Of a stretch of DNA of 64,000 bases, positions 1 to 64,000 are shown piece by piece. The notes below the pieces were generated by a model. The model saw nothing but the letters and a program-made list of their open reading frames with translations. It searched no databases and was not told where the DNA came from. The position numbers and the translations under genes were made by a program. The DNA is from Mesorhizobium qingshengii (GTDB lineage Bacteria; Pseudomonadota; Alphaproteobacteria; Rhizobiales; Rhizobiaceae), in NCBI RefSeq assembly GCF_027563465.1, contig NZ_JAPFQA010000002.1, positions 806,001 to 870,000 on the forward strand, in the 5' to 3' direction. How positions within the stretch are numbered: the stretch's first letter is position 1; every line of letters starts with the position of its first letter.

Positions 1-419
1 AGGACTCCTGGCTGGCCTGTGTGACGGTCCTGAAGACCGAAATCATCGGCGAGACGCCGGCGGCCGACGAAACGGGCCGCTCGGAGTATCTAAGGCGGCT
101 CGTCGCACTGAAGGACTGGGCCCGTCCGCTGCACCTGCCGGAAGACCGCATCAGCTACCATGTCCTTGAAGCGGTCAGCCCTGCCGATGCGATCCTCAAC
201 TACGCCGAACACAATGACGTTGGGCACATCGTCGTTGGAGCAAGGGCGTCCTCGGCAATTCGCCGTCACCTCGGCAGCGTCTCGACCAAAGTCGTGGCAC
301 AGGCCCTTTGCTCGGTTTCAGTGGTCCGTCTCAAGGTGGTCGAGGAACAGGGGCTGCACCGCAAGGGCCCCGAGCCTATCGCGCCAGTGGGGCGGGAGAA
401 CGCCGAACCAGAGCCATGA
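1..419 (+). CDS. Universal stress protein domain, C-terminal part (5' end outside window)
   Basis: The reading frame is open from the first bases of the window and stops with TGA at 417-419, so the N-terminus is missing. About 138 residues are visible. The segment VGARASSAIRRHLGSVS fits the UspA-type nucleotide-binding loop (G-x-x-x then about nine residues then G-S), followed by the typical last strand SVSVVRL. A GTG at 21 is in frame, but the frame upstream of it is also open and coding-like, so that GTG is probably internal. Some rhizobia have a protein kinase fused to a C-terminal Usp domain, so this could be the tail of such a fusion; the window does not show the upstream part. The last 25 residues are polar and probably disordered. 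Confidence 0.75.
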   Translation, partial: DSWLACVTVLKTEIIGETPAADETGRSEYLRRLVALKDWARPLHLPEDRISYHVLEAVSPADAILNYAEHNDVGHIVVGARASSAIRRHLGSVSTKVVAQALCSVSVVRLKVVEEQGLHRKGPEPIAPVGRENAEPEP

Positions 420-522
420 ACACGGCGTCAAGGCACGGTGGCAATCGGGACACCCGTCCCTGCGGGTCTCCGTGCGGTCGCCATATCCGCGAGCAACAGT
501 AAAGGATCTCAGGATATTCCGC

Positions 523-598
<76 letters not shown>

Positions 599-615
599 GT
601 CCAGCGGATGGCGCA

Positions 616-643
616 TTTATCGGGCGCGGTGGTTTTCTGTCAA
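616..643 (-). promoter_or_regulatory. Sigma-70-type promoter of tRNA-Ala
   Basis: On the minus strand a perfect TTGACA (-35, complement of 638-643) is separated by 16 bp from GATAAA (-10, complement of 616-621). The predicted start is about 10 nt upstream of the mature tRNA 5' end at 598, a normal distance for a monocistronic tRNA. Confidence 0.6.
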
Positions 644-758
644 GGCGGCGTTTTGTGGAAATCTCCGGCCGCCGGACGCCGGGCTGGCGGGTGAGGGAAG
701 GCGGCCCTTGCCGGTTTGGCGTGCAATGGCTACATGTCGGCAACAATTGGAGACCGGC

Positions 759-1049
759 ATGATCGCCCTCATTCAAACAATCGTCATGGCGCTTGACCTG
801 TACTGGTGGGTCATCATCGCCTCGGCGATCTTTTCCTGGCTTTACGCCTTCAACGTCGTCAACTCGCGCAATCAGTTCGTCGGCAGCATCGGCAACATGC
901 TCTACCGGCTGACCGAGCCGGCGCTGCGGCCGATCCGCCGTTTCATGCCGGACCTTGGCGGCATCGACATTTCGCCTATCATCCTGCTGTTGATCCTGTT
1001 CTTCCTGCGGCAGTTCCTGCTCACCACCGTGCTGTCGCTGGTCGTCTGA
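759..1049 (+). CDS. YggT family membrane protein
   Basis: A 96-residue integral membrane protein with a hydrophobic helix at each end (about residues 2-26 and 70-95). The middle holds the family hallmark [10 protein letters not shown] followed by GGIDISP. YggT proteins are small inner-membrane proteins linked to osmotic tolerance or membrane organisation; the exact role is unsettled. The ATG at 759 is chosen because GGAG lies 6-9 nt before it and the homologous part begins there; an in-frame extension to 708 lacks family similarity. It is followed 13 bp later by the DUF167 gene, the usual rhizobial pairing. Confidence 0.9.
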
Positions 1050-1062
1050 GGCCGGCGGTTCC

Positions 1063-1377
1063 ATGAGCCCACCGTTTCGCTTGCGCGATGGCGGTGTCGA
1101 CCTGTTCGTGCGGCTGACGCCGAAGGCCGCGCTGGACAGGCTCGAAGGCGTTGAAACTTCAGCGGACGGGCGAAGCCATCTGAAGGCCCGCGTCCGCGCC
1201 GTGCCGGAAAACGGCGCTGCCAACCAGGCGCTGCAACGGCTTGTCGCCAAGGCGCTTGGCGTGCCGGCGTCGGCGGTGTCGGTGGTCGCCGGCGGCACGA
1301 GCCGCCTGAAGACACTGCGCATTTCGGGTGACCCGCGAGCCCTGGCGGAGAGCATCGACGCGTTGAGTGGCGGTTGA
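1063..1377 (+). CDS. DUF167 (YggU-type) family protein
   Basis: A 104-residue protein with the DUF167 core: V-x-L-F-V-R-L-T-P-K-A near residues 12-22, then LKARVRAVPENGAANQAL and LRISGDP near the C-terminus. This small alpha/beta fold is widely conserved, but its biochemical role is unknown. It follows yggT with a 13-bp gap, so the two are probably co-transcribed. It ends 59 bp before the convergent RpiR gene. Confidence 0.88.
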   Translation: MSPPFRLRDGGVDLFVRLTPKAALDRLEGVETSADGRSHLKARVRAVPENGAANQALQRLVAKALGVPASAVSVVAGGTSRLKTLRISGDPRALAESIDALSGG

Positions 1378-1436
1378 AAATCGTCGGTCGGCGCATACGT
1401 TTCAGATTAGCCCCTGGCGAACAGACAGAGGGCGTC

Positions 1437-2318
1437 TCAGTCCCCGAGCGGCAGGCGCGGATCGTCCACCTTCAACGTGTTCACGCTCTGCTTGATGCGG
1501 CGCAGATTCTCGAGGACCTTTGGTCCGCGCGTCTCGGCGACCGAGGTGACGAGCATGTCGACGATCGCCAGCAGTGCATAGCGCGACGATGTCGGCTTGT
1601 AGATGTTGCCGTCTTCCAAGGGCTGGAAATGGATCACCGTGTCGGCGGCCTTGGCAAGCGCCGAGTCCGGCGCCGTGATGGCGACGGTGGTGGCGCCATA
1701 CTGCTGGGCGACCTGCACGGCATCGATGACCGAACGCGCATAGCCGGAAACCGAGAAGGCGACCAGCGTGGTGTCGGGCGTGGCAACGGCGGCGTACATG
1801 CGCTGCAGCTGTCCGTCGATCTGCGCCACCACCGACATGCCCAGCCTGAACAGCCGGTTCTGCATCTCGGTCGCCATCATCGACGAAATGCCGCCGGAGC
1901 CGATGCAAAGCACATTGCCGGAGACAGCGATCCGCGCGGCGACGCCGACCAGCGTCGTCATGTCGAGATTTTCGCTGGAGCGCTGGATGGCGGCGATCGC
2001 CGCCTCTGTGATGGCTGACGCGATACGCTGCTCGCGCGCGTCGCGGCTCAGTGGCTCCGGCGACAGATACTGGCCGCCGATGGCGATGGCCTGCGCCAGA
2101 TAGAATTTGAAGTCGCGCAGGCCCTCGCAGCCGAGGTTGCGACAGAACCGCGTCACTGTAGGCTCGCTGACACCGACGCGCGCGGCAATTTCCGAGATCG
2201 CCGCCTTGGAGACGAAGTCGAGGTCGGCAAGCACGAAACCGGCGAGCTTGCGATCCGACTTCGTTCCGTCCTGCGACATCAGTTGCAGGCGGGTGATGAT
2301 GTCGGCCGGCGTCTTCAT
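1437..2318 (-). CDS. RpiR-family transcriptional regulator with SIS domain
   Basis: A 293-residue regulator. Residues about 1-75 form the RpiR helix-turn-helix, with ISEIAARVGVSEPTVTRFCR near 40-59. A SIS (sugar isomerase) domain follows at about 115-250, with CIGSGGISSMM and VAFSVSGYARSVIDAV as phosphosugar-binding loops. Such proteins sense phosphorylated sugars and usually control the adjacent catabolic genes. The start at 2318 is preferred over an upstream in-frame codon at 2381 because the family begins there and the longer form would overlap the ATPase gene. It is the third gene of a minus-strand operon (dehydrogenase, ATPase, regulator), 10 bp after the ATPase stop. The likely target is the divergent promoter near 4180-4350. 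Confidence 0.9.
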   Translation of the reverse strand: MKTPADIITRLQLMSQDGTKSDRKLAGFVLADLDFVSKAAISEIAARVGVSEPTVTRFCRNLGCEGLRDFKFYLAQAIAIGGQYLSPEPLSRDAREQRIASAITEAAIAAIQRSSENLDMTTLVGVAARIAVSGNVLCIGSGGISSMMATEMQNRLFRLGMSVVAQIDGQLQRMYAAVATPDTTLVAFSVSGYARSVIDAVQVAQQYGATTVAITAPDSALAKAADTVIHFQPLEDGNIYKPTSSRYALLAIVDMLVTSVAETRGPKVLENLRRIKQSVNTLKVDDPRLPLGD

Positions 2319-2328
2319 GCGTGTGTCT

Positions 2329-3396
2329 TCATAGCGGCAGGCCTGTCGCCTTGTCGAACAGATGGATGTTGCCGGGATCAACGGTCACCGGCAGTGAGTC
2401 GCCCGGCCTGACCTGCACCCTGTCGCGGAACACCGCGCGCACCGTATCGGCGCCAATGGCGCCATAGACATGGGTTTCGGAGCCGGTCGGCTCGACGACA
2501 TCCACCTTGATCGCCATCGCGTCGACAGCCTCGCCGATGACGAAGTGTTCGGGCCGGATGCCGGCTTCCACCTCACTGCCTGCCGGCACCGTCTTGCCGA
2601 CAAGCGCAAGCCGGCCGCCGCCGGCCGATTCGAACCAGGTTTTCTCAGGCGATGTCTTGAGGGCTCCGGAAACGAAACTCATCGACGGCGAGCCGAGGAA
2701 GCTGGCGACGAATTTGTTGGCCGGCCGGTCATAGAGTTCCAGCGGCGCCCCGACCTGCTGGATCCTGCCGCGGTCCATCACCACGATACGGTCGGCCATG
2801 GTCATGGCTTCGATCTGGTCGTGGGTGACGTAGACGATCGTCGACTTGAGCCGCTGGTGCAGCGCCTTGATCTCGACGCGCATCTGCACGCGCAGTTGCG
2901 CGTCGAGGTTGGACAGGGGCTCGTCGAACAGGAACACCGACGGCTCGCGCACGATGGCGCGGCCCATGGCGACGCGCTGGCGCTGGCCACCGGACAGCTG
3001 GCGGGGGTAGCGGTCGAGATAGGAGAAGAGATTGAGGACGCCCGACGCCTTCTTGACCTTCTGGTCGATGGCGGCGCGCGCTTCACCACGGATCTTCGGG
3101 CCAAAGCCGATGTTGTCCGACGCCTTCAGGTGCGGAAACAGCGCATAGGACTGGAACACCATGGCGATGTTGCGCTGCTGCGGCGGCAGTTCGTTGGCGC
3201 GCACGCCGCCTATCAGCAGGTCGCCGGAGGTGATTGTCTCCAGACCGGCCAGCATGCGCAGCAAGGTCGACTTGCCGCAGCCGGATGGCCCGACCAGAAC
3301 GACGAACTCGCCGCTCTTGATGTCGAGGCGGATGTTCTCGAGGATCTTGTGCTGCCCGAACGATTTCGACAGGTCGCGGAACTCGACGTCGGTCAT
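2329..3396 (-). CDS. ABC transporter ATP-binding protein, MalK/UgpC type
   Basis: A 355-residue ATPase of the carbohydrate importer (CUT1) class. Walker A is GPSGCGKST (about 37-45), the signature is LSGGQRQRVAMGRA, Walker B is VFLFDEPLSNLD, and the H-loop is YVTHDQ. A C-terminal TOBE/OB regulatory domain follows from about 235. The ATG at 3396 starts 2 bp after the dehydrogenase stop, and its ribosome site GGGAGCG lies in the end of that gene. A longer frame back to 3639 is only overlap with the dehydrogenase. It should energise the divergently encoded binding protein and permeases at 4353-7369, which have no ATPase of their own. Confidence 0.93.
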   Translation of the reverse strand: MTDVEFRDLSKSFGQHKILENIRLDIKSGEFVVLVGPSGCGKSTLLRMLAGLETITSGDLLIGGVRANELPPQQRNIAMVFQSYALFPHLKASDNIGFGPKIRGEARAAIDQKVKKASGVLNLFSYLDRYPRQLSGGQRQRVAMGRAIVREPSVFLFDEPLSNLDAQLRVQMRVEIKALHQRLKSTIVYVTHDQIEAMTMADRIVVMDRGRIQQVGAPLELYDRPANKFVASFLGSPSMSFVSGALKTSPEKTWFESAGGGRLALVGKTVPAGSEVEAGIRPEHFVIGEAVDAMAIKVDVVEPTGSETHVYGAIGADTVRAVFRDRVQVRPGDSLPVTVDPGNIHLFDKATGLPL

Positions 3397-3398
3397 GG

Positions 3399-4169
3399 TC
3401 ACGCTCCCAGAATGTCGTCGATGAATGGCAGGCAGCCGGCCGTCAGTCCCGCATCCACGGGCATCACCACGCCTGTTACGCCCGATGCGCGATCGGACGC
3501 AAGAAAGGCGACGGCTTCCGCCACTTCCGAGGCGTTGACGATGCGACCGAGCGGATAGAGCCGCTGCAGCTTGCCGAGGATTTCGGGATCCTTGGCAAGG
3601 CGGTGGTCCCAGGCGGCGGTGCGGATGGAACCCGGACACACGACATTGGCGCGCAGGCCGCCGCGGCCGAGCTCGACGGCGATCGCCTTCGCATAGGCAT
3701 TGATGCCGGCCTTGGCCGCCGCGTAGGCAGGGTTGCCGAAATGCGCGATGGCATTGACCGACGAGATGAAGACGACACTGCCGGAGCCGCGCCCGGCCAT
3801 TGCCTTGACCAGCGGGTCGGCGAAAGTCATCACGCCGGTCAGATTGAGATCGAGCTCCTGCTCTATCTTGTCGGGGGTGAGCGCGGAGATCGTCTCGGCG
3901 CGAGTCCAGCCGGCGTTGTTGATGAGAATGTCAGGCACGCCGTCCCTGTCGAGGATAGCGCCGATCGCAGCCGCTATCGAATCCCGGTCGAGAAGATCGA
4001 AGACGTGGCGGGAGGCAAAATGCGGGCTCTTCAACGCTTCGCTCGACTGGTCGCAGCCGACGACCCTGGCGCCCCTTTGCGCCATCAGCGCCACGATGGC
4101 CGTGCCGAGGCCGCCGCCGGCGCCGGTCACCACGACAGTCTTGCCTTCGAACTCGGCTTTCGAAACCAC
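3399..4169 (-). CDS. Short-chain dehydrogenase/reductase (SDR)
   Basis: A 256-residue classical SDR. The Rossmann nucleotide loop TGAGGGLG is near residues 15-22, NNAGW marks the core, and the catalytic Ser is in FISSVNA, with Tyr and Lys in YAAAKAG. The start is GTG at 4169, preceded by GGAGGA at a 9-nt spacing; no in-frame ATG lies nearby. It is the first gene of the minus-strand operon with the ABC ATPase and RpiR regulator. It probably oxidises the imported sugar, polyol or sugar acid; the substrate cannot be read from sequence. Confidence 0.88.
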   Translation of the reverse strand: MVSKAEFEGKTVVVTGAGGGLGTAIVALMAQRGARVVGCDQSSEALKSPHFASRHVFDLLDRDSIAAAIGAILDRDGVPDILINNAGWTRAETISALTPDKIEQELDLNLTGVMTFADPLVKAMAGRGSGSVVFISSVNAIAHFGNPAYAAAKAGINAYAKAIAVELGRGGLRANVVCPGSIRTAAWDHRLAKDPEILGKLQRLYPLGRIVNASEVAEAVAFLASDRASGVTGVVMPVDAGLTAGCLPFIDDILGA

Positions 4170-4224
4170 CGCGCGTCATCCTCCGGGAGTTCTGACGGAT
4201 CACGTCAGGCCTTAGCCTTGTAAA

Positions 4225-4239
4225 TGTAATTAAGCAACA
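4225..4239. promoter_or_regulatory. Candidate RpiR-family operator
   Basis: TGTAATTAAGCAACA lies in the 183-bp gap between the divergent dehydrogenase and binding-protein genes. Its left half matches the TGTAATTAA of the HexR (RpiR family) consensus, and the outer TGT...ACA is palindromic; the right half is degenerate. It sits in the most AT-rich part of the gap, where promoters for both operons are expected. The likely ligand is the RpiR gene product encoded at 1437-2318. Confidence 0.35.
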
Positions 4240-4352
4240 TAATAATCCGCTTGCAAGCCTTGAAATCATCGATAATGTAGGAAAGTCACACAAATCTTCT
4301 GCTCCGGCAGCGAAGAGGCGCGCAGGCGCAAAATCAAAATGGGAGACATCAA

Positions 4353-5585
4353 ATGAGCCTTGCAAAATGGACTGTCGGCCTGATGGCCGGAATGAGCATG
4401 CTGGCATTCGCGGCGCAGGCCAATGCGGGCGAGGTGCGCGTCACCGTCGCCGAATACAGCGCCAAGACTGGCCCTTATTTCGACAGCGTCAAGAAGGAGT
4501 TCGAGGCGGCGAACCCCGGCATCACCGTCAAGTTCGAAGTGGTGCCGTGGGATGTGCTGCTGCAGAAGCTGACCACCGACATCACCGCCGGCACCAATGC
4601 CGATCTTTCGATCATCGGCACACGCTGGCTGATCGACTTCGTCCAGCAGGGTGTGGCCGAGCCGCTCGACAGCTACATCACGCCCGACTTCAAGGGCCGC
4701 TTCATCGACACGTTCCTGTCGCCCTCGATCATGGAGGGCAAGACCTACGGCCTGCCGATCGCTGCCTCGGCGCGCGCCATGTACTACAACAAGGAGCTGT
4801 TCGAGAAAGCCGGCATCGCCAATCCGCCGGCCAACTGGACCGAGCTGCAGGAAGACGCGCGCAAGATCAAGGCGCTCGGTTCCGGCACCTTCGGCTTCGG
4901 CCTGCAGGGCAAGGAGATCGAGACCGACGTCTACTACTACTATGCGATGTGGTCCTACGGCACCGAAATCCTCAACAAGGACGGCACCTCCGGCCTCGGC
5001 ACGCCGGGCGCGCTTGAAGCCGCCAAGCTCTACAAATCGATGATCGATGAAGGCCTGACCGAGCCGGGCGTCACCTCCAACAACCGCGAGGATGTGCAGA
5101 ACCTGTTCAAGCAGGGCAAGGTCGGCATGATGATCACCGCACCCTTCCTGTCCAACCAGATCAAGGACGAGGCGCCGAACCTGAAATACGGCGTGGCGGC
5201 CATTCCGGCCGGACCGACCGGCGCGCGCGGCACCTATGGCGTCACCGATTCCATCATCATGTTCAAGAATTCCAAGAACAAGGACGAGGCCTGGAAGCTG
5301 CTCGATTTCCTGTTCACCAAGGAGCAGCGCGCCAAGTTCACGCAAGGCGAAGGCTTCCTGCCGGTCAACAAGGAAGAGGCCAAGATGGACTACTATGTGA
5401 ACAATGCCGACCTGGCGGCGTTCACCGCCCTGCTGCCCGACGCCCGCTTCGCGCCGATCATCCCGGGCTGGGAGGAGGTCGCGCAGATCACCTCCGACGC
5501 CATGCAGAAGATCTATCTCGGCGGCGACCCCGAGGCAGGCTTGAAAGACGCCGCGGCCAAGGCCAACGCCGTGCTGAAGAAATAG
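4353..5585 (+). CDS. Extracellular solute-binding protein of a carbohydrate ABC importer
   Basis: A 410-residue periplasmic binding protein (SBP family 1, UgpB/MalE-like). A Sec signal peptide is visible: Lys5, a hydrophobic stretch, then cleavage after AQANA at about residue 25. The mature part shows the family layout (FEAANPGITVKFEVVPWD, later VNKEEAKMDYY and PGWEEVAQI). It captures a sugar or sugar-like solute in the periplasm and delivers it to the permeases that follow. The ligand is unknown. The purine-rich GGGAGAC upstream of the ATG is a plausible ribosome site. A perfect hairpin follows its stop codon. Confidence 0.93.
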   Translation: MSLAKWTVGLMAGMSMLAFAAQANAGEVRVTVAEYSAKTGPYFDSVKKEFEAANPGITVKFEVVPWDVLLQKLTTDITAGTNADLSIIGTRWLIDFVQQGVAEPLDSYITPDFKGRFIDTFLSPSIMEGKTYGLPIAASARAMYYNKELFEKAGIANPPANWTELQEDARKIKALGSGTFGFGLQGKEIETDVYYYYAMWSYGTEILNKDGTSGLGTPGALEAAKLYKSMIDEGLTEPGVTSNNREDVQNLFKQGKVGMMITAPFLSNQIKDEAPNLKYGVAAIPAGPTGARGTYGVTDSIIMFKNSKNKDEAWKLLDFLFTKEQRAKFTQGEGFLPVNKEEAKMDYYVNNADLAAFTALLPDARFAPIIPGWEEVAQITSDAMQKIYLGGDPEAGLKDAAAKANAVLKK

Positions 5586-5603
5586 GGCGTCTCTCCCGCG
5601 CCC

Positions 5604-5633
5604 GTGGCGCGCCCCGACGACCGGGCGCGCCAC
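5604..5633 (+). promoter_or_regulatory. Intercistronic hairpin between binding protein and permease genes
   Basis: GTGGCGCGCCC (5604-5614) and GGGCGCGCCAC (5623-5633) form a perfect 11-bp stem with an 8-nt loop, 19 nt after the binding-protein stop. There is no U-run after it, so it looks more like an mRNA-stabilising or partial-termination element than a full terminator. Such elements let binding protein be made in excess over permeases. It also argues against starting the next gene at the GTG at 5604, which lies inside the stem. Confidence 0.6.
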
Positions 5634-5678
5634 ATTTCCCTGAAGCGAATTTCCAAATTCGCCACACCAGGTCAGCCG

Positions 5679-6548
5679 ATGCAAAATCGTTTCTTGCCCT
5701 ATCTCCTGACCTTGCCCAGCCTGCTCCTGGCGGCAGTCGTCATCTTCTGGCCGGTCTGGGACCTGATCCAGATCTCGACGCATGACGTGAACCGCTTCGG
5801 CCAGCTTCGCGAACTCAACGACTTCGCCAATTTCTCGGCGCTCGCCGCCGATCCCGATTTCATCGCCGCGCTCTGGCGCACCGGCCAGTGGACGGTTCTG
5901 GTCGTCGGCGGTGCGCTGCTGTTGTCGATCCCGGTGGCGATGATCCTCAATACCGATTTCTATGGCAGGGGCATCGCCCGCGTCATCATCATGCTGCCCT
6001 GGGCGGTGTCACTGACCATGACCGCGGTGGTCTGGCGCTGGGCGCTGAGCGGCGAAAGCGGCATGCTGAATTCGGCGCTGATCGGCCTCGGCCTCATCGA
6101 CCACAACATCCAGTGGCTGGCGAGCGCGGAGACCGCCTTTCCCATGCAGGTGCTGATCGGCATCCTGGTGACGGTGCCGTTCACCACGACGATCTTCCTT
6201 GGCGGCCTGTCGTCGATCCCGGACGACCTCTACGAGGCGGCGGCGCTCGAAGGGGCGACGCCGCTGCAGCAGTTCCGCGAGATCACCTTCCCGCTGCTGA
6301 AACCGTTCATCAACATCGCCATCGTGCTCAACACCATCTACGTCTTCAACTCCTTCCCGATCATCTGGGTGATGACGCAAGGCGGGCCGGCCAACTCGAC
6401 CGACATCCTGGTCACCCACCTCTACAAGCTCGCCTTCCGTATCGGCAAACTCGGCGAGGCCTCGGCAGTGTCGCTGGTGATGTTCGCCATATTGCTCGTC
6501 TTCACCATGATCTATGTGCGGCTGGCGATGCGGGAGCAACGCGCATGA
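5679..6548 (+). CDS. ABC sugar permease 1 (MalF/UgpA type)
   Basis: A 289-residue inner-membrane protein with about six hydrophobic helices. The cytoplasmic EAA loop, [20 protein letters not shown], contacts the ATPase. The ATG at 5679 begins the normal first helix; an in-frame GTG at 5604 would add an unrelated leader that lies in a hairpin. Its stop overlaps the start of the second permease as ATGA, so the two are translationally coupled. It forms the heterodimeric channel with the next gene. Confidence 0.92.
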
Positions 6549-7369
6549 GAAGCAAGCTCAAACGCACCATCATCGCCTGGCTGCTCCTGGCGCCGCTGAT
6601 CGCGGTGACGATCTTTCCCTTTGCCGTGATGTTCTTGACCGCGGTCAAGCCAAGGCAGGAGGTGCTGTCGCCAACCTGGTGGCCGAGCGAGTTCCGCTGG
6701 TCGAACTTTTCCGACATGTGGGTGGCGACCGGCTTCGGCCAGGCGCTGCTCAATTCGCTCTATGTGTCTGTTATCGCCACGGTTGGCGCCATCCTGATCT
6801 CGGTTCCGGCGGCCTATGCGATGTCGCGCTTTCGCTTTGCCGGCTACGGCGCCTTGCGCCAGTTCCTGCTGATCTCGCAGATGATCTCACCGATCGTGCT
6901 GGTGCTCGGCCTGTTCCGGCTGATGGCGGCGTGGGGGCTGGTGGAGAGCACCACCGCGCTCGGCTTCATCTACATGGCCTTCAACGTCGCCTTCACGGTG
7001 TGGATGCTGCAGAGCTATTTCGACACCATTCCGCGCGATCTCGAGGAAGCGGCGTGGATGGAGGGTGCTGGCCGCTGGCTGACCTTGCGCAAGGTGTTCC
7101 TGCCGCTCTGCCTGCCGGCGATCGCGGTGACCGCGATCTTCACCTTCATCAATGCCTGGAACGAATTCGTCGTGGCGCTGACCATGCTGCGCAGCCAGGA
7201 AAGCTACACCTTGCCGATCCAGGTGTTTTCGCTGGTCGCCGGCCGCTACACCATCGAATGGCACCACGTCATGGCCGCGACGCTGCTGGCGACGTTGCCA
7301 GTGGCGGTCCTGTTCATCTGGCTGCAACGCTACCTCGTTCGCGGGCTGGCGCTCGGGGCGGTCAAGTAG
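6545..7369 (+). CDS. ABC sugar permease 2 (MalG/UgpE type)
   Basis: A 274-residue inner-membrane permease. The N-terminal helix ([18 protein letters not shown]) is followed by further membrane segments and the EAA loop [32 protein letters not shown] is typical of the MalG branch. The start ATG overlaps the TGA of the first permease by three bases. It is the last transporter gene, 150 bp before the M81-type hydrolase, and completes a CUT1 importer with the ATPase at 2329-3396. Confidence 0.92.
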
Positions 7370-7379
7370 CCGCGCATTC

Positions 7380-7517
7380 ATGCCGAACGGAGTTCCTGAT
7401 GTCACACCAATATGTGTCCGGGTCATCGCACGCGCCGCTGTCGCCAAGGCCGACGATCTCGTCTACATGCCCAGCCGCAACAACCACGAACTGACCATAG
7501 CGAAGCGGAATTCCTGA
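7380..7517 (+). pseudogene. Possible remnant of a gene between permease and M81 hydrolase
   Basis: A 45-codon frame runs from ATG 7380 to TGA 7515-7517 and ends 2 bp before the next gene. From about 7429 on, nearly every third codon position is G or C, as in real genes of this genome, and the stretch ADDLVYMPSRNNHELTIA looks protein-like. I do not recognise the family. It could be a short fragment left by deletion of an operon gene, or a small real gene. Confidence 0.25.
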
Positions 7518-7519
7518 AA

Positions 7520-9046
7520 ATGCGCATCTTCACCGCCTCGCTGGCGACGGAAACCAACACCTTCTCGCCAGTGCCGACCGATCGGGCCTCGTTCGAGATG
7601 GCCTTTTATGCCGGGCCTGGCAAGCACCCGGACACGCCGACGCTGTGCTCGTCGCCGATCGTTGCCCTGCGCCGGCGCGCGGCCGCCGAAGGCCTCACCG
7701 TGATCGAGGGCACCGCCACCTGGGCGGAGCCGGGCGGCCTGGTGCAACGGCAGACCTATGAGGCGCTGCGCGACGAAATCCTCGGCCAGCTCAGGGCAGC
7801 GCTGCCGGTCGATGCGGTCATTCTCGGCCTGCATGGCGCGATGGTGGCGCAAGGCTATGACGACTGCGAAGGCGATCTGCTCGAGCGCGTCCGCGAGATG
7901 GTGGGTCCGCGGGTGGTGATTGCCTCGGAGTTTGATCCGCACAGCCATCTGACGCCGAAGCGGGTGGCGGCATCGGACGTCATGGCCTACTTCCTCGAAT
8001 TTCCGCACACCGACTTCTACGAGCGTGGCGAACATGTCGTCGAGCTTGGCCTCGCGGCGGCGCGCGGCGAGATCAAGCCTGTCATCTCGACCTTCGACTG
8101 CCGCATGATCCAGGTGCTGCCGACCAGCCGCGAGCCGATGCGCTCCTTCGTCGACCGCATCAAGGCGCTGCACGGCAAGGACGGCGTGCTGTCGGTCTCC
8201 GTCATCCACGGCTTCATGGCGGCCGACGTCGCCGAGATGGGCACGCGCATCCTGGTCGTTACCGACAATGACAAGGCCAAGGGCGATGCGCTGGCGGAAC
8301 GGCTGGGGCGCGAGCTCTACGATCTTCGTGAAAAGACGGCGATGACGATGCTGAGCACCGCCGCCGGCATCGATCGGGCGCTGGCCGTGCGCGCTGAAAA
8401 TTCGGGCAAGCCAGTGGTCATCGCCGACATCTGGGACAATCCGGGCGGGGGCGTTCCCGGCGACGGCACCGTCGTGCTGCGTCAGATGCTGGCACGTGGC
8501 CTGAACAATGTCGGCGTCGCGACGATATGGGATCCGATCGCGGTCACCTTCTGCCTGGCGGCAGGCGAAGGCGCGGTCATTGACCTGCGTTTCGGCGGCA
8601 AGGCCGGGCCGCAGGCCGGCGAGCCGATCGACGCGCGGGTCAAGGTGCTGAAGGCGGTCCCGGAGGGTTGGCAGAGTTTCGGGCCAAGCCGGGTGACATT
8701 GGGGCCGACGGCGCTGGTCCGCATCGAAGGCACCGAGGTCGACATCATCCTCAACACCAACCGCACGCAGACCTTTGAACCGGATATCTTCGTCAATCTC
8801 GGCGTCGATCCGCTGGCCAAGGATGTCCTGCTGATCAAATCGACCAATCATTTCTACGCCGGCTTCGTGCCGATCGCCGCCGAGATCATCTATGTCTCGG
8901 CGCCCAGCTCATATCCCAGCAATCCGGCGGCGACCAACTACACCAAGCTGACGCGGCCGATCTGGCCGCGAGTGGCCGATCCGTGGAAGGATAAGGCTCC
9001 CCCTTCTCCCCTTGTGGGAGAAGGTGTCGCCGCAGGCGACGGATGA
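7520..9046 (+). CDS. M81 family metallohydrolase (MlrC/microcystinase C-like)
   Basis: A 508-residue protein of the MlrC family (DUF1485 N-terminal region, MlrC C-terminal region). Typical stretches are FTASLATETNTFSPVPTD at the N-terminus, LGLHGAMVAQGYDDCEGDLL, SEFDPHSHLTPKRV (metal-ligand region), and ADIWDNPGGGVPGDG. The founding member hydrolyses linearised microcystin; most members sit next to ABC importers, as here, and act on unknown substrates. ATG 7520 is chosen because the family begins MRIF(T)A. The last 15 or so codons and the stop lie inside an intergenic palindromic repeat, so the tail after ADPWKD is repeat-derived rather than family sequence. Confidence 0.88.
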   Translation: MRIFTASLATETNTFSPVPTDRASFEMAFYAGPGKHPDTPTLCSSPIVALRRRAAAEGLTVIEGTATWAEPGGLVQRQTYEALRDEILGQLRAALPVDAVILGLHGAMVAQGYDDCEGDLLERVREMVGPRVVIASEFDPHSHLTPKRVAASDVMAYFLEFPHTDFYERGEHVVELGLAAARGEIKPVISTFDCRMIQVLPTSREPMRSFVDRIKALHGKDGVLSVSVIHGFMAADVAEMGTRILVVTDNDKAKGDALAERLGRELYDLREKTAMTMLSTAAGIDRALAVRAENSGKPVVIADIWDNPGGGVPGDGTVVLRQMLARGLNNVGVATIWDPIAVTFCLAAGEGAVIDLRFGGKAGPQAGEPIDARVKVLKAVPEGWQSFGPSRVTLGPTALVRIEGTEVDIILNTNRTQTFEPDIFVNLGVDPLAKDVLLIKSTNHFYAGFVPIAAEIIYVSAPSSYPSNPAATNYTKLTRPIWPRVADPWKDKAPPSPLVGEGVAAGDG

Positions 9047-9145
9047 GGGGTGTTCCAGGGAACGCCAACGCCTCACTCCACTGGAACACCCCTCATCCGT
9101 CTCGGCGCTGCGCGCCGATCCACCTTCCCCCACAAGGGGGGAAGG
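9001..9145. repeat. Large palindromic intergenic repeat (RIME-like)
   Basis: Nested inverted repeats. An outer arm, cccttctccccttgtgggag, at 9001-9020 pairs imperfectly with 9124-9145. An inner perfect 19-bp arm, CGGATGAGGGGTGTTCCAG (9040-9058), pairs with 9081-9099. It lies between the convergent M81 and M3 peptidase genes and overlaps the end of the former. The composition and structure resemble rhizobial intergenic mosaic elements. Confidence 0.75.
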
Positions 9146-9154
9146 AAGAGCGCG

Positions 9155-11209
9155 CTACACCAGCCCGCGCTTGACCATCATCGCTTCCGGCGAAGGCATC
9201 TTGCCGCGAAACGCCGTGTAGAGGTCTTCCGGGTCCTTCGAGCCGCCGGCGGCGTAGATGTTCTGCCTCAGCCGCTCGGCCAGCGCCGGGTTGAAAGGGT
9301 CGCCGGTCTCCTCGAAGGCGGCGAAGGCATCGGCGTCGAGCACTTCCGACCACATGTAAGAGTAGTAGCCGGCCGAATAGCCGTCGCCTGAGAAGACATG
9401 GCCGAAATGCGGGGTCCGGTGACGCATGGCGATGGTCTCCGGCATGTCGAGTTTTTCAAGCGTTTCGGCTTCGAAACGAAGCGGCGCTTCAGGCGCGTCC
9501 GGTCGTGCATGATAGGCCATGTCGATCAGCGCCGAGGCGGTGAATTCGACCGTGGCGAAGCCGGCGCCGAAGGTGCGCGCGGCCAGCATCTTGTCGAGCA
9601 GCGCCTTGGGCATCGGCTTGCCGGTCTTGACATGCAGGGCGTGCTTTTCCAGCACCGCCGGCACCGTCAGCCAGTGCTCGTAAAGCTGCGAGGGCAGTTC
9701 GACGAAGTCGCGGCTGACCGAGGTGCCGGAGACCGACGGCCAGGTGACGTCGGTCAGCATGCCATGCAGCGCATGACCGAATTCGTGGAACAGCGTCTTC
9801 GCCTCGTCGACCGACAGCAGCGCCGGCTCGCCCGCCGGCGGCTTGGCGAAGTTCATGACGTTGTAGATGACTGGCTTGGAACCATGGCCGAGACGATAGC
9901 CGGATTGCAGCGCGCTCATCCAGGCGCCGGAGCGCTTGGAGGGCCGGGCGAAATAGTCGGCGAGGAACAGGCCGCGCTCGCTGCCGTCGGCATTTCTGAC
10001 GACGAAGACGCGGGCCTCCGGGTGCCAGGCGGCGATGCCCTGCTTCTCCTCGAAGGTGATGCCGAACAGTCTTGTCGCCACGTCGAAGCAGGCATCGATG
10101 ACGCGGTCGAGCTGCAGATAGGGTTTCAGTTCGGCTTCGTCGAAGGCGAACTTTTCCGCGCGCAGCTTTTCCTGGTAGAAGCGCCAGTCCCAGGCGGCGA
10201 ATTTTTCGTTGCTGCCGGCTTCCGTCGCCAGCCGCTGCAACTCAGTCTGGTCGGCGGCTGCTTTCTCCAGCGCCTTCTCCCAGACCGGATCAAGCAGCGC
10301 GTGCACCGCCTTCGGCGTCTTGGCCATGGTGTCGTCGAGCTTCAGCGCGGCGAAGGAGCCGTAGCCGAGAAGCCTGGCTTTCTCGGCGCGAAGCTTCAGC
10401 ATGTCGCGCACCACCGACGTGTTGTCGGTGGCGCCGCCATTCTGGCCGCGCATGGTGAAGGCGCGGAAGGCGATCTCGCGCAGATCGCGGCGTTCCGAGA
10501 AGGTCGAGAACGGCTCGTAGATCGAGCGCGACAGGGTGATGGCGTAGCGGCCCTTCTGCCCGCGCATTTCGGCGGCTTCGGCCATCGAGCTCTTGAGGAA
10601 ATCGGGCAGGCCGGCAAGGTCCGCCTCGTCGAGAAACAGCGCCCAGTCGCGCTCGTCGGCGAGCACATTCTGGCCGAAACTGGTGCCGAGCGAGGATAGC
10701 TCCTCGTTGATCTTGGCCAGTTGCTTCTTGCCCTCGGCATCAAGCTTCGCGCCCGAGCGGACAAAGCCTTTCCAGGTCTTCTCCAGCACGCGCAGCGTCT
10801 CGGCATCGAGTTTCAGGCTCTCACGGCGCTGGTAGAGGTCATCGATGCGGGCGAACAGTTTCTCGTTCATCGAGATCGCCGAGAAATGCCTGGACATTTT
10901 TGGCGAGATGTCGCGCTCCAGGGCCTGGATCGCATCGTTGGTATGGGCACCGGCGCGGCACCAGAAGATCGACGAGACACGGTCGAGGGCGTCGCCGCCG
11001 AGTTCCAGGGCCTGAAGCGTGTTTTCGATGGTTGGCGTATCCTTGTTGCCGGCGATCGCGTCGATCTCGGCCTCATGGGCCTTCAGCGCCGCGTCGAAGA
11101 CCGGGAAAAAGTCGTCGTCGCCGATATGGGCGAAATCGGGCAGACCGAGCGGCCCTTGCCACGTGGTCAGCGGATGGGTGGCGAGGTCGACGGTTTTCGT
11201 GGCAGGCAT
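9155..11209 (-). CDS. M3 family oligopeptidase / peptidyl-dipeptidase (Dcp/PrlC-like)
   Basis: A 684-residue cytoplasmic zinc metallopeptidase. The N-terminal helical region carries the family start (PLTTWQGPLGLPDFAHI), and the catalytic HEFGH in TLFHEFGHALHGM is near residue 473, with the later AGYYSYMWSEVLDADAF part of the C-terminal M3 core. Length fits the family (about 680). Such enzymes degrade short peptides, including cleaved signal peptides. It lies alone on the minus strand and is convergent with the M81 gene across a repeat. Dcp and oligopeptidase A cannot be told apart by eye. Confidence 0.92.
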   Translation of the reverse strand: MPATKTVDLATHPLTTWQGPLGLPDFAHIGDDDFFPVFDAALKAHEAEIDAIAGNKDTPTIENTLQALELGGDALDRVSSIFWCRAGAHTNDAIQALERDISPKMSRHFSAISMNEKLFARIDDLYQRRESLKLDAETLRVLEKTWKGFVRSGAKLDAEGKKQLAKINEELSSLGTSFGQNVLADERDWALFLDEADLAGLPDFLKSSMAEAAEMRGQKGRYAITLSRSIYEPFSTFSERRDLREIAFRAFTMRGQNGGATDNTSVVRDMLKLRAEKARLLGYGSFAALKLDDTMAKTPKAVHALLDPVWEKALEKAAADQTELQRLATEAGSNEKFAAWDWRFYQEKLRAEKFAFDEAELKPYLQLDRVIDACFDVATRLFGITFEEKQGIAAWHPEARVFVVRNADGSERGLFLADYFARPSKRSGAWMSALQSGYRLGHGSKPVIYNVMNFAKPPAGEPALLSVDEAKTLFHEFGHALHGMLTDVTWPSVSGTSVSRDFVELPSQLYEHWLTVPAVLEKHALHVKTGKPMPKALLDKMLAARTFGAGFATVEFTASALIDMAYHARPDAPEAPLRFEAETLEKLDMPETIAMRHRTPHFGHVFSGDGYSAGYYSYMWSEVLDADAFAAFEETGDPFNPALAERLRQNIYAAGGSKDPEDLYTAFRGKMPSPEAMMVKRGLV

Positions 11210-11298
11210 TGGCTATCTTTCGATTGGCGGGCGAGGAAAGGCGGGGCACCACCGATGTAGGGTGCTGGTTTGTCACGCGCAACAGCGCGACTGGCTGG

Positions 11299-11718
11299 TC
11301 AATAAGCGGCGCAGCTTTCGGCGAGCGCCTTTTGCGTGCTCGCCGTGATGCGGTCGTCGGCAATGGCGAAGGTCTCGTGCATCAGCATGTCATTGTTCGG
11401 GAAATCGTAGCAGGCAATCACAGTGGTGACGCCGGCCTCGCGCTTTTCGATCCTGTGCCGGATCGCGGCACCCGCGACGGCGCCCTGCCACTCGTCGATC
11501 GAGTCGATGAATTCCTGTTTGCTTTGCACGACGCCGACATCGTCGAGTTTCATGCGGACATCATCGGCGAGCAGGTCCGTCAATTCGGTGCGGTCGGCCA
11601 CCAGCAACGCCGAATACCAGCGGTCGATGATCGCGCCATCGTCGGCGCGGGCGCAAACCAGCGATGACAGCAGCGCGGCGGCAACGAAAGCGGCCCGATG
11701 GCAGTCCTGGCGCATCAT
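11299..11718 (-). CDS. Secreted NTF2-like protein
   Basis: A 139-residue protein. The first 27 residues form a Sec signal (RAAFVAAALLSSLVCARA, then DDG). The mature part, DDGAIIDRWYSALLVADRTELTDLL, followed by the RMKLDD and SKQEFIDSIDEW region, fits the NTF2/SnoaL-like cone fold, usually a small-ligand or accessory domain. ATG 11718 follows the carbonic anhydrase stop by 5 bp, with GGAG upstream, so the pair forms an operon. Two adjacent ATG codons (11718, 11715) are possible starts. Specific function unknown. Confidence 0.65.
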   Translation of the reverse strand: MMRQDCHRAAFVAAALLSSLVCARADDGAIIDRWYSALLVADRTELTDLLADDVRMKLDDVGVVQSKQEFIDSIDEWQGAVAGAAIRHRIEKREAGVTTVIACYDFPNNDMLMHETFAIADDRITASTQKALAESCAAY

Positions 11719-11723
11719 CGGCG

Positions 11724-12368
11724 TCACCCCATCTCCGGCCGTTCGAAGTCGCCGGTCTCCTTGTTCATCACCCAGAGCTCGCCGCTCGAAATGTCGAACC
11801 ATGCCCCGTGCAGCGTCAGCCGGCCCTTGCCTTCGAGGATCGAGACGCAGGGAAAGGTCCTGAGATTGGCGATGGAATAGCGGATCGAGATGCGCTCCAG
11901 CGCGGTCTGACGCTCGGTTGCCGTCATGAAGGTGCTGGAGGAGACGGTTTCGGCCGCCGGCGCGATCAGGCTCATCCACTTGCCGATGAAGTCGCCGGGC
12001 GACAGCGGTGCGGCCGTGGTGTCGAGCGCGGCGCGGATGCCGCCGCAGCGGCCATGGCCCATGACGACGATGTTCTTGACCTTGAGGCTTTGCACGGCGA
12101 ATTCGAGTGCGGCGGAGGTCGAATGGAACTCGCCATCCGGCGCGTAGGGCGGCACCAGATTGCCGACATTGCGCAGCACGAAGAGTTCGCCCGGCCCGGC
12201 GTCGAAGATCGCTTCCGGCGCGGCGCGCGAATCGCAGCAGGCGACGATCATCGTCTCCGGCGCCTGGCCTTCGCGGGCGAGCTCGCGGTAGCGTCCGCTC
12301 TCGGTGAGATAGCGGCCATTCATGAAATTGCGATAGCCGGCGAGAAGGTGTTCGGGGAGATGAGGCAT
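11724..12368 (-). CDS. Beta-class carbonic anhydrase
   Basis: A 214-residue beta-carbonic anhydrase that interconverts CO2 and bicarbonate. Zinc ligands are visible: Cys and the Asp-Arg dyad in ACCDSR (about 43-48), and His and Cys in GHGRCGG (about 104-110). LRNVGNLVPP is also typical. Length is normal for the bacterial form. The ATG at 12368 begins MPHLPEHLLAGYRNF, as in rhizobial homologues. It is co-directional with the NTF2-like gene that follows after 5 bp. Confidence 0.95.
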   Translation of the reverse strand: MPHLPEHLLAGYRNFMNGRYLTESGRYRELAREGQAPETMIVACCDSRAAPEAIFDAGPGELFVLRNVGNLVPPYAPDGEFHSTSAALEFAVQSLKVKNIVVMGHGRCGGIRAALDTTAAPLSPGDFIGKWMSLIAPAAETVSSSTFMTATERQTALERISIRYSIANLRTFPCVSILEGKGRLTLHGAWFDISSGELWVMNKETGDFERPEMG

Positions 12369-12514
12369 GGGCGGCTAAGGCCTTTCCGGGTTGGAGGCGG
12401 CAGCTCGTTGCGGTCGAGAGAAGCCTCTAGCGGCAAAAGCCTGTCGCGAGCAATGCAGAATTGCAGGGGCTCGGTGCAAATGCCATGCACCAGCTGCGGT
12501 TCGCGGCGATAGAG

Positions 12515-13372
12515 TCACGCCCAGATGGCGACCGGAACGCCAAAGCGGTCGGCGAGCGGCGGGTCGGGAAACGGCCTTGCCTCACCGCTGACAATGCGAC
12601 CGGCAACCAGCATCATTGCCGCCGCATCGAGGAAATCATCGGCCGCCGCGCCTTTCGGTGGCGCCTGGTCGAGAAAGCCCATCTCATAGCCGTGCCGGCA
12701 GAGCAGCGCCTTGCGTTCGGCCATGCCGGCCGGATTGATGCTGCCCTTGATCTTCTTCGGCAGCTGCATGGCCTGATCGCCGTTCAGCCGGCGGAAGGCG
12801 ACCTCCGGATGCGATTCATAGACGCGGCTGCGCAATTGCGGCTGTTCAATCAGCAAGGCGTCGATCTCGCGGATCTTGGCAAAGATGCCAAAAGCCTGGA
12901 TCGAAACGCCGCGCGGCGGATCGGATGTGGTCCTGGCCACATCGCTCGCCCGGCGGTGCGCGGCGTACCAGGCTTCGATCGTGGTGAAGCCGCCCGTGTC
13001 GGCGTAGAGCGCGGCCCGGGACGGGATCGAGAAGACGCTGGATTGGCGTGCCCCGAGCAGTGGCCGCACCAGCGCTTCCGGTCCGCGCCCGCCTTTGCCC
13101 AAAAATTCGGGCAGGCCGATCGGCATGTCGACGGCGATGACCGCATCATCGGGATTTGCCGCAAGCAGCGCGGCGAAGCTGTCGAAGACCGTGACCACCG
13201 GCGTCGAGCCAGGGATACGAGGTGTCGAACCGGGGTTGCGAGGTGTCGAACCGGGGTTGCGAGGTGTCGAACCGAGGTTACGAGGTATCGAACCGAGATC
13301 GCGCCGCACGGCAATCCAGCCGGCCTTGCAGCCATCGACGCCGACAAGCACGGCGGTCGCAGCCGAGGTCAC
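12515..13372 (-). CDS. DUF429 family protein with internal heptapeptide repeat
   Basis: A 285-residue DUF429 (RNase H-like fold) protein of unknown role. The first strand VGVDGCKAGW and later VIAVDMPIGLP, ARQSSVFSIPSR and ESHPEVAF are family motifs. The start is a GTG at 13372 that overlaps the stop of the upstream kinase gene as GTGA, so the two are coupled. Residues about 27-58 are an insert of four to five copies of GSTPRNP, encoded by a 21-bp tandem repeat, in the turn between the first two strands. The rest of the protein is intact, so the gene is probably functional. Confidence 0.8.
   Translation of the reverse strand: MTSAATAVLVGVDGCKAGWIAVRRDLGSIPRNLGSTPRNPGSTPRNPGSTPRIPGSTPVVTVFDSFAALLAANPDDAVIAVDMPIGLPEFLGKGGRGPEALVRPLLGARQSSVFSIPSRAALYADTGGFTTIEAWYAAHRRASDVARTTSDPPRGVSIQAFGIFAKIREIDALLIEQPQLRSRVYESHPEVAFRRLNGDQAMQLPKKIKGSINPAGMAERKALLCRHGYEMGFLDQAPPKGAAADDFLDAAAMMLVAGRIVSGEARPFPDPPLADRFGVPVAIWA
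13199..13294. repeat. 21-bp in-frame tandem repeat inside DUF429
   Basis: About 4.5 copies of a 21-bp unit, core ggttgcgaggtgtcgaaccg on the plus strand, encode GSTPRNP-like heptads on the minus strand. The copies differ at only a few bases. Because the unit is a multiple of three, changes in copy number keep the frame. Confidence 0.85.
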
Positions 13373-14253
13373 GCCCGGCGGTCCCGCCCCGGATGCGTGA
13401 GGTGGCGAAGCTGGACCATGGCCATGGGGTGCGACAGGCTCTGCGCATCGGTTTCGAGCTGCAATTCGTCGCCGCCGCGCTTTGCCGTGCGCGCCAGGAT
13501 CTCGTACACCGCCGCCGTGGTCGACTGCAGCGCCTTGATCGCCGGCTGGCCGGACAGGATGCGCGCCAGATAGACGGCTGCCGTCAGGTCACCCAGACCA
13601 TTCGGCGGCTTGTCGATCAGGCGGTGCTCGGCCAACAGTGCCTGGCTGCCGTTCAGCAGAAGGTTGCCGGTGCCGCCCGTCATCATCGATGGTGCCGAGG
13701 TGACCAGCATGGTCGACGGTCCGGCATGGAGTGCCGCCGCGATCACCGATTTCAGGTCGGGCAATTGGGCGCCGGCCATCCATTCCAGTTCGTAGCGGTT
13801 GGGGGTGGCGATGTCGGCGATGGGCATCAGCCGGTCGCGCATGGCGATGGCGGTCGGCTCGGGCACATAGAGACCGCCCGAATCACCCATGACGGGGTCG
13901 CAGATATAGATGGCGTCAGGCGTCCTTGCCTTCACCGCGGCGACCAGCGAGGCAACGGCATCGGCCTGGCCGGCCTCGCCGAGGTATCCGGACAGCACGG
14001 CGCCGACCTCGCCCAGCCATGGCGCCCGCTCGAGATCGGTCATCAGCGCCTTGAACTGGTCGAGTGGCGGCACGATGCGTGTCGCCCGACCGTGGCCGGG
14101 GTGCCAGGGCAAGATGACCGTCGGCACCGCCCAGACCGGAAAGCCCAGCGTCTCCAGGGCGAACACGGCGGCACGATTGCCGACCGAGCCGCGTGCGACA
14201 TGGCTGGAAATGACGATGACCGCACGCGGCGCGTCGGGTTTTTCGGCACTCAT
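13369..14253 (-). CDS. pdxY: Pyridoxal kinase (PdxY-like)
   Basis: A 294-residue ribokinase-superfamily kinase that phosphorylates pyridoxal to PLP in the salvage route. The N-terminus VIVISSHVARGSVGNRAAVF and the motifs SGYLG, ICDPVMGD, ATPNRYELEWM and the C-terminal anion-hole region NGLGDLTAAVYLA fit PdxY; here the usual GxGD motif reads GLGD. It lies 14 bp after a small membrane protein gene and overlaps DUF429 by 4 bases. Confidence 0.85.
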   Translation of the reverse strand: MSAEKPDAPRAVIVISSHVARGSVGNRAAVFALETLGFPVWAVPTVILPWHPGHGRATRIVPPLDQFKALMTDLERAPWLGEVGAVLSGYLGEAGQADAVASLVAAVKARTPDAIYICDPVMGDSGGLYVPEPTAIAMRDRLMPIADIATPNRYELEWMAGAQLPDLKSVIAAALHAGPSTMLVTSAPSMMTGGTGNLLLNGSQALLAEHRLIDKPPNGLGDLTAAVYLARILSGQPAIKALQSTTAAVYEILARTAKRGGDELQLETDAQSLSHPMAMVQLRHLTHPGRDRRA

Positions 14254-14267
14254 TGTTTTCTTGATTC

Positions 14268-14519
14268 CTAACTGCCCCGGGTGACGAAAAGCACGAGCCA
14301 GATCATCAGGCCCAGCGCCAGAAGCAGGCCGAGTATCCTGCCAATGCGCGTGCCCCAGACTTCGATCGGGTCCGTGCGGTCGGCATCGGCCGCGCTGACG
14401 TGATCGCGCACGCCTTTCGTGGTCCGCGCCACAAACGAGGTGCCGGCCGGATCGGTCTCGCGCGCGATGCGCTCGAGGATACGCCGCGATTCCCTGTCGC
14501 TGTCTTGGCGTCCCGCCAT
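14268..14519 (-). CDS. Small single-pass membrane protein, unknown
   Basis: An 83-residue protein. The first 55 residues are charged (MAGRQDSDRESRRILERIAR), and residues about 60-80 form one hydrophobic helix (LGLLLALGLMIWLVLFV), so it is probably a tail-anchored inner-membrane protein. The ATG at 14519 follows GGGA at about 10 nt; a longer frame to 14588 has no extra support. It precedes pdxY by 14 bp. No known domain recognised. Confidence 0.65.
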   Translation of the reverse strand: MAGRQDSDRESRRILERIARETDPAGTSFVARTTKGVRDHVSAADADRTDPIEVWGTRIGRILGLLLALGLMIWLVLFVTRGS

Positions 14520-14707
14520 GATGATGTCCCGTTTCGACCGGACCTTATCGCGTTCGCACCGCCAATCACAGGGCCCTTGCAACGACACCTTGCGTGCCAG
14601 GCAAGCGGTTGCCGGTCGAGCCAGGAAATGCTTTCCGGCCGGGGTCGTTTTCTTGCGCGCCGATTGTGGTAATGCTTCGCATGCAACTTCTAACGAAGGA
14701 CCCCGTC

Positions 14708-15346
14708 ATGTTCGCCCAGCGCCTTGCCTCACCATCGATGTTCCGCACGCTTCCCGCTTTCCTGATGATGGCCATCGTGCTGCCGTTGCTTGCCGGCTGC
14801 GGCTACAACACCATCCCGACGGCTGAGGAAAACGCCAAGGCGGCATGGAGCGAGGTGCTGAACCAGTATCAGCGCCGCGCCGATCTCATCCCCAACCTGG
14901 TCGAGACGGTCAAGGGCTATGCCTCGCATGAAAAGGATACGCTCGACGCGGTGGTCGAAGCACGCGCCAAGGCAACGCAGATAACCGTGACGCCGGAAAC
15001 GCTGAAGGACCCCGAGGCCTTCAAGAAGTTCCAGGACAGCCAGTCCGGCCTGACCAGCGCGCTGTCGCGGCTGCTGGCCGTGGTCGAGAACTATCCCGAT
15101 CTCAAGGCCAACCAGAATTTCCTGGCGCTGCAGGCACAGCTCGAGGGCACGGAGAACCGCATCGCGGTGGCGCGGCGCGACTACATCCAGGCGGTGAAGG
15201 ACTACAATCTGACGCTCAGGACCTTCCCCTCGGTGCTGTGGGCGACCTTCTGGTTCCGCAGCAACCAGCCCTTCGCCAATTTCACCATCGACGACGACAA
15301 GCTGCAGACGCCGAAGGTCGATTTCGGCACCAAGCAGGGCGGTTGA
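14708..15346 (+). CDS. lemA: LemA family lipoprotein
   Basis: A 212-residue LemA protein. A lipoprotein signal ends in the lipobox L28-A29-G30-C31, so the mature protein is probably lipid-anchored facing the periplasm. The LemA core follows: NQYQRRADLIPNLVETVKGYA, YPDLKANQNFLALQAQLEGTENRI and ARRDYIQAVKDYN. ATG 14708 is preceded by AAGGA. The frame extends further upstream but without LemA similarity. It is the first gene of a LemA-TPM cluster; in other bacteria LemA and TPM proteins are regularly encoded together. Confidence 0.93.
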   Translation: MFAQRLASPSMFRTLPAFLMMAIVLPLLAGCGYNTIPTAEENAKAAWSEVLNQYQRRADLIPNLVETVKGYASHEKDTLDAVVEARAKATQITVTPETLKDPEAFKKFQDSQSGLTSALSRLLAVVENYPDLKANQNFLALQAQLEGTENRIAVARRDYIQAVKDYNLTLRTFPSVLWATFWFRSNQPFANFTIDDDKLQTPKVDFGTKQGG

Positions 15347-15361
15347 TAGCCGGGGCCAAAC

Positions 15362-16192
15362 GTGGTGATCTCGCAGGCCTATGAGGGGCGACGCGGCATT
15401 CGTCTTGTCGCTGTCGTGCTCCTCACACTAGTGCTTCCGTTCTCGGCCTTCGCCGCCGAGCTGCCGGCGCTGACGGGGCGTGTCGTCGACAATGCCGGCA
15501 TCATCGACGCCGCGACCGAAGCGGCGCTGACGCAGAAGCTGGCCGACTTCGAGAAAAAAGGCTCGGACCAGATCGTCGTCGCCACGATTCCCAGTCTCGA
15601 CGGCGAGGAGATCGAGCCCTACGCCAACCGGCTGTTCCGCTTCTGGAAGCTCGGCCAGGCCAAGGAGAACAACGGCGCGCTTCTGTTGGTCGCCAAGAAC
15701 GACCGCAAGATGCGCATCGAGGTCGGCTATGGGCTGGAAGGCACGCTGACCGACCTGCACACCAAACTGATCATCGAAAACGACATGGTGCCGGCGTTCC
15801 GCGCCGGTGATTTCTCCGGCGGCATAACCAAGGCCGTCGACGACATGATCATGGTGCTGGAAGGCAATCCGGAGGAACTGGTGGCGCGCGGCGAGCGTAA
15901 CCAGCAGGCGCCGTTCAATTCCGACAACCTGTTCTTCGCCGTCTTCATCAGCATCTGGGCGATCATCTTCTTCGGCAGCATCGCGGCTTCGGTCCTGCCG
16001 CCGATCTTCGGCCAGAAACTCGGGCCAGGCCGCTATCGCTGGCTCGGCATGACCTTCGAGCCCGGCCGCCGGCGGTCCTCCCGTGGCGGCTGGTCGTCCG
16101 GCGGTGGCGGGTGGTCATCGGGAGGCGGCGGTGGCGGCTTCTCCGGTGGCGGCGGCTCGTCCGGCGGCGGCGGCTCCTCGGGCGGTTGGTGA
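15362..16192 (+). CDS. TPM domain membrane protein, copy 1
   Basis: A 276-residue protein. A signal peptide ends near AFA-AE (about residue 31), a TPM domain spans about 36-180 (VDNAGIID, GSDQIVVATIPSLDGEEIE, RIEVGYGLEGTLTD), a membrane helix is at about 189-215, and a Gly/Ser-rich tail runs from about 238 to the end (repeated GGWSSGGGG). TPM domains are periplasmic or lumenal folds with proposed phosphatase or repair roles. The start is GTG at 15362, 15 bp after lemA. The core is about 94% identical to the next gene. Confidence 0.88.
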   Translation: MVISQAYEGRRGIRLVAVVLLTLVLPFSAFAAELPALTGRVVDNAGIIDAATEAALTQKLADFEKKGSDQIVVATIPSLDGEEIEPYANRLFRFWKLGQAKENNGALLLVAKNDRKMRIEVGYGLEGTLTDLHTKLIIENDMVPAFRAGDFSGGITKAVDDMIMVLEGNPEELVARGERNQQAPFNSDNLFFAVFISIWAIIFFGSIAASVLPPIFGQKLGPGRYRWLGMTFEPGRRRSSRGGWSSGGGGWSSGGGGGGFSGGGGSSGGGGSSGGW

Positions 16193-16196
16193 CGAC

Positions 16197-17090
16197 ATGA
16201 CGGCGCGCAGCATCAGCCTGTCGAGATCCAGCCGCTTCGCCCCGGTGATCCGCGCCATGCTGATGGCCTTGGGGGTGCTGGTCTGCGGGTTCACGGCTTT
16301 CGCCGCCGACCTGCCTGCCCTGACCGGCCGTATCGTCGACAATGCCGGCATCATCGACGATGCCACCGAAGCGGCATTGACGCAGAAGCTCGCCGATTTC
16401 GAGAAAAAAGGCTCGGACCAGATTGTCGTCGCCACGATCCCCAGCCTTGATGGCGAGGAGATCGAGCCCTACGCCAACCGGCTGTTTCGCTTCTGGAAGC
16501 TCGGCCAGGCCGGCGAAAACAACGGCGTTCTGCTGCTGGTGGCGAAGAACGACCACAAGATGCGCATCGAGGTCGGCTATGGCCTCGAGGGGACGCTGAC
16601 CGACCTGCACACCAAGCTGATCATCGAAAACGACATGGTGCCGGCGTTCCGCGCCGGTGATTTCTCCGGTGGCATCAGCAAAGCCGTCGACGACATGGTC
16701 ATGGTGCTGGAAGGCAATCCGGAAGAACTGGAAGCGCGCGGTCACCGCAATCCCGCCGACAACAGCACCCCCATCGATCCCATCGTCGCGGCGTTCGTGA
16801 TCCTGTGGGCGACGATGTTCTTCGGCGGCCTGGCGATGGCGTTCCTGCCGCCGATGTTCGGCACGAAGCTGTCGCCGGGCGTGTACAAATGGCTGGGCAT
16901 GACCTTTCGCTACGGTCGCGGACCGAGCGGGTCGTCCTCGGGCGGAGGCTGGTCTTCGGGGTCGTCGTCGGGCAGCGGCTGGTCGTCGGGGAGTTCCGGC
17001 AGTGGCTGGTCGTCGGGTTCGAGCAGCGGCGGCGGGTTTTCGGGCGGCGGCGGCTCGTCCGGCGGTGGCGGTTCTTCAGGAAGCTGGTGA
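16197..17090 (+). CDS. TPM domain membrane protein, copy 2
   Basis: A 297-residue paralogue of the preceding gene, starting 4 bp after its stop. The signal peptide ends near AFA-AD, the TPM domain differs from copy 1 at about 8 of 140 positions, and a membrane helix (IVAAFVILWATMFFGGLAMAF) precedes a Gly/Ser-rich tail with SGSGWSSG repeats. ATG 16197 is chosen because it begins the signal peptide; upstream frame is overlap with copy 1. The near-identity at DNA level marks a recent tandem duplication or gene conversion. Confidence 0.88.
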   Translation: MTARSISLSRSSRFAPVIRAMLMALGVLVCGFTAFAADLPALTGRIVDNAGIIDDATEAALTQKLADFEKKGSDQIVVATIPSLDGEEIEPYANRLFRFWKLGQAGENNGVLLLVAKNDHKMRIEVGYGLEGTLTDLHTKLIIENDMVPAFRAGDFSGGISKAVDDMVMVLEGNPEELEARGHRNPADNSTPIDPIVAAFVILWATMFFGGLAMAFLPPMFGTKLSPGVYKWLGMTFRYGRGPSGSSSGGGWSSGSSSGSGWSSGSSGSGWSSGSSSGGGFSGGGGSSGGGGSSGSW

Positions 17091-17099
17091 GATCAGATC

Positions 17100-17738
17100 A
17101 TGGCAACACGACCAATCACAGCACAGGATCACGAGCGTATCGCCACGGCGATCCGCGCCGCCGAAGCGAAAACCGACGGCGAAATCTATTGCGTCGTGGC
17201 GCGTGCCAGCGACGGCTATTTCTTCCCGGCCGCCTTCATGGCGACAGCAGGCATGCTGATCGTCAGTCTCGCCGTCGCCTATGGGCTGGAGGCCTGGTGG
17301 CTGTCGATCCGGTTGCCGCATTTCGTCCTCGCCCAGCTCTTGGCGCTGGCCTGCGTGCTGGTGTTGCTGTGGGCGCTGCCCGGCCTGCGCATCCATCTGG
17401 TGCCAAGGCGGCTGCGCTACCAGGCGGCGCACGCCGACGCGATCAAGCAGTTCCTCGCCCGCAACGTCCACCGCACCACGGCGCGCACCGGTGTGCTGGT
17501 GTTCGTCTCGATTGCCGAGCACTACGCCGAGGTGGTCGCCGACAGCGGCATCGATGCCAAGGTCGGCCAGCATGTCTGGGATGGTGTCATCCGCGACCTG
17601 ACCGCGCATGCCGGCGACGACCGTCTTGCCGACGGCTTCGTCAAGGCAATCGAATTGGTGGGGGCGGTGCTGGCCGAGCATTTCCCGGTCACATCAGGCG
17701 ACACCAACGAACTGGAAGACCATCTGGTCGAGATTTGA
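17100..17738 (+). CDS. TPM domain membrane protein, third type
   Basis: A 212-residue protein, 9 bp after TPM copy 2. The N-terminal segment ITAQDHERIATAIRAAEAKTDGEIYCVVAR is a divergent TPM-type start. Two hydrophobic helices follow (about 45-65 and 75-98), then the second half, with TGVLVFVSIAEHYAEVVADSG and a C-terminal helix. There is no signal peptide or Gly tail. In other bacteria this short form sits next to the longer TPM and LemA genes, suggesting a membrane complex. Confidence 0.82.
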   Translation: MATRPITAQDHERIATAIRAAEAKTDGEIYCVVARASDGYFFPAAFMATAGMLIVSLAVAYGLEAWWLSIRLPHFVLAQLLALACVLVLLWALPGLRIHLVPRRLRYQAAHADAIKQFLARNVHRTTARTGVLVFVSIAEHYAEVVADSGIDAKVGQHVWDGVIRDLTAHAGDDRLADGFVKAIELVGAVLAEHFPVTSGDTNELEDHLVEI

Positions 17739-17819
17739 GCCCCTACAGGAAGGTTTCGAAGGCGCGTTGCTGACGCGATGATCGCCTGTGAGAAAGCGGT
17801 CGGCGGGTCGCCCGGACTC

Positions 17820-17847
17820 TTGCAATCGGGCGATGCGGGTTTATGGT
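17820..17847 (+). promoter_or_regulatory. Promoter of GNAT gene, leaderless candidate
   Basis: TTGCAA (17820-17825) and TATGGT (17842-17847) are separated by 16 bp. The expected start point is about 17853-17856, next to the ATG at 17857. No Shine-Dalgarno sequence is visible before that ATG. Confidence 0.4.
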
Positions 17848-17856
17848 TAACAAATC

Positions 17857-18363
17857 ATGAATACGCTGACGATCGACATAAGGAAGGCCGAGCCGCGCGA
17901 TGCTGGCGCCATCGCCGAGGTGCACCTGCAGGCCTGGCGCGGCGCCTATTCCGGCATCATTCCGCACCGCACCCTGACATCGATGATCAACCGCCGCGGC
18001 GCCGACTGGTGGGCGAACGCAATCCGCCGCGCCGCCACCGTCCTGGTCGTCGAGATCGGCGGGACGATCGCGGGCTATGCGACGGTCGGCAAGAACCGGG
18101 CCCGGGAACTGCGGCAGCAAGGCGAAATCTACGAATTGTACCTGCGCCCGGAATATCAGGGCATCGGGCTCGGCAGCCGCCTGTTCGCGGCGGCACGGGC
18201 GCGTCTGGCCGATCACGGGCTGAAGGGCATGGTGGTGTGGGCGCTGGAAGACAACCAGAACGCGCTCGCCTTCTATGCCGGCGCCGGCGGCCGAGACGTT
18301 GCCGAGGGCGTCGAGATCTTCGAGCAGAAGGCGCTGAAGAAGGTCGCCTTCGTCTGGGAGTGA
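17857..18363 (+). CDS. GNAT family N-acetyltransferase
   Basis: A 168-residue acetyltransferase. It begins IRKAEPRDAGAIAEVHLQAWRGAY, typical of the RimI-like GNAT start. The acetyl-CoA loop is in EIYELYLRPEYQGIGLGSRLF (Q/R-x-x-G-x-G/A near residues 104-109), followed by WALEDNQNALAFYAGAGG. It transfers an acetyl group from acetyl-CoA to an unknown amine. The ATG has no ribosome-binding site and lies about 9 nt after a -10 box, so the mRNA may be leaderless. Monocistronic. Confidence 0.88.
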   Translation: MNTLTIDIRKAEPRDAGAIAEVHLQAWRGAYSGIIPHRTLTSMINRRGADWWANAIRRAATVLVVEIGGTIAGYATVGKNRARELRQQGEIYELYLRPEYQGIGLGSRLFAAARARLADHGLKGMVVWALEDNQNALAFYAGAGGRDVAEGVEIFEQKALKKVAFVWE

Positions 18364-18474
18364 CGGCCCGACCTTTCTGCCAGTGCGCCTTCCGACCATG
18401 CCCAGCACCATTCGCCGCATTGCACCATGGCGCGCCGCCCGCTATCGGTCTCCCATCAAAAGAGGGACAAAGCC

Positions 18475-19008
18475 ATGCGCATTGAAGCCATAGCCATCGG
18501 AAAGAATCCGCCGGAGGACATCAACGTCATCATCGAAGTGCCGATCGGCGGCGAGCCGATCAAGTACGAGATGGACAAGGAGGCCGGCACACTGTTCGTC
18601 GACCGCTTCCTGCACACATCGATGCGTTATCCCGGCAATTACGGCTTCGTGCCGCACACGCTCTCCGGCGATGGCGATCCGATCGACGTGCTGGTCTGCA
18701 ACACGCGCGCGCTGGTGCCGGGCTGCGTCATCAATGTCAGGCCGATCGGCGTGCTGGTGATGGAAGACAATGCTGGCCAGGACGAGAAAGTCATCGCGGT
18801 GCCGTCGCCCAAGCTGACGCTGCGCTACGAGAACGTCACCGAATACACGCAACTGCCCGACATCACACGCCAGCAGGTGCAGCACTTCTTCGAGCACTAC
18901 AAGGACCTCGAACCGGGCAAATGGGTCAAGATCGAGGGCTGGCACGATTCCAAATATGCCAAGAAGATGATCGTCGAGGCGATCGCGCGGGCGAAAGCGA
19001 GCAAGTAG
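18475..19008 (+). CDS. ppa: Inorganic pyrophosphatase
   Basis: A 177-residue family I soluble pyrophosphatase, hydrolysing PPi to two phosphates and so driving biosynthetic reactions. Conserved residues are seen in [29 protein letters not shown], and the metal-binding [10 protein letters not shown]. Length matches bacterial enzymes. The ATG at 18475 begins the normal MRIEAI; an in-frame ATG at 18427 adds an unconserved leader. Preceded by AGAGGGA. It is convergent with a secreted-protein gene across a repeat region. Confidence 0.96.
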
Positions 19009-19074
19009 CCGTGTGCCGGAGTTTGAGAACGAACTCCCAAGTGTAGCGCTGCCGCTCATCCGCCTGCCGGCGTT

Positions 19075-19290
19075 CGTCGTTCGAAAAGCCAAGCAATTGG
19101 CTTCTCGTCCGCTGCGCGGACCACTTCTTACCTCCCCGTATCGTGACGGGGAGATGGGGCTGTCGCGATCCTCGGCGCCTTTTCTGCAGCCCCGACATTT
19201 GGCGAAATGGCGTCTTTCTCCCCGTGACGATACGGAGAGAAATGCCCGGCAGTGCAACGAGGGGCGGCGCGAACCGACGATATCTAACTG
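19075..19290. repeat. Palindromic intergenic repeat cluster
   Basis: The 318-bp gap between convergent ppa and the secreted-protein gene holds no gene. It contains the palindromic module aagccaagcaattggctt, then CTCCCCGTATCGTGACGGGGAG-like hairpins, an inverted related copy near 19218-19240, and a tail tgcccggcagtgcaacgagg. The first module recurs at 37324-37349. Confidence 0.7.
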
Positions 19291-19326
19291 ATGCGTTGCA
19301 TCACGCCGGTTTGAATTGCCGCGCTC

Positions 19327-19920
19327 TCAATTGTCGACGCGGCCGAAAGCCGGCACGTTGCCGATGACGATGTGCTTGTCCTTGCCGCAGGCGAATGCGC
19401 GCGCCTTCTCGTCGGCAAGCTTGCGCGCCTGGTCATTGGCGCCGGGATTGCCGGTGGCCAGCACCAGGCCGACGGTGCAGCTGTCGCGACCATCCATCTG
19501 GCCAACCTTGGCGACGAGCAGCACTTCGGTCGGCTTGTTGTCATCCTCGGGATTGCTGATCGAGCGGCGATGGATGACCGCGAACGGCACGGCCTTGTCG
19601 CCATTGGTCTCGATGCGCCACTCGACCTTGGCTGCGGACGAATTGAAGCCGGAAAAGCTCTCCCAGGCGGACGTCATGTCGCCGCCGGGCGGAAAACCGT
19701 AGAACAGCGATTCACGGGCGTCGTCATAGGCGACCAGCACGGGATAGCCGCGATACCCAGAACAGGCGAGATCCGCCCAGTCGCCGTCGCCTTCCTCGGC
19801 TTGCGCATAGGTCACGCAGTCCTTCTTCCAGTCGAGATCGGTGTAGGCGCTGGAAATGTCGCCGGCTTGCGCCGCCTGGCAGACGCTGGCGAGGACAAGC
19901 GGAATCAACAGGCTGCGCAT
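19327..19920 (-). CDS. Secreted hypothetical protein with four cysteines
   Basis: A 197-residue protein with a clear signal peptide (LLIPLVLASVCQAAQA, cleavage before GDIS). The mature protein has four cysteines (in DCVTY, LACSG, SCTVG, FACGK), so two disulfides are possible in the periplasm. ATG 19920 is selected because GGAG lies 9 nt upstream; an in-frame ATG at 19929 is the alternative. I do not recognise a named domain. It ends at a repeat region shared with the convergent ppa gene. Confidence 0.7.
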   Translation of the reverse strand: MRSLLIPLVLASVCQAAQAGDISSAYTDLDWKKDCVTYAQAEEGDGDWADLACSGYRGYPVLVAYDDARESLFYGFPPGGDMTSAWESFSGFNSSAAKVEWRIETNGDKAVPFAVIHRRSISNPEDDNKPTEVLLVAKVGQMDGRDSCTVGLVLATGNPGANDQARKLADEKARAFACGKDKHIVIGNVPAFGRVDN

Positions 19921-19962
19921 CGCGGACATCTCCGTTGGAGGTCGCCAGCGTATCGCCAATCG

Positions 19963-20580
19963 CTATTTCTTCAAGCTTGCTTCGATCAGCAGATCGGCAT
20001 TCGTCGCCACCGACTGCGCCGGGCCACCGAACCCGAACAACTGGCCGCTGATATAGGCGCCCTCGATCAGGAGCAGCAGCCCATCGCCGAGCGTATCGGC
20101 ATCGCTGGCATCCATCGCCGCTGCCATGGCGCGCAGGCGCCGGCGCAATTCCTGCTTGTTGGCCTCGCTGACCACGCGCGCCGGATGGCCGTGCTCGGGA
20201 TATTCGACCGCCGCGTTGGTCATGCCACAGCCGCGATATTGCGGCATCTGCGTGCGCTTGCCGACACGGGTCAGGAAAGCCTTGATCTGGGCGCGCGGGT
20301 CGCCGGGATGAGCGTTCACAGCCTCGTCGAAGCGGTCCCAGAACTCAAGGTCGTACTGCCGCAGGTAGGAGGCCGCCAGCTCGTCCTTGGAGGGAAAGCT
20401 GCGATAGAGGCTGGGCTTGGTGACGCCGGCGCGCCTGACGATCTCGTCGACGCCTATCGCCCTGATGCCCTGCCGGTAGAACAGGTCGCGCGCCACGTCG
20501 AGGATCTTCTTGGCGGCCTTCGGCGGAGCCGACGCATGACCGTTCTTGATGGTCGGTTCAATATTTTTGTCCGTTGGCAT
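19963..20580 (-). CDS. TetR family transcriptional regulator
   Basis: A 205-residue repressor. The TetR helix-turn-helix is at about 22-68: KILDVARDLFYRQGIRAIGV, then IVRRAGVTKPSLYRSFPSKDEL. The rest is a helical ligand-binding domain. It is divergent from the MFS gene at 20656 with two operator-like inverted repeats between them, so it most likely represses that transporter and itself, and is released by the transporter's substrate. Confidence 0.92.
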   Translation of the reverse strand: MPTDKNIEPTIKNGHASAPPKAAKKILDVARDLFYRQGIRAIGVDEIVRRAGVTKPSLYRSFPSKDELAASYLRQYDLEFWDRFDEAVNAHPGDPRAQIKAFLTRVGKRTQMPQYRGCGMTNAAVEYPEHGHPARVVSEANKQELRRRLRAMAAAMDASDADTLGDGLLLLIEGAYISGQLFGFGGPAQSVATNADLLIEASLKK

Positions 20581-20592
20581 CGTGTGACTCGA

Positions 20593-20655
20593 TTGACAAT
20601 GTTACCGATCGGTACGTATACATGCTTCCACCCCTGAAACGTACCGGTCAGTAAC
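20593..20655. promoter_or_regulatory. Promoter with paired TetR operators
   Basis: For the MFS gene, TTGACA (20593-20598) and TATACA (20617-20622) are 18 bp apart. GTTACCGATCGGTACGT (20601-20617) fills the spacer, and ACGTACCGGTCAGTAAC (20639-20655) is its reverse complement except for two bases and abuts the MFS ATG at 20656. Both have an internal ACCGNTCNGT core. Repressor bound at both would block polymerase and the ribosome-binding zone. Confidence 0.7.
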
Positions 20656-21939
20656 ATGATAGCTCAATCCCGCCCATTTGGCCAGCGCTACGCTTTCGTC
20701 GTGGTTGGCGTCATCTTCCTCTGCCTGCTGATCGCGGCCGGCCTGCGTTCGGCGCCTGCGGTGATGATGCTGCCGCTGGAAAACAGCTTCGGCTGGGGGC
20801 GTGATGTGGTTTCGGTGGCCGCTGCCATCGGCATCTTCCTCTACGGTCTGACCGGGCCATTTGCCGCTGCCCTGATGGAGCGGATCGGGTTGCGCCGCAC
20901 GCTGCTCGCCTCGTTGATGGTGATGTCGGGGTCGACCGCGCTCAGCCTGCTGATGACCAAGCCTTGGCATCTGTTCATCACCTGGGGGGTGTTTTCCGGC
21001 ATCGGTTCCGGCGCGGTCGCCACCGTGCTCGGCGCCACCATCGTCAATCGCTGGTTCAAGACCAATCGCGGCCTTGTCATGGGGCTGATGTCGGCCTCCA
21101 GCGCCACCGGCCTGCTGGTGTTCCTGCCGCTGCTCGCCTCGCTCGCCCAATCGGGCGGCTGGAAGCCGGTCGCCATCGCCGTCGCGGTCGCCACCGCCTG
21201 TCTTCTGCCGCTGGTCTGGCTGCTGGTGCCGGAGCGGCCGGCCTCGATCGGCATGGTGCGGTTTGGCGCCGAGGCCGATGACGTGCCGCCGACATCGCCG
21301 GCCTCGCAGGGCAATTTCCTCGCCCACACGCTCAACACGCTGCGCCGCGCCGCCGGCACGCGGGTGTTCTGGTACCTGTTCGCCACCTTCTTCGTCTGTG
21401 GCTTCACCACCAACGGGCTGGTCGGCACGCATCTGATCGCTTTCTGCGGCGACATGGGCATCGGCGAGGTGCAGGCGGCTGGCCTGCTGTCGATGATGGG
21501 CATCTTCGACCTGATCGGCACGACGCTGTCGGGCTGGCTCACCGACCGCTTCGACCCGCGCAAGCTGCTCGGCGTCTACTACGGCATCCGCGGCCTGTCG
21601 CTGATCTATCTGCCCTATTCCGGCTTCTCGGCGACCAGCCTGATCATCTTCGCGGTCCTTTACGGCCTCGACTGGATCGCCACCGTGCCGCCGACGCTGA
21701 GGCTCGCCAACGAGGCGTTCGGCGACCGCAGCGGACCGATCGTGTTCGGCTGGATCGTCGCCGGCCATCAGGTCGGGGCGGCCACAGCCGCTGCCTTCGG
21801 CGGCACCATGCGCGAACTGCAGGGCAATTATGAGCTGGCCTTCCTGATCGCCGGCATGACCGCGATCGCCGCCGCCTGCATCTCGCTGCTGATCAACACC
21901 AGCCGTCCGGCTTTCGATCCCGAACCGCAGGCTGCATAG
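20656..21939 (+). CDS. MFS transporter, TetR-controlled
   Basis: A 427-residue major facilitator with about twelve membrane helices. It has the loop LMERIGLRRTLLA after helix 2 and DRFDPRKLLG after helix 8, typical of MFS cytoplasmic loops. The last residues are soluble. There is no clear Shine-Dalgarno site; the 17 bp before ATG are the second TetR operator. The divergent TetR gene suggests drug, metabolite or organic-acid transport; direction and substrate are unknown. Confidence 0.9.
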   Translation: MIAQSRPFGQRYAFVVVGVIFLCLLIAAGLRSAPAVMMLPLENSFGWGRDVVSVAAAIGIFLYGLTGPFAAALMERIGLRRTLLASLMVMSGSTALSLLMTKPWHLFITWGVFSGIGSGAVATVLGATIVNRWFKTNRGLVMGLMSASSATGLLVFLPLLASLAQSGGWKPVAIAVAVATACLLPLVWLLVPERPASIGMVRFGAEADDVPPTSPASQGNFLAHTLNTLRRAAGTRVFWYLFATFFVCGFTTNGLVGTHLIAFCGDMGIGEVQAAGLLSMMGIFDLIGTTLSGWLTDRFDPRKLLGVYYGIRGLSLIYLPYSGFSATSLIIFAVLYGLDWIATVPPTLRLANEAFGDRSGPIVFGWIVAGHQVGAATAAAFGGTMRELQGNYELAFLIAGMTAIAAACISLLINTSRPAFDPEPQAA

Positions 21940-21979
21940 CCGGCGGCTCGCCTTGCCAGTGCATTGTCGCACCAGTGCA

Positions 21980-21997
21980 TTGTCAGAAAAACTTCAC
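21980..21997 (+). promoter_or_regulatory. Candidate Pho box upstream of phoD
   Basis: TTGTCAG-AAAA-ACTTCAC matches the PhoB site pattern CTGTCAT-AWAW-CTGTCAY at 5 of 7, 4 of 4 and 4 of 7 positions. A 13-bp direct repeat, CCAGTGCATTGTC, occurs at 21956-21968 and 21972-21984, the second copy overlapping this site. The location, 73 bp before a phosphatase start, fits PhoB control. Confidence 0.35.
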
Positions 21998-22069
21998 GGT
22001 TTCGAGATGCCGCTGAAACATTGACGCTGGACCTTGGTGGCACCGTTCAACGCCATCCAGGAGACAGCC

Positions 22070-23644
22070 ATGAACAAGCTCTCGATGACCCGCCGTGCTT
22101 TCGTCAGTTCCGCCAGCGCCGTTGGCCTGGTCGGCGTTTCCGGCCTGGCGCTGCCATACTATTCGCGCGCCAGCCAGCGCCCGGCCTTCACGCATGGCGT
22201 CCAGTCGGGCGATGTCGACGCGACCAGCGGCATGGTGTGGACGCGCACGGACCGCCCCTCGCGCGTCATGTTCGAGGTGTCGTCGACGGAGAATTTCGCC
22301 AACGCGACCCGCTTGGCGCCGCTCGATACCTCGCCGGCCAGCGATTACACGGTGAAGCGGCTGCTCACCGATCTCGCCTCCGACCAGGACATCTTCTATC
22401 GCATGACGGCGGCCGATCTCGCCGACGTCAACGCCGTCTCGGAGCCGATCACCGGCCGCTTCCGCACCGCGCCCGCCTCGAGGCGCGACATCAGGTTCGC
22501 CTGGTCGGGCGACACCGCCGGCCAGGGCTGGGGCATCGACGAGACCGGCATGAAGACCTACGCCACCATCGGCAAGCACACGCCCGATTTCTTCCTGCAT
22601 TCGGGCGACACCATCTATGCCGACGGCGCGATGAAGGACGAGGTCGATCTGCCCGGCGGCGGCAAGTGGAAGAACGCCGTGCTCATCGACGGCAAGCGCA
22701 AGGTCGCCGAGACGCTGGATGAATATCGCGACCAGTGGAAATACAACATGATGGACAGGAACGTGCTCGGCTTGAGCGCCATCTGTCCGACCTTCTACCA
22801 GTGGGACGACCACGAGGTGCTGAACAACTGGTCGGATTCGAAGGATCTGAGCGCCGACAACCGCTACACGGAGAAATCCATCCACGTGCTGGCGGCGCGT
22901 GCGGCGCGCGCCTTCCACGAAATGACGACGATCCGCTACGAACCGTCCGAGCCCGGCCGCGTCTATCGCAAGATAGCCTACGGACCGCTGCTCGACGTGT
23001 TCTTCCTCGACATGCGTTCCTATCGGGGCCCCAACGGTCCGGACATGCAGGATGAGATGACGCCGCAATCGCGCATGCTTGGCGAACAGCAGACGAAGTG
23101 GCTGAAGCGGGAGCTGGCAAATTCGAAGGCGACCTGGAAGATCATTGCCGCCGACATGCCGCTGGGCCTCGTCGTCTGGGATGACGGTGCCAAGAAGGCC
23201 GGCGCCGAGGCGGTCAGCAATGGCGACAATGATGCGCCAAAGGGTCGCGAGCTCGAGATCGCGGACCTGCTGCGCTACATCAAGAATGCCGGCATCGGCA
23301 ACACTGTCTGGCTGACCGCCGACGTGCACTACACGGCGGCGCACTACTACAATCCAGACAAGGCGCAGTTCCAGGATTTCAATCCGTTCTGGGAATTCGT
23401 CTCGGGACCGATCCATGCCGGTACGTTCGGCCCCAACGATTTCGACATGACCTTCGGTCCGGAACTGAAGTTCATCAAGGCGCCGACCGCCGAGCAGGGC
23501 CAGAACCTGCCGCCATCGGCCGGCCTGCAGTTCTTCGGGCTGGTCGATATCAACGGCGCCAGCGAACAGATGACGGTGCGGCTGATGGATCGCGACGACA
23601 ACGAACTCTACAAGGTCACGCTCGACCCGGTGCGGTCGGCGTAA
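22070..23644 (+). CDS. Alkaline phosphatase D family protein (PhoD-like)
   Basis: A 524-residue exported phosphatase or phosphodiesterase. A Tat signal is visible (MTRRAFVSSASAVGLVGVSG). The PhoD N-terminal domain (FTHGVQSGDVDATSGMVWTR) precedes the metal-dependent core, with FAWSGDTAGQ, FFLHSGDTIYADG, FYQWDDHEVLNNW and TADVHYTAAHYY supplying the usual Asp, His and Asn ligands (Fe/Ca in characterised PhoD). It should release phosphate from organic esters in the periplasm. ATG 22070 follows AGGAGA; upstream frame is not conserved. Confidence 0.92.
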   Translation: MNKLSMTRRAFVSSASAVGLVGVSGLALPYYSRASQRPAFTHGVQSGDVDATSGMVWTRTDRPSRVMFEVSSTENFANATRLAPLDTSPASDYTVKRLLTDLASDQDIFYRMTAADLADVNAVSEPITGRFRTAPASRRDIRFAWSGDTAGQGWGIDETGMKTYATIGKHTPDFFLHSGDTIYADGAMKDEVDLPGGGKWKNAVLIDGKRKVAETLDEYRDQWKYNMMDRNVLGLSAICPTFYQWDDHEVLNNWSDSKDLSADNRYTEKSIHVLAARAARAFHEMTTIRYEPSEPGRVYRKIAYGPLLDVFFLDMRSYRGPNGPDMQDEMTPQSRMLGEQQTKWLKRELANSKATWKIIAADMPLGLVVWDDGAKKAGAEAVSNGDNDAPKGRELEIADLLRYIKNAGIGNTVWLTADVHYTAAHYYNPDKAQFQDFNPFWEFVSGPIHAGTFGPNDFDMTFGPELKFIKAPTAEQGQNLPPSAGLQFFGLVDINGASEQMTVRLMDRDDNELYKVTLDPVRSA

Positions 23645-23656
23645 GGGCCTGAGGCC

Positions 23657-23805
23657 CGTTCACCCTCCCCCTGGTCGGCGAGGTGGCTTCGCAAAGCGAA
23701 GCTGGCGAGACGGGGTGGGGGTGAAGCGCCGGCGTGGGGAGATCCCCACCCCGCTCCGCTTCGCGGATCGACCCTCCCCACAAGGGGGAGGGTGAGGCGC
23801 GGTCA
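23657..23805. repeat. Palindromic intergenic repeat
   Basis: Two G/C-rich arms, caccctccccctggtcggcg at about 23661 and the inverted ccctccccacaagggggagg near 23772-23793, flank internal palindromes (gcttcgcaaagcgaagc; ggtgggg...ccccacc). It lies between the convergent phoD and small secreted-protein genes and belongs to the same class as 9001-9145 and 37157-37393. Confidence 0.7.
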
Positions 23806-23877
23806 GCGCTTTCGATGTCGATATTTTCGATTGCAAGAACGGATTAAATCACCAGCCCGTGGCATAGGCTGCCGATC

Positions 23878-24159
23878 CTAATCCGGATAGCAGACCATCG
23901 GGATGTTCGGCCAGACGGCGCTGTCGCAATTGTTGGCGTCCTGCCTTTGCTTAAAGGCGGCGCTGACCGGGCCGGTCACCATCGGGTCGACGCCGTCGGG
24001 CGCATCGGCGAAAACCTGTTCGGCCGACGGCGCGTCCGCCGACAAGGCAGGGCGTGCTTGCTTCAGTGTCGCCGCCGACTGTGCGGCGTTGGCCGCCAGC
24101 AGGACGGCAAAGGCTACCGATGCGATGAGCGGCCAAAATCGGTTGAGTTTATCGGTCAT
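23878..24159 (-). CDS. Small secreted protein with C-terminal Cys pair
   Basis: A 93-residue protein. Residues about 8-29 form a signal peptide (WPLIASVAFAVLLAANAAQSA). The mature part ends NNCDSAVWPNIPMVCYPD, with two cysteines 12 apart around a W-P-x-I-P core, a pattern I associate with short exported rhizobial proteins of unknown role. Start ATG 24159; no strong ribosome site seen. Function unknown. Confidence 0.6.
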   Translation of the reverse strand: MTDKLNRFWPLIASVAFAVLLAANAAQSAATLKQARPALSADAPSAEQVFADAPDGVDPMVTGPVSAAFKQRQDANNCDSAVWPNIPMVCYPD

Positions 24160-24255
24160 GACGTTCGAACTGCCCGGGACCCGGAAAGGTTCCCGCCTTG
24201 GTTAACAAAATCATCTCACACGAGGATGCTTAAGATTTGATGAGTATTTGGTGTC

Positions 24256-24318
24256 GCGCTTCCTCTTTCGCAAATGCGAAAAACCCTGTATGAGCCGCGC
24301 AACCGAAAGAGGCAGCGC
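24256..24318 (+). promoter_or_regulatory. typA leader with mutually exclusive hairpins
   Basis: Arm gcgcttcctctttcg (24256-24270) pairs with cgaaagaggcagcgc (24304-24318) at 14 of 15 positions and is followed by CTTTTGG. A competing short hairpin TTTCGC-aaat-GCGAAA (24266-24281) uses part of the same 5' arm. Both lie in the untranslated region before the typA ATG at 24358. Confidence 0.45.
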
Positions 24319-24357
24319 CTTTTGGCCTGCTGCCTGCAACGCTCCCGAGACCAGAAC

Positions 24358-26187
24358 ATGAAAATCCGTAATATCGCGATCATCGCGCACGTCGACCATG
24401 GAAAAACCACCCTCGTCGACCAATTGCTGCGGCAATCCGGCTCCTTCCGCGACAATCAGCGCGTCGCCGAGCGCGCCATGGATTCCAACGACCTCGAAAA
24501 GGAACGTGGCATCACCATCCTGGCCAAGGCGACCTCGGTCGACTGGAAGGACACCCGCATCAACATCGTCGACACCCCCGGCCACGCCGATTTCGGCGGC
24601 GAGGTCGAACGCATCCTGTCGATGGTGGATTCGGCCATCGTGCTGGTCGACGCCGCCGAAGGGCCGATGCCGCAGACCAAGTTCGTCGTCGGCAAGGCGC
24701 TCAAGGTCGGCCTGAAGCCGATCGTCGTCATCAACAAGATCGATCGCCCGGATGCCCGCCATGTCGAGGTGGTCAATGAGGTGTTCGACCTGTTTGCCGC
24801 GCTCGACGCCACCGACGAGCAGCTCGATTTCCCGATTCTCTACGGCTCGGGCCGCGACGGCTGGGTTTCCGAAAATCCGGAAGGCCCCAAGGACCAGGGC
24901 CTGGCGCCGCTGTTCGACCTCGTCATCAAGCATGTGCCGGCGCCGACCGTGCATCCCGGTCCGTTCCGCATGATCGGCACCATTCTGGAAGCGAACCCGT
25001 TCCTTGGCCGCATCATCACCGGCCGTATCGAGTCCGGCACGCTGAAGTCCAACCAGCCGGTCAAGGTGCTGCACCATGACGGCACGCTGGTCGAAACCGG
25101 CCGCATCTCGAAGATCCTCGCCTTCCGCGGCCTCGAGCGCCAGCCGATCGAAGAAGCCCAGGCAGGCGACATCGTCGCCATTGCCGGCCTGTCGAAAGGC
25201 ACCGTCGCCGACACCTTCTGCGACCCTTCGGTGACCGAGCCGCTGCATGCGCAGCCGATCGATCCACCGACCGTGACCATGTCCTTCCTGGTCAACGATT
25301 CACCGCTGGCCGGGACCGAAGGCGACAAGGTGACCAGCCGTGTCATCCGCGACCGCCTGCTGCGCGAGGCCGAAGGCAATGTCGCGCTGAAGATCGAGGA
25401 ATCGCCGGACAAGGATTCGTTCTTCGTTTCCGGCCGCGGCGAATTGCAGCTGGCCGTGCTGATCGAGACGATGCGCCGCGAAGGGTTTGAAATCGCCGTG
25501 TCGCGTCCGCGCGTGGTCATGCAGAAGGGCGACAATGGCGAATTGCTCGAGCCGGTCGAGGAAGTCGTCATCGACGTCGACGAGGAGCATGCCGGCATCG
25601 TCGTGCAGAAGATGTCGGAGCGCAAGGCCGAGATGGTCGAGCTGCGCCCGTCCGGCGGCAACCGCCAACGCATCGTCTTCCACGCGCCGACGCGCGGCCT
25701 GATCGGCTACCAGTCGGAGCTTTTGACCGACACACGCGGCACCGCCGTGATGAACCGGCTGTTCCATGCCTATGAGCCCTACAAGGGCGAATTGCCGGGC
25801 CGCACCAACGGCGTGCTGATCTCGAACGAACAGGGCGAGGCGGTGGCCTATGCCATGTGGAACCTGGAAGATCGCGGCCCGATGGTCATCGACCCGGGCG
25901 TCAAGGTCTATCAGGGCATGATCATCGGCATCCACAGCCGTGACAACGACCTTGAAGTGAACGTGCTGAAGGGCAAGAAGCTGACCAACATCCGCGCCGC
26001 CGGCAAGGACGAGGCGGTGAAGCTCACTCCGCCGATCCGCATGACGCTGGAGCGCGCGCTGGCCTGGATCCAGGACGACGAGCTGGTCGAGGTGACGCCA
26101 AAGACGATCCGCCTGCGCAAGCTCTATCTCGATCCGAACGAGCGCAAGCGCTTCGAGAAGTCGGCCAAGGCGGTCGGCGCGGCGTAA
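24358..26187 (+). CDS. typA: Translational GTPase TypA/BipA
   Basis: A 609-residue ribosome-associated GTPase of the EF-G/LepA class, involved in ribosome assembly and stress or cold adaptation. G1 is HVDHGKTT (10-17), then [10 protein letters not shown]3 DTPGHADF and G4 NKID. The C-terminal BipA-specific domain includes [25 protein letters not shown] 24358 begins the conserved [15 protein letters not shown]; a 28-residue upstream extension lies in a structured leader. A rho-independent terminator follows. Confidence 0.97.
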
Positions 26188-26210
26188 GCTGTCAATTTTC
26201 CAAGAGCCGG

Positions 26211-26246
26211 GAGGGGTGGAGTACTCATGTGCTCCGCCCCTCTTTT
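26211..26246 (+). terminator. Rho-independent terminator of typA
   Basis: Stem GAGGGGTGGAG / CTCCGCCCCTC (one G-U pair) with a 10-nt loop, followed by TTTT on the plus strand, 24 bp after the typA stop. The minus strand has no U-run, so it serves typA rather than the convergent DUF1062 gene. Confidence 0.8.
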
Positions 26247-26249
26247 CAT

Positions 26250-26876
26250 TTATCCACCCGCAGCCGAGATGATGGCCTGGCGATCGGGTTCGGCGACGAG
26301 ATCGATGCGGATCGTCGCTCCATCCCGGGCCGGCTTGCGCAGCGCCCTGGCGCCTTCCGGGTCAATAATCAGCAATCGCCTGTCTTCCAGTGCCTGAAGC
26401 CGCGATCGCGAGATGCCGAGTCCATTGGCAAGCAGCCTGTCGAGCCGGAGCGACGTCGGCATTTCGAGCCCGAGCTTGAGTTCCAGCGCGGTTGCGCTTT
26501 CCCCTGTGTCGCCGAGCCTTTGCTTGTGGACAGTCACATCGGGAAACTCTTCGACACGCCCCACACGGCTGCGCAGGGCAACGACATCGAAAGCGTGGCG
26601 CCGCGCCAATGCCGGATCGTTGCTTTCCAGCGCCCGCAACAGCGCCGGCTCGATGTCGCGGCGGTTGCAGCGCTCGAGAATGCCGAAATTCCAGGAATTG
26701 TCGCAGTCGATGCAGCGATAGATCAGCCAGACGTCGATGCGCTTGCCGTTGGCGTTGACGCGAAATTTCTCGCTGCAGCGATAGGCCTTCACGCCGCCGC
26801 AGCGATTGCAGTTGATGAGTGGCCGAGGTGCGATTTCAGGCGTGATCGCCCAGTGGATGCACAGATAACCAGACAT
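26250..26876 (-). CDS. DUF1062 domain protein
   Basis: A 208-residue cytoplasmic protein. Two CxxC pairs near the N-terminus (CNRCGG at about 23-28 and CIDCDNSW) suggest a zinc ribbon. The middle is predicted helical, and RLDRLLANGLGISRSRLQALE (about 144-164) resembles an S4-like RNA-binding turn. This layout fits DUF1062, whose function is unknown. It is monocistronic and convergent with typA. Confidence 0.75.
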   Translation of the reverse strand: MSGYLCIHWAITPEIAPRPLINCNRCGGVKAYRCSEKFRVNANGKRIDVWLIYRCIDCDNSWNFGILERCNRRDIEPALLRALESNDPALARRHAFDVVALRSRVGRVEEFPDVTVHKQRLGDTGESATALELKLGLEMPTSLRLDRLLANGLGISRSRLQALEDRRLLIIDPEGARALRKPARDGATIRIDLVAEPDRQAIISAAGG

Positions 26877-27309
26877 GCCGATAAGCCCTTCCCGTCGGGA
26901 AGTTCATCAGGTCGGCGATGTCGAGATGCCCATGGGGCACGGCGTGGCGCAAGCTTGCTATGATCGGAAATCAGGCGTCACGGGCGGTTGCGCGCGACAG
27001 CGGTTCAGCAGTGCCAAACCGGTCTCGAACCGCCGCCCAGAGGAACACGTGAAAATGAAAACAGACACCGCGAATACGGCGCCATGCATTGTGTCGGGGG
27101 AGTTGACGAGACCGGCGGTTACGTAGGCAAAGTGAAGCTCGAAATGGTGTCGGGGCGGAATTTCTAGCCGTAGCCAATGACGACGGCAAGGCGGCAGTGA
27201 CTTCAAACGGATGATGGCTTCCGACTTTGTTTGGAGACTGCCAATTGTCGGGGCGACGGGAGGAGGGACTGGCGGCGATGCTGGCAACCAGTGCTTGTCC
27301 AGTGGGAAA
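26877..27309. other. Gene-free stretch
   Basis: Short frames exist on both strands (for example 26958-27329 minus), but none has family-like sequence, a good ribosome site or the third-position G/C bias of real genes here. It separates DUF1062 from the AT-richer phosphoesterase gene. It may be the edge of acquired DNA. Confidence 0.5.
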
Positions 27310-28137
27310 TTACCGTTGGTTCCAGCCACTTGCGATCACCCTTCTGATGACGCTGATGCCCAAGGGGGGTATGCTTTCTATCTCTTCAATGGTTCGCAAG
27401 ACCGAATAGTGATCAATCTTTTCAGAGTACCGTCCCGGCTTGATTCCAAAGCCGTGGATTACAGTAAATATATGATTCTCTGAGCGGTAGTCGTCTTCAT
27501 CGAACGTCACTATCAAGAGGCTGTGGTTTTTCTTCGACCAAACGGCGTAGCCTCCAAGATGATTTTTCAACCAGGTGTCAGCCGCCTCTATTGTGCCATC
27601 ATGCATGTCATTCCTGAGATTGGGGATCACGAAGCTCACGGATGGCAGCTTCGCGTAGTCGCGAGGGAACTGGGCCAAGGACTTCTCAGATCCCTTTGCG
27701 TCCGCAAACGATTCCCAGGGATTGTGTTTTCGTGGCGATCCGGCTTCGACGTAGCCCGCGAACGTCTTGCCGTGAGCCCGAAGACGAGCGGCCAGGTTCG
27801 GCGCGGCAAAGACGTGCATGCCATCGTCATGGACGTCTTGTGTCAAGCCGCTGAACAGCGCGAAGTAATTGGGTTGGCTGGGGTGAGCAACCCCGTAGGA
27901 TCGATCGAACACGGCGCCGCCCTTCGCCAGCTTGTTCAAATAGGGGGCAGCTCGTCCCGCCCGAGCAATCTGGTCAAAGGCGTGGTTCTCCATGATCACG
28001 ACAACGACGTGATCATACTTTGGCGGCTTCCTCGACGATGCTGCGGCCAGGGGCGCCCCGCTGAGCGCGATGCTGGCTGTCAGCACAGCCAGCATTGCGA
28101 ACCGTCGAACGACCGCGCGCCAACTCCGCACAACCAC
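27310..28137 (-). CDS. Secreted phosphoesterase (AcpA/phospholipase C superfamily)
   Basis: A 275-residue exported enzyme. A signal peptide is visible (VLTASIALSGAPLAAA, cleavage about residue 34). The mature start KYDHVVVVIMENHAFDQI holds the metal-binding E-N motif of the phosphoesterase family (PF04185). YGVAHPSQPNYFALFSG and LLIVTFDEDD give further ligands, and IFTVIHGFGIKPG is typical. It probably hydrolyses phosphate esters in the periplasm. The start is GTG at 28137 with GGAGGAGGAG just upstream. GC content is visibly lower than in neighbouring genes, which suggests horizontal acquisition. Confidence 0.8.
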   Translation of the reverse strand: MVVRSWRAVVRRFAMLAVLTASIALSGAPLAAASSRKPPKYDHVVVVIMENHAFDQIARAGRAAPYLNKLAKGGAVFDRSYGVAHPSQPNYFALFSGLTQDVHDDGMHVFAAPNLAARLRAHGKTFAGYVEAGSPRKHNPWESFADAKGSEKSLAQFPRDYAKLPSVSFVIPNLRNDMHDGTIEAADTWLKNHLGGYAVWSKKNHSLLIVTFDEDDYRSENHIFTVIHGFGIKPGRYSEKIDHYSVLRTIEEIESIPPLGISVIRRVIASGWNQR

Positions 28138-28307
28138 GAAAACTCCTCCTCCCGCCTGATCGGCAAGATCAAGCTGACTGCAAGTCAGGCATGGCAGTCA
28201 AGGGCATGGCCGAACGCTGAGCCGGCCCGGGATCTGCGGCTACCGAAGTTGCAAGCGGTGATGTCGATCGGATATCGTCCGCCCTTCAACCGCTGTAAGG
28301 CAGTGCC

Positions 28308-28922
28308 ATGCACGTCACCTCGCTTCTGATCTTCGCCGCCGCTTTGTTCGTTGCCGCCGGCTCGCCCGGTCCGTCGATCGCGGCGCTCGTCGCGCGGGTC
28401 ATCTCGAAGGGCTTTCGCGATGTGTTCCCGTTCCTGCTCGCCATGTGGATCGGCGAGGGCATCTGGCTGTCGCTGGCGGTGTTCGGGCTGGCTGTCGTGG
28501 CGCAGACCTTCCATTTCGCCTTCGTCCTGGTGAAATGGGTTGGCGTTGCCTATCTTGCCTACCTCGCCTGGAAGATGTGGACCGCGCCGGTCGAGGCGCG
28601 CGAGGGCGAGATGCCGCGCGAGGATTCGGCCGTCAGACTGTTCTTCGCCGGCATGGCGGTGACGCTCGGCAACCCCAAGATCATGATGTTCTACCTGGCG
28701 CTGTTGCCGACCATCATCGACCTCGCTTCGGTCAGCCTCGTCGGCTGGGTCGAGCTGACGGCGACCATGGCCGTGGTGCTGGTGGCCATCGACCTCGCCT
28801 GGGTGCTCGCCGCCGCGCAGGCGCGCAAGCTGTTGAAAAGCAAGCGCGCCATGAAGATCGCCAACCGCGTCAGCGCCGGCACCATGGCGGGTGCCGCGGC
28901 AGCGATCGCGGCACGGTCCTGA
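28308..28922 (+). CDS. LysE family translocator
   Basis: A 204-residue inner-membrane exporter of the LysE/RhtB family, usually exporting amino acids or related metabolites. The N-terminal AAGSPGPSIAALVARVISKG contains the family signature G-x-x-x-P-G-P near residue 20. Five to six hydrophobic helices follow, including FVKWVGVAYLAYLAWKMW-type helix 3 and GNPKIMMFYLALLPT. It is convergent with the YciI gene, with only 9 bp between stops. Substrate unknown. Confidence 0.9.
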   Translation: MHVTSLLIFAAALFVAAGSPGPSIAALVARVISKGFRDVFPFLLAMWIGEGIWLSLAVFGLAVVAQTFHFAFVLVKWVGVAYLAYLAWKMWTAPVEAREGEMPREDSAVRLFFAGMAVTLGNPKIMMFYLALLPTIIDLASVSLVGWVELTATMAVVLVAIDLAWVLAAAQARKLLKSKRAMKIANRVSAGTMAGAAAAIAARS

Positions 28923-28931
28923 GGCGAGGCG

Positions 28932-29258
28932 TCAGCCCATCATGTTGATGATCGGCGCGATCTCGACGTTGCAGTTGGGTTCCATAAGGATCGGACAGTC
29001 CTTGGCCTTGCTGGTGGCGTCGTCTATGTCTTTCGCTTCGATGACCGAGTAGCCACCGGTCGGGTTGCTGCCGCCATTGTTCTCCACCTTGCCACCGGGC
29101 AGGACGGTCTTTGACATGCCGACCGGATTGCCGCTGTCGACGACTGCCGAGCCAAGCTTTCCGAACCAGCCTGTCCAGGCGTCCATCATCGCCTTCCGCT
29201 CGGCTTCGGTCGTCGGCATCTTGCCGGAGCCGTGATAGATGTAGAGAAACTTCGCCAT
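28932..29258 (-). CDS. YciI-like / YCII-related domain protein
   Basis: A 108-residue protein beginning MAKFLYIYHG with GGAGGAGAAC right before the ATG at 29258, a strong start. The fold is a ferredoxin-like dimer, with WTGWFGKLGSAVVDSGNPVG and GGYSVIEAKDIDDATSKAKDCP matching the YCII/DGPF group seen in many rhizobia. Biochemical role unknown. It lies downstream of the AhpD-like gene, 135 bp apart, possibly the same unit. Confidence 0.8.
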   Translation of the reverse strand: MAKFLYIYHGSGKMPTTEAERKAMMDAWTGWFGKLGSAVVDSGNPVGMSKTVLPGGKVENNGGSNPTGGYSVIEAKDIDDATSKAKDCPILMEPNCNVEIAPIINMMG

Positions 29259-29393
29259 GTTCTCCTCCCTTGGTGAGCGGCATCGAACCGGCAAGCGGTC
29301 ATGCCGCACGCCGATCATCGGACCAAACCGGCAAACAAGCAACGAGAATGCGAAGCTGCTAATATAGGCGCGGGTGGGTTCCAGCGCCGAGCC

Positions 29394-29957
29394 TTACCGC
29401 GCCATGGCGTGGTATTCGTCGTTCGGCCGCATGTCGATTGCCGCCGCGACCCGGTTCGACATGTTGAAAAAGGCGGCGGTCGAGGCGATGTCCCAGATGT
29501 CGCGGTCGGAAAAACCGGCATGGCGCAGCGCCGCCCGGTCGGCCTCGACGATCTTCGCTGGATCCTCGGTCAGCTTGACCGCGAATTCGAGCATCGCCGC
29601 CTGCCTGGGCGAAAGATCGGCGGCGCGGAAATTCATCACCATCATCTCGCCGAGCGCCGGATCGCCGGACAGCTGGCGCACCGCCGCGCCATGCGCGGTC
29701 AGGCAATAATAGCAGTGGTTGATGGAGGAGACGACGACCGCGATCATCTCGCGCTCCAGCTTCGTCAGGCCGGATTCACCGAGCATCAGATCATTGTACA
29801 TGTCGGTGAAGGCGCGAAGCTTCCTGTCGTCGAAGGCGTAGGCCCGGAGCACGTTGGGAACGAGGCCGAGCTTCTCCTCGCATTTGGCGAAATAGGCTTT
29901 TGTCGCTTCGCTGAGGTCCGCGTTGCCGAGGTCAAGCGCGGTGATCTTGCCGGTCAT
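29394..29957 (-). CDS. AhpD-like carboxymuconolactone decarboxylase family (peroxidase-related)
   Basis: A 187-residue protein. The redox motif is NHCYYCLTAHG (C-x-x-C then His), preceded by LTKLEREMIAVVVSSI, as in AhpD-type alkylhydroperoxidase-like proteins. The C-terminus SDRDIWDIASTAAFFNMSNRVA matches the peroxidase-related subgroup. The expected role is thiol-based peroxide reduction in the cytoplasm. ATG 29957 begins MTGKITALDL; the longer frame to 30023 is not conserved. Confidence 0.88.
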   Translation of the reverse strand: MTGKITALDLGNADLSEATKAYFAKCEEKLGLVPNVLRAYAFDDRKLRAFTDMYNDLMLGESGLTKLEREMIAVVVSSINHCYYCLTAHGAAVRQLSGDPALGEMMVMNFRAADLSPRQAAMLEFAVKLTEDPAKIVEADRAALRHAGFSDRDIWDIASTAAFFNMSNRVAAAIDMRPNDEYHAMAR

Positions 29958-30094
29958 CGGGTGTTTCTCCTCATCACGCGTTGGCCTGCCGCCGAATTCC
30001 GATATTTCTTTGCAAGCCGTCAAACCTTTGTCGCCAAACAGCGGTCATCTGCTACCATAGTCGCAAAAGCATGTGACGGGAGGGAATTAGCGTC

Positions 30095-33000
30095 ATGGCC
30101 AGCCTGAAAACCGCAAGCCAGCCGAAAAAGAGCCAGGCAAAGGGGGAAGACAAGTCCGGCAAGCTCGCCGATTACCTGCTGGCCCGAGCCCCCGCCGAAG
30201 ACATCGCCGCCTATGACGTAGCCGACCTCGTGCGTGCCGCGGATCTCGCCGGGCGCGCTGTCGCCCGGCACAAGAAGGGCGACTGCGTCGTCGCGATCGA
30301 TGTCGATTCCGGTGTCGTCCGCCAAGGCCGGCCGATGACCGTCATCACCGTCGTCAACGACAACATGCCGTTCCTGTTCGATTCCATTCTCGGCGAAATC
30401 ACCGACGGTGCCGGCGAGCCGCTGCTCGTTACCCATCCGGTTATCGTCGTCAAACATGGCAAGGGCGGAGTCGAGGAAATTCTCGGCGACGGCGGCTCCG
30501 TGAAGAGCGACACCGCCCACGACCGGCTGAGTGTCATTCATGTCCATATCGGCCGCCTTTCCGTCGAACATGCCGAGGCTTTGGCCGGACGGTTGAAGAA
30601 GCTTTTGGGTCAGGTGCGCGCCGCGGTCACCGACTGGAAGCCGATGCTGGCCCGCCTCGACCAGGCGATCTCCGAATTCCGCTACGCGCCGGTGCCGCTC
30701 GACAAGGCCAACGTCACCGAGGCGATCGCCTTCCTCGAATGGCTGCGCGACGACAATTTCACCTTTCTCGGCATGCGCGAGTTCAAGTACACCGGCAGCG
30801 AGAAGAGCGGCATGCTGGAGCGCGCCGACAAGCCCGGCCTCGGCATCCTGGCCGATCCCGACGTGCTAGTACTCAGGCGCGGCACCGAAGCGGTGACGAC
30901 GACACCGGAGATCCGTGCTTTCCTGCACGGGCCGGAGCCGCTGATCGTCACCAAGGCCAATGCCAAGTCGGCGGTGCATCGCCGCATCTATCTCGACTAC
31001 ATCGGCGTCAAGACCTACACCGACAAGGGGGTGCTTTCGGGCGAACTGCGCATCGTCGGCCTGTTCACGTCGACCGCCTACACGCGCTCGGTGATGAAAA
31101 TCCCGTATCTCAGGTCGAAGGCCGAAACCATCATCGCCAAATCCGGCTTCAATCCGGAGGATCATTCCGGCAAGGCGCTGATCAATGTGCTGGAGAGCTA
31201 TCCGCGCGACGAACTGTTCCAGGTTCCGGTGCCGATCCTGCGCAAGCACGCCGAGGCCATTCTGGGGCTGGTGGAGCGGCCTCGCGTCAGGGCGCTGGTG
31301 CGCGCCGACCAGTTCGACCGCTTCGTCTCGATCCTCGTCTTCGTGCCGCGCGACCGCTACGACAGTGTCGTGCGCGAGAAGATCGGCGCCTATCTCAAGA
31401 CGGTGTTCGAAGGGCGGCTGTCGGCATACTACCCGGCCTTCCCGGAAGGCGGGCTGGCGCGCGTTCACTTCATCATCGGCCGCTCCGGCGGCAAGACGCC
31501 GAAAATCGAACAGGCAGCGATCGAGGCGGCGATCCGCGACATCGTGCGGACCTGGGAGGACGCGCTGCGCGAAACAGCGGCAGAATCCGGCGCCGATCCG
31601 GCGCTGTCGGCAATCGCCTCGCGGTTTTCCGAAAGCTATCGCGACAGTTTCTCGCCGGCCGTGGCGCTGGTCGATGCCGGGCGCATCGCCAGGATCAGTG
31701 CCGCCAATCCGATCGCCATCGACTACTACCGCGGCGCCCATCAGAAGCCACACCAGGCGGCGCTGAAGATCTATCACCACGGCAGCCCGGTGGCGCTGTC
31801 GCGGCGGGTGCCGGTGCTGGAAAACATCGGCTTCCGCGTCATCAGCGAGCGCACCTTCGAGGTTGGCGACGACGCGACCGGCATGATCAAGAGTGATCAG
31901 CCCGGCATGGTCTTCATCCACGACATGGAGCTTGAGAACAGCTACGGCAAGCCGATCGACCTTGGCGATCATGGCGCGCTGTTCGAGGACGCATTCCTCG
32001 CCGTCTGGCGCGGCGACGTCGACAATGATGGCTATAACGGCCTTGCTCAGACCGCCGGCCTCTGGTCGGGGGAGATCACCATCCTGCGCGCCTATGGCCG
32101 CTATCTGCAGCAGGTGGGCATTCCGCAGAGCCAGGATTTCATCGCCGCGGCGCTCAATCGCTATCCCGAAATCGCGCGCGGCCTGCATGCCCTGTTCCTC
32201 GCCCGGCTCGGGCCGGCCGCCGAGACGGAAGGCGTCGTTGCGGCCAAGCATCTCAAGGCCAAGATCAAGGACGCGCTGGAAGACGTTCCCAACATCGACG
32301 ACGACACCATCATCCGTCGCTATCTCAACCTGATCGAAGCCTCGCTGCGCACCAATCATTTCGTTGCCGATACGAAAGACAAGGGCCAGTCGCTGGCGAT
32401 CAAGCTCGATTCGCGCTCGGTCGACGGGTTGCCCGAGCCGCGGCCGTGGCGGGAGATCTTCGTCTACGGCTCCGAGGTCGAAGGCGTGCATCTGCGCTTC
32501 GGTCCCGTGGCGCGCGGCGGCCTGCGTTGGTCGGACCGCGCCCAGGATTATCGCACCGAGGTGCTCGGCCTGGTCAAGGCGCAGCAGGTCAAGAACGCCG
32601 TCATCGTGCCGGTCGGCGCCAAGGGCGGCTTCTTCCCCAAGCGCCTGCCGGCGGGCGGCGGCCGCGACGCCATTTTCGAAGCCGGCACGTCGGCATACAA
32701 GAACTATGTCTCGAGCCTTTTGTCGATCACCGACAATATCGGCCTCGACGGGGTCATTCCGCCGGTCGGCGTGGTGCGCCGCGACCAGGACGATCCGTAC
32801 TTCGTCGTCGCCGCCGACAAGGGCACGGCGACCTTCTCCGATACCGCCAACGCGATCAGCGAGAGCCATGGCTTCTGGCTCGACGACGCCTTCGCCAGCG
32901 GCGGTTCGGCCGGCTACGACCACAAGAAGATGGGCATCACCGCCAAGGGCGCCTGGGAAGCGGTCAAGCGGCATTTCCGCGAGATGAACCGCGACATCCA

Positions 33001-34900
33001 GACCTCTCCCTTCACCGTCGTCGGCGTCGGCGACATGTCGGGCGACGTGTTCGGCAACGGCATGCTGCTGTCCGAGAAGACCCGGCTGATCGCCGCCTTC
33101 GACCATCGCGACATCTTCATCGACCCGGATCCGGACATGGCGGCGTCGCTGGCCGAGCGCCAGCGCATGTTCGCGTTGCCGCGTTCGAGCTGGCAGGATT
33201 ACGACAAGACGAAGCTGTCGGAAGGCGGCGTCATCGTCTCGCGCAACCAGAAGTCGATCACCTTGCCGGCTGCGGCCGCTGCGGCCATCGGCCTTGGCAA
33301 GACCACGGCGTCGCCGGTCGAGATCATGAACGCCATCCTCAAGGCGCCGGTCGACCTTCTGTGGTTCGGCGGTATCGGCACGTATCTGCGGGCATCCACC
33401 GAGACCAATGCCGATGTCGGCGACCGCGCTAACGACGCCATCCGCATCACGGCGCTCGACGTGCGCGCCAAGGTGATCGGCGAGGGCGCCAATCTCGGCG
33501 TGACGCAACGGGCGCGTATCGAGTTCGGCCTGAACGGCGGTCGCTGCAATTCCGACGCCATCGACAATTCGGGCGGCGTCAACTGCTCCGACGTCGAGGT
33601 CAATATCAAGATCGCGCTGGCGTCGGCCATGCGCAAGGGATCGCTGACACGCCCGGCGCGCAACAAGTTGCTCGCCGAGATGACCGGGGAGGTCGGCGCA
33701 CTGGTGCTCTCCAACAATTACGAGCAGACGCTGGCGCTTTCCATCGCCCGCAAGCGCGGGCTCGCCGACATTGCTCACCAGAGCCGCTTCATGGCGGCGC
33801 TGGAAGCGCGTGGCCTGCTCAATCGCACCGTGGAGACGCTGCCGTCGCCGGCGGCGCTTGCCGAGCGCGAAGCACGCGGCGAACCGCTGACCAGGGCCGA
33901 GCTCGGCGTGCTGCTCGCCTACGCCAAGATCGTGCTGTTTTCCGACATCGTCGCCAGCGACGTGCCGGACGAGCCGCATTTCGACCGCGACCTGATGGAC
34001 TATTTCCCGGAGCGCATGGCGAAGAAATTCGCGTCCGAGATCCACGGCCATCGCCTGCGCCGCGAAATCATCGCCCGCGTCGTCGCCAACGACCTGGTCA
34101 ACCGGGGTGGGCCGTCCTTCGTCAACCGGCTGCAGGAGGCGACCGGTCGCAGCGTCGCCGACGTTGTCCGCACCTTCGCGGTCGTCCGCGACGGATTTGC
34201 CTTGCCGGCGCTCTATAGCGAGATCGACGCGCTCGACAACCGCATCGACGGACAGGTGCAGCTCGATCTCTACCAGGCGGTCAGCCGGCTGATCTACGTG
34301 ACCAGCGGCTGGTATCTGAAGAACGATGCCGGCACGGCTGGGCTGGCCCAGCGCATCGCCGAACTGCAGGAAGCACGCAAGGCGCTGGAACCGAAGCTCG
34401 CCTCGCTGCTGCCGGCCTTCTCGCGCGAGCGGATCGAGGACAAGCGGCATGGTCTGTTCAAGAGCGGCGCGCCGGAAAGGCTGGCCGAACAGCTGGCGCT
34501 GACCGACGTGGCCGAACTGATCCCCGACATCGCGCTGACGGCGCGGACGGCCAATGCCGACATCGTTGCCGCGGCGAAGGCGTTCTTCGCGGTCAGCGAT
34601 GCCTTCCGCATCCCGCGCGTCGAGGACGCGGCGCGTTCGATCACGCCTTCCGACTACTACGACCAGCTGGCGCTATCGCGCGCCACCGATACGATCGGCT
34701 CGGCGCGGCGTGGCATCGCGGTGGCGGCGCTCACCGGCCATGCCAAGGCGGCGGATCCGGTGGCGGCGTGGCTGGAGGCCGGCGGCGAGCGGGTGGCGCG
34801 CATCCGCGAGCGGCTGCAGGCGCTGACCGAGGGCGGCGACATCACCGTGTCGCGGCTGTCGGTCGCATCCGGCCTGATGAGCGATCTGTCGGGGATGTAG
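30095..34900 (+). CDS. NAD-specific glutamate dehydrogenase, large (180-kDa) class
   Basis: A 1601-residue enzyme converting glutamate to 2-oxoglutarate plus ammonia with NAD. The N-terminal half carries ACT-like regulatory domains (TVVNDNMPFLFDSILGEI near 88-105). The catalytic region from about 800 contains ARGGLRWSDRAQDYRTEVLG and VPVGAKGGFFPKRLP, with the substrate-binding Lys. The NAD domain follows (VVGVGDMSGDVFGNGMLL), and the C-terminus is helical. Length is as expected (about 1600). ATG 30095 follows GGGAGGGAAT. It is monocistronic and the longest gene in the window. Confidence 0.96.
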   Translation: MASLKTASQPKKSQAKGEDKSGKLADYLLARAPAEDIAAYDVADLVRAADLAGRAVARHKKGDCVVAIDVDSGVVRQGRPMTVITVVNDNMPFLFDSILGEITDGAGEPLLVTHPVIVVKHGKGGVEEILGDGGSVKSDTAHDRLSVIHVHIGRLSVEHAEALAGRLKKLLGQVRAAVTDWKPMLARLDQAISEFRYAPVPLDKANVTEAIAFLEWLRDDNFTFLGMREFKYTGSEKSGMLERADKPGLGILADPDVLVLRRGTEAVTTTPEIRAFLHGPEPLIVTKANAKSAVHRRIYLDYIGVKTYTDKGVLSGELRIVGLFTSTAYTRSVMKIPYLRSKAETIIAKSGFNPEDHSGKALINVLESYPRDELFQVPVPILRKHAEAILGLVERPRVRALVRADQFDRFVSILVFVPRDRYDSVVREKIGAYLKTVFEGRLSAYYPAFPEGGLARVHFIIGRSGGKTPKIEQAAIEAAIRDIVRTWEDALRETAAESGADPALSAIASRFSESYRDSFSPAVALVDAGRIARISAANPIAIDYYRGAHQKPHQAALKIYHHGSPVALSRRVPVLENIGFRVISERTFEVGDDATGMIKSDQPGMVFIHDMELENSYGKPIDLGDHGALFEDAFLAVWRGDVDNDGYNGLAQTAGLWSGEITILRAYGRYLQQVGIPQSQDFIAAALNRYPEIARGLHALFLARLGPAAETEGVVAAKHLKAKIKDALEDVPNIDDDTIIRRYLNLIEASLRTNHFVADTKDKGQSLAIKLDSRSVDGLPEPRPWREIFVYGSEVEGVHLRFGPVARGGLRWSDRAQDYRTEVLGLVKAQQVKNAVIVPVGAKGGFFPKRLPAGGGRDAIFEAGTSAYKNYVSSLLSITDNIGLDGVIPPVGVVRRDQDDPYFVVAADKGTATFSDTANAISESHGFWLDDAFASGGSAGYDHKKMGITAKGAWEAVKRHFREMNRDIQTSPFTVVGVGDMSGDVFGNGMLLSEKTRLIAAFDHRDIFIDPDPDMAASLAERQRMFALPRSSWQDYDKTKLSEGGVIVSRNQKSITLPAAAAAAIGLGKTTASPVEIMNAILKAPVDLLWFGGIGTYLRASTETNADVGDRANDAIRITALDVRAKVIGEGANLGVTQRARIEFGLNGGRCNSDAIDNSGGVNCSDVEVNIKIALASAMRKGSLTRPARNKLLAEMTGEVGALVLSNNYEQTLALSIARKRGLADIAHQSRFMAALEARGLLNRTVETLPSPAALAEREARGEPLTRAELGVLLAYAKIVLFSDIVASDVPDEPHFDRDLMDYFPERMAKKFASEIHGHRLRREIIARVVANDLVNRGGPSFVNRLQEATGRSVADVVRTFAVVRDGFALPALYSEIDALDNRIDGQVQLDLYQAVSRLIYVTSGWYLKNDAGTAGLAQRIAELQEARKALEPKLASLLPAFSRERIEDKRHGLFKSGAPERLAEQLALTDVAELIPDIALTARTANADIVAAAKAFFAVSDAFRIPRVEDAARSITPSDYYDQLALSRATDTIGSARRGIAVAALTGHAKAADPVAAWLEAGGERVARIRERLQALTEGGDITVSRLSVASGLMSDLSGM

Positions 34901-34987
34901 TGACGGGATGTTATTGGGCAAGCTTTGGGGCGAGCGGTCTGTTGGGCATTCCTTGCGGCCGCTCGGTCTTGAGGTGACCACCCGGCC

Positions 34988-35725
34988 ATGAGCGAAGACA
35001 TTTACGACCCACAATTCGTCAAAGGTGTCTTCGATCGCTGCTCCAGTCAGTACATCACGTTCAGCTGGATATGTTCATTCGGCTTTACCGAGCGCTGGCG
35101 CCGGCAATGCGTCAAATCGATGCCGGCGCCGACGGGGCCGGATCCAGAGGGCTACGATCTGATGGCCGGTACCGGCGAGGTCTGGCCGCATCTGCTCAAA
35201 CGCTTTCCCGACATAGGGGCGATAACAGCCGTCGATATCTCATCGGGCATGCATCACCGCGCCATGGAGCGCCTGCACGCGCATCGCGCCCACAAGATCG
35301 CCTTCGTCGAGGACGACGTTCTGGCCAGCGACCTGCCGAAAGAAAGCGCCGATTTCATCATTTCCACGTTCGGACTGAAGACTTTCAATGGCAAGCAGCA
35401 TGCGAAGCTCGCAAAGCTGACCGCGCGCTGCCTCAAGCCCGGCGGCGTCTTCTGCATGATCGAGGCTTCCGACCCGAAGGGATGGTGGCTGAGGCCGCTC
35501 TATCTCTTCCACCTGAAGGTCATGTTACCGCTCATCGAGAGGGTGCTGCTCAGGGGCGCGCAGGATTTCGCGAGGATCGGCACCTACTCGACCAATTTCG
35601 GCGACGCCTCCGCTTTTGCCGAAATGCTGAGGGCCGAGGGGCTGGACGTCGAGTTCAAACGCTTCTTCTTCGGCTGCGCTACTGCGGTTGCGGGTAGGAA
35701 GCCGGCCGCATTTGCGCGGCCATGA
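34988..35725 (+). CDS. Class I SAM-dependent methyltransferase (UbiE-like)
   Basis: A 245-residue methyltransferase. Motif I is in GYDLMAGTGEVWP (about 55-67), then AVDISSGMHHRAMER and a post-I acidic VEDDVLASDLP. KPGGVFCMIEASDP is motif III. The N-terminus VKGVFDRCSSQYITFSWICS resembles the UbiE/COQ5 start. The substrate may be a quinone or lipid, but this is not clear. GC content is a little lower than around it. It starts 87 bp after the NAD-GDH stop. Confidence 0.8.
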   Translation: MSEDIYDPQFVKGVFDRCSSQYITFSWICSFGFTERWRRQCVKSMPAPTGPDPEGYDLMAGTGEVWPHLLKRFPDIGAITAVDISSGMHHRAMERLHAHRAHKIAFVEDDVLASDLPKESADFIISTFGLKTFNGKQHAKLAKLTARCLKPGGVFCMIEASDPKGWWLRPLYLFHLKVMLPLIERVLLRGAQDFARIGTYSTNFGDASAFAEMLRAEGLDVEFKRFFFGCATAVAGRKPAAFARP

Positions 35726-35774
35726 AAAACATGCAGACATGGCGCCCGACGCGGGCGCGGCCGGGGGAATCAGC

Positions 35775-37151
35775 ATGGCGGTAGAAACAGTGCAGCGTGC
35801 ATCCGGGCGCGGCATCTGGGGATGGATGTTCTTTGACTGGGCGGCGCAGCCGTTCTTCACGGTCGTCACCACCTTCATCTTCGGTCCTTATTTCGTTTCG
35901 CGCATGGCGGGCGACCCCAACACCGGCCAGGCCGTCTGGGGTTACGGGATCGCCGCGGCAGGGCTGGTCATCGCCGTGCTGTCGCCGATCCTCGGCTCGA
36001 TCGCCGACCAGACCGGACCGCGCAAGCCATGGATAGCGTTCTTCGCCGCGATCAAGATCACCAGCCTGACCCTGCTCTGGTTCGCCGCGCCCGGCTCCAA
36101 CCTGTTCCTGGTCGTGGCGCTGTTTTCGCTGGCCTCCGTGGCGGCGGAATTCTCGACCGTGTTCAACGATTCGATGATGCCGCGCCTGGTGCCGAAACGC
36201 GAGATCGGCCGGATCTCCAACATTGCCTGGGGCCTCGGCTATCTCGGTGGCATGATCGCGCTGATCTTCGTCGTCACCTGCATGGCTGGCTCACCGGAAA
36301 CCGGCAAGACGATCATCGGCATCGACCCACTGTTCGGGCTCGACCCGAAGCTGGGCGAGGATGCCAGGGCCACCGGACCGCTGTCGGCGGGCTGGTATTT
36401 CCTGTTCATCCTGCCGATGTTCTTCTTCACGCCGGACGCCATCAAGGGCATTGCGATCGGGCCGGCGGTGCGCGAAGGCCTGTCGGAACTGAAATCGACG
36501 CTGGCCGAGGTGCGCCGGCGCGGCGGCATCTTCCGCTTCCTCGTCGCCCGCATGATCTACCAGGACGGCGTCAATGCGCTGTTGGCGCTGGGCGGCACCT
36601 TCGCGGCGGCGATGTTCCACTGGTCGATCACCGAGATCGGCATGTTCGGCATCATCCTCAACGTCGTCGCCATCTTCGGCTGCTGGATCGCCGCGCGCCT
36701 CGATACCGCACTTGGCTCCAAGGTGGTGGTGATGATTGCGCTGGTGATGCTCTCGGTCGCCACCATCGGCGTCGTCTCGACGGGTCCGGGCTTCACGCTG
36801 CTCGGCCTGATACAGCTGTCGACGGTCGATTCGGGCGGGCTGTTCGGCACGGCGGCCGAAAAGGCCTACATCATGTACGGGCTGTTGATCGGCCTGGCCT
36901 TCGGGCCGGTGCAGGCGTCGTCGCGTTCCTACATGGCGCGCAGCGTGACGGCGGCGGAATCCGGCCGCTATTTCGGCATCTATGCGCTGGCTGGACGGGC
37001 AACCAGCTTCCTGGCGCCGTTCCTGGTGGCGACGATCACCGCCGTCAGCGGCTCGGCCCGGCTTGGCATGGCGGTGATCATCCTGTTCCTGGCCATCGGC
37101 ATGGCGATCCTGATCAGGACGCCCTATCCGGCGGATCGGCCGGCGGAGTGA
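35775..37151 (+). CDS. MFS transporter of the UMF1/Atg22-like family
   Basis: A 458-residue membrane protein with about twelve helices. The N-terminus GIWGWMFFDWAAQPFFTVVTTFIFGPYF is the hallmark of the UMF1 (Atg22-related) family: a Trp-rich helix with an F-D-W-A-x-x-P/S motif. SPILGSIADQTGPRKPWIAFF is the MFS loop. ATG 35775 is the natural start; the longer frame overlaps the methyltransferase. Substrate unknown; fungal Atg22 exports vacuolar amino acids. Convergent with purH across a repeat. Confidence 0.88.
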   Translation: MAVETVQRASGRGIWGWMFFDWAAQPFFTVVTTFIFGPYFVSRMAGDPNTGQAVWGYGIAAAGLVIAVLSPILGSIADQTGPRKPWIAFFAAIKITSLTLLWFAAPGSNLFLVVALFSLASVAAEFSTVFNDSMMPRLVPKREIGRISNIAWGLGYLGGMIALIFVVTCMAGSPETGKTIIGIDPLFGLDPKLGEDARATGPLSAGWYFLFILPMFFFTPDAIKGIAIGPAVREGLSELKSTLAEVRRRGGIFRFLVARMIYQDGVNALLALGGTFAAAMFHWSITEIGMFGIILNVVAIFGCWIAARLDTALGSKVVVMIALVMLSVATIGVVSTGPGFTLLGLIQLSTVDSGGLFGTAAEKAYIMYGLLIGLAFGPVQASSRSYMARSVTAAESGRYFGIYALAGRATSFLAPFLVATITAVSGSARLGMAVIILFLAIGMAILIRTPYPADRPAE

Positions 37152-37156
37152 CTTTA

Positions 37157-37393
37157 CCCTCCCCCTTGTGGGGGTGAGCAGCCGGTTCGCGTGAGCGAAT
37201 TCATCGTGCCAGTGGCACGATGAAAGGCCGGCGAACGCCGGGACGCTGCGAAGCAGCGGGGACCCGGCCGGGCGGTTGGAATCAGCTATCTGGCCCTTCG
37301 CAAGCTCAGGGCGTTCGAAGCTCGAAAAGCCAAGCAATTGGCTTTTCGTCCGGCGCGCGGACCGCTTCTCACCCCCACAAGGGGAAGGGTAAG
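37157..37393. repeat. Composite palindromic intergenic repeat
   Basis: The 247-bp gap between the MFS gene and purH is almost entirely repeat. Outer arms ccctcccccttgtgggggtg (37157 on) and cacccccacaaggggaaggg (37371 on) are inverted. Inside are ATCGTGCCagtGGCACGAT (37203-37221) and the module aagccaagcaattggctt followed by ccggcgcgcggaccgcttct, also found at 19082-19130. Confidence 0.75.
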
Positions 37394-37398
37394 GCGCC

Positions 37399-39015
37399 TC
37401 AATGCCGGAAATGCCTCACGCCCGTAAACACCATCGCGATGCCGTGCTTGTCGGCGGCGGCGATGACGTCGTCGTCACGCATCGAGCCGCCCGGCTGGAT
37501 GACGGCGGTGGCGCCGGCCTCGATCGCGGACAGCAAGCCGTCGGCGAAGGGGAAGAAGGCGTCGGAAGCGACGACGGAGCCCCTGGTCAGCGGTTGGGCA
37601 AGGCCTGCTGCCTCGGCGGCGTCGAGCGCCTTGCGGGCGGCGATGCGTGAGGAATCGACCCGGCTCATCTGGCCGGCGCCGATGCCGACGGTTGCGCCGT
37701 CCTTGACGTAGACGATGGCGTTCGACTTGACGTGCTTGGCGACGCGGAAGGCGAACTTCAGGTCGGCCATTTCGGCCGCTGTCGGCTCGCGCTTCGTCAC
37801 CACCTTCAGCTCGAGGTCGTCGACCACGGCATTGTCCCTGCCCTGGACGAGCAGGCCGCCGGCGACGGATTTGACCGTCGTGCCAGGGGTGCGCGGATCG
37901 GGCAGTCCGCCGGTGACCAGCAGGCGCAGGTTCTTCTTCGCCGCGACGATTGCCGCTGCCTCGTCGGTCGCATCGGGTGCAATGATCACCTCGGTGAAGG
38001 TCTTCACGATCTCTTCGGCGGCCTCGGCGTCGAGGACACGGTTCATGGCAACGATACCGCCGAAGGCCGAGACGGGATCGCAGGCGAGCGCCCTGGCGTA
38101 GGCTGCCTTCAGCGACGTGCCTTCAGCGACGCCGCATGGGTTGGCATGCTTGATGATGGCAACGGCGGCGGAGCGGTTCGGATCGAATTCGCCGGCCAGT
38201 TCGAAAGCGGCGTCGGTGTCGTTGATGTTGTTGTAGGAGAGCTGCTTGCCCTGAAGCTGGCGCGCAGTGGCGACGCCCGGCCGCTTGTCGCCGTTGACGT
38301 AGAAGCCGGCGCTCTGGTGCGGGTTCTCGCCATAGCGCATCACCTCGACCAGCCTGCCGCCAAAGGCGCGCCAGGTCGGATGCTCGATCTCGAGCGCCTC
38401 GGCGAACCAGCCGGAGATCGCCGCGTCATAGCTGGCGGTGCGGGCAAAGGCCTTGGCCGCCAGCTTCTTGCGGAAATCCAGCGACAGCGAGCCGAAATTC
38501 ATCTCCAGCGCATTGAGCACCGAGGCGTAATCGCCGGGGTCGGTGACGATGGCGACATAGGCGTGGTTCTTGGCCGAGGCGCGGATCATCGCCGGGCCGC
38601 CAATGTCGATGTTCTCGACGATCGCGGCATAGTCGGCGCCGGAGCGGCGGACTTCCTCGAAAGGGTAGAGATTGGAGACGACCAGATCGATCGGCTCGAT
38701 CTTGTGGTCGCGCATCGCCTTGGCATGCTCGGGGTCGTCACGCACGCCAAGCAGCGCGCCATGCACCGAAGGATGCAGCGTCTTGACGCGGCCATCCATG
38801 ATCTCGGGAAAACCGGTGAGCTCGGAGACGTCGCGCACGGCCATGCCGGCTTCGGCGATCGCCTTGGCCGTGCCGCCGGTGGAGACCAGCTCGACGCCGG
38901 CGGCCGCCAGCGCCCTGGCGAGATCGATGAGGCCGGTCTTGTCGAAAACGGAGAGCAGCGCGCGACGGACGGGAACGAGATCAGGGGCGGGAATGTTCTT
39001 GGCGGCGACGGCCAT
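37399..39015 (-). CDS. purH: Bifunctional IMP cyclohydrolase / AICAR transformylase
   Basis: A 538-residue enzyme for the last two steps of IMP synthesis: formylation of AICAR by 10-formyl-THF, then ring closure. The N-terminal MGS-like cyclohydrolase domain is seen in [20 protein letters not shown] and STGGTAKAI. The transformylase domain carries the Lys-His pair in [13 protein letters not shown] and the C-terminal [14 protein letters not shown] 39015 matches the usual length; an in-frame GTG at 39033 is possible. Cytoplasmic. Confidence 0.97.
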
Positions 39016-39165
39016 GGGCTGGCGGCCTTTCACGGCTTGTGTGGTGGATGCCCGCGCCGTAGCACATGAGGCCCGGAAATCAAGCGCCGCGCATCATTCG
39101 ACGGTTTCACATGCAATTTGGTGGTCCCGGATATAGGCTCATCTCCTCTTAATGGAGGAGAACCG

Positions 39166-39474
39166 ATGGCATTTGTCCGTATTGGCCAATTCAAGGCTTT
39201 GCCGGATACGACGGAGCAATTGCGGGCGATCTACGAGGGCGAGGCGATCCCCGCCATCCGCGCCGCGAACGGCAACATCAGCGCCGTGCTGCTGCAACAG
39301 CATCAGCAGCGCGACATATTCATGGCAATCACCGTCTGGAGCACCGTCGAGGACGCGGAGCGTTATGACCGCAGCGGCCAGGCGGCGGCGATGGTCGACA
39401 AGATCCGCTTCGCCTTCGCCGGCCCGCCATCGCTCAGCACCTATGACGCCTTCGGTATTTCGCAACAGGCTTGA
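39166..39474 (+). CDS. Antibiotic biosynthesis monooxygenase (ABM) domain protein
   Basis: A 102-residue single-domain protein with the dimeric ferredoxin-like ABM fold: FVRIGQFKALPDTTEQLRAIY, then NGNISAVLLQQHQQRDIFMAI and VWSTVEDAERYD. Such proteins act as cofactor-free quinol monooxygenases or in detoxification, but many are unassigned. ATG 39166 follows GGAGGAG closely. It is divergent from purH (151 bp) and convergent with the heparinase gene. Confidence 0.8.
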   Translation: MAFVRIGQFKALPDTTEQLRAIYEGEAIPAIRAANGNISAVLLQQHQQRDIFMAITVWSTVEDAERYDRSGQAAAMVDKIRFAFAGPPSLSTYDAFGISQQA

Positions 39475-39501
39475 GCGCGCCGACTGTGCTGGCGCGTCAG
39501 C

Positions 39502-41226
39502 TCAGTTGTTTTCCGGGTAGCCGGCGACGCTGGTGCGCGTCAGCTGCCAATGGACCTCGGCAACGTCCGATGCCTTGAAGGCGAGCACGATCTGCCGGCT
39601 GCGGCGCGGGCCGCCAAGACCGGCGAAATAGATCGATTCCTCGACCTCCGGCACCACTTCGGTGGAGGTGAACACCCAGGTGTCGGCCTGATCTGCGGCC
39701 AGGACCAGGCGATCGTGCTCGTCCTGCAGCAGGTCGATGTCGGGGTGGACGTGGAAGCGGACGGTGATGAAATCGCGGCCGTTGTTGCGGATCGCGGCAT
39801 TGCCCGGCCTCAGGAACCGGTCCCTGCCGGCCAGCACGTTGCCATTCGTCGACAGTTTCAGCTCGCGCTCATGCAGGAAGCCGAAGCGGGCGACATAGCC
39901 ATCGTGGCGGGCGATGAAACCCTGAACGCCCTTCTGGTCGGTGCGCTTGCACGGGACGTGCTGCGGGCCGCCGATCAACGGCGAGCCGAGCAGGTCGTTG
40001 ACGCGCAGCGAATGGCTGAAGCGTGCCGACGACGTGTCGTTGATGGTGGCGGTCGAGTGGGCGGCCGTGGCGCGGGCCAGCGGCCGGAACTCGGCGGCGC
40101 CATAGGTGTCGATGCCGGCATTGACGATGTAGTGCTGGCGGCCGGACGACAGTTCGAAGGCGAGGCATCCGGCGTGCGCGGCGTTGGAAACGTCGACCGG
40201 CGGTGGCAGGCCGGTGTCGGCGATGACGGTGACGCCTCCCATCGACAGGCGCTCATAGCCCGAATGCGGCGCATGCAGGAGCGGTGCGCCGGCGGTGTCG
40301 TCGTGGCGCAGGATGGTGGCGATGCGGTCATGGATGGTGGCGCCCATGCCGTTGAAGCGGGCGAGGCTGCCGTCCTGGTGGCGGAAGAAGCGCAGCGCCG
40401 GCAGCATGCGGTCGATGGCGCCGATCAGCGCCTGCGGCGGCGTTTCCGCCTGGTTGGCATAGGTCTGGCGAAGGGGCAAAAGGTCGGCGAGGATTTCCAG
40501 CACCGCCATCGGATTGCGCGAGATGTGTCCGCCGTCGGCGAGGATCTGGCGGTCGAGTTCCTCGGCGAGGTTGCGGGTCGCGCCGCGCAGCGCCGATGCG
40601 GGTGCCGGCAAGGAAAGGGCGGCGAAGGCCAGCGCGATGCGGGCGCGCAGCCGGTCCTTGCCGTCGGGCATCTCGCGCGCCATCGACTTGAGGTAGCGGA
40701 TCTGCATGGCGAGCGATTTCAGGAAGGCGCGGTAGAAGGGGAACTCGGCGCCCTGCAACACGACAGAGGAATGCTGCAGCCAGGCGATGATGCGCTTGGC
40801 TGTCGTGCCGGGCTCCCAGGCAATGCCGGAAATATGGCTGCCATGCATGGCGATCCAGTCCGCGACCAGCGCGCGGGCGTTGGCGGCGGCAAGGTCGGTG
40901 CTGGCGGCACGCATGTGGCGCAGCCAGCGAAAGCCGTGCAGCGTCTTTTGCCAGCCGCGATTGGGTACGTTGATCTGGAAAGGCGACTTGCCGCCGGTCT
41001 CGACCAGGTGCCCCGACAAGGGGTAGCGGCCGTAGTAAATCTCAAGCGCGATCTGCGGGTCGGCGAGGCGCAGGTCCGGCGGCGCGATCAGCACACGTTC
41101 CGGCGTGCGGCCGGAATAGCGCCAGCGATAGACCGGCCCGGCACGCAGGCGCCGGCGCGTTTTGCGCCAGAACTCCTTCGCGACAAGCGTCCAAAGACGC
41201 GCCGTGCTGCTGGCAGCCAGTGCCAA
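39502..41226 (-). CDS. Heparinase II/III-like protein
   Basis: A 574-residue protein. The N-terminal half is alpha-helical (alginate lyase-like toroid; WLQHSSVVLQGAEFPFYRAFLKSL), and the C-terminal Hepar_II_III beta domain includes HDDTAGAPLLHAPHSGYERL, YIVNAGIDTYG and ATAAHSTATINDTSSARF. In rhizobia this gene commonly lies between rsmB and purH; its true substrate is unknown, and it may be a polysaccharide lyase. The start is TTG at 41226 (MALAASSTARLW), with AGGAGGGG a few bases upstream; no ATG is available nearby. Here it is separated from rsmB by the AraC/PhyH pair. Confidence 0.85.
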   Translation of the reverse strand: MALAASSTARLWTLVAKEFWRKTRRRLRAGPVYRWRYSGRTPERVLIAPPDLRLADPQIALEIYYGRYPLSGHLVETGGKSPFQINVPNRGWQKTLHGFRWLRHMRAASTDLAAANARALVADWIAMHGSHISGIAWEPGTTAKRIIAWLQHSSVVLQGAEFPFYRAFLKSLAMQIRYLKSMAREMPDGKDRLRARIALAFAALSLPAPASALRGATRNLAEELDRQILADGGHISRNPMAVLEILADLLPLRQTYANQAETPPQALIGAIDRMLPALRFFRHQDGSLARFNGMGATIHDRIATILRHDDTAGAPLLHAPHSGYERLSMGGVTVIADTGLPPPVDVSNAAHAGCLAFELSSGRQHYIVNAGIDTYGAAEFRPLARATAAHSTATINDTSSARFSHSLRVNDLLGSPLIGGPQHVPCKRTDQKGVQGFIARHDGYVARFGFLHERELKLSTNGNVLAGRDRFLRPGNAAIRNNGRDFITVRFHVHPDIDLLQDEHDRLVLAADQADTWVFTSTEVVPEVEESIYFAGLGGPRRSRQIVLAFKASDVAEVHWQLTRTSVAGYPENN

Positions 41227-41388
41227 AACCCCTCCTGATCGTCCTCTACCCCAAGCTCAAGCTTATATGATTCAAGAACTTATGCGAAGGCGGATTCCAC
41301 CAAAGCGAGGGGGTTCACTCCGAGGCGGCATCATCGACCCCAAGAAAGTCAAGCCTTTCCGGGATCATATCGATGGTCGCGTCGCTGT

Positions 41389-42246
41389 TCATTTCCTCGT
41401 GTGGCGGTGTCGAAACTCGCTGGGCGAGCACGTCTCACGATCCCGAAAGAGCCGGGAAAAATAGAAGGCATCGTGTATGCCAACCGCCATGGCCACCGCC
41501 TCGACGGGTGAATCGGTGGTCACCAGCAATTGCTTGGCGAGGTCGAGCCGGATACGCAATTGGAATGCCTTGGGCGATAGCCCGGTGTGCAGTGCGAACT
41601 TGCGGCGCAGGGTCGCCGGCGACATTTCGAATTTCGCGGCGAACGCCTTGAGGTCAAGCGGTTCGACCGCGCGATTGCGCAGGTCCTCGACGGCGCGCTG
41701 GAAATCGGGACGGCTTTCGCTGTTGCCCCAGCCAATCGCTTGCCGGGCGGCCCGCACGACCAATCGATGCACGGTGGCGGCGGCCTCCGCCTGACTTAGC
41801 GCGGTATCCAGGGACAGCTCGGCATACAGCCGATCGAACAGCCGCTGCATGTCGCCGAGATCGGACAGACGAACGACCGGCGCCTGTTCAACGATCAGAC
41901 GCATGCGCGTGAAATCGCGCGTCAAGGCACCTTCGAAGAGCGCCCAGCGCTCGGTCCATCCCGACTCGTCCGGCCCATAGGAATGCGCCTTGCCGGGGAA
42001 CAGCCAGAACAGGCTGGGCGCCGCGATTGCCTGCTTGCCCGCGGCCCCGGTTTCCAGCCAGCCCTTGCCTTGCTCCACCAGCACCACGGCAAAATCCGGC
42101 AGCCTTCGCCCGACAATGGCTTGCTCGACACGATGGCGGCCGACACCCGTCACCGACAGGCCGCCCATCGCGGCCGAGGGCGATCGGTACAATGCCAATT
42201 GGCGGTCAGGCATGAGCGAAAAGTCCAGGTTGAATCTTCTGTTCAT
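41389..42246 (-). CDS. AraC family transcriptional regulator
   Basis: A 285-residue regulator. The N-terminal cupin-like sensing region runs to about 150 (PDFAVVLVEQGKGWLE, FWLFPGKAHSYGP). The C-terminal pair of helix-turn-helices includes LDLKAFAAKFEMSPATLRRKF and VEAVAMAVGIHDAFYFSRLFR. The start is ATG 42246 or an in-frame GTG at 42264. It is divergent from the PhyH gene, with 51 bp between, so it probably controls that gene. The pair sits inside an otherwise conserved rsmB-heparinase-purH order. Confidence 0.88.
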   Translation of the reverse strand: MNRRFNLDFSLMPDRQLALYRSPSAAMGGLSVTGVGRHRVEQAIVGRRLPDFAVVLVEQGKGWLETGAAGKQAIAAPSLFWLFPGKAHSYGPDESGWTERWALFEGALTRDFTRMRLIVEQAPVVRLSDLGDMQRLFDRLYAELSLDTALSQAEAAATVHRLVVRAARQAIGWGNSESRPDFQRAVEDLRNRAVEPLDLKAFAAKFEMSPATLRRKFALHTGLSPKAFQLRIRLDLAKQLLVTTDSPVEAVAMAVGIHDAFYFSRLFRDRETCSPSEFRHRHTRK

Positions 42247-42275
42247 GGGCACTGGCCACCACAATAGGGCATTGT

Positions 42276-42287
42276 CAGCCTAGGCTG
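42276..42287. promoter_or_regulatory. Palindrome in AraC/PhyH intergenic gap
   Basis: CAGCCTAGGCTG is a perfect 12-bp palindrome in the 51-bp gap between the divergent regulator and dioxygenase genes, just before the PhyH ribosome site. It may be an operator or an mRNA hairpin. Confidence 0.3.
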
Positions 42288-42297
42288 GAAGCCATGG

Positions 42298-43239
42298 GTG
42301 ATTGAAATGTCGATATCGCGGGCAAAATCAACATTGCAGGACGTTCCTCCAGTCGCCCTTGCGGCCAACGGCAAAGTGCTGTCGACGGCGACGAACCGGT
42401 TGGGGTATCTCACCCCGACCGATCCGTCCGCCGGCATCGAGACCATTCGCCACCTCTACGGGATGCAAGGCTATGTCTGGCTCAAAGGCCTGTTGCCACG
42501 CAGCAAGGTGATCGATTTTCGCGGCTGGGTATTTTCGCATCTGGCGGATACGGGTTTGGTCAGGCCTGGGCTCGATCCTGCGCTCGGCATGGCGGCGGCC
42601 GGCGCATTCGACCGGAAATTGGCCGATCGCCGCATCATGTCGCTGGTCCGGTCAGCCGCTTATGAAGGCTTTTGCGCGCAACCGCTCTTGACCCGTTTCA
42701 TGGACGAATTCCTGGGCGGGCTGTCCTACCTGCACAAGCGAAAGATCATGCGTTTCACCCAGCCGGGATCGCCTGTCGCGACGCCGGCGCATTATGATCT
42801 TGTCTATCTGCGCGGCGGCACCAGCCGTGTCGTTACGGCCTGGATACCCCTGGGCGACATTTCAGTTGATATGGGCGGCCTGGTCTATCTCGAGGGGTCG
42901 CATGCGATCGGCGTCGGCATGGAAGCCCGGTTCAACGAGAACAATGCCGGCCTGGATGCTCAGGAACGGATCAGCGCCTACAACCGCAACATGACCGAGG
43001 GCGGCTGGGTGTCGAAAGATCTGCCCGAAATGGCCGAGCGGTTTGATACGCGCTGGCTGATCGCGGATTTCGAGGCGGGCGACGTCGTGCTTCACTCGCC
43101 CTACATGATCCATGCCTCGACGACCAACCAGAGCCCAGACGGGCGAATCCGGCTGTCCACGGACATCCGTTTTCAAAACGTCGATGATGAAATCGACGCG
43201 CGGTGGGCGAACCACTGGAGTCTGGACGACATGCTCTAG
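42298..43239 (+). CDS. Phytanoyl-CoA dioxygenase (PhyH) family protein
   Basis: A 313-residue Fe(II)/2-oxoglutarate oxygenase-like protein. The iron triad fits His and Asp in AHYDLVYLRGG and a distal His in HSPYMIHAS, with the 2-oxoglutarate Arg in IRLSTDIRF. It would hydroxylate an unknown small substrate. The start may be GTG 42298 (GGAAG 6-10 nt upstream) or ATG 42307. It is divergently paired with an AraC regulator. The stop TAG lies in the first TGCTCTAG end of the repeat that follows. Confidence 0.85.
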   Translation: MIEMSISRAKSTLQDVPPVALAANGKVLSTATNRLGYLTPTDPSAGIETIRHLYGMQGYVWLKGLLPRSKVIDFRGWVFSHLADTGLVRPGLDPALGMAAAGAFDRKLADRRIMSLVRSAAYEGFCAQPLLTRFMDEFLGGLSYLHKRKIMRFTQPGSPVATPAHYDLVYLRGGTSRVVTAWIPLGDISVDMGGLVYLEGSHAIGVGMEARFNENNAGLDAQERISAYNRNMTEGGWVSKDLPEMAERFDTRWLIADFEAGDVVLHSPYMIHASTTNQSPDGRIRLSTDIRFQNVDDEIDARWANHWSLDDML

Positions 43240-43341
43240 ATCAGTTCACCGTTTCACGGAAACGGCAAACCGCTCTAACTCTTTGTTTTGACGCAATTCC
43301 GGACGGAAAACCGTTTCACACTTTTCCTGGAATTGCTCTAG
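43232..43341. repeat. Palindromic repeat element with TGCTCTAG ends
   Basis: The element carries ccgtttcacggaaacgg (43249-43265) and the stretch ttgacgcaattccggacgg common in rhizobial intergenic repeats. It is bounded by direct copies of TGCTCTAG at 43232-43239 and 43334-43341. The stop codons of both convergent genes (PhyH TAG; rsmB TAG on the minus strand) fall inside these ends. A related cgtttcatggaaacg motif occurs at 63065-63079. Confidence 0.7.
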
Positions 43342-44726
43342 GATGTTCGACGCATGCGGGCGGCGAAGAAGCCATCTAGCCCCGAGCGTTCCGGCGCGCC
43401 GAGGTCGAGATCGGCGGGCGTCGTGCGCAGCGTGCCTTGCGGCGTCAGGAACGGGTCGATCCCGGCAATCTCGCCTTGCCGCAGCGGATCGTCGACGACC
43501 GCCGCCGTCGCCTTGAGGAAGGCGCGATGCAGGTCTTCGCCCTCGAGCGGGTCGAGCGAACAGTTGGAAAAGACGATCCTGCCGCCGGGCCTGACGAGGG
43601 TGACGGCGCGGGCGAGCAGCCTGCGTTGCAGGTCCGCGAGCTTTTCGACATCGGCCGCCGTCTTGGTCCATGGCACGTCGGGATGCCGCCGCACCGTGCC
43701 GGTCGACGAGCAGGGAGCGTCGAGGAGAACGGCGTCGAACAGCTCTTCCGGCTGGTATTTGAGCAGATCGGCCTGGACGATGTCGGCGGACAGGCCGAGG
43801 CGGTCGAGATTCTGCGCCAACCGGGCCAGCCGGTTCTTCGAAGTGTCGACCGCGGTGACCTTGGCGCCCGCGAGAATCAATTGCGCGGTCTTGCCGCCGG
43901 GGGCGGCGCAGAGATCGGCGACGCGCAGGCCCCTGACATCGCCGAACAGCCTTGCCGGAAGGCTGGCCGCCGCATCCTGAACCCACCAGGCACCTTCGGC
44001 AAAGCCCGGCAATTCGGTGACGGGACCAGCAAGCTTCTCCACTCGCACCGTACCGGTCGGCAGGACGATGCCGCCGAGCTGTTCGGCCCAGAGTTGGGGA
44101 TCGGCCTTGACCGAGAAGTCGACAGGCGCCTCGTGCCGGTGCGCGGCGAGAATCTGCCTCGCCTTCTCCATGCCGTAGGCGGCCTTCAGCCGGTCGGAAA
44201 ACCATTTCGGGGCTTCGTCGGTGGCGGCAAGCGCGGCCGGCAGCTCGGTTTCCTTGGCGCGGGCCAGCGTGCGCAGCACGCCGTTGACCAGGCCGGAGAA
44301 GCGCACGGTGCGCGGATCGGACTTGGCGTGGGTCACGGCCAGGTCGACGGCGGCGCTGTCGGGAATGTCGAGGAACAGGATCTGCGCCGCCGCGACATGC
44401 AATATGTGCGACAGGGCGGTGGCGTTGGGCGGCAGCGGCTTTTCCAGGCGCCGCGCCAGCAGCCCCGTGATGGTCATGCGATAGCGCAGCGCGGTGACCA
44501 GGATGGCGCGGACCAGGCCACGGTCGCGCATGTCGAGCGCCTTGTATTGCGGATGGCCGTTTTCGTGATCGGTCAGCCCGTCAAGCGGCGTCCTGGCATC
44601 GATGACGGCGGCAAGCAGGCGCGCCGCCGCCTTGCGGGCGGCGAGGCCGGCGACGAATTCGCCACCTCCATTGTGTTCCTGATCGCCTGAAACCGTGCGC
44701 CGAGGTGCCCTGTCCGCCACGTTCAC
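43338..44726 (-). CDS. rsmB: 16S rRNA m5C967 methyltransferase RsmB
   Basis: A 462-residue enzyme that methylates C5 of a 16S rRNA cytosine using SAM. The N-terminal NusB-like domain spans about 20-160. The methyltransferase core has [13 protein letters not shown] (SAM loop), [15 protein letters not shown] (release Cys) and [13 protein letters not shown] (catalytic Cys). In most RsmB proteins the second motif reads TCS; here it is NCS, with the Cys kept. I chose the GTG at 44726 because it overlaps the htpX stop as GTGA and gives the normal length. Its stop is supplied by a repeat element. Confidence 0.93.
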
Positions 44727-45745
44727 GACCACCGGCCCTTGGGCCCGGTCGGGTTCCGGCCCCACGGGTTGGGTTTCGGCTTGGCCGGGTCCGCCGGCTG
44801 TTCCGGCCGCGCGGCCTGGTCCCACGGGCCTGAAGGCCGCTGTTCGTCCGCCTGCCGTGGCGTCGGGGCCTGGCGCGGGGCGGCCTGGGCGTCGCCGCCG
44901 GCCATCTGCCGCGCCATCGCCTGAAGGGCGGCGATGCGGTTCTCGGTGCTCGGGTGGGTGGAGAACAGACTGTCCATGCGCTCGCCGGAGAGAGGATTGA
45001 TGATGAAGAGGTGGGCCATTGCCGGGTTGCGCTCGGCATCGGGGTTGGGAATGCGTTCAGCGCCACGGGCGATCTTGTCAAGCGCGGACGCCAGCCAGAG
45101 CGGGTGTCCACAGATTTCGGCGCCGCGCCGGTCGGCTTCGTATTCGCGGGTACGGCTGACCGCCATCTGCACGACCATGGCGGCAAAGGGCGCCACGATC
45201 ATCGCCGCCAACACGCCGACAAAGCCGAACGGGTTGTTGTTGTCGCGATTGCCGCCGAGGAAGAAGGCGAAATTGCCGAGCATCGAGATGGCACCGGCAA
45301 AGGTCGCCACGATCGTCATGGTCAGCGTGTCTCGGTGCTGGACGTGTGCGAGTTCATGCGCCATCACCGCGGCGACTTCCTCATGCGTCAGTGCCTGCAA
45401 AAGGCCGGTGGAGGCCGCGACCGCCGCATTCTGTGGGTTGCGTCCGGTGGCGAAAGCGTTCGGCTGCGCATTGTCGATCAGATAGGTCTTCGGCATCGGC
45501 AGACCGGCACGCTCGGCGAGGCCCTGGACGATCGCGTGGTATTCGGGCGCGTTTCTTTCGTCGACCTCGACAGCGCGGTTCATCGACAGCACCATCTTGT
45601 CGGCGTTCCAGTAGCTGAACAGATTGGTGCCGGCGGCGATCACCAGGGCGATCATCATGCCGCCCGATCCGCCGATCAGGAAACCGACACCCATGAACAG
45701 CGCGGTCATCGCGGCAAGAAGCATGGCGGTGCGAAGTGTGTTCAT
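44723..45745 (-). CDS. htpX: Membrane zinc protease HtpX
   Basis: A 340-residue inner-membrane metalloprotease of family M48 involved in membrane protein quality control. Two N-terminal helices precede the zinc motif [10 protein letters not shown] (about 133-142). Two further helices follow, and [16 protein letters not shown] supplies the third ligand. The C-terminal 50 residues are Pro/Gln-rich and disordered, longer than in E. coli. It is coupled to rsmB by a 4-base overlap. A sigma-32-type promoter lies upstream. Confidence 0.95.
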
Positions 45746-45804
45746 CGTCTGCTCCTATCCAGAGGGCGGCAAAAAGGGGTCGATCGGTGCGGGTTCATCG
45801 CTAT

Positions 45805-45833
45805 ATGATGGGAAACGCCAGGTCCCGTTTCAA
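45805..45833 (-). promoter_or_regulatory. Candidate RpoH (sigma-32) promoter of htpX
   Basis: On the minus strand, TTGAAA (complement of 45828-45833) is followed after 15 bp by CCCATCAT (complement of 45805-45812), close to the heat-shock pattern CTTGAAA-N13-15-CCCCATNT. The expected start leaves a leader of about 50 nt before the htpX ATG at 45745. htpX is heat-induced in other bacteria. Confidence 0.5.
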
Positions 45834-45850
45834 TCCGCCGGAAATATCGC

Positions 45851-46072
45851 ATGAACGACGAAACCAGTAAAACGCCTGCCGGCCAAGGTGGCGACGCGCC
45901 GCAAAAAATGCTGACGCCGGCCGCGCGCCGCGCGCTGGCCGAGGCCGAGGCACGGCGGCAAGACTATCGCCAGAAGGAAGCCGCGATGCCGAAGGAAATC
46001 GGCGGCCGTGGCGGCAAGGAACCCGGCCGCTACGGCGACTGGGAGGTCAAGGGATTGACCAGCGATTTCTAG
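45851..46072 (+). CDS. DUF1674 protein (succinate dehydrogenase assembly factor 4-like)
   Basis: A 73-residue protein. The C-terminal KEPGRYGDWEVKGLTSDF is the DUF1674 signature, shared with mitochondrial Sdh8/SDHAF4, which binds flavinated SdhA during complex II assembly. The N-terminal half is charged and likely helical. It is divergent from htpX (105 bp) and convergent with the HAD gene (8 bp between stops). Confidence 0.85.
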   Translation: MNDETSKTPAGQGGDAPQKMLTPAARRALAEAEARRQDYRQKEAAMPKEIGGRGGKEPGRYGDWEVKGLTSDF

Positions 46073-46080
46073 CGCCTGGT

Positions 46081-46746
46081 CTAGGCGGCGCTGCGCTGCG
46101 GCTCCAGCGCGATCCAGCCACGCTCGTCGATGGTGATGCCGATCATGTCGTAACCAGCGATCGCTGCATGTTGCGTGGACTGCGGATGCTGGTGCGTGGC
46201 GTTGATCACCATAACCGCGGCCTCCGCCGCCTCTGCAGCCGCTATGCCGGCTGGAGCATCCTCGAATACGAGGCAATCACGTGCATCGAAGCCGAGCCGG
46301 TTCGCGCCGAGCCGGAAGCAATCGGGCGCCGGCTTGCCACGGGAAACATCTTCCGCCGCGACGAGGACGGAAGGGACGGGAATGCCGGCAGCCACCATGC
46401 GCAACAGCGCCAGCTCGCGTGGCGCTGAAGTCACGATCGCCCAGCGCTCAGGCGGCAGCGAATTGAGAAACGCCGCGGCGCCGGCGATCTGCACAATGCC
46501 ATCCAGATCGGCGGCTTCGGCCTTCAGCAGCAGATCGGCTTCATATGCCGGATCGACTCCCGGGAGGGCCAGGCCGGCAATCGTCTCGATCGCCCGCACG
46601 CCATGGATCGTCGGCAGGAAGGCGGCAACGTCCAGGCCCTGCCGCCGCGCCCAATCGCTCCACACCCGTTCCGCCGATGCGATGGAATTGATGAGCGTGC
46701 CGTCCATGTCGAAGAGGAAGGCGGCGAATTTTCTGCCTGCGAACAT
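46081..46746 (-). CDS. HAD-superfamily phosphatase (sugar-phosphatase type)
   Basis: A 221-residue HAD-IA phosphatase. The nucleophile motif is FLFDMDGTLINS (Asp17 and Asp19 region), motif II is IVTSAPRELA, the Lys is in SRGKPAPDCF, and the acidic motif is LVFEDAPAGI. The cap region and AAEAAEAAVMVI resemble sugar-phosphate or glycerol-phosphate phosphatases (YfbT/GPP group). ATG 46746 is chosen because it precedes the nucleophile by the usual distance; a longer frame to 46890 is unconserved. Confidence 0.88.
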   Translation of the reverse strand: MFAGRKFAAFLFDMDGTLINSIASAERVWSDWARRQGLDVAAFLPTIHGVRAIETIAGLALPGVDPAYEADLLLKAEAADLDGIVQIAGAAAFLNSLPPERWAIVTSAPRELALLRMVAAGIPVPSVLVAAEDVSRGKPAPDCFRLGANRLGFDARDCLVFEDAPAGIAAAEAAEAAVMVINATHQHPQSTQHAAIAGYDMIGITIDERGWIALEPQRSAA

Positions 46747-46912
46747 GGTTTTCCTTGAATCGGGGGGCGTGTCGAGGGAAGGCCCAACCGTAACGTCAAG
46801 GCGCCGGCATGGGAAGGCGCGGACTGGACTTTTCAATCGACCCGGGGAACCACGGCATCCCTCCCGCGTTTGAGCAAAACTGTTTTCCACGACGATCGAA
46901 GGGGACCCCGCG

Positions 46913-47782
46913 ATGCTGATCCGGCTCGGCTACGAAATCGCCATCGAATGCGCCGAGGCTACCCCGGTGATTTCCCTGCTCGAGATCCACAAGGACAGGC
47001 AGGCCGACATCAAGCGGCAGACGCGCGTGCTGACATCGCCTTCGGTGCCGACCAGGCTCTACCATGACCTGCACGGCAATGGCTGCCGCCGCTTCACGGC
47101 GCCCGCCGGCGGCTTTCGCATCCTCTACGATGCGGTAATCGAGGACAGCGGCGAGACGGACGAGGTCAATACGCTGGCCAGGGAAGTGCCGGTGGCGGAA
47201 CTGCCCGACGAGGTGCTCGGTTATCTCCTGGGCAGCCGCTATTGCGAGACCGATCATCTCAGCAATCTCGCCTGGCAACTGTTCGGCCATCTGCCGCCCG
47301 GCTGGGCACGGGTGCAGGCGATCGTCGACTATGTCCACAACCGCCTGTCCTTCGGCTATGGCTATGCCCGCTCGACCCGCACGGCCGCACAGGCGCATGA
47401 GGAGCGGGTCGGGGTCTGCCGTGACTTCGCTCATCTGGCGATCACGCTGTGCCGCTGCATGAACATTCCGGCTCGCTATGTGAACGGCTATCTCGGCGAC
47501 ATCGGCGTGCCGGTCGATCCGGCGCCGATGGATTTCTCGGCCTGGCTGGAAGTGTTCCTCGACGGCAAGTGGTACACGTTCGATGCCCGCCACAACACGC
47601 CGAGGATCGGCCGCGTCGTCATCGCGCGCGGCCGCGATGCCACCGACGTGCCGCTGCTGCACAGCTTTGGCCAACACCGGCTCAACCTCTTCAAGGTGTG
47701 GACCTACGAACAGGACGGCAATCTGTTCAATCCGCCCTATCACGGCGTCGACAGGACCGTCAGCGCGCGGATGCTGGCCTAG
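46913..47782 (+). CDS. Transglutaminase-like family protein
   Basis: A 289-residue cytoplasmic protein. The N-terminal beta domain (MLIRLGYEIAIECAEATPVI) is followed by a transglutaminase-like core with the Cys in ERVGVCRDFAHLAITLCR. In the region where the catalytic His normally stands (H-A-W-V-E), the sequence is FSAWLEVFLDGKWYTFDARH, so the His is replaced by Ser while the Asp is kept. RYCETDHLSNLAWQLFG is typical of this alphaproteobacterial subgroup. Protease, amidase or non-catalytic roles are possible. Confidence 0.82.
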   Translation: MLIRLGYEIAIECAEATPVISLLEIHKDRQADIKRQTRVLTSPSVPTRLYHDLHGNGCRRFTAPAGGFRILYDAVIEDSGETDEVNTLAREVPVAELPDEVLGYLLGSRYCETDHLSNLAWQLFGHLPPGWARVQAIVDYVHNRLSFGYGYARSTRTAAQAHEERVGVCRDFAHLAITLCRCMNIPARYVNGYLGDIGVPVDPAPMDFSAWLEVFLDGKWYTFDARHNTPRIGRVVIARGRDATDVPLLHSFGQHRLNLFKVWTYEQDGNLFNPPYHGVDRTVSARMLA

Positions 47783-48101
47783 CCTCCGGCGCACGCCATA
47801 TTCTTAGTCCTGCGGCTTCAGGACAGCTGGTCCGCTTCGGCACACAGACCCCGTGCCGCAACGGGACGCCATCGGGCATTCCGCGATCCCTGGGTCTGAT
47901 CATGGTAAGCGGTTCGTAAACGCCGCCGCGCCCGTGGCTTTCCGTTTACCTGTTGTTCACCTTCTTGCAGTCCGAAACCAAGCAAAAACAATGCGTTGCT
48001 TGTGAGCCCTCTCGCCTGGTGGGGCGTAGCGGCGTCAACCGGCTGGAATCCTGCATTGCCCTGCCCGCGGCGATAAGGCCGAGGCATGCGGAGGCTGTTG
48101 G
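47783..48101. other. Intergenic region before TadG-like gene
   Basis: No gene is supported in these 319 bp. The stretch around 47950-48000 is AT-richer and may hold the promoter of the TadG-like gene, but no convincing -35/-10 pair is visible. Confidence 0.5.
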
Positions 48102-49463
48102 ATGCGGAATTACGGGGGTCTTGTTCACGCGGTTGGCGGTTTCGCCAGACATCGCGGTGGAAATTTCGCGGTCCTGTTCGGCCTTGCCGCGTCGGTCTTG
48201 TCGCTGGGTGTTGGCTTTTCCGTCAACGTATCACAGCTCTACAATGCCAGATCGAGCCTGCAGGGCGTGGTCGACGCCGCCGTGACCTCGACGGCGCGTG
48301 ATCTGACGACCGGCGTCATCAAGGAAGCCGATGCCAACAAATCGGTGCAGGCCTTTCTCGATGCCAACAGCCAGGCAGGCATCCTGCAGGCCGGCCAGAT
48401 CGTGCTGGACAAGCTGACGCTCGACAAGAACGCCAAGACGGTCCAGGCGGACGTCCATGTCGATGTCGCCTTGTTCTTCCCGATTCTTGGCATGGGCGAC
48501 ATGAAACGCGTCGCCGCCTCGACGACGGCGCTCTATTCGGACAAGACCATCGAAGTGGCGATGATGCTCGACGTGACCGGCTCGATGGCGGGTCAGAAGA
48601 TCAAGGATCTGAAGGCGGCGGCGAGCAATGCGGTGGACAGTTTCCTGGGCAACCAGGATCCGACCAGGCCCAGGGTGCGGGTTTCCATCGTGCCTTACGC
48701 CAATTCGGTCAATGCGGATGCTCTCGCCGACAGCACAGTCTATGTCGAAACCAAAGCGAGCCAGCGCAAACAGGCGCCCGGCAACACGAGTGCACAGCCT
48801 GCTTCGGCCTCGCCGCGCCCTGACAATTGCGCCACCGAACGCAAGGGCGCCGACCAGTATTCGGACGCGGGTCCTGGCTCGAGCATGGTCAATCGCGACT
48901 ACCTGCTGTCGAGCTTTGCCGCAAACACCCGGACCGCCGCCTGCCCGGCCGCCGCACTCGTCCCGTTGACGGCCGACGCCAGCGCACTCAAGAACGTCAT
49001 CAAGGATTTTGTCGCGTCGGGCGGGACAGCCGGCCATATCGGCGTGCAATGGACCTGGTACATGCTGTCGGAAAGCTGGGGCAGCGTGATGAAAGCCTCG
49101 GAACGGCCCGCCAGGATGGATCCGAAGAAAGTCGCCAAATATGCGATCCTGATGACGGATGGCGAATTCAACCTGTCCTATTTCGACGCCAACACTGTCG
49201 GCGAGGTCTACAACGACGCCGGCAAGGAACCGACCCGCGCGGCGGCAAAGAAGCTCTGCGCTGCCATGCGTGACAAAGGCATCGAAATCTTCACCATCGG
49301 CTTCAATCTCGAAGAGGCAAATGCCGAGGCGACGCTGCAGGATTGCGCCAGCGCGGACAGCGTCTCGATCAAGCATTTCTATCAGGCTGCCAACGGTGCC
49401 GAACTGGACAGCGCGTTTCAGACGATTGCCCGTAACATCGAAACCCTGGCGCTGACCAAGTAG
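48102..49463 (+). CDS. TadG-like pilus assembly protein with vWA domain
   Basis: A 453-residue protein. Residues about 17-40 form one N-terminal membrane helix (GGNFAVLFGLAASVLSLGVG), typical of TadE/TadG pseudopilin-type starts. A von Willebrand A domain from about 150 has the MIDAS-like DVTGSMAG and a later MTDGEF. A low-complexity loop (about 225-255) interrupts it. TadG proteins act in Flp pilus assembly or surface adhesion, but no other tad gene is nearby, so this is an orphan copy. It ends just before a bidirectional terminator. Confidence 0.85.
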   Translation: MRNYGGLVHAVGGFARHRGGNFAVLFGLAASVLSLGVGFSVNVSQLYNARSSLQGVVDAAVTSTARDLTTGVIKEADANKSVQAFLDANSQAGILQAGQIVLDKLTLDKNAKTVQADVHVDVALFFPILGMGDMKRVAASTTALYSDKTIEVAMMLDVTGSMAGQKIKDLKAAASNAVDSFLGNQDPTRPRVRVSIVPYANSVNADALADSTVYVETKASQRKQAPGNTSAQPASASPRPDNCATERKGADQYSDAGPGSSMVNRDYLLSSFAANTRTAACPAAALVPLTADASALKNVIKDFVASGGTAGHIGVQWTWYMLSESWGSVMKASERPARMDPKKVAKYAILMTDGEFNLSYFDANTVGEVYNDAGKEPTRAAAKKLCAAMRDKGIEIFTIGFNLEEANAEATLQDCASADSVSIKHFYQAANGAELDSAFQTIARNIETLALTK

Positions 49464-49474
49464 TCCAAACGGAA

Positions 49475-49507
49475 AAGGCCGCCGCTTCTTTCGAAGCCGG
49501 CGGCCTT
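49475..49507. terminator. Bidirectional terminator
   Basis: AAGGCCGCCG (49475-49484) pairs with 49498-49507, and CTTC/GAAG extends the stem to a TTTC loop with one bulged base. On the minus strand it is followed by TTTTCCGTTT, so it ends the small peptide unit; on the plus strand it lies 12 bp after the TadG-like stop. Confidence 0.8.
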
Positions 49508-49540
49508 CCGTGTTTCCGTCCGTGGCGCGGCCCTGGCGGC

Positions 49541-49560
49541 GACCTAGGAGGTCACCCGCC
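49541..49560 (-). promoter_or_regulatory. Anti-SD-like element in small peptide transcript
   Basis: The minus strand reads ACCTCCT at 49546-49552, complementary to AGGAGGT in the ribosome site of the 23-codon ORF upstream. It lies in a GC-rich hairpin region (GACCT-CCT-AGGTC). It could sequester the ribosome site in cis or act on other mRNAs. Confidence 0.35.
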
Positions 49561-49574
49561 GCGCATCTCGCGCC

Positions 49575-49646
49575 TTAACGGGAAGACTGCTTCCCGAAAG
49601 TGCAATCCGCTGAGGCCACGTTCTGGAAAACGAAATCACTCGACAT
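49575..49646 (-). CDS. 23-codon peptide ORF with full-length Shine-Dalgarno
   Basis: On the minus strand an ATG at 49646 opens 23 codons ending in TAA (49575-49577). The peptide starts MSSDFVFQNVASADC and has one Cys (residue 15) and a basic tail KQSSR. The 15 bases GAAAGGAGGTGATCC before it are fully complementary to the 16S rRNA 3' tail, with 7 nt between AGGAGG and ATG. A perfect hairpin, CGGGAAG-loop-CTTCCCG (49579-49596), covers its last codons. A GC-rich hairpin and a strong terminator follow. I know no family with this sequence. It could be a small protein, a leader peptide, or a dual-function small RNA. Confidence 0.5.
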   Translation of the reverse strand: MSSDFVFQNVASADCTFGKQSSR

Positions 49647-49813
49647 CGGATCACCTCCTTTCGATTTGTTGAACACGCACAGATGATGGGGTCTCATTTG
49701 GAAAATGACAAGGCGTCACCTTCAAAAAGCCGGGTGGTGTGTCTTTCCAGACGGGCCGGCTTGCAGTTCAGGGGCAAAGAGACAACATTGTTGCACTCGC
49801 TTCGGGAGGAAGC

Positions 49814-51082
49814 ATGGACGCCACCGACAAGGCCGCGCGGATCGTCCGAACGGTCGTTGAGACGCTGAAGCCGGGCTTTGCGGTCAAGCTGTGGACCGGC
49901 GAGCGGATTGGCCCCGCCACCGGCCCGGTGCTCACCATCAACGACCAGGATATTGCCTGGCAGATCATTCGCCGCCCCTCCTTCTCGACGCTGATCGAGA
50001 TGTGGATCTCCAAGGCGGTCGATATCGAAGACGGATCACTGTTTGATTTCTACGCCCTGCCTTCGCAAGGCAAGCTCAGGTCGAAACTCAAGGCATTGCC
50101 GAAACTGGCGATCCTGCGCGACTTGCCCGCCGTTCTGTTTTCGAGAAAGCAGATGACAACGCGGGTCGATCTTGCCGGACGAAACCCTTTCGTCAGCGGA
50201 TCGAGCAAGGAGGCGATCCAGCACCACTATGACATCTCGAACGCCTTCTACCGGCTCTTCCTCGACGAACGCATGGTCTACAGCTGCGGTTACTTCAAGG
50301 ATTTCGCCAACGGCATCGATGAGGCGCAGGCCGACAAGCTCGACCACATCTGCCGCAAGCTGCGGCTGAGGCCCGGTGAAAGATTGCTCGACATAGGCTG
50401 CGGCTGGGGAGCGATGCTGATCCATGCCGCGAAAAATTATGGCGTCACCGGCCACGGCGTCTCGCTGTCTGAAGCCCAGACGAAACTTGCCCGTGAGCGC
50501 ATTCGCGCCGAGGGGCTGGAGGACAAGATCACCATCGAGATAAAATCCTATGCCGAGCTCACTGGCACGTTCGACAAGATATCGTCGATCGGCATGTTCG
50601 AGCATCTGGGGCTCGCCAACCATGCCGCCTACTTTTCCGCCGTCCACCGGCTGCTGAAGCCAGGCGGCATCTATCTGCATCACGCCATCACCAGGCGCAG
50701 CAAGGGCGACATGAAGAAGACCCTGCGCAAGGGGCCGGAATACAAGGCGCTGATCAAATACATCTTCCCCGGCGGTGAACTCGACACGATCGGCATGACG
50801 CTCGGCAATCTCGAAGCGCACGGCTTCCTCGTCCACGATGTCGAGAATCTGCGCGAGCATTATGCGCGCACCTGCAGGCTGTGGGCCGAGCGCCTTCATG
50901 CACAATTCGACGAGGCGATTGCCGAGGTCGGCGAGGCCAAGGCGCGTCTGTGGCTGCTCTACCTGACCGGCTGTTCGATCACCTTCGAACGCGCATCGGC
51001 GCAGATTTTCCAGACTGTCGCCACCAGGCGCGCGCGTGGCCCGAGCGGCCTGCCGCCGACGCGGGCCGACCTCTATCGGTAG
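49814..51082 (+). CDS. Cyclopropane-fatty-acyl-phospholipid synthase family protein
   Basis: A 422-residue SAM-dependent enzyme that adds a methylene bridge to unsaturated phospholipid acyl chains. The SAM loop is LLDIGCGWGAMLIHAAKNYG, preceded by EAIQHHYDISNAFYRLFLDERMVYSCGYF and followed by SSIGMFEHLG, all CFA synthase hallmarks. ATG 49814 follows GGGAGGAAGC; the frame before it lacks homology. Its stop lies one base before the convergent MOSC stop. Rhizobia often have two such genes. Confidence 0.93.
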   Translation: MDATDKAARIVRTVVETLKPGFAVKLWTGERIGPATGPVLTINDQDIAWQIIRRPSFSTLIEMWISKAVDIEDGSLFDFYALPSQGKLRSKLKALPKLAILRDLPAVLFSRKQMTTRVDLAGRNPFVSGSSKEAIQHHYDISNAFYRLFLDERMVYSCGYFKDFANGIDEAQADKLDHICRKLRLRPGERLLDIGCGWGAMLIHAAKNYGVTGHGVSLSEAQTKLARERIRAEGLEDKITIEIKSYAELTGTFDKISSIGMFEHLGLANHAAYFSAVHRLLKPGGIYLHHAITRRSKGDMKKTLRKGPEYKALIKYIFPGGELDTIGMTLGNLEAHGFLVHDVENLREHYARTCRLWAERLHAQFDEAIAEVGEAKARLWLLYLTGCSITFERASAQIFQTVATRRARGPSGLPPTRADLYR

Positions 51083-51083
51083 C

Positions 51084-51832
51084 CTAGAGGAAGCGCATCG
51101 CGTTGCCGATCGCGACGTTGGCCGGCCGATCGACCGTGCAGTAGGCGCCGAGATTGTGCGCGTTGTGGCGAACCAGATTGCGCAGGATCGCCGGGTCGTG
51201 GTCGAAGCCGTCCTGGGCGATGATGGTGAAGCCGCAGCGGCGGCAGGGTTCTGAGATGGTCAACAGCAATTCGCCGATTGCGAGCTTGCGGCCGATCCAT
51301 TCCGTCTCCGGAAACGAGCCCTCCACCGGAGCCATGTCGACGACGATGTTCGGTCGGAAGCGACGCGGGTCGGCGGTCCCCTCCGGATGCAGCGCCTTCA
51401 GCCGCGCCAGCGACGCCGTGGTCAGAAGGTGGATCGGGGCCTTGCGATAGCGTTCCGCCGTCAGCGGGCCGGAATAGCCGGCGGCAGCGTTCTCCCGGCG
51501 AAACGGCCGGATCGAGGCTTCGAAGCCGAGATAGGCCGATACCGACCGATCGCTTTCGGCGCCGGGGGCTGGCAGCCAGTCGCCGCCCGGAACGGCGACT
51601 TCGAGTTCGCGGTTGCGCGTCAGCCGGGTGCGGATGCGCGGCACTTCATGCCATTTCGCATCGCGATCCGGCCGTGCGATCTCATTGTCGGTGGCATCGA
51701 CCAGGCCGAACATGCGGTCGCCCGCGATGCCTTCGACCCCGATCGAGATCGCCTCCAGGCGCTCGCCGGCAAGCGAACTCGCCGGATAGCGCCAGAGCTC
51801 GCTGACAGCGCCCAGCAAAACCTCGTCCCGCA

Positions 51833-51833
<1 letters not shown>
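51084..51833 (-). CDS. MOSC domain protein
   Basis: A 249-residue protein with an N-terminal MOSC_N barrel (VSELWRYPASSLAGERLEAI, GIAGDRMFGLVD) and a C-terminal MOSC domain (IHLLTTASLARLK; a Cys-rich SEPCRRCGFTIIAQDG). MOSC domains handle sulfur transfer or molybdenum-cofactor substrates, as in molybdopterin sulfurase and mARC/YcbX. The start ATG shares its A with the acs stop (TGATG), so translation is coupled to acs. No functional link to acetate use is obvious. Confidence 0.88.
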
Positions 51834-53788
<1,955 letters not shown>

Positions 53789-53813
53789 TTCTTTGCTTTC
53801 CTCCCGAACCAAA

Positions 53814-53836
53814 CCGCCGGCTTGAAACGCCGGCGG
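53814..53836 (-). promoter_or_regulatory. Hairpin in acs leader
   Basis: CCGCCGGC and GCCGGCGG (53814-53821 and 53829-53836) form a perfect 8-bp stem with a 7-nt loop, ending shortly before the GGGAGG ribosome site of acs. There is no U-run; it may stabilise the mRNA or modulate ribosome access. Confidence 0.4.
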
Positions 53837-54093
53837 GGATCACGGCGACGCGGCCGCGAATTCGGCGGCATTATTACCAGTTCCGCCGTAACGGCAACAT
53901 TAGACGTTGGATTCGCGTGGCGGGATGCCGCAGGTGCGTTCTCCGGCGCTGTCAGCACTCGACGAAGCTCGCTGCTAACTGCATGTTTTTGCGCGGAAAA
54001 CCCGCTCCTGATCAGGAAAAATCAATAGACAGTTAAGCAACGGCGCGCACAATCCAGCGTTGGGAGGAAAGGAGAATCAACCTGGGGACCGCC
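53837..54093. other. Divergent acs/usg intergenic region
   Basis: The gap between the acs and usg starts is 305 bp, including the acs leader. The part near 53990-54050 is AT-rich and should hold promoters for both directions, but no clear consensus pair stands out. No gene is supported. Confidence 0.45.
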
Positions 54094-54366
54094 ATGCGCG
54101 ACCATTCCGAAATGGACCTGATGCTCAAAGGCTACGGCTTGACCACGGCCAAGATTCTTTATCATTTCCCCGACCATCCGCATCTGCTGCAGAGCTTCAT
54201 CTGGCAGGATTACGACCTGGCGCCGAAGTTTCCGGTGCTGATCCGGTTCATCGAGTTCTGGAAGGCCAGGCTCGACGGGCCACTGCATTCAGTCAGCTAC
54301 ACGCACCAGAAGCTGATCGCGCCAAACGAATGGCGCAAGGTCGACGGCGAGTTCGTGCTTCATTAG
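54094..54366 (+). CDS. usg: Usg family protein
   Basis: A 90-residue protein conserved in alphaproteobacteria (named from the gene upstream of trpF in Caulobacter). Motifs are LKGYGLTTAKILYHFPDHPHLLQSFIWQDYD (quoted in two parts by function: LKGYGLTTAKILYHFPDH, then LLQSFIWQDYD) and FPVLIRFIEFWK. The function is not known; a role linked to aromatic metabolism was proposed only from position. ATG 54094 is used; GGAG lies further upstream. It is divergent from acs and convergent with the aldo/keto reductase. Confidence 0.88.
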   Translation: MRDHSEMDLMLKGYGLTTAKILYHFPDHPHLLQSFIWQDYDLAPKFPVLIRFIEFWKARLDGPLHSVSYTHQKLIAPNEWRKVDGEFVLH

Positions 54367-54374
54367 GGCGTGCC

Positions 54375-54505
54375 GATATTCAGGTGAGGCCGGCCTGCGA
54401 ATAGCGGCTTTCTGCGCTTCCGGTGCTCACGTACTTCAAGTACGCTCCGCTCCGGTTCTCGGAAGCCACCATTCTCGGCTCAGCCTGACCTGAATCTCAA
54501 CACAC
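54375..54505. repeat. Long palindromic intergenic repeat
   Basis: Outer arms gatattcaggtgaggc (54375 on) and the inverted gcctgacctgaatctc (near 54485-54500) enclose gcgcttccggtgctcacg and acgctccgctccggttctcg, around acttcaagt. The whole 130-bp unit is one imperfect inverted repeat between the convergent usg and aldo/keto reductase genes. Confidence 0.75.
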
Positions 54506-54518
54506 CCTATCGCGTCGA

Positions 54519-55553
54519 TCATACCGCCGGCGGGTTGAGCCGGGCGAAACCTTCCTGGCGGCGATAGGGGAAATACGGGTAGGGCGCGGTGACTTCGCTC
54601 GCAGCGTCGAGTTTACCGATCTGTTCCGGCGTCAACGTCCAGCCGACGGCGCCGAGGTTCTGGCGCAGCTGCTCCTCGTTGCGGGCACCGATGATGACCG
54701 AGGAGACGGTCGGGCGCTGCAGGAGCCAGTTGATGGCGATCTGGGGCACGGTCTTGCCGGTTTCCCCGGCCATCGCGTCAAGGGCATCCATGACCTGGTG
54801 GAGATGCTCGTCGCCGATCGGCGGGCCGAAGCTCGCCGTGTCATGCAGCCGGCTCCTTTCCGGCAAAGGCTGACCGCGGCGTATCTTGCCAGTCAGGCGG
54901 CCCCAGCCGAGCGGGCTCCACACCAGTGCGCCGACGCCCTGGTCGAGGCCAAGCGGCATCAGCTCCCACTCATAGTCGCGACCGACCAGCGAATAGTAGA
55001 CCTGATGCGCGACATAGCGCGGATAGCCGTGCCTGTCGGCCAGCCCAACCGACTTCATCACTTGCCAGCCGGAAAAGTTGGAGACGCCGACATAGCGCAG
55101 CTTACCGGCGCGCACGAGCTCGTCCAGCGTCGACAGCACCTCCTCGATCGGCGTGCCGGCGTCGAAGGCATGCAGCTGCAGCAGGTCGATGTAGTCGGTG
55201 CCGAGACGCTTCAGGGCGTCTTCCACCGATCTGATCAGCCGCGATCGCGACGAGCCGTAGTCGGCCGGCCCGTCGCCCATCGGCAGAGAGGTCTTGGTCG
55301 AGATCAGCACGGCATCGCGGCGGCCCTTGATGGCTTCGCCAAGCACTTGTTCCGAAGCGCCGTTCGAATAAACGTCGGCGGTGTCGAACAGGTTGACGCC
55401 GGCCTCTAGGCAGATGTCGATCAGCCGTCGCGCCTCCCTGGCGTCGCTGTTGCCCCAGGCGCCGAACAGCGGCCCCGAGCCGCCAAAAGTTCCCGCGCCG
55501 AAAGACAGCGCCGGCACTTTCAGGCCCGATGCGCCGAGACGTCGATAGTCCAT
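54519..55553 (-). CDS. Aldo/keto reductase 1
   Basis: A 344-residue NADPH-type aldo/keto reductase. The catalytic Asp and Tyr are in FDTADVYSNGASE (about 55-67), the Lys is in LISTKTSLP, and the His is in LLQLHAFD. RYVGVSNFSGWQ and the C-terminal VSSVIIGARNEEQL (cofactor phosphate site) complete the fold. It reduces unknown aldehydes or ketones. ATG 55553 follows AGGAG; a longer frame overlaps the MFS gene. It lies 64 bp downstream of the MFS gene on the same strand, probably one operon. Confidence 0.9.
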   Translation of the reverse strand: MDYRRLGASGLKVPALSFGAGTFGGSGPLFGAWGNSDAREARRLIDICLEAGVNLFDTADVYSNGASEQVLGEAIKGRRDAVLISTKTSLPMGDGPADYGSSRSRLIRSVEDALKRLGTDYIDLLQLHAFDAGTPIEEVLSTLDELVRAGKLRYVGVSNFSGWQVMKSVGLADRHGYPRYVAHQVYYSLVGRDYEWELMPLGLDQGVGALVWSPLGWGRLTGKIRRGQPLPERSRLHDTASFGPPIGDEHLHQVMDALDAMAGETGKTVPQIAINWLLQRPTVSSVIIGARNEEQLRQNLGAVGWTLTPEQIGKLDAASEVTAPYPYFPYRRQEGFARLNPPAV

Positions 55554-55617
55554 TTTCTGCTCCTGCTGATGTGGAAGGAAGGGATGTCGAAAAGCGGTCT
55601 GGCTTTGCCGGCTGATG

Positions 55618-56799
55618 TCACGACCGGACGGAAGCAGGCGTGCCGAGCGTGGCAGGGCGATCGAGGCGCAGCGCCAGTCCCGCCACGGCGAGTGCGGCAA
55701 GCGGCAGCAGCGCGGCGACCCAGGGGAGCGCGCCAAGGCCGAGTCCACGGGCAATGACCGTGCCACCAAGCCAGGCGCCGGCGGCGTTGCCGAGATTGAA
55801 GGCGGCGATGTTGAAGGACGAGGCGAGGCTCTGGCCGGCACCTTGCGCCTTTTCCAGCACCCACATCTGCAGTGGCGCCACGGTGGCGAAGGCGGCGGCG
55901 CCCAGCAGGCCGACATAGATGACGGCCATGACCTGGCTGTGGATGGCGAAGCTCATGGTTGCCAGCACCAGCGCCAGCACGACGAGACTGCCCAGCACGG
56001 CCGGCACCAGCCAGCGATCCGCGACCTTGCCGCCGGCGAGATTGCCGGCGATGAGGCCGCCACCGAAGACGAGCAGGATCGGCGACACGGCCGCTTCCCC
56101 AAAGCCGCTGATCTCGGTCAGCAACGGGGCGATGTAGGTGAAGACGGCGAACACGCCGGCATAACCGAGCACGGTGGTGGCGAGGCCGAGCAGGACGGGC
56201 GTGCGGCGCAGCACGGCGAAATCGGCGCGCAGGTCGCTCTTTTCAGGTGCCGTCCGGCTGCGCGGCACCAGAGCCAAGATGACGGCGAAGGCCGCCAGGC
56301 CGACCACGGTGACCGCCCAGAAGGTCGCCCGCCAGCCGAAGGCCTGGCCGAGCCAGGTGCCGAAGGGCACGCCGAGGATGTTGGCGATGGTCAGGCCGGT
56401 GAACATCAGGGCGATCGCCGAGGCCTTCTTGTTGGGCGCCACCAGTCCAGTGGCGACGACAGAGCCGACGCCGAAGAAGGTGCCATGGGCAAAGGCGGTG
56501 ATGACGCGGGCGCCCATCAGCGTCCAGTAGTCGGGGGCCAGCGCACAGGCGAGATTGCCAAGCGTGAAGATCGCCATCAGCGCCAGAAGCACGGTCTTGC
56601 GTGGCCAGTTGCCGGTGGCGATGGTCAACAAGGGCGCGCCGATGACGACGCCGAGCGCATAGCCCGAAATGAGCTGGCCGGCGGCCGAGATCGAGACGCC
56701 GAGATCCTTGCTGACATCAAGCAGCAGACCCATGATGACGAATTCGGTGACGCCGATGCCGAAGGCACCGGCGGCGAGGGCGTAGAGAGCTAGAGGCAT
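55618..56799 (-). CDS. MFS efflux transporter, AraJ-like
   Basis: A 393-residue MFS protein with twelve hydrophobic helices. It begins ALYALAAGAFGIGVTEFVIMGLLLDV, a start seen in AraJ/drug-efflux (DHA1) members. Other markers are GNWPRKTVLLAL (loop 2-3) and FAHGTFFGVGSVVA. The substrate is probably a drug, sugar or purine. ATG 56799 is the natural start. It is divergent from a LysR gene, and a LysR-type box lies between. Confidence 0.88.
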   Translation of the reverse strand: MPLALYALAAGAFGIGVTEFVIMGLLLDVSKDLGVSISAAGQLISGYALGVVIGAPLLTIATGNWPRKTVLLALMAIFTLGNLACALAPDYWTLMGARVITAFAHGTFFGVGSVVATGLVAPNKKASAIALMFTGLTIANILGVPFGTWLGQAFGWRATFWAVTVVGLAAFAVILALVPRSRTAPEKSDLRADFAVLRRTPVLLGLATTVLGYAGVFAVFTYIAPLLTEISGFGEAAVSPILLVFGGGLIAGNLAGGKVADRWLVPAVLGSLVVLALVLATMSFAIHSQVMAVIYVGLLGAAAFATVAPLQMWVLEKAQGAGQSLASSFNIAAFNLGNAAGAWLGGTVIARGLGLGALPWVAALLPLAALAVAGLALRLDRPATLGTPASVRS

Positions 56800-56908
56800 G
56801 GCGGTTTCCACTTCGACGACGAAGAGCGCCTTGTGCAAACCCGCGCCCCGACCCGGAAGATCGTGCCGCCGTGCACTGTGAACCAGACTTGCAATGGGCA
56901 CATTTTCC

Positions 56909-56923
56909 GTGAAATAGATTCAC
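56909..56923. promoter_or_regulatory. LysR-type binding site (T-N11-A)
   Basis: GTGAAATAGATTCAC is a 15-bp perfect inverted repeat (GTGAA/TTCAC) with the T-N11-A core of LysR regulators. It ends 2 bp before the LysR ATG at 56926, suited to autoregulation. A further half, CTGTGAA, is at 56876-56882, toward the MFS promoter. Confidence 0.55.
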
Positions 56924-56925
56924 AG

Positions 56926-57834
56926 ATGGCGAGGCCCGACATCAACCGCTCCGGCGAGATCGAAGTGTTCGTGCGCGTCGTCGAGGCGGGCAGCTTTTCC
57001 GCCGCGGCGCGCGCGCTGCGCATGACGCCATCGGCGGTCAGCAAGCTGATCGCGCGGCTGGAGGCCAGGCTTGGCGCACGGCTGGTCAGCCGCTCGACAC
57101 GTCGCCTGCAGCTGACGCCGGAAGGCACCGCGTTCTATGAAAGCGGCCTGCGCATCCTTGCCGACATGGCCGCGGCCGAGCGCGAGGCGGCGGCGGGCGC
57201 GGCGCCGCGCGGGCGGCTGCGCGTCAACACCTACGTGCCATTCGGCGTGCACCGGCTGATCCCGCTTCTGCCGCGCTTCCTCGAACGCTACAGGGAAATC
57301 TCGGTCGATCTGGTGCTGACCGACAGTGTCATCGACCTGATGGCCGAGCGCGCCGATGTCGCCATTCGTGCCGGGCCGCTTGGCGAATCACGACTGGTGG
57401 CGCGCAAGCTCGGGCAAAGCCCGGTGGTGGTCGTTGCCGCGCCCTCATACCTCGAGGCGCATGGCACGCCACGGACACCGGCGGATCTCGACAAGCATAA
57501 CCGCATGGGCTTCGGTTTCGTACGGCATCTCGATGGCTGGCCGTTTCTCGACGCGGCCGGCATTGCCATCATGGTTCCGATCACGGGCAATGCGCTTGTC
57601 AGCGACGGCGAAGCGATGCGGCTGATGACGTTGGCCGGCGTGGGCATCGCCCGGCTGGCGCGCTGGCATGTGGCGGCCGATATCGCGGCCGGCCGGCTGG
57701 TCCCGCTGCTGGAGGCGTTCAATCCGGGCGACGAGGAGGTTACCCACGCCGTCTATGTCGGCCAGGGCCCTCACCTGCCGGCGCGGGTACGTGCCTTTCT
57801 CGATTTTCTTGGCGAGAGCGTGCGGCTGACCTGA
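56926..57834 (+). CDS. LysR family transcriptional regulator
   Basis: A 302-residue regulator. The winged helix is at the N-terminus: IEVFVRVVEAGSFSAAARALR (about 9-29), then MTPSAVSKLIARLEARLGARL. The substrate domain follows from about 90 (GRLRVNTYVPFGVHRLIPLLP). ATG 56926 is preferred over the in-frame ATG at 56833 because the extra part has no family similarity and would contain the operator. It is divergent from the MFS/AKR operon, its likely target, and convergent with a second aldo/keto reductase. Confidence 0.9.
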   Translation: MARPDINRSGEIEVFVRVVEAGSFSAAARALRMTPSAVSKLIARLEARLGARLVSRSTRRLQLTPEGTAFYESGLRILADMAAAEREAAAGAAPRGRLRVNTYVPFGVHRLIPLLPRFLERYREISVDLVLTDSVIDLMAERADVAIRAGPLGESRLVARKLGQSPVVVVAAPSYLEAHGTPRTPADLDKHNRMGFGFVRHLDGWPFLDAAGIAIMVPITGNALVSDGEAMRLMTLAGVGIARLARWHVAADIAAGRLVPLLEAFNPGDEEVTHAVYVGQGPHLPARVRAFLDFLGESVRLT

Positions 57835-57835
57835 G

Positions 57836-57863
57836 ATACCGGGAGCCGACGGGCTCCCGGTAT
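57836..57863. terminator. Perfect hairpin between convergent genes
   Basis: ATACCGGGAGCC (57836-57847) and GGCTCCCGGTAT (57852-57863) form a perfect 12-bp stem with a 4-nt loop, right after the LysR stop and 20 bp before the stop of the convergent aldo/keto reductase. No U-run is present. It probably ends both transcripts. Confidence 0.6.
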
Positions 57864-57882
57864 GGTCGTCATTGGCAGGGCG

Positions 57883-58932
57883 CTATGCCTTCGGCGTGAA
57901 CGGCGCCGGGCGCCGCCCCGCTGCCTGGCGTTCCAGCATCCAGCCGGGATATTCGGACGGCAGTGCACTGACCTCGTCGAGTTTGGCGAGATCGTCCGCG
58001 TCGAGCTTCACTTCAGTGGCGGCAAGGTTCTGTTCGAGCTGCTCCATGCGGCGGGCGCCGATGATGACGCTCATCACGAAAGGTTTGGCCAGCACATAGC
58101 CGAGCGCCACCGTGGCAACGCTCACATCATGCTTTCTGGCGATCTCGCGCATGACGGCGACGGCCGCCCAGGCACGGTCCTCGTTGACCGGCGGGAAGTT
58201 GAAGCTGGCGCGGCGGCCCTCGCCATTGCCCGGCGCGCCGGGGCCGTATTTGCCCGACAGCAGGCCGCCGGCCATCGGCGACCACACCATCAGGCCGAGC
58301 TTTTCCTCGTTGAGCAGCGGCACGATCTCGCGTTCGAGGTCACGCCCGGCGATCGAATAGTAGGACTGGACGGTCTCGAAGCGGGCGAACCCCTTGCGTT
58401 CGGCGATCCCGAGCGCCTTGGCGATGCGCCATGCCGCCCAGTTGGAGACGCCGACATAGCGGACCTTGCCGCTGGCGACCAAGTCGTCCAGCGCCCGCAG
58501 CGTCTCGTCGATCGGCGTCACGATGTCGGTGCCGTGCAGTTGATAGAGATCGATATGGTCGAGCTGCAGCCGTTCAAGGCTGGCGTCGACCGAATCCATG
58601 ATGTGGCCGCGCGAGGAGCCGCGCTGGTTCGGGCCGTCGCCCATGGCGCCATGGACCTTGGTGGCGATGACCACGTTCCGTCTGTCGATGCCGAGATCCC
58701 TGAGCGACTGGCCGAGCAGCCGCTCGGACTCGCCAAAGGAGTAGACATCGGCGGTATCGAAGAAATTGACACCGGCGGCGAGCGAGCGGGCAACGATCTC
58801 GTTGACGCCCTTCTGGTCGAGGCTGGCGATCAGGCCCCATTGGGCATTTTCGCCGGCGGCGCCGAAAGTCATGGTGCCGAGGCAGAGTTCGGAGACGAAC
58901 ATCCCCGTATTTCCAAGCTGGTTGTAACGCAT
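57883..58932 (-). CDS. Aldo/keto reductase 2
   Basis: A 349-residue aldo/keto reductase. Asp and Tyr are in FFDTADVYSFGESE, Lys in VIATKVHG, and His in LYQLHGTD. RYVGVSNWAAWR and MSVIIGARRMEQL are the cofactor-site motifs. It is related to but clearly different from the copy at 54519-55553 and closer to the general stress protein 69/YhdN type. ATG 58932 follows GGAG at 8 nt. It is monocistronic, and convergent with the LysR gene. Confidence 0.9.
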   Translation of the reverse strand: MRYNQLGNTGMFVSELCLGTMTFGAAGENAQWGLIASLDQKGVNEIVARSLAAGVNFFDTADVYSFGESERLLGQSLRDLGIDRRNVVIATKVHGAMGDGPNQRGSSRGHIMDSVDASLERLQLDHIDLYQLHGTDIVTPIDETLRALDDLVASGKVRYVGVSNWAAWRIAKALGIAERKGFARFETVQSYYSIAGRDLEREIVPLLNEEKLGLMVWSPMAGGLLSGKYGPGAPGNGEGRRASFNFPPVNEDRAWAAVAVMREIARKHDVSVATVALGYVLAKPFVMSVIIGARRMEQLEQNLAATEVKLDADDLAKLDEVSALPSEYPGWMLERQAAGRRPAPFTPKA

Positions 58933-59043
58933 GGTGAAGGCTCCAGGAGACTTGTGGATGGCACAAAGCAAATAGGAACGCTACGTTTCGTTTCAACATT
59001 TGGCGCAACGGACTTGCCGGACTGGTCCAAAGCCGGTGGCGTA

Positions 59044-59706
59044 TCAGCGGCTGCCGAAAATCGCCGAACCGACCCTGACACTGGTGGCGCCAAAGGCGAT
59101 CGCCGTCTCGTAGTCGCCCGACATGCCCATCGACAGTTTCGCGACGCCGGCTTCCTTGCCGAGCTTCTCCAGCAAGGCGAAGTGGGGGCCGGGGTTTTCA
59201 TCAGCCGGCGGGATGCACATCAGGCCTTCGATGGCGAGGCCATGGATATCGCGGCAGCGGGCGACGAAGGCCACGGCGTCGCGTGGCTCGATGCCGGCCT
59301 TTTGCGGTTCGGAGCCGGTGTTGACCTGGACATACAGTTCTGGCGCGCGGCCTTGCCGGGCGATCTCCTTGGCGAGTTCGGCGGCGATCTTCTCGCGATC
59401 GACCGTCTCGATGACGTCGAACAGCGCCACCGCCTCTTTCGCCTTGTTCGATTGCAGCGGGCCAATCAGGTGCAACTCGATATCCGGGAATGCCTGCTTC
59501 AGATCAGGCCATTTGCCCTGCGCCTCCTGCACGCGGTTTTCGCCGAAGACGCGCTGGCCGGCCTCGATGACCGGGCTTATGTCGGCTGCATCGAAGGTCT
59601 TGGAGACCGCGACCAGTGTCACCGCGCCGGCTTCGCGACCAGCCTCGCGCTCGGCGGCGGCGATCTTCGCCTTGACCGCGAAAAACTGCTGAACGGCGTC
59701 GCCCAT
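59044..59706 (-). CDS. YggS family PLP homeostasis protein
   Basis: A 220-residue PLP-binding protein (PLPBP/YggS) that buffers pyridoxal phosphate and affects amino-acid balance. The PLP Lys is in VTLVAVSKTFDA (about 33-44). FGENRVQEAQGKW, HLIGPLQSNKAKEA and LSMGMSGDYETAIAFGATSVRVGSAIFG are all family motifs. The last gives the C-terminal phosphate-binding Ser/Thr. ATG 59706 gives the usual length; in-frame ATGs further up (59757, 59946) overlap the leuS promoter zone. Confidence 0.93.
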   Translation of the reverse strand: MGDAVQQFFAVKAKIAAAEREAGREAGAVTLVAVSKTFDAADISPVIEAGQRVFGENRVQEAQGKWPDLKQAFPDIELHLIGPLQSNKAKEAVALFDVIETVDREKIAAELAKEIARQGRAPELYVQVNTGSEPQKAGIEPRDAVAFVARCRDIHGLAIEGLMCIPPADENPGPHFALLEKLGKEAGVAKLSMGMSGDYETAIAFGATSVRVGSAIFGSR

Positions 59707-59860
59707 ATGCAAATCCTGCTGTTTTTGGCCGGCGTTTTTAACCGACGCGATAGCCATATGGTTGACGGGTTTGCCAAACCATGGTGAACACCCGGACCAT
59801 ATCCAATGAACTGCCGAGCCGTCGCCCGCAGTCCGCATGCTTTTAAGTGAAAAACGTCCC

Positions 59861-62471
<2,611 letters not shown>

Positions 62472-62485
<14 letters not shown>

Positions 62486-63053
62486 TCCGGAGAAGACAGA
62501 CGTGAGCCGTGTGCTGCGCCACATCGCGCTTGCCGGCCTGATCGGCTCGCTTGCGCTGGTCTCGGCCTGCACGGTGCGGCCGCTCTATTCGAACGCGCCG
62601 CTGTCCGCCGGCTCGAACACCAGCGCCAATGCCGAGTTGGCGTCGATCGGCATCGAGCCGGTCAAGACGCGGTACGCCCAGCAGGTGCGCAACAATTTGA
62701 TCTTCGGATTTGGACGCGGCGCCGGCGAACCAGCCTCGCCCGCCTATTCGCTTGATCTCAGTGTGACCGAAGCCGTCGAATCCTCGGCACTTGTACAGGT
62801 TGGAACCGATCAGGACGAGCCGACCGCCGGTTCCGTGACACTGACCGGCAGCTACTTGCTGCACGATGCGAAGACCGGGGCGGCGATCGCATCCGGCAAG
62901 CGGTCGATCACTTCGTCCTTCGACAGGCCGCGCCAGGAATTCGCCTCGTACCGGGCGCAGATCGACGCCGAGAATCGCGCCGCGCGCGAACTGGCCGAAG
63001 CGCTGCAGCTGTCCATCGCCCAGGACCTGGTCAGGGCAGGCAAGGCTGGCTAG
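62472..63053 (+). CDS. lptE: LPS-assembly lipoprotein LptE
   Basis: A 193-residue outer-membrane lipoprotein that plugs LptD in LPS export. The signal ends in the lipobox LVSAC (Cys33), followed by TVRPLYS, the usual LptE start (RPLY). The middle and C-terminal parts ([17 protein letters not shown] stretch, then [32 protein letters not shown]-type end) fit the rhizobial family. It starts inside leuS, a 14-base overlap, so the pair is coupled. holA, the usual next gene, does not follow. Confidence 0.85.
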
Positions 63054-63085
63054 CGCGGTCCGTCGTTTCATGGAAACGAGCTAGC
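63047..63085. repeat. Short palindrome after lptE
   Basis: cgtttcatggaaacg (63065-63079), flanked by ctagcgcggt and agctagcgcc, forms an inverted repeat over the lptE stop region. It is related to the cgtttcacggaaacgg core at 43249-43265. It may end lptE transcription. Confidence 0.5.
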
Positions 63086-63320
63086 GCCCCAGGCGTGAAA
63101 TGACGATCGGGCGCCCGAAGCCAGATCGTCCTGCATTGCCGCGAATGCGCTGCCGCACATCCCTTATGGTTCCAGCGAGCAGATCGCGCTGCCGGCGTGA
63201 ATGCCGTGAGACAACGATCCTGACGTCCTGCATATTGCGGCCGGCACTAGCCGCCGGGAAGCAACTGTTAACCACTCGCTCCCTATTGCTCGGCGGACGT
63301 TTCAGAGTGAGTCTTGAGAA

Positions 63321-64000
63321 TGGAATCCAAGCGTTTTCCTCGGGTCAATTCATGGAAGCCAGTTTCGCCCGATGATCCCGAGGCAGAGCGTTTCGACGAC
63401 ACAGGCGACAGGGACAATCAGCGAACTCCTTCAGCCGCGGCAGGCGACCTTGATCGCTTGCCTCACCAGGGTGGCCGGCAGCCTGGCGCGGACCGCGCCG
63501 GCTATTCCGCGCGGATTGTCGCACTCGGCGGCAACAGGCGACCCTATATGGAACCGAAGGGCAGCTCTGCGCCGAACAGCGCCTTTTCGGAAAACGGCGA
63601 CATCGAAAGCCCTGCCTGGCAGGAATATTTCTTCCTCGCGCCCAACGTGCGTTTTACACGCACGCCAGACTATGAGACCAAGAAGCGCCGCCCGCATCGC
63701 GACCACGTTGTCGAGCAAGGCAATCCAGAGACCCTCCCAACGCGGCAAGCAATCGCGCAACCCATTGCGGCCGGGGCATCGTTCGCGCCTTCGCCCTCGG
63801 CATCGCCGGCGCCGGTGAAAAGCCGCAACCCCCATCTGGAGCCAGCCCAGTCCCAGGCCGGCAGTGGAGCCGCCATGCGAAGGTCGCCGCCGCCAGCGGC
63901 GTCCGCTCCGCCGGGGCGTGGCAACGACAAGGCGCGAGGTGCTCCGTCGGCGGCGCCGACGATGGCCGCGACGGGACGGGCATCCGCGCGCACGACCGCC
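63321..64000 (+). CDS. N-terminal part of a large Pro/Ala-rich protein (3' end outside window)
   Basis: From ATG 63321 the frame is open for 226 codons to the window end. Residues 1-75 are polar. A conserved-looking block follows (SPAWQEYFFLAPNVRFTRTP, about 104-123, then DYETKKRRPH), and after that a long disordered Pro/Ala/Ser-rich region. The block resembles what I recall from the N-terminal extension of some rhizobial FtsK-type DNA translocases, but no motor or membrane segment is in view, so this is tentative. No Shine-Dalgarno is clear (TTGAGA lies just before the ATG). The usual neighbour holA is absent. Confidence 0.6.

Follow-up and report, generated by a model that had tools for sequence, protein, structure and literature searches.

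A Mesorhizobium locus that very probably encodes an extended Shine-Dalgarno small mRNA, with an ORF apparently selected for length and not for content

We analyzed a 64,000-nucleotide stretch of Mesorhizobium qingshengii DNA, referred to below as the window. Sequence inspection of its minus strand revealed a compact unit comprising a Shine-Dalgarno (SD) sequence, a 23-codon open reading frame (ORF), a hairpin at the ORF end, a second hairpin, and a terminator-like fold, positioned behind a sigma-70-like promoter. The features of the unit and its two neighboring genes, which were named by reading their translations, are as follows:

49711-49683, minus strand: promoter-like site TTGTCA-17-CATCAT, the one site found by the promoter scan on this strand (mean in shuffled sequences, 0.0)
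49662-49648, minus strand: 15-nt extended SD, GAAAGGAGGTGATCC, from inspection and the 16S tail of a same-family genome
49575..49646, minus strand: ORF of 23 codons plus stop (TAA at 49577-49575), peptide MSSDFVFQNVASADCTFGKQSSR
49630..49639, minus strand: 5' arm of the long-range helix P1, GTGATTTCGT (codons 3-6)
49596-49579, minus strand: ORF-end hairpin CGGGAAG-CAGT-CTTCCCG, a perfect 7 bp, one base before the stop
49560-49535, minus strand: post-ORF (second) hairpin, with ACCTCCT on its loop side
49552-49546, minus strand: ACCTCCT, inside the post-ORF hairpin
49510..49519, minus strand: 3' arm of P1, ACGGAAACAC, directly before the terminator
49507-49473, minus strand: terminator-like stem-loop followed by TTTT, from inspection and RNAalifold
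48102-49463, plus strand: convergent vWA/Tad-like gene
within ORF 49739-51082, plus strand: divergent cyclopropane-synthase-like gene

The 23-codon frame is contained in a longer listed ORF (49575-49697). Transcription would be expected to start near 49676-49670, and the match to the Rfam CC2171 model, discussed below, starts at 49670. An initial description of the locus (hereafter, the first-pass annotation) had reported a perfect 15-nt SD, a 23-codon ORF with a perfect hairpin at its end, and an ACCTCCT element, and each of these was recovered. It had also reported a strong terminator; a stem-loop with a T-run indeed lies at 49507-49473, but the automated terminator scan returned 0 terminators, so this fold is absent from its list.

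Compared with the 16S 3' end read in a same-family genome, CTGGATCACCTCCTTTCT, the 15-mer is complementary at every base. It ends one base before the ATG at 49646-49644, leaving a GGAGG-to-ATG spacing of 7 nt. Its 14-nt core, AAAGGAGGTGATCC, has a single copy in the 6.51 Mb assembly, the one in the unit; given the lack of a second copy, the genome's own 16S ends must be missing from its assembly. We rejected the idea that the element is a 16S artefact, since the SD is followed by NRTG whereas the 16S complement has AGCC. Similarly, Rfam gave no rRNA match over threshold in the window, its sole match there being a distant tRNA. Measured against the same-family 16S reference, the complementarity spans 15 nt in the window versus 17 nt in Bradyrhizobium loci (e.g., L099). 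The predicted unpaired probability in the window was 0.42 for the GGAGG, 0.98 for the ATG, and 0.19 for ORF nucleotides 4-18, and the GGAGG averaged 0.29 over 82 members of the family; a freely exposed SD is thus not predicted.

The first-pass annotation had proposed a conservation check among Mesorhizobium genomes, and the outcome was clear: the unit DNA matched in its own genome and in 59 of 60 other genomes of the genus. Of 40 other genomes of the order, 17 also matched, mostly over the SD and start only. Across the class, the exact pattern AAAGGAGGTGATCCNRTG was present in 59 of 385 genomes, one copy each, with 0 matches to the reversed control among those listed. In a phylum-wide sample it matched 66 of 398 genomes, all of them Alphaproteobacteria; counted from the listing, the class contributed 135 of the 398 genomes, and none of the 263 others matched. 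Both prevalences are lower bounds, as one-SD-base variants and TTG starts exist. For example, L293 and L294 combine an extended SD with a TTG start and were missed by the RTG pattern. A relaxed pattern (up to 2 mismatches) matched 134 of 151 family genomes, but its reversed control also matched, so it was not used as a measure of prevalence.

A scan of named species genomes, whose pattern required a CAAC that the 385-genome scan did not, yielded at least 119 loci, most with alphaproteobacterial titles. The matches listed included Mesorhizobium, Bradyrhizobium, Methylobacterium, Bosea, Brevundimonas, Sphingomonas, Novosphingobium, Rhodobacteraceae, Azospirillum, and Roseomonas. Most loci read CAAC, then a few bases, then GAAAGGAGGTGATCC, a single base, and RTGTC. 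Three exceptions, by the labels of their metagenome-assembled genomes (MAGs), were assigned to Phycisphaerales (L070), a beta proteobacterium (L113), and Nitrosomonadales (L133), and may represent either misbinned contigs or transfer; P1 pairing is strong in L113 and L133. One genome carries both an 18-aa Sphingomonad unit (L198) and another unit that resembles CC2171, its SD being slightly shorter and its ORF 24 codons long (L289, G112 C1 805054-805305). An ArfB-like gene (ribosome-rescue factor, named by reading its translation) lies within 1.5 kb of the unit in 8 of the at least 119 loci, in Rhodobacteraceae such as L076. At L046, Rfam places a tmRNA gene at 2721-3018, 1.2 kb from the unit; ARAGORN listed none among the 60 loci on which it was run, including L046, whose tmRNA gene is truncated at the end of the locus.

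To examine the ORF, we used 113 members with dissimilar ORF starts, picked irrespective of ORF length. In 106 of them the in-frame ORF spans 12-36 codons (quartiles 22, 24, and 26), compared with 41 and 30 in the other two frames and 42.8 ± 5.0 (maximum 57) in base-shuffled sequences. These comparisons indicate that ORF length, approximately 24 codons, is selected across the class. The stop codon itself varies (TGA in 73 members, TAA in 24, TAG in 16), and small trees of four groups gave 7, 6, 7, and 3 stop-to-stop changes, a total of 23 that is biased because ORF length or peptide end had served as the criterion for forming the groups. ORFs of 55-59 codons occur in several Azospirillum- and Geminicoccaceae-like loci (L036, L120, L161, L180, L206, L207, L054, and L089), where the translation of the grown ORF suggests a secreted peptide bearing a signal sequence.

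A selected ORF length is what one would expect if the unit were an mRNA that serves to make a functional 23-aa protein, strongly translated through its SD, and the peptide is near-constant within Mesorhizobium. A 23-aa peptide of Sinorhizobium meliloti, SEP1 (pI 4.18), had the highest translation efficiency among non-annotated sORFs in the part of the report available to us (PMC10117765). Four 23-aa members (L254, L259, L263, and L264) have pI values of 4.05 to 4.56, making SEP1 a lead to a possible relative, drawn from length and pI. The content of the ORF, however, speaks against a small protein. Between orders the peptides are unrelated, and three of them matched 0 families in Pfam and NCBIfam. 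Within groups of equal ORF length, variability at the first, second, and third codon positions was 0.054/0.052/0.027 in 50 Mesorhizobium-type members, 0.221/0.232/0.140 in 24 Sphingomonad members, 0.182/0.182/0.187 in 11 Rhodobacter-type members, and 0.022/0.089/0.056 in 6 Bradyrhizobium members. Synonymous to non-synonymous minor codons numbered 9:25, 9:55, 12:43, and 2:4, respectively. The synonymous bias that the first-pass annotation suggested looking for is therefore not apparent: non-synonymous changes abound, the three larger groups show no excess of third-position change, and we see no purifying selection at the protein level. Moreover, nucleotide motifs persist where the frame shifts. 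In most of 46 aligned members the ORF-end motif GGAGCAG[CT]CTC encodes EQP- or KQS-like ends, but in L159, L245, and L262 it is read in a shifted frame as WSSL or RSSL followed by an immediate stop; in Brevundimonas, loci L111 and L170 differ by an inserted base, with compensation following within approximately five codons. Because third positions carry no excess and RNA motifs are kept across shifted frames, a functional peptide, one of the options offered by the first-pass annotation, appears disfavored, and we regard it as an unlikely explanation of the unit.

In the long-range helix P1, codons 3-6 of the ORF are paired to the segment preceding the terminator. Over 82 dissimilar members the native arms gave -20.96 kcal/mol versus -16.18 kcal/mol for swapped arms (Wilcoxon p = 9e-14), and 23 of the 82 ranked in the best 5%; two control segments, ORF nucleotides 31-60 (p = 0.13) and the DNA after the terminator (p = 0.78), gave no such signal. 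In an alignment of 46 Rhizobiales-type sequences, changes on both sides were seen in 10 of 10 P1 pairs and in 6 of 7 pairs of the ORF-end hairpin. The cells of the two helices were paired in 79.1% of cases (P1, 75.3%; hairpin, 84.5%), as against 70.1 ± 1.0% in shuffled and at most 50.5% in slid controls. P1 was drawn from the first sequence of the alignment, a majority of sequences leave two of the ten P1 pairs unformed (29 and 25 of 46), and RNAalifold, given the same alignment, predicted the hairpin and the terminator but not P1. Overall, the alignment indicates that P1 and the ORF-end hairpin covary, with compensatory changes. Evolution seems to have preserved the fold of the RNA and a brief act of translation rather than the peptide.

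We therefore consider it reasonably probable, as an account of the whole, that the unit is an extended-SD small mRNA governed by the ribosome through capture of the 30S subunit and a short translation round; the ribosome-governed mechanism taken by itself is a tentative proposal. In it, the long SD-antiSD helix, extending to one base short of the start codon, would hold a 30S subunit. Before the 3' end is made, or upon successful initiation, the ribosome would make the short peptide and open P1. A peptide of approximately 24 residues fits inside the ribosome exit tunnel, and so this one may be too short to leave it and would be a by-product. The 3' arm of P1 is transcribed last, and on the finished RNA P1 would close the ORF start and hinder further rounds, until initiation and a short elongation reopen it. 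Translation, or a waiting 30S subunit, could thus set both the lifetime and the fold of the RNA, and an RNA whose fate depends on initiation would report initiation capacity. The small mRNA rreB reportedly binds 30S subunits strongly, shows weak, ribosome-dependent translation, and is stabler as an RNA without its start codon, and these findings fit the proposed mechanism. More speculatively, we can envisage a class-wide regulatory mRNA, with an SD of 15-17 nt and a content-free ORF of approximately 24 codons that opens a long-range helix, serving to gauge ribosome or initiation capacity, although at this breadth the idea is more doubtful than not.

A 15-nt complementarity to the 16S tail, together with the strong 30S binding reported for rreB, would also suit an RNA that titrates ribosomes, sequestering free 30S subunits in bulk as a decoy or storage form. 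Such an RNA would have no need of an ORF of fixed length, yet length is selected, and the unit is present in single copy behind a normal-looking promoter; bulk titration is quite improbable.

The first-pass annotation further proposed that ACCTCCT, through pairing with ribosome-binding sites, controls the RNA itself or other mRNAs. As a trans-acting base-pairing sRNA, the unit would block other mRNAs through this CU-rich loop, with or without self-control. The window does contain the element, but it occurs in only 1 of 56 distinct Mesorhizobium-type post-ORF segments, that of the window itself. As a loop sequence private to the genome, it is unlikely to be the means of control. A consistent pre-terminator anti-SD was found only in the Rhodobacteraceae type, in 9 of 12 loci (the 12 being L076, L077, L080, L082, L092, L106, L116, L124, L137, L139, L190, and L191), where the duplex with the SD reached -14.6 versus -9.5 in shuffled sequences. 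Other groups have no comparable anti-SD, with duplexes of -8.7 to -10.6 versus -8.9 to -9.5 in shuffled sequences. We thus hold a trans-acting sRNA that works through this loop to be very unlikely. A matching change is seen in L292, whose SD is GGAGGTGC and whose 3' element is GCACCTCC. Lastly, the short ORF, hairpins, and terminator look attenuator-like, but a cis leader or attenuator of a neighboring gene is contradicted by the gene order in the window, where the next downstream gene (48102-49463) lies on the opposite strand, and the largest neighbor cluster comprises 19 of the at least 119 loci; we rejected this reading as extremely improbable.

Returning to the ribosome-governed small mRNA, the first-pass suggestion of a small mRNA or dual-function RNA pointed to the right area, as the unit is conserved and self-contained, with a selected ORF and a structured RNA, but its anti-SD control was not supported. 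The unit combines a very long SD, found once in the genome, with an ORF selected for length and apparently not for content, and so opens "translation without a wanted product" to direct testing.

The claim that the unit is unlike any known family is not supported: its relatives fit the rreB/rreR type, and the Rfam model CC2171 (RF01867) matched it over its full length with 35.3 bits (E = 3.2e-6). As the gathering score of the model is 75, the unit is a sub-threshold relative of CC2171 and not a member by Rfam's rule. In its own genome the model matches the unit locus alone. Among whole control genomes it matched 1 of 14 (Caulobacter vibrioides), and in the class it matched 26 of 142 genomes at E ≤ 0.001, 5 of them over the cut-off, which 8 of 20 hand-chosen relatives also passed. 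Second CC2171 matches at L291 and L296 contained no SD unit on reading and look like chance. Like CC2171, the window unit has the same 5' end, an extended SD, and a terminator, and a helix between the start of the ORF and the segment ahead of the terminator is supported in the window's family as well, though not by the RNAalifold prediction. The two differ in their middle part and ORF, and Rfam classes CC2171 as an sRNA. Our search of the available literature returned no paper linking CC2171 with Caulobacter and none pairing GGAGGUGAUCC with "small protein", and the available portions of PMC4842269, PMC5082802, and PMC12218461 hold nothing on the unit. In the available passage of a Caulobacter ribosome profiling study, most intergenic ncRNA regions were untranslated, and two formerly predicted ncRNAs, unnamed there, were translated (Schrader et al. 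2014, PMC4117421).

Extended pairing is also known from Staphylococcus aureus, where, according to the part of the report available, SD-antiSD pairing that extends towards the start codon restrains initiation and is used at approximately 30% of initiation sites (PMC13009471). The pairing in the window likewise runs towards the start codon and may restrain initiation, but whereas the S. aureus feature concerns approximately 30% of initiation sites, the 14-nt core occurs only once in the window's genome.

The closest likeness is to rreB and rreR, with which the window unit shares an extended SD and a short ORF, and its promoter-like site and terminator fold would fit a stand-alone transcript of this type. 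These are said to be small mRNAs with an SD of approximately 15-17 nt, a short ORF, and a terminator, transcribed as stand-alone RNAs of approximately 165-200 nt from their own promoter, and the search that found them reportedly used a threshold of at least 16 nt of complementarity. With 15 nt, the window falls one short of that cut-off; it further differs in having 15 and not 17 nt, ATG in place of GTG, an ORF of 23 codons, and a peptide unrelated to theirs. The relatives in Bradyrhizobium, which have 14 codons, a GTG start, and 17-nt complementarity, agree with what is reported for rreB and rreR, as do those of Rhodobacteraceae (18 codons). Judging from these shared sequence features, the unit very probably represents, in Mesorhizobium, the extended-SD small mRNAs of the rreB/rreR type that occur in alphaproteobacteria and of which Rfam CC2171 covers a subset. 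This kind of RNA has already been described (Hahn et al. 2017, RNA Biol 14:1353-1363, doi 10.1080/15476286.2016.1256534); new here are P1, the covarying ORF-end hairpin, ORF selection for length and not content, and the private nature of ACCTCCT. The analysis thereby links entries that had stood separately, namely the CC2171 sRNA, rreB, rreR, and the Sphingomonad and Rhizobiales units.
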